A stretch of DNA of 23,938 bases. It comes from a virus. Numbering within the stretch: the stretch's first letter is position 1; every line of letters begins with the position of its first letter. Where the stretch lies: positions 1-23,938 of the IMG/VR virus record IMGVR_UViG_3300033064_002044; one strand, given 5' to 3'. A model generated the notes under the pieces. The model saw only the letters and a program-made list of their open reading frames with translations, was not told where the DNA came from and made no database searches. The translations under genes and the position numbers were made by a program. This document shows, piece after piece, positions 1 through 23,938 of the stretch.

Positions 1-2
1 GC

Positions 3-158
3 GTAAACCTGATAAACGCAGGACAGCCCGAAGACATGACTGATGCTGATTGGGCAGACACGCTCAAGAGGAATCGTGACCACTTGGCAATTATGCTTGC
101 AAAGGATTACTGGACTGACGAAGACCTAACCCCGCTACAACAGGCGGCAGGAGAGTAA
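3..158 (+). CDS. Small phage protein, 5' end missing
   Basis: This is the C-terminal 51 residues of a gene that enters from the left edge; the frame is open from base 3 to the TAA. It is acidic and ends DEDLTPLQQAAGE after 'MLAKDYWTD', a tail I recall from small proteins that neighbour tail-fibre genes in environmental phages. The next gene starts two bases after this stop, so the two are co-transcribed and probably translationally coupled. No enzymatic motif or membrane segment is seen, and the function is unknown. An initiator cannot be chosen because the true N-terminus is outside the window. Confidence 0.6.
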   Translation, partial: VNLINAGQPEDMTDADWADTLKRNRDHLAIMLAKDYWTDEDLTPLQQAAGE

Positions 159-159
159 A

Positions 160-783
160 TTGACCACCACAATCAACGCAGACAACGGCGCAGTAAGCGG
201 TTCAGCAGGGCTGAAGTCCAGTGCTGATGCTACTGGTGTGTTGGCGCTTCAAACCAATGGGACAACGGCGATTTCCATTGACGCAAGCCAAGCGGTGACG
301 ATGGCGGGGCGAACCTCAAACCCAACAACTATTTCAGTTGGTGCGGCAACCCCATCAACCTCTGGTGCTGGCATCACTTTCCCCGCAACTCAATCAGCAT
401 CATCTAACGCAAACACGCTGGATGATTATGAGGAAGGGACTTGGACGCCTACTGATGGTTCTGGCGCAAGTTTAACTTTTACAGGTGTCTCAGGGTCTTA
501 TACAAAAGTTGGTCGATGCGTGACAGCATTTGCAGAAGTAACATATCCAATAACAGCTAGTGGTTTAAATGGAGTTATTGGCGGGTTGCCATTTACATCA
601 GCGGGAACAGGCCCCGGAATAAACGGATACATTCGTTACACGGATGTATCAACTTCAGTTATAACTTTTTTATCCGGTGGGACTTCAGGTACATCGGTTT
701 CATTATTGCGCCCCGGTGTCAATACTACAAATGTCTCTATGTCAGGAGGAACTTTACTTTTTGCAGTAATCTATTTCGTTTAA
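160..783 (+). CDS. Tail-fibre-like virion protein
   Basis: This is a 207-residue protein rich in Ser, Thr, Gly and Ala with almost no Lys or Glu, typical of beta-structured phage fibre proteins. Residues 1-80 are low-complexity and fibre-like ('LALQTNGTTAISID'). Residues 86-98 carry TLDDYEEGTWTPT, a motif seen at the start of receptor-facing C-terminal domains in many environmental phage fibres. It is followed by 'GSYTKVG' (112-118) and a beta-rich tail. I infer a role in host adsorption or as a fibre tip. The start is TTG, supported by a GCAGGAGAG ribosome site just upstream and by the two-base gap after the previous stop. The 3' third is more AT-rich than the 5' part, as expected of a swapped tip domain. 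Confidence 0.7.
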   Translation: MTTTINADNGAVSGSAGLKSSADATGVLALQTNGTTAISIDASQAVTMAGRTSNPTTISVGAATPSTSGAGITFPATQSASSNANTLDDYEEGTWTPTDGSGASLTFTGVSGSYTKVGRCVTAFAEVTYPITASGLNGVIGGLPFTSAGTGPGINGYIRYTDVSTSVITFLSGGTSGTSVSLLRPGVNTTNVSMSGGTLLFAVIYFV

Positions 784-787
784 TTAA

Positions 788-805
788 CTGCATTGGATTA
801 TGCAG
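788..805 (+). repeat. Small inverted repeat between genes
   Basis: CTGCAT-TGGATT-ATGCAG forms a perfect 6-bp stem with a 6-base loop in the 49-base gap after the fibre gene. No T-run follows, so it is not a convincing intrinsic terminator. It may be an RNA-processing or stability element, or chance. The rest of the gap holds an AAAGGA ribosome site for the next gene. Confidence 0.3.
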
Positions 806-832
806 CCGGACACTTAACTTAAAAGGAAAATC

Positions 833-1081
833 ATGTCACTCACCAAATCAACCGTCATTGACCAAATCACCGTCACCGAGAACGGCATCATCCTCTACCG
901 CAATGCAACACGCATCATGGAGGATGGCGTCCAACTGAGCCAAACCTACCACCGCAACAGCCTCACACCAGCGCAAGACCTGACGGGTGTGCCTGAGAAG
1001 GTTGTGGCTATTTGCAATACAGTCTGGACAGCAGATGTGATTGCGGCTTATCAAGCGGCTCAAGAAAGCACAACGCCATGA
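833..1081 (+). CDS. Conserved-looking small phage protein, tail region
   Basis: This 82-residue soluble protein has the N-terminal pattern 'TVIDQITVTENGIILYR' followed by 'RIMEDGVQLSQTYHR', which suggests beta hairpins. It ends in a short helix ('WTADVIAAYQAAQ'). Small proteins of this look commonly follow fibre genes in environmental phages, but I cannot name a function. It has a good ribosome site (AAAAGGAAAATC before ATG), and its TGA overlaps the next ATG (ATGA), so it belongs to a coupled gene string. A structural or fibre-assembly accessory role is only a guess from position. Confidence 0.7.
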   Translation: MSLTKSTVIDQITVTENGIILYRNATRIMEDGVQLSQTYHRNSLTPAQDLTGVPEKVVAICNTVWTADVIAAYQAAQESTTP

Positions 1082-1395
1082 CAACTTTTACCACCACCAT
1101 CACCCGTATGTACACCCTACAACAACCAGACCCTAACTATGTGGTTAACGCCATCTGGCAAGTCACAGGCGTAGACGGCAGCAACACCGCCAGCATCGGT
1201 GGCAACACGCAGTTCAACTCTGCTGACCAAGAAGGCCCAGTGACCCCATACGCTGACCTGACAGAGGCAGTTGTTCTGTCTTGGATTCCTGAGTCAGCCA
1301 TTACAAGCGCACAGCAGTGTGTGCAGGGACAAATTGACAGCATGATTACACCGCCTGTGTCACCTCAAAATACACCGTTGCCGTGGAGTGCGTAA
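1078..1395 (+). CDS. Small phage protein, DUF-type, tail region
   Basis: This is a 105-residue protein. I chose the ATG at 1078 because it overlaps the previous stop as ATGA; the longer in-frame extension upstream lies inside the preceding gene. It has a Thr-rich start, a central 'TPYADLTEAVVLSWI' and the ending 'QIDSMITPPVSPQNTPLPW'. I recognise these features from a widespread family of short proteins (possibly DUF7936) beside fibre genes in environmental phages. There is no catalytic motif or membrane segment. Its stop overlaps the next start (TAATG). Function is unknown; association with the tail fibre is inferred from position. Confidence 0.7.
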   Translation: MTTFTTTITRMYTLQQPDPNYVVNAIWQVTGVDGSNTASIGGNTQFNSADQEGPVTPYADLTEAVVLSWIPESAITSAQQCVQGQIDSMITPPVSPQNTPLPWSA

Positions 1396-1556
1396 TGATT
1401 AAAATTGATGGAAAGACGATTGATGTAACAATGTTTAAAACATGGGGCGAATTAATAAAAATTCATTCAAACAGTTTTATTGAGCAACGCAAAGATGGAG
1501 TAACGAGTCGCATTACATGCGCCGTTAAAAATCAAGATGCAAAGGAGGCCAAATGA
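1395..1556 (+). CDS. Hypothetical 53-aa protein
   Basis: A short frame begins with ATG overlapping the preceding TAA (TAATG) and ends in a TGA overlapping the next gene's ATG (ATGA). The product is 53 residues: MIKIDGKTIDVTMFKTW at the start, a central amphipathic stretch and a Lys-rich tail (NQDAKEAK). Overlap at both ends and the absence of any other reading in this stretch support it as a real gene. It is not recognised. An AAAGGAGG ribosome site for the following gene lies within its last codons. Confidence 0.6.
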   Translation: MIKIDGKTIDVTMFKTWGELIKIHSNSFIEQRKDGVTSRITCAVKNQDAKEAK

Positions 1557-1735
1557 ACCTGCTTAAAAGCAAAACAGTCTGGTATGCGATTATCATCGCA
1601 GTCCTCAGTATCGTTCAGGGCTATATCAACCTGCTGCCGATGACGCCGGTAGCACAGATGTTTGTCGGGATTACGATCTCGGTGGGCATCGTTATTTTGC
1701 GTCTTCTCACCACTCAACCCATAGGGGATAAGTAA
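1553..1735 (+). CDS. Small membrane protein, possible holin accessory
   Basis: This 60-residue protein has two hydrophobic segments: residues about 9-28 ('VWYAIIIAVLSIVQGYINLL') and about 34-54 ('AQMFVGITISVGIVILRLL'). Charged ends are MNLLKSK and TQPIGDK. It has a strong ribosome site (AAAGGAGG, about five bases before ATG). It sits in a run of small genes leading to the holin and endolysin, so a holin-like, antiholin or lysis-accessory role is plausible but not shown. Similar short proteins are sometimes annotated only as phage membrane proteins. Its stop overlaps the next ATG (TAATG). Confidence 0.7.
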   Translation: MNLLKSKTVWYAIIIAVLSIVQGYINLLPMTPVAQMFVGITISVGIVILRLLTTQPIGDK

Positions 1736-1887
1736 TGATTAAGCTGGAACTGGAACAGAACGAAGTGCAATTCATCTTGAACATGCTGGGTGAATTACCA
1801 TCGAAATCAGGCTGCTTTCCGTTGATCGTCAAGGTTCAGAGTCAGGCACAGCCGCAAGTTGAGCCGCCTAAAGAAGAAGCCGCTTAA
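1735..1887 (+). CDS. Hypothetical 50-aa soluble protein
   Basis: This short gene starts with ATG overlapping the previous TAA. The product is 50 residues: an alternating 'IKLELEQNEVQFIL' N-terminus, then 'MLGELPSKSGCFPLI' and a Pro/Glu-rich tail ending KEEAA. Proteins with the 'N.LGELP....FPLI.K' pattern occur widely as small phage genes of unknown function, often near lysis or tail genes. There is no membrane segment, which sets it apart from its neighbours on either side. Function is unknown. Confidence 0.6.
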   Translation: MIKLELEQNEVQFILNMLGELPSKSGCFPLIVKVQSQAQPQVEPPKEEAA

Positions 1888-1896
1888 AGGATCAAC

Positions 1897-2067
1897 ATGA
1901 TGGCATCTGTCTCAGAAGTAGAAGGCCGCGTGAACACGCACGAGGCGGTGTGTGAGCTTAGGTATGAAAGCATCAACGCTCGTTTAAAGCGCATTGAAGC
2001 CGTTGGCCTGACTGCGGCGGGTGCCATCATTATGTTACTGCTACATCTTGTGACAAAGGCGGGGTAA
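1897..2067 (+). CDS. Small membrane protein, XhlA-like topology
   Basis: This 56-residue protein has a charged helical N-terminal half (about residues 6-32, 'EVEGRVNTHEAVCELRYESI') followed by one transmembrane segment (about 35-52, 'AVGLTAAGAIIMLLLHLV'). The order of a short coiled helix and then a C-terminal membrane anchor resembles XhlA-type lysis accessory proteins; this is a topology match, not a proven homology. The start is an ATGATG pair; a purine stretch (TTAAAGGATC) upstream can serve as ribosome site. It ends TAA, and the next ATG follows immediately. Confidence 0.65.
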   Translation: MMASVSEVEGRVNTHEAVCELRYESINARLKRIEAVGLTAAGAIIMLLLHLVTKAG

Positions 2068-2223
2068 ATGGATACCTTTGATATGCTGGTGAAGGCTTGG
2101 CCTATTCTCCTTGCCCTGATCACGCTTATCATTGTGTTGTCAAAGATTGACCTACGCGTAGCGGTGATTGAGGAAAAGATCAAAACGCTGTTTGAGCTAT
2201 GGAATAAAAAGGGTGATAAATAA
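2068..2223 (+). CDS. Small membrane protein, possible lysis accessory
   Basis: The ATG directly follows the preceding stop (TAA ATG), and the last base of its TAA is the first base of the holin ATG. The product is 51 residues with one N-terminal transmembrane segment (about residues 6-24, 'MLVKAWPILLALITLIIVLS') and a basic amphipathic tail (VIEEKIKTLFELWNKKGDK). It is the mirror image of the preceding gene: membrane anchor first, charged helix second. The tight packing before the holin suggests a lysis role such as antiholin or holin partner. That is inference; no family could be named. Confidence 0.6.
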   Translation: MDTFDMLVKAWPILLALITLIIVLSKIDLRVAVIEEKIKTLFELWNKKGDK

Positions 2224-2630
2224 TGTTCCCCATTGGCGCAATCTTAGATATTGGCAGTAAGCTGGTCGATAAGTTCTTCCCCGATCCGCAGCAAGCTGAA
2301 CAGGCCAAGCTCAAGCTGCTGGAGATGCAGCAGAATGGCGAACTTGCACAGCTAAATGCTGATGTAGCCGAGCAGCACGAGCTGACCGAGCGCCTTAAAG
2401 CCGACATGGGTAGCGATTCGTGGTTGTCGAAGAACATCCGGCCCATGACGTTGATTGCAATCCTGACCGGCTACTTTGTTTTTGCTGGACTGTCAGCGGC
2501 TAAGATCGACGTTAATGAGAGCTATGTGCAACTGCTGGGCCAGTGGGGGATGCTAATTATGAGTTTTTATTTCGGCGGCAGAACGCTGGAAAAGATTATG
2601 GACATGAAAGCTAAAAAAGATGCTCAGTAA
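2223..2630 (+). CDS. Holin, GTA_holin_3TM-like
   Basis: This 135-residue inner-membrane protein would form the lesion that releases endolysin or triggers lysis. Residues 1-20 are hydrophobic/amphipathic ('MFPIGAILDIGSKLVDKFFP'). Residues about 22-65 are a charged helix, and 'SWLSKNIRP' (66-74) is a motif typical of the 3-TM holins related to gene-transfer-agent holins (PF11351 type). Two membrane segments follow (about 75-92 and 105-120) before a basic end (KIMDMKAKKDAQ). The gene overlaps the endolysin by 11 bases, the classic lysis-cassette order. Ribosome site AAGGGTGA lies upstream. The assignment rests on motif, topology and neighbour. Confidence 0.8.
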   Translation: MFPIGAILDIGSKLVDKFFPDPQQAEQAKLKLLEMQQNGELAQLNADVAEQHELTERLKADMGSDSWLSKNIRPMTLIAILTGYFVFAGLSAAKIDVNESYVQLLGQWGMLIMSFYFGGRTLEKIMDMKAKKDAQ

Positions 2631-3135
2631 CTTTCCCGCGTCACTGGCGCTGATCCTAAAGTCCGAGGGAAATTTTATAAATCACCCGCGTGACCCCGGC
2701 GGCATGACCAACCTTGGCGTAACGCGCAACGTCTGGAAAGAATGGGTTAAGCATGAAGTTGACGAGGCCGAAATGCGTTCTTTGACACCCGAGCTTGTCG
2801 CACCACTCTACAAAGCAAACTACTGGGATGCTTGCAAGTGTAGCGACCTGCCTCTTGGTGTAGATTATGTTGTATTCGATAGCGCGGTGAACATGGGCGT
2901 CAGTCGCGCCGCAAAGCTGTTACAGGCCGAGCTAGGCGTGACGGCGGATGGTGTTATCGGCAGAGCTACTATAGCCGCTGCAACTGTTGCTGACCCTACG
3001 GAATTGGTGGAAAGTTTTAGTTTAGGCAAAGGAGAGTTCTACAAATCTCTGTCCACTTTTAAGACGTTTGGCAGGGGCTGGCTCAATCGTGTTGCGCATG
3101 TGCGGCAGAACGCCGAAAAAATGATAGAGGTTTGA
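2620..3135 (+). CDS. Endolysin, GH108 N-acetylmuramidase
   Basis: This 171-residue lysozyme should cleave the glycan backbone of peptidoglycan at the end of infection. The N-terminal domain has 'KSEGNF' with the presumed catalytic Glu16, then 'NHPRDPGGMTNLGVT' (21-35), the signature of the glycosyl hydrolase 108 family. A second segment from about residue 84 ('VVFDSAVNMGVSRAAKLLQ', then 'GVTADGVIG') matches the family's C-terminal peptidoglycan-binding domain. Total length is normal for the family. No signal peptide is seen, so export depends on the upstream holin. The start overlaps the holin end, implying coupled translation; the ribosome site is weak. Confidence 0.9.
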   Translation: MLSNFPASLALILKSEGNFINHPRDPGGMTNLGVTRNVWKEWVKHEVDEAEMRSLTPELVAPLYKANYWDACKCSDLPLGVDYVVFDSAVNMGVSRAAKLLQAELGVTADGVIGRATIAAATVADPTELVESFSLGKGEFYKSLSTFKTFGRGWLNRVAHVRQNAEKMIEV

Positions 3136-3136
3136 T

Positions 3137-3772
3137 ATGACAACTGCGGCAGTGATGACATATGACAGCCTGTTCGACGACATCGAGACTTATCTTGAGC
3201 GGACTGATCAGGCCACTATTGATAAGATCCCGCAATTCATCATGCTGGCCGAGCAGGTTATTGCCGCCGATCTGAAGATCCTCGGTAACCTGACCGTGGC
3301 CGAGAGCAACATGGTTACGGGTAGTGCGACAATCGATAAGCCGGCGCGGTGGCGAAAAACAGTATCTATGAACGTCACCGTTGACGGCAGGCGGCAGCCG
3401 GTGCTGCTTAGGAAATACGAATATCTGCGTGAATATTGGCCGGATCCAGCATCAACGGACATACCGATGTTTTACTGCGATTATGATTACACGCACTGGC
3501 TGATAGCGCCAACGCCGGACGTTGACTATGATTACGAGGTTTTGTATTACGAGCGCCCGCAACCGTTAGATTCAGCAAACCAAAGCAACTGGTTTACGCA
3601 ATACGCTCCGCAGGCTTTGCTTTATGGTTCGCTGCTTCAGGCGATGCCTTTTTTGAAAAATGACGAACGTCTTCCGATGTGGCAGGGTCAATACGATCAG
3701 ATCATGAACGTGCTGAAGACAGAAGATGTTGCCCGCATTGGTGACCGTCAAGCGATAGTGAGGGACTCATGA
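3137..3772 (+). CDS. Head-to-tail adaptor-like protein
   Basis: This is a 211-residue protein. The helical N-terminus ('YDSLFDDIETYLER', then 'IDKIPQFIMLAEQVIAADL') is followed by beta-rich segments ('ARWRKTVSMNV', 'LLRKYEYLREYWPD', 'YDYEVLYYERP') and a C-terminal helical stretch ('APQALLYGSLLQAMPFL'). This is the pattern of phage adaptor proteins related to that of phage SU10, which bridge portal and tail. The motif W-R-K-T-V after a Pro is typical. Its ATG follows the lysin stop by one base, and its own end overlaps the next gene as ATGA. The assignment is by remembered family pattern, so the exact position in the virion is inferred. Confidence 0.7.
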   Translation: MTTAAVMTYDSLFDDIETYLERTDQATIDKIPQFIMLAEQVIAADLKILGNLTVAESNMVTGSATIDKPARWRKTVSMNVTVDGRRQPVLLRKYEYLREYWPDPASTDIPMFYCDYDYTHWLIAPTPDVDYDYEVLYYERPQPLDSANQSNWFTQYAPQALLYGSLLQAMPFLKNDERLPMWQGQYDQIMNVLKTEDVARIGDRQAIVRDS

Positions 3773-5016
3773 CCAGTTTCGTTTCACCCTTTACTGGGAA
3801 CGTAATACAACCAACCGACGTCTCGTATCGAGATATTTCGATAGCGAACACGACCCTTCAACTGACGTGGCCTATCAATGGAAGCGTGACTGACGACGCC
3901 GCCGCTCGCATCATGGAGGTCTCTACAACTGGAGTTTCAGAGCTGTGGATGCCACCCGCCAATCAAACATCAGTAGGAAACGATGCGTTGATTCGCAATA
4001 CCGGCGGCGAAGACTTTGACGTAATGGATTACGACGGGGTGAATATTATCGTGACTGTTGTGCCGGGTGAGGCGCAATACATCTACATCACCGATAACCC
4101 TGACGATCAAGGCACTTGGGGGGTAATTGCTTACGGCATTGGTTCGTCCAGCAACGACTCCGCAACCCTTGCTGGGTATGGTCTTTTGGCCATTGGGCAA
4201 ACGCTGAATCAGTCGCACACCGTCAACTCGTTTTCTTCAAGCTACACCGCACTAAGCTCTGACCGTGCCGCCTCATATGTATGGACGGGCGGCGCTGGAA
4301 CTTTGACATTGACGTCAGCCGTAACGCTTGGAAATAATTGGTTTATGCTTGTCCGAAACAACGGAACGGGTACGCTGACGATATCTCCGAGCGGCGGAAT
4401 ACTGATCAATTCTGCGGCAACCATTGGTTTGCAGCCGGCCGACTCTTGCGTGATCTGTTGCTCCGGATCTGCGTTTTTTACTGTTGGTCTCGGTCAATCG
4501 ACTCAGTTCAATTTTACGCAATTGACGAAAGCGGTGCAAAGCGGGTCGTATACGTTGACATCCTCTGAGGCGTCAAACGTTGTTCAGAAATACACCGGCA
4601 CCCTGACGAATAACGTTACGATTGTTTTGCCACAGACCATTCAGGTCTACTACATCACCAACCAGACGGACGGCACCGGCGCTGGATACGAGATTACTTT
4701 CACAACCGGCGCTAGTGGTGATGTGGCCACCGTGCCTGCCGGACAGCAGGTCATTTTGTTGTGCGACTCCGTAAACTTGTTGAACGCGTCAACGATCGCT
4801 GCCGGTGCGGTTAATCTGTCTCTGGTGTCAGGAACGGCCGGCGCTCCGGCTTTGAATTTTGCAAGTGAGACTTCGACCGGTATTTACCGCCCCGGCTCCG
4901 GTGAGTTTGGCATTTCAATACTTGGCACCAAGCGTTTTGGGTTAATTGCTTCCGGACTTGAAATAACCGGAACGGGCAACTTTACCGCCGGCGTTCAAGG
5001 CGGAACCTTTTCATGA
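3769..5016 (+). CDS. Beta-rich tail/fibre virion protein
   Basis: This 415-residue protein is rich in Thr, Ser, Gly and Val and poor in charged residues. Three degenerate beta modules can be seen, at about 45-123, 155-242 and 255-340. Each runs through a strand with 'Y/V-T-G', a '(I/V)RN-G' or 'ITNQTDG' turn, a Gly-rich turn, then 'PG/PA' and a hydrophobic strand. The C-terminus (358-410: 'GAPALNFASETSTGIYRPG', 'ITGTGNFTAG') is a fibre-type repeat found at the ends of many phage tail proteins. It overlaps both neighbours as ATGA. A role in the tail hub or fibre network is inferred; no enzyme motif is seen. Confidence 0.65.
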   Translation: MTSFVSPFTGNVIQPTDVSYRDISIANTTLQLTWPINGSVTDDAAARIMEVSTTGVSELWMPPANQTSVGNDALIRNTGGEDFDVMDYDGVNIIVTVVPGEAQYIYITDNPDDQGTWGVIAYGIGSSSNDSATLAGYGLLAIGQTLNQSHTVNSFSSSYTALSSDRAASYVWTGGAGTLTLTSAVTLGNNWFMLVRNNGTGTLTISPSGGILINSAATIGLQPADSCVICCSGSAFFTVGLGQSTQFNFTQLTKAVQSGSYTLTSSEASNVVQKYTGTLTNNVTIVLPQTIQVYYITNQTDGTGAGYEITFTTGASGDVATVPAGQQVILLCDSVNLLNASTIAAGAVNLSLVSGTAGAPALNFASETSTGIYRPGSGEFGISILGTKRFGLIASGLEITGTGNFTAGVQGGTFS

Positions 5017-7220
5017 CGCAAAAGGTTTTTTCGCTTGATACGCAACCGGGCGTTCAACGTGACGGGACGCTTTTTGATGCGCTCGCTTACAGCGACGGGC
5101 GGTGGGTTAGGTTTCAACGCGGCCGGCCAAGAAAAATTGGCGGTTACCGGGTCATTTCTGGTCAACTTTTAGGCCCAAGTCGTGGCATATGGGTGAATGC
5201 GCAGAACGACTTTACGACCATATTCAGCGGATACAACGACGGGCTGCAATCGCTGACAATTGACCAAAACGGCGTGGGTGCCGGCATCGCCGATTTTACC
5301 CTCAGCAACTTTACTGCCTCAGATTTGAATATGTGGCAGTTTGACGGGTTTTACGACGTTACTGGGGCCGGCGTTCAAAGCCTGCTCGCGCACCCGGGGC
5401 AAAACCTTCAGGCGATTGCAAGCGACGCCAACACGCCGGTGCTGATCGGCGACATCTTTAGCACATCCATGTCTCAAATTGGGGTCTTTACCAATTCGGT
5501 TACGACCACAAATACCAGTAATGTCGTTACGCTTTCTGCGGTAAACCCATTAATCGGCGCTGGTCAAACAATCGCAGGGGCGGGCATTCCGGCCGCAACC
5601 ACGGTGGTTTCTGTGATCACCACGACGGTCACAATGTCCGCAAACGCAACGGCGTCCGCTACCGTGACGGCAACGTTCAACAACAACATTTCAGTGTCCG
5701 GCGGGGTTGTTGCCCTGAACCCTTACGTGTTCGTTTACGGCAACGCTGGACTGATTCAGAACTGCTCGGCAGGGAACACGGAAGACTGGGTGTCTGCGGA
5801 CGCTAATGCGACGAACGTAGCGACGAGCAAGATCGTGCAGGGGTTACCCGTCAGGGGCGGCACAAACTCGCCCTCAGGGCTGTTCTGGAGCCTTGACAGC
5901 CTTATCCGGGTGTCTTTCATCGGCGGCGCTGGAACGCCGGCGCAATACTGGCGCTATGACACCATTTCGGGCCAGTCTTCGATCTTGTCGAGCCAGTCCG
6001 CGATCGAGTATGACGGCATCTATTACTGGTGCGGGGTTGACCGTTTTCTGCTCTACAACGGCACGGTCAAAGAAATTCCAAACACTTTCAACCAAAATTA
6101 TTTTTTTGACAACCTGAATTATTCCCAACGTCAAAAGGTTTGGGCAACGAAGGTGCCGCGATTTGGCGAGATTTGGTGGTTCTACCCCCGCGGCGACGCA
6201 ACCGAGTGCACTGATGCGGTTATTTACAACGTGCGCGAAAGCATCTGGTATGACGCAGGAGAGGCGCTCGGCGCACGTCGTTCTGCTGGATATTTTTCTC
6301 AAGTATTTCATTACCCGGTCGAGGCTAACTGGGACGTCAGCGTTGAGGAGTTTGTGTTTAGCGGAACGTATTCAACCGTGTCAGGAAGCACATACCTTTA
6401 TTCGGATACTTATAGCGCACAAGTGGCTTTGCAGCAGGTCATCTCCGGCGCAAATATAACCACCGGCACAAAAGTAATTTCAATTACGTCGAGCAACATT
6501 AAAACGCTTGGCTCAATCACCGGCGGATCAAGTTACGTCAACGGGACATATTCAAACGTCCCTCTGACCGGCGGATTTGGGCTTGACGCACAGGCCACTA
6601 TAGTCGTGTCCGGCAATGCCGTGACAACCGTAACGGTTACCGCCCGCGGTGCCGGGTATCAAGTCGCGGACGTATTAAGCGCAAATAATGCAAACCTTGG
6701 GGGTGCTGGCAGCGGATTTGCAATTCCAGTTGCAACGCTCTACCTTCAGGCGATTCAGATGTCCGTGGCCGCAACCGGATCCGCATCTTCGACGTTAACC
6801 TTCTCCTTGCCCGCCAACCGGATTGACGTATATCAGCACGAGATTGGCGTTGACGCAATAAACGGTCAGAATGTAACGTCCATCGAAAGCTATTTCGAGA
6901 CTAACGACCTCAGCTGGATATCCGGCGGCCCGTCTCAAGTGGCCCCGGAAGGCATCAATAAGTGGCTGCGGCTGGAGCGGGTTGAGCCTGACTTCATTCT
7001 TGACGGGGAGATGACTCTTTACGTTACCGGTCGGCCGTATGCCCAAAGCGACGATTATCAGTCAGCGCCATATGCTTTTGACTCAACAACAAACAAAATT
7101 GACATGAAAGAGCAGCGCAGGGAATTGCGGTTAAAATTTGTGTCAAACGTGGCCGGCGGAGATTATCAGCTTGGCAAAGTTATTTGTAGCGCAGACTTTG
7201 GTGACGTCAGAGGATATTGA
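5013..7220 (+). CDS. Large tail protein, propeller-like, with inserted modules
   Basis: This is a 735-residue virion protein. Residues 1-150 ('PGVQRDGTLFDA', 'DGRWVRFQRGRPRKIGGYR') and 230-440 ('YDGIYYWCGVDRFLLYNG', 'GEIWWFYPRG', 'AVIYNVRESIWYD') look like repeated propeller blades of a tail hub, nozzle or DNA-stabilisation protein (P22 gp10-like role, inferred). Two beta modules interrupt it. One is at about 158-222 ('GAGQTIAGAGIPAATTVVSV'). A second, related one at about 450-600 is itself split by an 80-residue Gly-rich module at about 498-580 ('ITGGSSYVNGTYSNVPLTGG', 'GAGYQVADVLSANNANLGG'). The C-terminus resumes compact sequence. It overlaps the previous gene as ATGA and touches the next. 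Confidence 0.65.
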   Translation: MTQKVFSLDTQPGVQRDGTLFDALAYSDGRWVRFQRGRPRKIGGYRVISGQLLGPSRGIWVNAQNDFTTIFSGYNDGLQSLTIDQNGVGAGIADFTLSNFTASDLNMWQFDGFYDVTGAGVQSLLAHPGQNLQAIASDANTPVLIGDIFSTSMSQIGVFTNSVTTTNTSNVVTLSAVNPLIGAGQTIAGAGIPAATTVVSVITTTVTMSANATASATVTATFNNNISVSGGVVALNPYVFVYGNAGLIQNCSAGNTEDWVSADANATNVATSKIVQGLPVRGGTNSPSGLFWSLDSLIRVSFIGGAGTPAQYWRYDTISGQSSILSSQSAIEYDGIYYWCGVDRFLLYNGTVKEIPNTFNQNYFFDNLNYSQRQKVWATKVPRFGEIWWFYPRGDATECTDAVIYNVRESIWYDAGEALGARRSAGYFSQVFHYPVEANWDVSVEEFVFSGTYSTVSGSTYLYSDTYSAQVALQQVISGANITTGTKVISITSSNIKTLGSITGGSSYVNGTYSNVPLTGGFGLDAQATIVVSGNAVTTVTVTARGAGYQVADVLSANNANLGGAGSGFAIPVATLYLQAIQMSVAATGSASSTLTFSLPANRIDVYQHEIGVDAINGQNVTSIESYFETNDLSWISGGPSQVAPEGINKWLRLERVEPDFILDGEMTLYVTGRPYAQSDDYQSAPYAFDSTTNKIDMKEQRRELRLKFVSNVAGGDYQLGKVICSADFGDVRGY

Positions 7221-7462
7221 TGGAAGCTCTGGTCTATGACCCGCGGTATCACACGTTCGTGTCATGGGCCTCGCTCATGTGCGAGCAGTATGCCGCGCAA
7301 CAGCTTTCAATACCAGACGAAGACACCGACTGGCGCGAGTGGGGTGATAGCCTGTTCACGATTGGAATATTTGCAACAGAGGGAACGCCTCGACCGGATG
7401 AGTTTGAAAACTGGGATGATTGGGCCGCCGCAATGTTGGCTGCTTTTAACCCCGCGGTATAA
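7220..7462 (+). CDS. Small acidic phage protein
   Basis: This 80-residue acidic protein is rich in Trp and aromatic residues ('TDWREWGDSL', 'ENWDDWAAAML'). I chose the ATG at 7220, which overlaps the upstream TGA (TGATGG); a TTG three bases earlier is also in frame. The two W-x-x-W-like segments suggest a small helical binding protein. Its place between two tail genes suggests a virion or assembly role, which is inferred. The 18 bases after the stop hold no clear ribosome site for the next gene. Not recognised. Confidence 0.65.
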   Translation: MEALVYDPRYHTFVSWASLMCEQYAAQQLSIPDEDTDWREWGDSLFTIGIFATEGTPRPDEFENWDDWAAAMLAAFNPAV

Positions 7463-7480
7463 CCGAATAGGCATATTTCA

Positions 7481-7966
7481 ATGAGCACCTCCAGTATCCG
7501 CCGCGTTGATTCAAAAGATCATATGCTCAATCCAACAGATATTTTTGCTGTTGCGGCGCATGACAGCAAGGATTACGGACAAGGTTTCAAAACGTCCGCA
7601 AAGAAAAATGGGGTTTCGTCGGAGCGGATTTTATACACAATATTGGTTAAACAATACAGCGACCCAAGACTGTTGAGAATTCGTGAAGGTAACGCGCTAT
7701 TTACAATAGCGGCAATGCCACAGAGGGTTGGCATGGTTCAAATTTACAACGGTGACGTTGAGCAAAATTATGCGTCTAATATATTAGAATTTTTGAACGC
7801 TACAAGAAAAATGGGGTTTGATGCTTTGTTATTTATGGCTGACCTTGAAACCGCAAAAGCTTTAAAAATTGTTCAAAAGAAATATAAAGAACCTGATTCA
7901 AAATTTCATTTTGATTCTACCGCGAGCATGGTAAGCGTAAGACTTGGGAAGATCAGGGGCGAATAA
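7481..7966 (+). CDS. Unknown 161-aa protein, faint GNAT-like look
   Basis: This 161-residue protein has alternating beta and alpha segments: 'ILYTILVKQYSDPRLLRI', 'NALFTIAAMPQRVGMVQIY', a helix 'ASNILEFLNATRKMGFDALLF', then 'ETAKALKIVQKKYKEP'. The order strand-strand-helix-strand-helix resembles an N-acetyltransferase fold. No clear acetyl-CoA loop (Q/R-x-x-G-x-G/A) is present, so an enzyme call is not justified. The gene is clearly more AT-rich than its upstream neighbours. The ribosome site before the ATG is poor, and an internal ATG at 7523 could be the true start. It abuts the giant virion gene (TAATGG), so a partner role in the virion is possible. Confidence 0.5.
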   Translation: MSTSSIRRVDSKDHMLNPTDIFAVAAHDSKDYGQGFKTSAKKNGVSSERILYTILVKQYSDPRLLRIREGNALFTIAAMPQRVGMVQIYNGDVEQNYASNILEFLNATRKMGFDALLFMADLETAKALKIVQKKYKEPDSKFHFDSTASMVSVRLGKIRGE

Positions 7967-10900
7967 TGGGCTGGCTATCAAAATGGTGGCATAAAATCAC
8001 AGGCTTTGCTGGCGATGTGGTAGATATAGCTTTTAAATATGTTGTTAATCCTGTTCTTAGCGCGGTAATTGACGTCGGTAGTGGCCTTATCAATTTTGCC
8101 GAAGCAACCATTAAATCAATTGGCGTTACAGTTCAAAATATTATTCGCGACCCAATACCAACAATATTAACTATTGGCGGGTCAATGGTTGGTATTCCGC
8201 CATATGTGACTGCGGCCGCCGTTACTGCTGCTCGCGGTGGCAAGCTGGAAGACATAGCAACGTCTGCGGCCGTTTCTTATGCCAGCACAACAGCGATGTC
8301 CGCAATCGGAAACACGCAACTTGGAACCGACATTAAAAACGCAATTGTTACAAATCCAATTACTGACTTTACTGACACGGTAATGACCCAGTTTAACTTG
8401 ACGCCAGATCAATCTGTAGCGGTTTCAAGGGCGGCAACGTCTGCTTTGAATAGCTCAATTGTTGGTGGCGTTCGGGCCGTTCTTACCGGGCAAAATGTGA
8501 CTGCTGGCATTACGAGCGGGTTCACTTCCGGCTTGGTATATTCGTCAACGGATAGTTATTTTGATTCGTTGAATCAAGACCAGAACTGGGGTCTTAGCCC
8601 GACCGCACTGAACTTACTAAAGGGCGCGGCAAGCACCGGTTTGCAGTCCGCTATTACCGGCAAGGGTGATCCTGCTCAAGCGATCGGTAACTACATTGCA
8701 TATGCGTCACTTAAAGTTGCCGGAACAGACCTTGCAAAATCGGCAAAAACCGCATTCAATGAAATGACCGGTGCGTCCACGATTGCTCAACAAAAACAAA
8801 ATGCTTACACGACCGCTCAAACGGAATACAGTAACAGAGTTAGTCAGTTCAATACATTGCAGGCTAATGTGCAAACTGACGTCAATGATTTCAACACAAG
8901 GCTTGACGCGGTTAAATTAACGCAAGCGTATAAAGATATATATGTTAATAGCCAACCAGCAACCGATTTTGAAAAAAGTTGGGGTCTAATTGATTATTGG
9001 GTTCCACCCAGATCGTTGCAGGCCCAGCAAGAGGCTAAATATAATCGATATAATTCATACATAGCTCGGGATATGAAACCAGATGCTGACGCAATGGTTT
9101 TTCAAATAAATTACATAAATAATAAAATAGCGGAAACGTATAACCAAATAAAACCAACGCTGGATGAATTAGAAACAAAAAATAACGCAATTACTACAAA
9201 TACAGCTTTACTTAACGAAATAAAAACAACCATTGAGGTTCCGGATGGAAGCAACATTGCGCAGGTTTTAAAAGACACGTCTGATGCGTATGAAACGGCG
9301 CTTAATAATTTTAATGCTGCAAAAGTTGTTGCTGACGCTGCGTCCGTAAAGGTAGACACTTCGTTGTCAGATGTTGTCACGCGTGACGCTACCATTGACT
9401 TACTGAACACCGGCGCAATAAAGATTACCGGCACAAACGCCGACGGGTCGTACGCCCTGTCAAACGGCATGTATTTGTCAAACGGCAAATTCTTTCAAGA
9501 CGGCCAACAGCTGTTTGCAAACGCCGCGGGGATTGATCAGGGCGCAATTAACGTTGCCGACAGCAGCGGCAATATGATTAGCTTCGATGCCTCCGCCGGA
9601 AGCGTCATGTCAACAACTGACATCAAGACACGCATTAAAAACGACTACGGCGTTGACGTCTCTGACGCAACTGCAAACAGCCTTGCCGGCAAGACGTGGG
9701 ACAAGATTGATAAGTCCGTCATTGATTCGGAAGTTGATCGCATCAAGACAACCACGGTCACTGGATCTCTTAAAGACTTCCTCGCGTATAACGCCGACAA
9801 AACAAACACCGGCATTACAAAAAATGCAGACGGCACATACGCAGCAAAATCATCAAGTGAATTAATGACGTTTTCGGCTGACGGTGATTTAATCAAAAAA
9901 AGCGTTATCCCTTTTACTTTTGTTGGTGGTACGGTAGATATTACCGTTCATGCGTCCGCGTTGGCTGCGATGGATGCCGTATCAAAAGATATGACTGATA
10001 CCACTGAGCGTGCCACCAGCATGTTGGGTCAGTTGATGGCAACCAGCGCTCAAGGTGCCGGTGAGCTTTTGCAAAATTACGCAACCGCAATATCGTTAGC
10101 CAGCGGCCTTGATATGGAATCATCCCTTTATCGCGCCGGCAAGGCTATTGAGACTTGGGGCAAGAACAAAGACTCAGATGACGTAAAAAATCAAACTGAT
10201 GCAATTAATGACGCGTTAACCAGAACCGGTAAAAGTTCCAATTTTCTTGAGCAAATTCAGATTATGAGTAAGGCGCTCAAAGACAACCCGCTTGGGTGGG
10301 GGTCGTTCATTGGAAAAGAAATTCCGCAGGAAGGCCCGGGCATTGCGCTTGGGTTTGTGGCTGCCGCCGCCGTCGCTGCACTTGGTGGCACCGGTCTTGC
10401 TGCTGGTGCGGTTGCGATTGGCGCTATAACGGCGCTTGAGGCCATGGAGCAGCTTGGTAGTAGCGGCAGGGCGGTATACGACAACCTGATTAAATCCGGA
10501 GCCACTCCTGAAGACGCTCGCGATAGAGCTATGCTGGCTGGCGCAACTAACGCAGCATTGAATGCGCCAATTGATGCCATTACAAACAAGATGATGTTTG
10601 CAAGGTATTTTGGTGGGATTGCTGACGGCCTTAAAGGCATTGCGTCTAGATATGGTTCCGCAACGTTAATTGGCTCTATGGCAGAATTTTTTCAAACTGT
10701 TCCACAAACATACGTTGAACAAGTGGCTTCAAAAGAACCGGTTGATGTAAAAAAAATGCTTGCGCAAGGAATATTTGCCGGCATGATCGGCGGCCCCACA
10801 TCAACGTCTATAACTTCAATTAACAACTCAGTCGTTGTTGCAAAAGATTATTTTGGAAATAATTTAACGTTTGGCGAGTTAAAGAGCGGGGCCAAATTAG

Positions 10901-13038
10901 CGGACTTGTCAACGTTAAATCCAAATGCGGTCATTGGAACCAACACAAATGGCTCACAGATGACCATGAGTGGGTTGGTTCAATCGTCAGACATTTGGTC
11001 TATTGTTGGCGACACAATGGATTCAGTATTGCCGCAATCGTTAACGTCAGATGATTCTATTATTTCAATATCCAGCGCAGGGATACCTATCACGCTTGGC
11101 GAGGCCCAATCAAAAATAAATTCATTGTTTGCAGGATTTAATTTAGATCAAACAAAAATTGATGCGCTGTCGCCACTTATTTTAAAAGAATTTTTTAACG
11201 GCAATTCTGGTGACACTCTAGCAAACGATGTTTCTACAATACTGACTAACGCAGGATTGGAAGCGCAACAAGTCTATAACGCAACAAAGTCATTTGTTCC
11301 TGCATGGACGGCCGTAGCACCGAATGAAACAATGGCTAAGACAGCAGGCTTCCCAAACTACGCTGCATACCAGCAGTATGGTGGCGACATCAATGCGTTC
11401 AACACAGCCAACGCAAATACTGCAAATACCAAGACGGCCACTGATGCTGGCTTCCCAGACTTTGCAACCTATACTCAATACGCAGGGGACGTTGCCGCCT
11501 ACAACACCGCTAAAAAAAATACAGCAAATACAAAAACAGCAACAGATGCAGGCTTCCCTGACTACGCCACTTACACTCAATACAACGGCGACGTAAGCGC
11601 CTACAACACCGCAACCACGACGGCTGCAAACACCAAAAAAGCAACCGATGCTGGCTTTCCTGACTTCGCTACTTATACCCAATACAACGGTGATAAGGCA
11701 GCCTACGACGCATTTAAAGCAACAACCACAACTGGCGGCACAACCGGAACCACAACTGGAACGACTACAGGCACCGGCACCACAACAGGCACTGGGACAA
11801 CCACAGGAACCACGGGGACTACGGGTACTACAGGGACTACAGGGACTACAGGAACTACCACAACCACCGGAACGCCTGTTACAAAAGCGGACATTGACGC
11901 GGCTATTGCTGCTGCTATTGCGGCAAATCCCGGGCTAAATGCAACGGACGTTGCAACGCAAATTACCAATTACATGACAGCAAACCCGCAGTTGACTACC
12001 GCAGATCTTAATACTGCGATATCAACCGCAATTTCCAACCTGCAAACGCAAACAACAGCGGACATTACTGCGCTTGGCAATCGAGTCAACACAAGGATTG
12101 ACGAGCTTGTAAGGCAGGGTGTAACGCAGCAAGAGGCAACTGCGCGGGCAATTAGTGAACTTGGCACTAGCATTACTGACGTTCAAAGGACGTTGCTTGA
12201 GAAGATTGCCTCTGACAAAGCTCTGGCTGATAAGGCGGCAGCAGACAAAGCTGTGGCAGATGCCAAGACTGCGGCAGACGCCAAGGCTGCGCGAACAGCT
12301 AGAGCGGCTCAGGTCGGGTATTCAATGGTCTCGCCGTCTGCCGCTCAGCTTGCGGAATCAGCGCCTAAGATGCCGGAGTTTAAAAGCCCGTTCATGTCTT
12401 CGCCGATTATGCAGCAACCGGCATTTTCTGGCCCGTTGGCCGGGTTCTTTAGTCAAGTCCAAAAAGATCAGTATACTGAAAACCCATATGCACCAAAAAA
12501 TTCGATTGCTGGAGAAGCACCACAACCTCAGGAGCGTCCGAGGCAACAACAACAAGAGCCGTCTTCGTATTTCAATTACGGTCAGGACAACAATATTGAT
12601 CAAATATTGAACCCGGGGACTGTTACAGACCCGTTGTATAAAACAGAGCTGCTGACGGCTAAAAAGGGTGGCCTTGCAACCCCGCTGATGGCCGGCGGCG
12701 GGACTACCCGTTACGGCAAATATGCCGGTGGCGGCCTGAACGTGGTCAATCATTCTGGCAAGGATCGGATTGACTTCAGGACGGGTGACGCGGTCACCGG
12801 CCCGGGGGATGGGCAGTCGGATGACATCCCGGCTATGTTAGCCGACGGGGAGTTTGTGTTTCCCGCGGACGTGGTTGCAGCACTCGGAAACGGGTCAACC
12901 AAGGCCGGATCGGATAAACTCTACGATATGATGCACTCAATTCGGTCGCACACACGTTCGGCTAAACCGCAAGATCTGCCGCCGGCAGCAAAAAGCCCGC
13001 TTGATTATTTAAAAACGTCGCGGAAAGCTAGGAGATAG
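7966..13038 (+). CDS. Giant virion protein, ejection or tape-measure type
   Basis: This 1690-residue protein takes up a fifth of the window. Order: an amphipathic/hydrophobic N-terminus (1-90, 'MGWLSKWWHKITGFAGDVVD'); long helical stretches around 270-460; beta-like text at 480-520; an Ala/Gly-rich hydrophobic zone at about 788-825 ('GIALGFVAAAAVAALGGTGL') followed by helical sequence like phage polyvalent/ejection proteins ('SMAEFFQTVPQTYVEQ'); four 34-residue repeats (1121-1256); a Thr/Gly linker to 1303; a helical K/A/D-rich coil (about 1403-1445); and a C-terminus with 'GDGQSDDIPAMLADGEFVFP', a motif common at the ends of tape-measure and other large virion proteins. It begins next to the previous stop. 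I favour an internal/ejection protein because the SLT protein and two helical proteins follow. Confidence 0.7.
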   Translation: MGWLSKWWHKITGFAGDVVDIAFKYVVNPVLSAVIDVGSGLINFAEATIKSIGVTVQNIIRDPIPTILTIGGSMVGIPPYVTAAAVTAARGGKLEDIATSAAVSYASTTAMSAIGNTQLGTDIKNAIVTNPITDFTDTVMTQFNLTPDQSVAVSRAATSALNSSIVGGVRAVLTGQNVTAGITSGFTSGLVYSSTDSYFDSLNQDQNWGLSPTALNLLKGAASTGLQSAITGKGDPAQAIGNYIAYASLKVAGTDLAKSAKTAFNEMTGASTIAQQKQNAYTTAQTEYSNRVSQFNTLQANVQTDVNDFNTRLDAVKLTQAYKDIYVNSQPATDFEKSWGLIDYWVPPRSLQAQQEAKYNRYNSYIARDMKPDADAMVFQINYINNKIAETYNQIKPTLDELETKNNAITTNTALLNEIKTTIEVPDGSNIAQVLKDTSDAYETALNNFNAAKVVADAASVKVDTSLSDVVTRDATIDLLNTGAIKITGTNADGSYALSNGMYLSNGKFFQDGQQLFANAAGIDQGAINVADSSGNMISFDASAGSVMSTTDIKTRIKNDYGVDVSDATANSLAGKTWDKIDKSVIDSEVDRIKTTTVTGSLKDFLAYNADKTNTGITKNADGTYAAKSSSELMTFSADGDLIKKSVIPFTFVGGTVDITVHASALAAMDAVSKDMTDTTERATSMLGQLMATSAQGAGELLQNYATAISLASGLDMESSLYRAGKAIETWGKNKDSDDVKNQTDAINDALTRTGKSSNFLEQIQIMSKALKDNPLGWGSFIGKEIPQEGPGIALGFVAAAAVAALGGTGLAAGAVAIGAITALEAMEQLGSSGRAVYDNLIKSGATPEDARDRAMLAGATNAALNAPIDAITNKMMFARYFGGIADGLKGIASRYGSATLIGSMAEFFQTVPQTYVEQVASKEPVDVKKMLAQGIFAGMIGGPTSTSITSINNSVVVAKDYFGNNLTFGELKSGAKLADLSTLNPNAVIGTNTNGSQMTMSGLVQSSDIWSIVGDTMDSVLPQSLTSDDSIISISSAGIPITLGEAQSKINSLFAGFNLDQTKIDALSPLILKEFFNGNSGDTLANDVSTILTNAGLEAQQVYNATKSFVPAWTAVAPNETMAKTAGFPNYAAYQQYGGDINAFNTANANTANTKTATDAGFPDFATYTQYAGDVAAYNTAKKNTANTKTATDAGFPDYATYTQYNGDVSAYNTATTTAANTKKATDAGFPDFATYTQYNGDKAAYDAFKATTTTGGTTGTTTGTTTGTGTTTGTGTTTGTTGTTGTTGTTGTTGTTTTTGTPVTKADIDAAIAAAIAANPGLNATDVATQITNYMTANPQLTTADLNTAISTAISNLQTQTTADITALGNRVNTRIDELVRQGVTQQEATARAISELGTSITDVQRTLLEKIASDKALADKAAADKAVADAKTAADAKAARTARAAQVGYSMVSPSAAQLAESAPKMPEFKSPFMSSPIMQQPAFSGPLAGFFSQVQKDQYTENPYAPKNSIAGEAPQPQERPRQQQQEPSSYFNYGQDNNIDQILNPGTVTDPLYKTELLTAKKGGLATPLMAGGGTTRYGKYAGGGLNVVNHSGKDRIDFRTGDAVTGPGDGQSDDIPAMLADGEFVFPADVVAALGNGSTKAGSDKLYDMMHSIRSHTRSAKPQDLPPAAKSPLDYLKTSRKARR
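11326..11733 (+). repeat. Four 102-bp in-frame tandem repeats (34 aa each)
   Basis: Four units start at 11326, 11428, 11530 and 11632, each exactly 102 bases, and encode the pattern T-K-x-A-T-D-A-G-F-P-D-[FY]-A-T-Y-T-Q-Y-x-G-D-x-x-A-Y-N-T. Units 2-4 are close to each other; unit 1 (ETMAKTAGFPNYAAYQQYGG) is the most diverged, and the fourth decays into the Thr-rich linker. The aromatic Y/F ladder and invariant GFP and GD turns suggest a small repeated fold. Synonymous differences between units show the repeats are older than a fresh duplication. Confidence 0.9.
11812..11856 (+). repeat. 9-bp tandem array in the Thr/Gly linker
   Basis: Five adjacent 9-base units of the form ACN-GGN-ACT encode Thr-Gly-Thr repeats. 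They lie inside a longer Thr/Gly-only tract spanning roughly 11713-11874. Two units (11830-11847) are identical. Because the unit is a multiple of three, slippage would lengthen or shorten the linker without breaking the frame. Confidence 0.85.
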
Positions 13039-13040
13039 AC

Positions 13041-14048
13041 ATGGCAATTACCCAAGGGTCACCACTGCCGGATATTACAACGACCGCGACGAAGGCTGAC
13101 GTTGCACCGGACTACTACACAAACTACCTGACCGGCCTGTCAAACGCCGCGACGACGTCCATGGCGCGTACGCCGCAGGGGGCCATTGCCGGGTATGACC
13201 CGATGCAGACGGCAGGCTATGGTGCGCTGCCGACCGCCGCAACGGCATACAAGCCGCAGTTAGCTAACGCAGAGGCAACCGCCGCCGCATCCGCCGCGGG
13301 TATTACGCCGGATCGCATCAACAACCTCATGAACCCCTACACTTCAAAGGTGGTTGATGAGATGGCGCGGCTGAACCAGCAAAACTTGCAGCGGAACACG
13401 CTGCCAACGATGAAGGCTGGGTTTGTCGGAGCCGGCGGACTTGGAAGTCAGCGGTATGCCGGCGCTTTGGGGCAGGCAATGTCTGAAAATCAGGCGAACC
13501 TGACTGGGGCGCAAACGGGCGCTTTGAGCAAGGGCTATAGTGACGCGTTGAACGCCGCCATTCAGGAGATGCAAGGGCAAAACCTTGCGGCGCGGACTCA
13601 AGGTGAGCTTGCCGAGTCGGAACAGAAGCTTGGCCTAACCGGTGCTGGTGCGCTGACGAAGGCCGGCGCTGAACGTCAGTCATACGAGCAGAGCCTGCTT
13701 GATCAACCGATGAAGAATGCCACAAACGCCTCAGCCCTCATGCGAGGGTTTCAGGTGCCGACGACACAGACGTCTAAAACGGTTGGCCCGGGCACGGCCG
13801 GACAATACGGGAATTCTCCGTTGCAAAGCGTTTTAGGCGTGATGTCTACCCTTGGCGGACTTAAAACAGGAACCAATACCAGTATCGGTGGTGAGCTTTT
13901 GAAATGGCTCGGCGGGCAAGCATCAAGCGTTGACTGGGGTAGCGTTTTTGGTGCAGGGGTAACTCCTGAGCAGCTTGGCTTTACACAAGAACAACTTAAT
14001 GCAATGAACACAACCGGCGATCCAAATCTAGGTGTTGACGGCTCGTAA
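13041..14048 (+). CDS. Helical virion protein, probable ejection component
   Basis: This 335-residue protein is rich in Ala, Gly, Gln and Thr with few charged residues. A central helical part (about 95-230) reads 'NNLMNPYTSKVVDEMARLNQ', 'GFVGAGGLGSQRY' and 'LAARTQGELAESEQ'. The combination of a 'NPYT..VVDEM' helix and 'VGAGG.GSQR' is one I associate with structural proteins beside giant virion proteins in environmental podovirus-like phages. Its N- and C-terminal ends are low-complexity. It begins two bases after the giant gene's TAG, with AGGAGATAGAC as ribosome site. By position it would be part of the internal/ejection cassette, comparable in role to small T7 core proteins; that comparison is functional, not by homology. 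Confidence 0.6.
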   Translation: MAITQGSPLPDITTTATKADVAPDYYTNYLTGLSNAATTSMARTPQGAIAGYDPMQTAGYGALPTAATAYKPQLANAEATAAASAAGITPDRINNLMNPYTSKVVDEMARLNQQNLQRNTLPTMKAGFVGAGGLGSQRYAGALGQAMSENQANLTGAQTGALSKGYSDALNAAIQEMQGQNLAARTQGELAESEQKLGLTGAGALTKAGAERQSYEQSLLDQPMKNATNASALMRGFQVPTTQTSKTVGPGTAGQYGNSPLQSVLGVMSTLGGLKTGTNTSIGGELLKWLGGQASSVDWGSVFGAGVTPEQLGFTQEQLNAMNTTGDPNLGVDGS

Positions 14049-14083
14049 CGAGTAATAAGCAAAACAAAAATTTGGAGTAAAAG

Positions 14084-15709
14084 ATGGCTGAAAAATCTAC
14101 AGCACAGGTTGCTTACTTGCCCGGTCAAGATCCTGAGGCGATTGAGGCAAACCGCCGGTATCAGGAGGCGCTTGCAAAGCTTACGCAAACGCTGGATACG
14201 CGCAAGAGCGAGGTGTTCGACCCGACATGGCTTGCCGCGGCTAAAGGATTTCTTGCGCCGACGAAGACGGGTAACTTTTTCGAAGCGCTCGGCAACGTTG
14301 CGGGCAATATTGGAACGGCACAAGTAGAAGAGCAAAAGCGCGACCAAGACATTGCGCAAGCTCGCGTTGGTGTTGCCGGTCAAGGTATTTCGCTTCAGCG
14401 TCAGAAAATGCAAGACAAGCAGATTGAGAGTTATCTTGGGGGCAAAGAAAAGCCTTCCGGCGGTCTTACTACGGCAGCGCAGCCCGCAGATGGTGCTGGT
14501 GGCTTCAGTCCGCTCAACGCTGCCCCTGCGCCCGCTAGCGCTCCTGCTGGCGCTACCGCTGGTGCTCCTGCCGCAGGCCCGTTAACGCAGTCCGTATCTC
14601 CGTATGTGGCCGGCACGCAAATAGCGCCGGCAAACCCTAACCGCCTTACGCAACAAGAATACGTTAACCTGAACCGATACTCCGGAAAGCCCTTAGCCGA
14701 CCTGTTGAAAGAGGGCGCGGAGATTGAGGCGAAGAACGAGAACGTCCAACAGAAGGGGGTGTTCAACGCACGCACCGGCATGTTCCATTCATTTGAAACC
14801 GGAGAGCGCGTGAAACGACCGATCCCGGGCCTGACTGGGACGTATGACGTTAACGTCAACCAGTCTGCTGTTCTCGACCGTTACATTGAGAATAATGACC
14901 CGCGCCTGCCTGCTTTTATTAAAACGATTACCGGACAGGGTGTTGAGGGATCTAGCGCTCAATCTGTTGAAGAACGCGAAGCAGATTTCAGCGGAGAAAA
15001 AGAAAGACAAAAAAAACTTGGCGAAAAGTCCGCAGAAAAAGAATCTGCGGTTCAGGAGACTTACACAAACGCACAACGCATTTACGGTGGTGCATCTCGC
15101 GTATTGAATTACCTCAACGAGAGCAAAAATTACTTTGGTCTTTTCAATCGCCCAACGGTTATGAGTGCTATTGGTAAGCTGATCAGTGAGGGCATAAAAA
15201 CGGGAAGCGGTTCTATTGCGCTTGAGGGTCTTGAAGATGCAATTCGGCAGGCAATGCCGGGCGTGAAACAAAAAGACCTTGATAACATTAAACTGGCCGC
15301 GGCAGATCTTGCTGAGATTGAACTTGCGTTCACGCGCACGTATCTTTCAAAGCAGGGTGCCGTAACCGAGGGGGAGCGTAAGATCGTTCGCGCAATACCG
15401 GGCAACGTAAGCTCAAGCCCTGAAGTATTGAAGAGCCGCATGGATCTCTTGAAGATGCGCTCGCAATACGACATTGACGTTGCGGACGCGTTTGGAACAT
15501 GGCAAGAGAAAAACCCGAACGGTTCATATTTGAAGTTTGAGCGCTCAGGTCTTTACAAAGAGCTGAACAAAGGTTTTGAAGAGCAGACGGCAAATTACTT
15601 CAACACCATGCCTGCGATACCGAGCCGGCAACGCGCAGCACCAGCAGGTGATTTGTCGAACGCAAGAAGGCGCGTTGACGAGCTGTTGAACCCCAGACAA
15701 ACAAGGTAA
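14084..15709 (+). CDS. Helical virion protein, probable ejection component
   Basis: This is a 541-residue protein. The N-terminus (1-110) is helical ('ANRRYQEALAKLTQTLDTRK', 'KTGNFFEALGNVAGN'). Residues about 145-168 are an Ala/Pro-rich linker ('APAPASAPAGATAGAPAAG'). Residues about 290-325 are a highly charged Lys/Glu helix, and 330-500 is a mostly helical domain ('NAQRIYGGASRVLNYLNES', 'EGLEDAIRQAMPG', 'LAEIELAFTRTYLSKQG'). No catalytic motif is recognised. The start has a TTGGAGTAAAAG ribosome site; the 35-base gap before it holds nothing else. It lies between two other virion-type genes, which suggests an internal or ejection protein. A perfect hairpin lies inside at 15030-15050 after an eight-A run. 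Confidence 0.6.
   Translation: MAEKSTAQVAYLPGQDPEAIEANRRYQEALAKLTQTLDTRKSEVFDPTWLAAAKGFLAPTKTGNFFEALGNVAGNIGTAQVEEQKRDQDIAQARVGVAGQGISLQRQKMQDKQIESYLGGKEKPSGGLTTAAQPADGAGGFSPLNAAPAPASAPAGATAGAPAAGPLTQSVSPYVAGTQIAPANPNRLTQQEYVNLNRYSGKPLADLLKEGAEIEAKNENVQQKGVFNARTGMFHSFETGERVKRPIPGLTGTYDVNVNQSAVLDRYIENNDPRLPAFIKTITGQGVEGSSAQSVEEREADFSGEKERQKKLGEKSAEKESAVQETYTNAQRIYGGASRVLNYLNESKNYFGLFNRPTVMSAIGKLISEGIKTGSGSIALEGLEDAIRQAMPGVKQKDLDNIKLAAADLAEIELAFTRTYLSKQGAVTEGERKIVRAIPGNVSSSPEVLKSRMDLLKMRSQYDIDVADAFGTWQEKNPNGSYLKFERSGLYKELNKGFEEQTANYFNTMPAIPSRQRAAPAGDLSNARRRVDELLNPRQTR
15030..15050 (+). repeat. Perfect hairpin within the 541-aa gene
   Basis: CCGCAGA-AAAAGAA-TCTGCGG is a perfect 7-bp stem with a 7-base loop. 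It lies 13 bases after a run of eight A (15009-15016), where the codons read CAA AAA AAA CTT. It could be a frameshift-stimulating or merely local RNA structure; the spacer is longer than usual for -1 frameshifting. Confidence 0.4.
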
Positions 15710-15713
15710 AGCC

Positions 15714-17399
15714 ATGGCACAACTTTCGTTTTTGGATTCACTTACTCCGGAGCAAGAGGCGTATGCCTTAAAGATCGGCGAACGCGCAAAGGCAATGGGC
15801 ATACCCCCTGCGTTTGCAATTTCTGTCGCGTATCAAGAGTCGAGGCTGAACCCAGCGACCAAAGATAGCGAAAAGGGCGCTGTCGGCGTAATGCAGGTTA
15901 TGCCGAAGACCGGCAAGGGTATGGGCTTTGACGAAAAGTCCTTGCGTGATCCGGACAAGAACATTGACGCCGGCCTGAAATACCTCAAGCAGGCGCTTGA
16001 CGCAACCGGCAACGACCCCAGACTGGCTGCGATTTACTACAACGGCGGCCCGGGCAGCTTGGCGCGGTTTGACGCCGGCGAAGAGCTGCACCCCGAAACA
16101 AATCAATACCTTCAAGACCTGAAATCATTCGGCACGTTTTCTGACGCGCCCGCAGCAAACCCAGCCGCTCCGGCAGCGCCCCCTCAGAACGACGCCGATG
16201 CCCGAGACCGAGAAGCTCTGCAAGCGCAGGAGAAGGCCACCGCCCAATTGGCAGGAGGCTATCTCGGCACCGGCGTGTCCGGACTTAAAATGATCGGGCA
16301 AGGACTTTCAAAAGGCGCAGAAGCGATCGAGGAAGGCCGCCAGCGGGCCGCAGCACGCTTTCAGCCACCAACCCCTCCCAGCGGCGGTGCCGGCGCTCCT
16401 CCGCCCCCTCCTGCGTCCGGTGGGGCCCCCGGCGGTGGTATGTTCGGCGGCACTCCGCCCGCTCCACCCGCGCCGCCCGGGGCTACTCCACCCGGTGGTG
16501 CACCCGCCATTCCACAAAACGGCCGGATGCCTGCCGGCCAGACTGGGACGATGCCCTACAATTACGGTAAGGCGGCGGGCCTGACGGATATCGAGGCCGG
16601 CCGTGCGTTGGACATGACCAAGCAGGAAGGCGGTGTTCACGACCTGTCTACGAAACGGCGCGAGGGCACACTCAAGGTGAAGAGTTTGTTCCCGGGCGAG
16701 ACTTGGGGCGAAAACCCGCAACACGGCGGGATATTGACCAAGGCCGGCGGGCCTCCGAATTTCAGTTACATTCAGGAGCCGATGCCGCCGGCCGGTGCAC
16801 TTCCGCCACCCGCGGGGTTGCCGCCATCAACCGCCGTGACCGTGCCGCAGCAAAGCGGGCTGCCGAAACAAAGCGCACCGCCGGCCGCACCACCAACGCA
16901 AGGTGGGACAGTGTTCCGGCAAATACCGACCGCTGCGGCAGTTCCAATGACCCCACCGCCGCCTCCGCCGCCGTCAGGGCTTGAAAAGGTGCGCGAGTTG
17001 TTTGCCAGCATGATGGAGCGGACGTCGCCCGTTGCAAAGAAAGTTGCCAGCGGTCTGGGTGTTTTGAACCGTTACGCCATGCCGCCGTTGGCTGTGGCCG
17101 GCGCGGCCGGTGAGGCTGTTGATATTAAAAACGAAATAAACAAGCCGCCAGAGCAGAGGGATCCTATGCGCCTCGGACTGTCTGCTGGAACGTTAGCCGG
17201 AACAGGGCTAGGGTTTGCGTTCCCACCGGCGGGCATCGCCCTTGGTGCAGGGTCTGCGTTGACGCAATACCTGCGTGACAGGGAAATGCGCCAGCAACAG
17301 ATGACGCCGGAGGAACTTTACGAAGATTATTACGGTCGCCCGTATCAGCAGCAACCGACTCTGCGATTTGGTCAACCAGACCCATATTATAAACCTTGA
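15714..17399 (+). CDS. Virion-associated SLT lytic transglycosylase
   Basis: This is a 561-residue protein. Residues about 10-125 form an SLT lytic transglycosylase domain: 'YQESRLNP' with presumed catalytic Glu42, 'GAVGVMQVMPKTG' (55-67) and 'YYNGGPG' (108-114). The reaction is non-hydrolytic cleavage of the peptidoglycan glycan strand, here probably a local opening during DNA entry, as in T7 gp16 or P22 gp4. Residues about 145-440 are long Pro/Ala/Gly-rich linkers around a short conserved-looking part (280-350). A C-terminal Gly/Ala hydrophobic zone lies at about 450-525. There is no signal peptide, which fits packaging in the virion rather than secretion. It is the last gene of the + strand late operon. 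Confidence 0.85.
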   Translation: MAQLSFLDSLTPEQEAYALKIGERAKAMGIPPAFAISVAYQESRLNPATKDSEKGAVGVMQVMPKTGKGMGFDEKSLRDPDKNIDAGLKYLKQALDATGNDPRLAAIYYNGGPGSLARFDAGEELHPETNQYLQDLKSFGTFSDAPAANPAAPAAPPQNDADARDREALQAQEKATAQLAGGYLGTGVSGLKMIGQGLSKGAEAIEEGRQRAAARFQPPTPPSGGAGAPPPPPASGGAPGGGMFGGTPPAPPAPPGATPPGGAPAIPQNGRMPAGQTGTMPYNYGKAAGLTDIEAGRALDMTKQEGGVHDLSTKRREGTLKVKSLFPGETWGENPQHGGILTKAGGPPNFSYIQEPMPPAGALPPPAGLPPSTAVTVPQQSGLPKQSAPPAAPPTQGGTVFRQIPTAAAVPMTPPPPPPPSGLEKVRELFASMMERTSPVAKKVASGLGVLNRYAMPPLAVAGAAGEAVDIKNEINKPPEQRDPMRLGLSAGTLAGTGLGFAFPPAGIALGAGSALTQYLRDREMRQQQMTPEELYEDYYGRPYQQQPTLRFGQPDPYYKP

Positions 17400-17401
17400 A
17401 G

Positions 17402-17424
17402 CCCCGCCCCTTAACGGGGTGGGG
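17402..17424. terminator. Hairpin between convergent operons
   Basis: CCCCGCCCC-TTAAC-GGGGTGGGG makes a 9-bp GC-rich stem (one G-T pair) with a 5-base loop, starting two bases after the SLT gene stop. The minus-strand stop codon (TTA on the top strand) sits in the loop. No strong T-run follows in either direction, so it may be a weak bidirectional terminator, a factor-assisted one or an RNA-stabilising end. Its place exactly where two operons converge is the main support. Confidence 0.6.
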
Positions 17425-17641
17425 TATTGGCTAAAGCCCGTGCAACGTCCTTGTTGAGGGCTTCGACAATCTTCACGCAGCGCCGGTGCTCGGCTGACAA
17501 AACCGATTCGGTTACGACTTGTTCGATCTTCTGCGCAAACTGCACAACGTCAACGTCGTCGGCGATCAACGCGTTCGGCCTTTTCTCGTCGCTGTAAAAG
17601 AATACCTGCTTGATCAGTTCTTCGTTAAGTACGCTTGCCAT
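17411..17641 (-). CDS. Small phage early protein, unknown
   Basis: This 76-residue protein is the last gene of the leftward operon. I chose the start MASVLNEELIK because it has a GGAAGA ribosome site and overlaps the upstream gene by only 17 bases; a longer in-frame extension would run deep into that gene. The product is mostly helical ('VVQFAQKIEQVVTESV', then 'CVKIVEALNKDVARAL'). No motif of known function is seen. The stop codon lies in the loop of the convergent hairpin. Similar short helical proteins occur in early operons of environmental phages. Confidence 0.6.
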   Translation of the reverse strand: MASVLNEELIKQVFFYSDEKRPNALIADDVDVVQFAQKIEQVVTESVLSAEHRRCVKIVEALNKDVARALANTPPR

Positions 17642-17843
17642 TTTTTGTCTTCCAAGTTTCCCAGCTGATGATTGAATTGCGTGCAATTGAACGCTGAACG
17701 ATAGCGGTATAAGCGTTGTCTTTGCTGTCAAGGAATTCTTCGAACACCTCACGCGACTTCAAAAAAACGTCGTGCTTTTCGGCTTGTGATTTGATAGGCC
17801 AGATCGCCCCGTCTGACGTTTGATACGCGGTGATGGGCTTCAT
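17625..17843 (-). CDS. Small phage early protein, unknown
   Basis: This is a 72-residue protein starting MKPITAYQTSDGAIW. The chosen ATG overlaps the stop of the nuclease gene as ATGA, which decides it over a longer upstream reading. The N-terminus 'YQTSDGAIWPIKSQAEKHD' is a pattern I recognise from short phage proteins of unknown function that describe a beta hairpin and helix. It ends in a basic tail (KTKNGKRT). No catalytic residues are seen. It lies between the nuclease and the terminal gene of the operon. Confidence 0.6.
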   Translation of the reverse strand: MKPITAYQTSDGAIWPIKSQAEKHDVFLKSREVFEEFLDSKDNAYTAIVQRSIARNSIISWETWKTKNGKRT

Positions 17844-18598
17844 GAGTGCTTGTTCTTTAACTGCCAGAACTTGAGCAGAGCACAAAACATGCCCCAGCCG
17901 CGGTCGAGGTCTTCCTTCTCCCATTCGAGCACAACGGTCAGCCCGGGGTGCGTGCGGGACACGAAGACGTTTGCGCACCTTGCCTCAGGCTGGCCAATGC
18001 CGACGCGGTAGGCGGCGAGCTGCATCAGGTGCTCGTCATACGCCGCGATCGAATCGTCAGGGCCGAACTCTTTCGACTTGATGTCAAGGACAAAGCCCGC
18101 GGTGTGCAGGTCAAGTTTTCCGCCGAACCCGAGGTCGTGACAGAACGAGCGCTCCGACACCCAGCCGTGCTCACCGAACGTGGCGCGGATCTTCTCAACG
18201 CAGCCCTTGACGTGCGCCTGATGCTTATCGACAACCGTGCCCTCGTAAAAGCCCTGAACCGCGGTGTGTATCTCAGTTCCCGCATCCGCCGCCGATCGAC
18301 CCTGTTCTTTAGAATCAAAGATTATTCGATCGATGTATTCTTTCTCAGGTTCGTTGGGGCGACGGAGAAGGGTCAGCGTCGCAAGCAGCACCTGTTTCTG
18401 CATCCAAGCGATCAGGGCGGGCTTTGCCGTTGCGCCGAGGATGGTGGTGACGCTGGGCACCAGATTCATTTTGCGTGCGTCTCGGAGCGTTGTGGCGCGT
18501 TGTGAGCCGTTCTTAGCCTCAACGGTATACATCGGCAGCCCCTCACGGGAATACCAGTGATTTGACTCACTAGCGCGGGGTTCTTTTGCGGTGATCAT
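17840..18598 (-). CDS. PD-(D/E)XK nuclease, RecB/Cas4-like exonuclease
   Basis: This 252-residue protein carries the RecB-family nuclease core: 'GTEIH' (107-111), 'GGKLDL' with Asp163, 'LDIKSK' with Asp172 and Lys174, and 'QLAAY' (Gln193...Tyr197). These are metal-binding and catalytic positions of PD-(D/E)XK enzymes. The four cysteines are not arranged as in Cas4, so an iron-sulphur cluster is unlikely. 'LVPSVTTIL' near residue 46 is typical of phage members of this family. It probably resects DNA ends for phage recombination or degrades DNA. The start has a GGAGAAAATATTC ribosome site and overlaps the upstream stop as ATGA. It lies in the same operon as an SSB-like protein. Confidence 0.8.
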   Translation of the reverse strand: MITAKEPRASESNHWYSREGLPMYTVEAKNGSQRATTLRDARKMNLVPSVTTILGATAKPALIAWMQKQVLLATLTLLRRPNEPEKEYIDRIIFDSKEQGRSAADAGTEIHTAVQGFYEGTVVDKHQAHVKGCVEKIRATFGEHGWVSERSFCHDLGFGGKLDLHTAGFVLDIKSKEFGPDDSIAAYDEHLMQLAAYRVGIGQPEARCANVFVSRTHPGLTVVLEWEKEDLDRGWGMFCALLKFWQLKNKHS

Positions 18599-18792
18599 GA
18601 ATATTTTCTCCTGCCGAACAGGAAGTCCTCTCGGCCGTCAAATGAAGTATGGATAAAGCAACCCGGCTTTTCTTCAGACTCGATCGGGTTGCACCTGCAT
18701 TGCGAACTCAGGTCGTGCTCAAAATTGTCCGAAATGGGGATGAGGTGGGTTTCAATATCTTTGAGAAGTTCTGCGCTCAAACTGCCACCCAT
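18595..18792 (-). CDS. Small cysteine-containing protein, unknown
   Basis: This is a 65-residue protein starting MGGSLSAELLKDIE. It has an N-terminal helix, then 'SQCRCNP' and 'KPGCFIH', that is C-x-C and a C-x-x-H about a dozen residues apart, which could bind zinc. It ends in a basic tail (LFGRRKYS). The start overlaps the winged-helix gene by 16 bases; a longer reading begins at 18882 but would lie fully inside that gene. Its stop overlaps the nuclease start as ATGA, hinting at coupled production with the nuclease. Not recognised. Confidence 0.55.
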   Translation of the reverse strand: MGGSLSAELLKDIETHLIPISDNFEHDLSSQCRCNPIESEEKPGCFIHTSFDGREDFLFGRRKYS

Positions 18793-19076
18793 ACCCGTTG
18801 TAGCCGCCCAGACTGGCCCGGGCGCTCGTCTGCGGTGGGGATTGCCAGTCCCATCTTCTGAAGATCCGGCAATCGCCGCCACACCTGATCAGGGCGTAAC
18901 CCAGTGCGAACAGCTATCTCCTCAAAGGTGCCGCTGCGTTTTTTAAGTTCTTCATGGATCCTTGAACAAAAGGTCGGTGAAAACTCTTTAACGCGAGCAG
19001 CAGCCTTTTTAGACGTAGCTGGGTCACCTGACCGTGCCAGCTTGCGGGCAAAGTCTATAATCAGTTGTTGCATCAT
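18777..19076 (-). CDS. Winged-helix DNA-binding protein
   Basis: This is a 99-residue protein starting MMQQLIIDFARKLARSGDP (ATGATGA overlapping the previous stop). After 'DPATSKKAA' comes a winged-helix pattern: 'CSRIHEELKKRSGTFEEIA', then 'TGLRPDQVWRRLPDLQKMGL' as the recognition region, and 'GRLQRVW' as the wing. Phage proteins of this kind are small DNA-binding regulators or accessory replication proteins. The lack of an effector domain suggests a simple repressor or an architectural protein. Two adjacent Met codons leave the start uncertain by one residue. It belongs to the leftward early operon; targets are unknown. Confidence 0.7.
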   Translation of the reverse strand: MMQQLIIDFARKLARSGDPATSKKAAARVKEFSPTFCSRIHEELKKRSGTFEEIAVRTGLRPDQVWRRLPDLQKMGLAIPTADERPGQSGRLQRVWVAV

Positions 19077-19432
19077 TCTGTTCGCAACACTTCGACAACG
19101 TTTTTGCTGTGGTTTACTGTCGTGGTGTAGTTGCCTTTCCCATACAGCCTGAACAGCTCCGAGCAAATTGCGCCACGAATTTTCTCCGCAGTAAATTCAC
19201 CCGGTGGAATTGAAACAACTTCCCCAATTGTCATTTGCTCAATAAACGGCGAGTAGTATTTTTTTAACGTGCCCATGCCATAAATCGGGGCGCAACGAGT
19301 GCGGGTCTTTTTGCCCACAATCTCAAGGTCGCCGTGCTTCACGCCGTCGCAGTCAATAATTGCATACTTGCATCCAATCGCCGACAAGTTTGCCAGCGCA
19401 CGTTTCATTACCAGTTCTTTAACTTGTTCCAT
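19073..19432 (-). CDS. Unknown 119-aa early protein
   Basis: This 119-residue mixed alpha/beta protein reads 'KRALANLSAIGCKYAIIDCD', a basic patch 'VGKKTRTRCAP', 'PPGEFTAEKIRGAICSELFR' and an end 'NHSKNVVEVLRTE'. The middle helix-strand pattern and basic patch would suit nucleic-acid binding, but no family is recognised. No ribosome site is visible in the 12-base gap after the SSB-like gene, so coupling is likely; an internal Met at residue 9 is a possible alternative start. Its TGA overlaps the winged-helix start. Confidence 0.6.
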   Translation of the reverse strand: MEQVKELVMKRALANLSAIGCKYAIIDCDGVKHGDLEIVGKKTRTRCAPIYGMGTLKKYYSPFIEQMTIGEVVSIPPGEFTAEKIRGAICSELFRLYGKGNYTTTVNHSKNVVEVLRTE

Positions 19433-19444
19433 GTAAGCACTTGA

Positions 19445-20098
19445 TCAAAAAGGAATATCGTCAGCCATATCGGCAAACGCATCCGCTGGTTTTTCACTCT
19501 GATGCGACTTAGCCTTGCCGCCGCTGTCCTTGCCCTGCCATTCGGGCGATGACTTAATCTTTTCCTGAAGGAACTGGCTAAACGTGTCGAACAGCTGCAT
19601 GTCGGGGTTGTCGATCGAGAACATCGCAACCTTGTTGTGCCCCTCGGGCAAGCCGGCGGAACGGATTGTTTTTGGCACCGGGTTGATGTTTTTGATGTTG
19701 GTGTATTCCTTGCCGTTATTGCCGGCGTCTCTGGCCACCGTAATCATTGCCCACACGCCGAGGACGTTCTTCAGCTCAAACCCTTTGCGCTCCTCTTCCG
19801 TGAAGTCGCGACCGCGCCAAGCGGATAGGTCTTTGCGCAAGGTTGCCTTCTCTGCAAGCGACAGGGTAAAGTTCTTGCTAATCGACATTGGCTCGTTTTT
19901 ATTCGTCACGATTGGTTTGCCGTCGTCATCTTCGCCGTGCACCTCAAACTGAATCATGATCTTCCTGAGGTATTTGATCTGCCCCTGATACTCGGACTTT
20001 TGCGTGCCAAGATCGACGATGCGATAGCACCGCGCAAGATGCATCCCAGTTGGGACTGGGGTAAAGTTGCTCTCGCCTTCTTTCGCTATAATGCTCAT
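19445..20098 (-). CDS. Putative single-stranded DNA-binding protein
   Basis: This is a 217-residue protein starting MSIIAKEGES, chosen for its AAGGAGA ribosome site and ATGA overlap with the small gene upstream. The body is beta-rich ('MHLARCYRIVDLGTQKS', 'KIMIQFEVHGEDDDGKP', 'VLGVWAMITVARDAG'), like an OB-fold. The end is a flexible Gly/Lys-rich tail finishing 'ADMADDIPF', the acidic-hydrophobic tip that lets SSBs recruit partners. The family itself was not recognised by signature, so the call rests on fold look and C-terminal tip. With the nuclease downstream it may support replication and strand annealing. Confidence 0.65.
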   Translation of the reverse strand: MSIIAKEGESNFTPVPTGMHLARCYRIVDLGTQKSEYQGQIKYLRKIMIQFEVHGEDDDGKPIVTNKNEPMSISKNFTLSLAEKATLRKDLSAWRGRDFTEEERKGFELKNVLGVWAMITVARDAGNNGKEYTNIKNINPVPKTIRSAGLPEGHNKVAMFSIDNPDMQLFDTFSQFLQEKIKSSPEWQGKDSGGKAKSHQSEKPADAFADMADDIPF

Positions 20099-20268
20099 TG
20101 TGTTTCTCCTTGTTTGATATTCGCCGTTGAACGACTGATCCCACACTCGTATCGGATGGTCGTCCAATCATCCGGAGTAGCCTTACCTGACTCGGCTCGC
20201 TCAAGAGCCTCCTCAAGCATCTGCATTCGCTCAAGCATCAACTGCTGATACAGGTCTTCCATCGCCAT
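20095..20268 (-). CDS. First gene of leftward operon, 57-aa helical protein
   Basis: This short gene has ATG at 20268 (a second Met two codons later). Its TGA overlaps the SSB-like gene's ATG (ATGA). The product of 57 residues is a charged helix ('LMLERMQMLEEALERAESG') followed by 'ATPDDWTTIRYECGI' and a polar tail. The helix plus 'DDW..IR.ECG' pattern recurs in small early phage proteins of unknown function. The ribosome site is weak (GCGAAAG). It is the promoter-proximal gene, so it could be a regulator or anti-host protein, but nothing in the sequence shows that. Confidence 0.65.
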   Translation of the reverse strand: MAMEDLYQQLMLERMQMLEEALERAESGKATPDDWTTIRYECGISRSTANIKQGETQ

Positions 20269-20295
20269 CTTTCGCTGTAAGTTGAAAACAGGCCC

Positions 20296-20324
20296 ACTGT
20301 ATCAGGTGTAATTAAAAAATACAA
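20296..20324 (-). promoter_or_regulatory. Candidate leftward promoter
   Basis: On the minus strand TTGTAT (20324-20319) is followed after 17 bases by TACAGT (20301-20296). Each matches the sigma-70 consensus at four of six positions. Transcription would start about 20 bases before the first ATG of the leftward operon (20268). Support is the divergent gene layout and spacing, not a strong consensus. Confidence 0.45.
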
Positions 20325-20348
20325 TACTTGTTGCAATTACTGTTCAGT
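20296..20348. promoter_or_regulatory. Candidate operator pair
   Basis: ACTGTTCAGT (20339-20348) is a perfect dyad (ACTG-TT-CAGT) in the spacer of the rightward promoter. A near copy, ACTGTATCAG (20296-20305), covers the -10 box of the leftward promoter. GTAAT motifs flank them (20308-20312, 20352-20356, and inverted at 20336-20340). The match suggests one regulator, possibly the YdaS-like protein, acting at both promoters. Confidence 0.4.
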
Positions 20349-20356
20349 CGTGTAAT
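20328..20356 (+). promoter_or_regulatory. Candidate rightward promoter
   Basis: TTGTTG (20328-20333), a 17-base spacer and TGTAAT (20351-20356, five of six matches to TATAAT) precede the YdaS-like gene, giving a leader of about 35 bases with AAGGAG before its ATG. The alternative TTGCAA (20331-20336) with TAATAT (20353-20358) uses a 16-base spacer. Its -35 box lies three bases from that of the leftward promoter. Confidence 0.5.
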
Positions 20357-20396
20357 ATCGGCATACATTATTCAACCCAACCACAAGGAGAGCAAC

Positions 20397-20606
20397 ATGA
20401 CATTGCAGGAATATTTTGAAGGTAAGCCCCGCGGGGCGAAGGCTGATTTCGCGTTGAAGATGGGCATTACCCGAACGTGGCTGTCGCTCATCATCAGCGG
20501 CCGTCACTCGCCCAGCGCTCACCTGACTGTTGAGATCCACCATGCCACACGCGGGCAGGTGTCCCGTGAAGACCTGCGGCCAGACCTGTTTGGGAGGGTC
20601 AAATGA
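20397..20606 (+). CDS. YdaS/Cro-like helix-turn-helix regulator
   Basis: This is a 69-residue protein starting MTLQEYFEGK, chosen over an upstream in-frame Met because of the CAAGGAGAGCAAC ribosome site. The helix-turn-helix is 'AKADFALKMGITRTWLSLII' (14-33). The ending 'EIHHATRGQVSREDLRPDLF' (46-65) is the hallmark of the YdaS-like family of Cro-type repressors ('...VTR.DLRPDIF'). It should bind DNA as a dimer and control the adjacent divergent promoters, much as Cro does. As first gene of the rightward operon its level would respond to that promoter (autoregulation inferred). No CI-like protein with a peptidase domain is in the window. Confidence 0.8.
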   Translation: MTLQEYFEGKPRGAKADFALKMGITRTWLSLIISGRHSPSAHLTVEIHHATRGQVSREDLRPDLFGRVK

Positions 20607-21232
20607 TTTGGTATAAATTTCATATCGGCGACTACCTGACGCACACGGTGCACTTAGCCGACGCGGAGGATCTTGCATACCGCCGACTACTTGACCTCTA
20701 CTACATGAGCGAGAAAGAAATCCCTCTTGATACCGAATCGGTTGCTCGTAAAATCCGCCTTGATTTGGACATAACCGAATTGGTTTTAGGTGAGTTTTTT
20801 GAAAAGACCGAAAAGGGATACTTTAACCATCGTTGTCATGTCGAAATCGCAAAATATCAGGCTCAGGTTGCGGTCAATCGACAGGTCGGAAAGCGAGGCG
20901 GCAGGCCGAAGAAAACCGAATCGGTAACCGAATCGAAACCGAAGGCAAACCCTAAGAAGATACAGATACAGAATATAAATACTTCGTCGAAGTTCGACGA
21001 GTTCTGGTCTTCGTGGCCATCATCGAAGCGTAAAGTGGCAAAGTCAGCGGTGTTATCGAAATGGAAAAAGCTTGGTCTTGACCGTATTGCGGACTCGATC
21101 ATCTCCAACGTCAATGTGTTGAAGGAGACTGACCAGTGGACGACGGGGTATGAGCCGGCACCGCTGACCTACGTCAACCAGCGCCGGTGGGAGGATGAGA
21201 CCACCGCGGCACCGAGCCGGAGGGTGTTGTGA
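20603..21232 (+). CDS. DUF1376 (YdaU-like) replication protein
   Basis: This 209-residue protein opens with 'MIWYKFHIGDYLTHTVHLAD' and 'EDLAYRRLLDLYYMSEKEIP', the DUF1376 signature of phage replication proteins. A basic linker ('GKRGGRPKK', about 97-105) leads to a C-terminal part: 'FDEFWSSWPSSKRKVAKSA', then 'APLTYVNQRRWED' (about 186-198). This part resembles helicase-loader or primosome domains in which phage proteins deliver the replicative helicase to the origin. It overlaps the regulator (ATGA) and the next gene (GTGA). Its neighbour downstream supplies the helicase two genes on, which supports a loader or origin-binding role; that role is inferred. Confidence 0.8.
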   Translation: MIWYKFHIGDYLTHTVHLADAEDLAYRRLLDLYYMSEKEIPLDTESVARKIRLDLDITELVLGEFFEKTEKGYFNHRCHVEIAKYQAQVAVNRQVGKRGGRPKKTESVTESKPKANPKKIQIQNINTSSKFDEFWSSWPSSKRKVAKSAVLSKWKKLGLDRIADSIISNVNVLKETDQWTTGYEPAPLTYVNQRRWEDETTAAPSRRVL

Positions 21233-21663
21233 GTCAGGTTGAGGTCTTCATATCGCGCCTCAATAAGGTGAAGGGCCGTAACGGGTCATGGACTGCCTGC
21301 TGCCCGTCGCACAAGGACGGGTCGCCGTCGTTGTCGATCCGTGAGGGGCAGGACGGTCGCGTGCTGGTGCACTGCTTTGCGGGGTGTAGCGTGCACGACG
21401 TTGTTGGGTCGGTAGGCATGAGCGTGAACGATCTGTTTCCGCCAGACGAGCGCCGACGTGAATACGGGCACAACAAGCCCGCGGTGAAGGCGTCGTTTTA
21501 TTCGTCTGACCTGATGCGGATTATTGGCTTTGAGTCTTTGGTGGTGCAGATTGCGGCGATCGACATGGCGAATGGTAAAAAATTGAGCGACACAGACCGC
21601 GGGCGGTTGACTGTTGCAACACAGCGAATACAGGAGGCAATGAGATATGGCAACGTTGATTGA
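21229..21663 (+). CDS. Stand-alone CHC2 zinc-binding primase domain
   Basis: This is a 144-residue protein with GTG start overlapping the previous TGA (GTGA) and a GGAGGG ribosome site. The N-terminal half is a CHC2-type zinc ribbon: C25-P-S-H28, then 'SPSLSI' and C49-x-x-x-C53 ('HCFAGCSVHDVV'). This is the DNA-reading part of DnaG-type primases. The usual catalytic TOPRIM domain is absent; the remaining 85 residues are helical ('SLVVQIAAIDMANGKK'). It may recognise priming sites for the host primase or for another protein, working with the helicase encoded next. The zinc ligands are visible; the function without TOPRIM is open. Confidence 0.85.
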   Translation: MSQVEVFISRLNKVKGRNGSWTACCPSHKDGSPSLSIREGQDGRVLVHCFAGCSVHDVVGSVGMSVNDLFPPDERRREYGHNKPAVKASFYSSDLMRIIGFESLVVQIAAIDMANGKKLSDTDRGRLTVATQRIQEAMRYGNVD

Positions 21664-22651
21664 AGAGCGGGCGCGTGAGCTGGACGAGGCGCGTAGGGTG
21701 CGACTGTTGCGGTCAGAGGACATCGACACCGAAAAATATTTGAAGGCCCACGACGTCACCCACAAGGTGAACGAGGCGACGACGTGGTTGGACGAGATGC
21801 AAGAGGAGCTGGTCAACCCGTCAGAGCGTGAGCGCGGGCAAGTGATGCCATGGCCGAAGACGCATAGCAGCTTTGCGTTCCGCCCGGGCGAGGTGACGAT
21901 CTACGCCGGCACCAACGGTAGCGGCAAGTCGATGGTTACTGGGCAGGTGGCGCTCGGTCTCGTGAAGCAGAAGCAGAAGGTTTGCATTGCTTCGTTTGAG
22001 ATGAAACCGAAGCGCAGTCTGTATCGCATGTTGCGCCAGTTCGGCGGGCAGAACCTTGACGTGCCGGCGTTTGAGAACAACGCCCAGCGGATCGGCGGAT
22101 ACATCTCGCGCTTTTCGAGCTTTGCGGCAGATCGTCTGTGGATGTATGACCAGCAGGGCACGACGTCGTCTAGGCAGGTGATTGCGATGTCGCGGTATTG
22201 CGCTGTCGAATTAGGCATCAAGCATGTGTTCATCGACAGCCTGATGAAGTGCGTGCCGGCCGAGGACGACTATAACGCGCAGAAGTATTTCGTTGATGAG
22301 CTGACCGCGCTGGCGCGTGACCACAGTATTCACGTTCACCTCGTGCACCATCTGGCCAAGCTGCAAACGGACGACCAGCTGCCGAGCAAGCGTGATGTGA
22401 AGGGATCTGGCGCGATTACTGACCAAGTCGATAACGTGCTGCTGGTTCATCGCAACAAGAAAAAGGAGCACAAGTTTCAGGCGGGGCAGGACGTGAGCGA
22501 CCTTGAGCCGGATGCGACGCTGATGTGTGAGAAGCAGCGTAACGGTGAAGCCGAGGAGTGGTATGGGCTTTGGTATAACCGCGAGTGCCAACAGTTTGTC
22601 GAGGCGCATGATTCATTGCCAATGTGCTTTGATGCCGCGGGTGCGTTTTGA
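21647..22651 (+). CDS. DnaB-like replicative helicase
   Basis: This 334-residue protein has a RecA-type ATPase core: Walker A 'GTNGSGKS' (88-95), Walker B 'HVFIDS' (193-198), a 'HLVHHLAK' strand (231-238) and the DnaB-type motif 'KGSGAITDQVDNVLLVHR' (252-269). It belongs with DnaB/T7 gp4/Twinkle helicases, hexameric motors that unwind DNA 5' to 3' at the fork. The N-terminal 70 residues are charged and helical and lack the DnaB N-terminal domain, so it is short for a DnaB. It overlaps the CHC2 gene by 17 bases, suggesting that the two act as a split primase-helicase. Confidence 0.85.
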   Translation: MATLIEERARELDEARRVRLLRSEDIDTEKYLKAHDVTHKVNEATTWLDEMQEELVNPSERERGQVMPWPKTHSSFAFRPGEVTIYAGTNGSGKSMVTGQVALGLVKQKQKVCIASFEMKPKRSLYRMLRQFGGQNLDVPAFENNAQRIGGYISRFSSFAADRLWMYDQQGTTSSRQVIAMSRYCAVELGIKHVFIDSLMKCVPAEDDYNAQKYFVDELTALARDHSIHVHLVHHLAKLQTDDQLPSKRDVKGSGAITDQVDNVLLVHRNKKKEHKFQAGQDVSDLEPDATLMCEKQRNGEAEEWYGLWYNRECQQFVEAHDSLPMCFDAAGAF

Positions 22652-22887
22652 TCGAAGGAAAGGGCGACGATGAGCACCGTCACCGGTGCCTTGTCCGATG
22701 GTTAATCCGTCGCAGAATTAATGACCGGGACGCGGCGCATCGGTGGCTTGCGGGGTATTACGACACTGAGAAAGTCAGGCACGTAAAGGGATGGAACGAC
22801 CTGCACCCGTCGTCGGTGTTAGAGCGTGACGTCAGAGATCAATGGGTAAAAGGGAACAGGGGCGAAGATGGAGACTGGCGTGAATGA
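22648..22887 (+). CDS. Small phage protein, replication operon
   Basis: This is a 79-residue, strongly charged protein with TTG start overlapping the helicase stop (TTGA). Features are 'HRCLVRWLIRRRINDRDAAH', 'KVRHVKGWNDLHPSSVLERD' and the end 'QWVKGNRGEDGDWRE'. I recognise the pattern from short proteins in replication modules of environmental phages but no function is known; the basic first half could bind nucleic acid. The next gene starts 20 bases before its stop. The TTG start is supported by overlap rather than by a strong ribosome site. Confidence 0.65.
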   Translation: MIEGKGDDEHRHRCLVRWLIRRRINDRDAAHRWLAGYYDTEKVRHVKGWNDLHPSSVLERDVRDQWVKGNRGEDGDWRE

Positions 22888-23230
22888 AATAATCTTACCG
22901 TGGCCGCCGAGCGTGAATCAATACTGGCGCATGTTTCAGAACAGGATGATCATCAGTAGAGAAGGGAGGACTTTTCGCGCAAAGGTAATGGAGCACATTT
23001 TGTTGCAGAAGGCGTTCACGCGTTATGAGGGCAAAATCAAAGTAACGATCGAGGCATGGCGACCGGATAACAGAAGGCGTGATCTGGATAACCTGTTGAA
23101 GGCAACGCTGGACGGATGCACTCATGCGGGCGTGTGGACTGACGATTCAAACATCGTTGACTTGCGAATTTACTGGTCAAAAGACAAGGCCGGCATTTTA
23201 AAATTGAAGATAGAGGAAGCAAATGAATAA
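22868..23230 (+). CDS. rusA: RusA-family Holliday junction resolvase
   Basis: This 120-residue endonuclease of the RusA family resolves four-way DNA junctions made during replication and recombination. Residues 11-20 ('PWPPSVNQYW') are the family's opening motif. 'RDLDNLLKATLDG' (71-83) places Asp72, Asp74 and Lys78 like the E. coli active-site Asp70, Asp72 and Lys76. 'TDDSNI' (91-96) supplies the third acidic residue. Length is normal. It could start at the ATG at 22868 or the in-frame GTG at 22880; I kept the ATG. It is coupled to the genes before and after by overlaps. In this phage it may debranch DNA before packaging. Confidence 0.9.
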   Translation: METGVNEIILPWPPSVNQYWRMFQNRMIISREGRTFRAKVMEHILLQKAFTRYEGKIKVTIEAWRPDNRRRDLDNLLKATLDGCTHAGVWTDDSNIVDLRIYWSKDKAGILKLKIEEANE

Positions 23231-23564
23231 TGACAGCGACGTGAAGAACCCAGAGCTTGCAATCGAATATATTTACAAGCACGGCAAGCGTTATGCAAAA
23301 GCAAAGGCCGACAGGATTTATCTGGAAGAGTATCGCAAGAGCTTGAAATCTTTAATCATGGGGCGTAGCCTTGAAAAGGCCGTCAACGCGCAAGAGCGTG
23401 AGGCTTACGGTGACCCCGAATACATTAAGCTGTTGAACGGGCTGCGTGAGGCAATTGAAATTGAGGAGGAGATTCGTTGGGGGCTGGTGGCAGCACAGGC
23501 CCGTATCGAAGTGTGGCGTTCGATGGAAGCAACCAACCGTGCCGAAGGGAGGGCAACGTTGTGA
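23223..23564 (+). CDS. Unknown helical phage protein
   Basis: This is a 113-residue charged, helical protein. It has 'ELAIEYIYKHGKRYAKAKAD', then 'EYRKSLKSLIMG' and 'REAYGDPEYIKLLNGLREAI', ending in 'EEEIRWGLVAAQARIEVWRS'. The pattern of short helices with a central 'EREAYGDPEYI' turn is common to small proteins encoded next to resolvase genes in environmental phages. No catalytic motif or membrane segment is seen. It overlaps the resolvase end by 8 bases and its TGA overlaps the next GTG. A recombination or packaging accessory role is only suggested by place. Confidence 0.65.
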   Translation: MNNDSDVKNPELAIEYIYKHGKRYAKAKADRIYLEEYRKSLKSLIMGRSLEKAVNAQEREAYGDPEYIKLLNGLREAIEIEEEIRWGLVAAQARIEVWRSMEATNRAEGRATL

Positions 23565-23938
23565 GTCCACTCATTCAAGAGCTGGCGTCTCTGTCACCTG
23601 ATACTGCTGTTGAGTATCACTGGTTTGACATGACCGCCGCATACAAAAAAGAGCAAGTGGTTGATCACGCTGTTCTCGATTGCCCTTTGCCTTTTCCACA
23701 AACCGCATTAGTTTGCGCTTTTGAAAATAAAAAAGCGTTGATTGTATTGGGCCGTAGTGGTGAAGCAACGGCCGTATGCGCGTGGCTATTAGAAAAGACA
23801 TTTTATAAATCGACGATACCATTTATTTATGTGTCAACGCCGGACGGTGTGAGAGTTCGTCACGATGACGGCACTGAATTTGACTACCGCACCAGCACTG
23901 CGGTCGGCGTGTTAGCTTTCGTTAGCTCATTTCTTAAC
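23561..23938 (+). CDS. Unknown protein, 3' end outside window
   Basis: The frame opens with GTG overlapping the preceding TGA (GTGA), with a GGGAGGG ribosome site upstream, and stays open for 126 codons to the last base. The visible part has beta-alpha-beta text: 'TAVEYHWFDMTAAYK', 'ALVCAFENKKALIVLGR', 'AVCAWLLEKTFYK' and 'IPFIYVSTPDGVRVRHDDG'. No family is recognised. A frame on the opposite strand covers part of it but has no operon partner. It is more AT-rich than the upstream genes. Confidence 0.65.
   Translation, partial: MSPLIQELASLSPDTAVEYHWFDMTAAYKKEQVVDHAVLDCPLPFPQTALVCAFENKKALIVLGRSGEATAVCAWLLEKTFYKSTIPFIYVSTPDGVRVRHDDGTEFDYRTSTAVGVLAFVSSFLN

Follow-up and report, generated by a model that had tools for sequence, protein, structure and literature searches.

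A stand-alone CHC2 zinc-ribbon gene overlapping a Twinkle-type helicase gene in freshwater viruses, with use of the host primase suggested by gene content

A group of freshwater bacterial viruses carries the zinc ribbon of a DnaG-type primase as a protein of its own, encoded next to a hexameric helicase motor. The sequence analysed here (the window) comes as a virus record of 23,938 bases, itself a genome fragment. We read its replication genes as a host-primase-dependent phage operon in which the CHC2 protein would be a helicase-docked adaptor that reads the template for host DnaG, an interpretation whose chances we regard as evenly balanced. The individual replication parts are known, and their arrangement here is a variant not previously met; no study of a stand-alone CHC2 protein was found in the full text of CC-licensed PMC papers. 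The relevant features of the window are as follows.

17840-18598, minus strand: exonuclease-like protein (PHROG_298, E 7.4e-8)
19445-20098, minus strand: SSB-like protein (PHROG_862, unknown function; name inferred; start taken as MSIIAKEG)
20603-21232, plus strand: DUF1376 protein, likely a replication initiator or primosomal protein (Pfam, 1.2e-20; PHROG_9327 primosomal protein, 5.9e-30)
21229-21663, plus strand: CHC2 zinc-ribbon protein (144 aa, GTG start)
21647-22651, plus strand: DnaB_C/Twinkle-type helicase motor (334 aa, PHROG_5482)
22648-22887, plus strand: small ORF directly 3' of the helicase (no Pfam or PHROG family match)
22868-23230, plus strand: RusA Holliday-junction resolvase (Pfam, E 6.8e-17)

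The DUF1376, CHC2 and helicase genes form a consecutive overlapping row on the plus strand, followed by RusA, and the CHC2 and helicase ORFs share 17 nt. In the related record G021 the helicase is also followed by a small ORF, by eye similar to that at 22648-22887. The homologue of the PHROG_298 exonuclease in another related record, G006, has a weak PDDEXK_1 match below the cut-off.

The zinc ligands proposed in a sequence-only reading of this DNA (C25, H28, C49 and C53) are all present in the 144-aa protein and, together with several hairpin residues, are invariant in 31 of 31 representatives of the group. Pfam places Zn_ribbon_DnaG (PF01807) on residues 12-56 (E 5.8e-5; 23.3 bits against a curated cut-off of 24.9), and PHROG_6088, named 'DNA primase', covers residues 5-78 (E 2.5e-13); with its four ligands the protein has the CHC2 ribbon of DnaG-type primases, by a Pfam match that is significant yet scores just below the cut-off. 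The predicted model (pLDDT 86.3, pTM 0.73) consists of a small ligand-bearing beta domain and then a two-helix hairpin (residues about 88-114 and 121-140). A structure search against viral models returned nine matches at E <= 0.001; two of them are unnamed, and the others are by name primases, TOPRIM proteins, a helicase and a short ORF of phiC31. Against the PDB, the zinc domain of DnaG (1d0q) ranked first by structure, though without significance (E 0.12, probability 0.90). A PDB sequence search ranked 1d0q (E 0.36) after an unrelated enzyme at 0.072, and at this level the two zinc domains have a CP.H....PS pattern in common. VIA-align gave no match at Z >= 5 and no specific relative of the hairpin.

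A scan with the helicase as query, in which 593 of 600 candidate stretches encoded a relative, listed at least 80 viral loci at 62-92% identity. We compared 82 loci, namely the 80 viral relatives listed, the window and a Limnohabitans MAG (L084). Among these listed matches, a separate CHC2 ORF of ~144 aa lies upstream of, and overlaps, the helicase in 80 of 82 (78 of the 80 viral relatives, the window and the MAG); in the two exceptions (L042 and L071) the contig starts at the helicase or no more than about 75 bases away from it. The earlier claim that the zinc protein ends before any catalytic primase domain is correct. Complete copies that were read span 139-147 aa. Compared with its nearest relative, the window gives a dN/dS of about 0.09 for CHC2 (0.055/0.63) and 0.05 for the helicase, and the median pairwise value for CHC2 is 0.16 (1136 non-independent pairs, dS 0.2-1.5), ratios that indicate purifying selection on both genes. 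Because 78 of 80 listed viral relatives share the separate ORF with the window and the MAG, chance and assembly error were dismissed; truncation was likewise ruled out by the separate ORF across the group, the invariant ligands and the low dN/dS. At the level of sequence, the stand-alone CHC2 gene is thus a family trait of the virus group, not a truncation.

The overlapping gene encodes a DnaB-like motor, as had been proposed (Pfam DnaB_C, E 9e-19), and no TOPRIM match was found in the window. Its predicted model (pLDDT 88.4) has a short helical N-terminus and resembles the Twinkle, DnaB and T7 gp4 motors in a structure search, with Twinkle 8e2l as the best PDB match (E 2.5e-19) and T7 gp4D 1e0j at E 4.3e-16; on fold and family alone it fits the RecA-type hexameric motor class. 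The DnaB N-terminal domain (PF00772) was detected in 0 of 20 virus records, with 10 of 14 control genomes positive. Like the window's pair, T7 gp4 and Twinkle combine a zinc ribbon with this motor fold behind a short N-terminus; they differ in being single chains, where the zinc domain and the motor are two polypeptides here, and in containing a TOPRIM domain, none of which was found in the window's phage group. The window's ligands are CHC2, whereas the T7 zinc domain is Cys4. DnaG-type primases have a DnaG_N/TOPRIM core, and neither element was found for the group. Mycobacteriophage L5, a possible example of a split primase, forms no part of the evidence here. Separation of the two functions has a precedent, in that PMC10557236 shows plant Twinkle to prime with its zinc domain and its TOPRIM domain on separate molecules and states the same for T7.

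We then examined helicases of this type that stand alone. A set of 23 bacterial-contig loci (L085-L105, L107 and L108; mostly Burkholderiales by title) encodes lone helicases of about 300-350 aa, two of them incomplete (L105 and L107), and at most of these loci the CHC2 position holds another gene of about 120 aa that by eye is unlike CHC2. Searching up to about 10 kb on each side of 25 loci (the 23 plus two phages) revealed no full-length CHC2; partial matches at L086, L088, L089, L092 and L093 (<=62 aa, E 2.5e-4 to 7e-3), each antisense to the helicase, were taken as chance. As in the window, lone RecA-core DnaB-like helicases, mostly from Burkholderiales prophage-like loci and with phage Venkman among them, have neither a DnaB N-terminal domain nor a fused primase, and differ in that no CHC2 gene was found in the stretches examined. 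On mycobacteriophage RecA-core proteins, PMC4523182 reports that a DnaB relative reduced to this core can unwind DNA. TOPRIM is fused to the motor at four loci (L106 and L109-L111) and in lambdoid phages such as ES18, and the fused proteins that were read showed no CHC2 match or ligand pattern. The ES18-type motor is homologous to the window's and lies downstream of a lambda O-like replication gene, with one small gene between; its fusion of TOPRIM to the motor is the reverse of the window's arrangement, and by eye the N-terminal region of six such proteins has no CHC2 ligand pattern.

A tree built from 45 selected motor sequences nests the window clade (12 rows, support 100/100) within lone-helicase rows (98/94 for a 19-row set, 97/93 for a 27-row set), with ten TOPRIM-fused rows outside at weaker support (92/98, branch not starred); several branches are long. 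This topology argues against the earlier description of a 'split primase-helicase'. Since the window clade is nested within lone helicases for which no CHC2 gene was seen, gain of CHC2 is preferred over a split, and on the simplest reading the clade would be a lone helicase that acquired a CHC2 partner, repeated loss of CHC2 being the alternative. The lone helicases of Venkman and ctXG6705 are placed apart from the main lone group, and the CHC2-paired motors of L259 and L266 lie elsewhere, so that every label has to change two or three times across the tree. Because close relatives of the helicase have no CHC2 gene in the stretches examined, this helicase type does not require CHC2.

The CHC2-hairpin architecture extends beyond the virus group. 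Profile A1 was searched at E 1e-6 against 399 genomes from the order to which the Limnohabitans MAG belongs, which we take to be Burkholderiales, and gave 28 matches in 22 genomes. The match reaches into the hairpin (profile position at least 137) in 18 of the 399, the MAG included, and is confined to the zinc part in G211, G170, G409 and G423. Twenty of the 28 matches were examined, comprising 19 that reach the hairpin and G211; the MAG itself, G112, G170, G409, G423 and three weaker G179 matches were left out. Over 81-145 columns, these 20 proteins share 33-49% of their residues with the window's, and in their loci the next ORF starts before the CHC2 stop, overlapping by 4-115 nt (longest-ORF start). 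The best Pfam family of that next ORF is AAA_25 in nine, DUF3987 in six, and DnaB_C, DUF3631 and D5_N in one each, the remaining two being a sub-cut-off AAA_16 match and an unassigned ORF; an ATPase gene thus overlaps the CHC2-hairpin gene at 18 of 20 loci, and such overlap with several ATPase families is as expected for a helicase partner. The window protein shares the features of the proposed class (about 140 aa, a CHC2 ribbon and then a hairpin, no TOPRIM, overlap with an ATPase gene). Zinc is not universal in it, because three of the 20 (L258, L261 and L267) have lost one or more ligands. An AlpA-type regulator lies upstream at the curated cut-off in two of four upstream ORFs tested and weakly in a third, and the related loci are probably mobile elements.

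A counterpart occurs in Pseudomonas phage Phipami28, whose 124-aa CHC2 protein, annotated 'hypothetical protein', matches window residues 1-134 at 35% and overlaps the next gene; the partner there is a DUF3631 protein rather than a DnaB-type motor, and the record has no Toprim_2 or Toprim_3 match. The short family PHROG_360 ('DNA primase', 133 positions) matches the Phipami28 CHC2 protein at 2.9e-4, with no match to the window protein at E 0.01. Phage AAS23 is described in PMC8004638 as having a CHC2-type primase/helicase together with a DUF3987 helicase, and a text search of the Limnohabitans phage paper PMC12195039 found neither 'primase' nor 'helicase' in the text covered.

No Toprim_2 match lies near the 20 loci, those in the 22 genomes being on other contigs or hundreds of kb off, with many of the loci on short contigs whose surroundings are partly unseen; at G353, a Toprim_3 protein is encoded about 15 kb away from the locus. 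Outside the 20, G170:C97 is a CHC2-TOPRIM protein, and G179:C159 combines a CHC2 match with a sub-threshold Toprim_2 match in one frame. Because zinc domains related to the window's also occur in TOPRIM-bearing proteins (the phiC31 type, a 310-aa CHC2-TOPRIM protein and BFVD matches), the CHC2 lineage may long ago have lost a TOPRIM domain. The sequence-only reading had held that TOPRIM-fused homologues would mark the window copy as a truncation: such relatives do exist, but judging by its conservation the separate form is stable across the virus group.

Overlap with ATPases of several kinds is also what a helicase loader or ssDNA-binding helper would show, in which case CHC2 would have no priming role and host DnaG would prime alone. 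Exchangeability of small partners, as if implied by the other ~120-aa gene at many lone helicases, points the same way. We consider this explanation rather unlikely, given that the ribbon is of the primase type by Pfam (below cut-off) and PHROG and has the CP.H....PS pattern of 1d0q (E 0.36). The adaptor reading has its own difficulties. DnaG normally docks on the DnaB N-terminal domain, and the model is weakened because the window helicase does not have this dock; further points against it are the CHC2-less helicase relatives, the ligand loss in three of 20 proteins, the hairpin's want of a specific structural match and the Toprim_3 protein of G353.

We next consider whether the viruses encode a catalytic part elsewhere. 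A six-frame search of 25 related virus records found no Toprim_2, Toprim_3, Prim-Pol or DnaG_N at E 0.1; positive controls in 14 genomes recovered Toprim_2 in 14, Toprim_3 in nine, DnaG_N in ten and Prim-Pol in two, the last a weak control. Toprim_2 was also absent from 12 further virus records, and Toprim_3 from four of those 12. The same Toprim_2 search was positive in one of four named phages (ES18; Phipami28, Venkman and ctXG6705 negative) and once in each of three host genomes, in frames of 496-689 aa taken as dnaG. A sub-threshold Toprim match in G021 (12.5 bits) was rejected, as it falls in a 156-aa ORF without TOPRIM in Pfam, where only sub-threshold DUF5843 and rve matches were seen; by eye this ORF has a PD-(D/E)XK nuclease look.

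In three of the 25 records (G006, G014 and G021; 52.6-53.8 kb) the ends repeat each other over 123-127 bases, a length of k-mer size, and for this reason the three were taken as complete circular assemblies. In G006, 58 of the 61 ORFs of at least 75 aa (three that cross a cut or the record end were omitted) matched 21 Pfam families at E 0.001, with no primase catalytic domain and no polymerase among them. Compared with PHROGs, the same 58 ORFs gave 65 families, and among the 25 shown the sole primase name is PHROG_239 primase/helicase, which matches the motor in the window. DNA_pol_A was found in 0 of 20 virus records. Every G006 replication-side ORF of at least 150 aa with relatives in at least six of seven other records could be assigned, except the SSB-like protein; the exonuclease assignment in that set is by PHROG only. 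The unlinked catalytic part suggested earlier was therefore not found in related virus records, whether by the four primase families or among the G006 ORFs; a full primase elsewhere in the phage, named beforehand as what would refute the reading, was sought in relatives, the window record being a fragment, and was not found there.

A further alternative is a catalytic part that escaped recognition, either a novel primase fold in an uncharacterised phage gene or a small helper with which a polymerase can prime; the latter would resemble SCCmec, where PMC7581432 describes MP as enabling CCPol to prime. The weak Prim-Pol control, the restriction of the search to named primase families and the several conserved replication-side ORFs without a family leave some room for it. 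We judge it improbable in view of the negative searches for Toprim_2, Toprim_3, Prim-Pol and DnaG_N, the single Toprim match, below threshold, whose ORF shows no TOPRIM in Pfam, and the assignment of all conserved longer G006 replication-side ORFs apart from the SSB-like protein.

The related records, read at sequence level, thus combine an own helicase with no own primase core or A-family polymerase. Since helicase, initiator and SSB-like protein are present and no primase core or A-family polymerase was recognized, the phages probably rely on DnaG and Pol III of the host, and host dependence is the natural inference from gene content. The SSB-like protein has no Pfam match, and its window copy ends in DMADDIPF, resembling the C-terminal tip of bacterial SSB. 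A copy occurs in 58 of 81 loci, and of 49 complete C-termini, 33 end in DDIPF and 44 altogether in [DSE]D[IVLC]PF; three end in NLPF or GPPF, and two have an extra residue after PF. In E. coli, the SSB C-terminus binds DnaG and chi according to PMC6783573.

In the proposed mechanism, the DUF1376 initiator would open the origin, the phage helicase would then load, and host Pol III and host DnaG would copy the phage DNA. Less certainly, the CHC2 protein may grip the helicase ring through its helical hairpin, with the zinc ribbon facing the lagging-strand ssDNA template, and may act in trans, recognising the template for the catalytic domain of host DnaG or tethering that domain, for which the DDIPF tip of the SSB-like protein could be a second dock. 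The adaptor mechanism is deduced from these parts, and steering of host DnaG by the zinc protein, raised in the sequence-only reading, is a live hypothesis. Phage helicases of the SPP1 G40P and P22 gp12 type are a partial precedent for the proposed partnership: P22 gp12 is a phage helicase that works with host DnaG, and both are full DnaB-type helicases with the N-terminal domain, unlike the window's. To our knowledge no CHC2 helper accompanies this type. G40P is reported in PMC6370340 to work with B. subtilis DnaG.

A zinc domain alone could conceivably compete for the template or for DnaG partners, and CHC2 might then be a takeover factor that keeps host DnaG away from the host fork by blocking or diverting it; the gene overlap with the helicase, seen both in the virus group and at related loci, is more in keeping with a replisome component than with an inhibitor, and we see little prospect for this explanation. 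That CHC2 is a degraded remnant of a CHC2-TOPRIM primase, as the existence of such proteins in related settings might suggest, is hardly credible given ligands invariant in 31 of 31, low dN/dS, a length of 139-147 aa and a conserved extra hairpin.

The system is better named a 'stand-alone CHC2 helicase partner, host primase inferred'. It bears on how mobile elements that have a helicase and no primase recruit the host primase without the usual DnaG dock, and would be a compact two-protein system with the zinc domain physically apart from any catalytic core. More broadly, stand-alone CHC2-hairpin proteins may be widespread trans-acting primase zinc subunits, each docking on the replicative ATPase of its element (DnaB/Twinkle-type, AAA_25, DUF3987, DUF3631 or D5) and lending template reading to the catalytic core of host DnaG, so that unrelated phages and islands would recruit one host primase through one interchangeable part; we offer this generalization tentatively and think it on the doubtful side. 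A single function is accordingly predicted for many of the short CHC2 genes that neighbour AAA_25, DUF3987 and DUF3631 genes, and this wider CHC2-hairpin class is what makes the system worth testing.

Many loci carrying a lone helicase, with no full-length CHC2 protein found in the flanking sequence covered (L085-L104, mostly Burkholderiales), contain an unnamed gene of ~120 aa in the CHC2 position upstream of the helicase, for example:

L092, 9627-10010, ~120-aa gene upstream of the helicase
L087, 9643-10014, ~120-aa gene upstream of the helicase

None of the four such genes scanned matched a PHROG; a possible role is that of an alternative helicase partner. Among related CHC2-hairpin proteins, those of L267, L258 and L261 have lost one or more zinc ligands, while their hairpin can still be aligned. 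The Phipami28 record (L002, PV029746.1), from a Pseudomonas phage with a CHC2-DUF3631 pair, has annotated ABC-transporter and dehydrogenase genes, which are unusual in a phage, and may include host DNA.

Further features of the window and of the related virus record G021 are:

Window 23477-23938, plus strand, ORF at the end of the window, resembling by eye G013 ORF 26782-27450
Window 19445-20098, minus strand, SSB-like protein assigned to PHROG_862 (unknown function), whose C-terminal tip is of the bacterial SSB type
G021 1132-1602, minus strand, 156-aa ORF flanked by exonuclease-like and SSB-like genes

The G013 ORF (222 aa) lies between DUF1376 and CHC2, and this gene seems to have shifted position within the module. 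Relatives of the SSB-like protein end in DDMDDDIPF in 27 of 49 complete sequences. The G021 ORF gave a weak Toprim match without Pfam support and looks nuclease-like by eye; its TOPRIM identity was rejected.

Pfam results for the complete relative G006 include one Cpn10 (GroES-like) match, for which the scan names no member ORF; by sequence, we assigned it to:

L117 11319-11756 (G006 51319-51756), candidate Cpn10 (GroES-like) ORF

With this assignment, a co-chaperonin may be among the proteins encoded by this group of phages.
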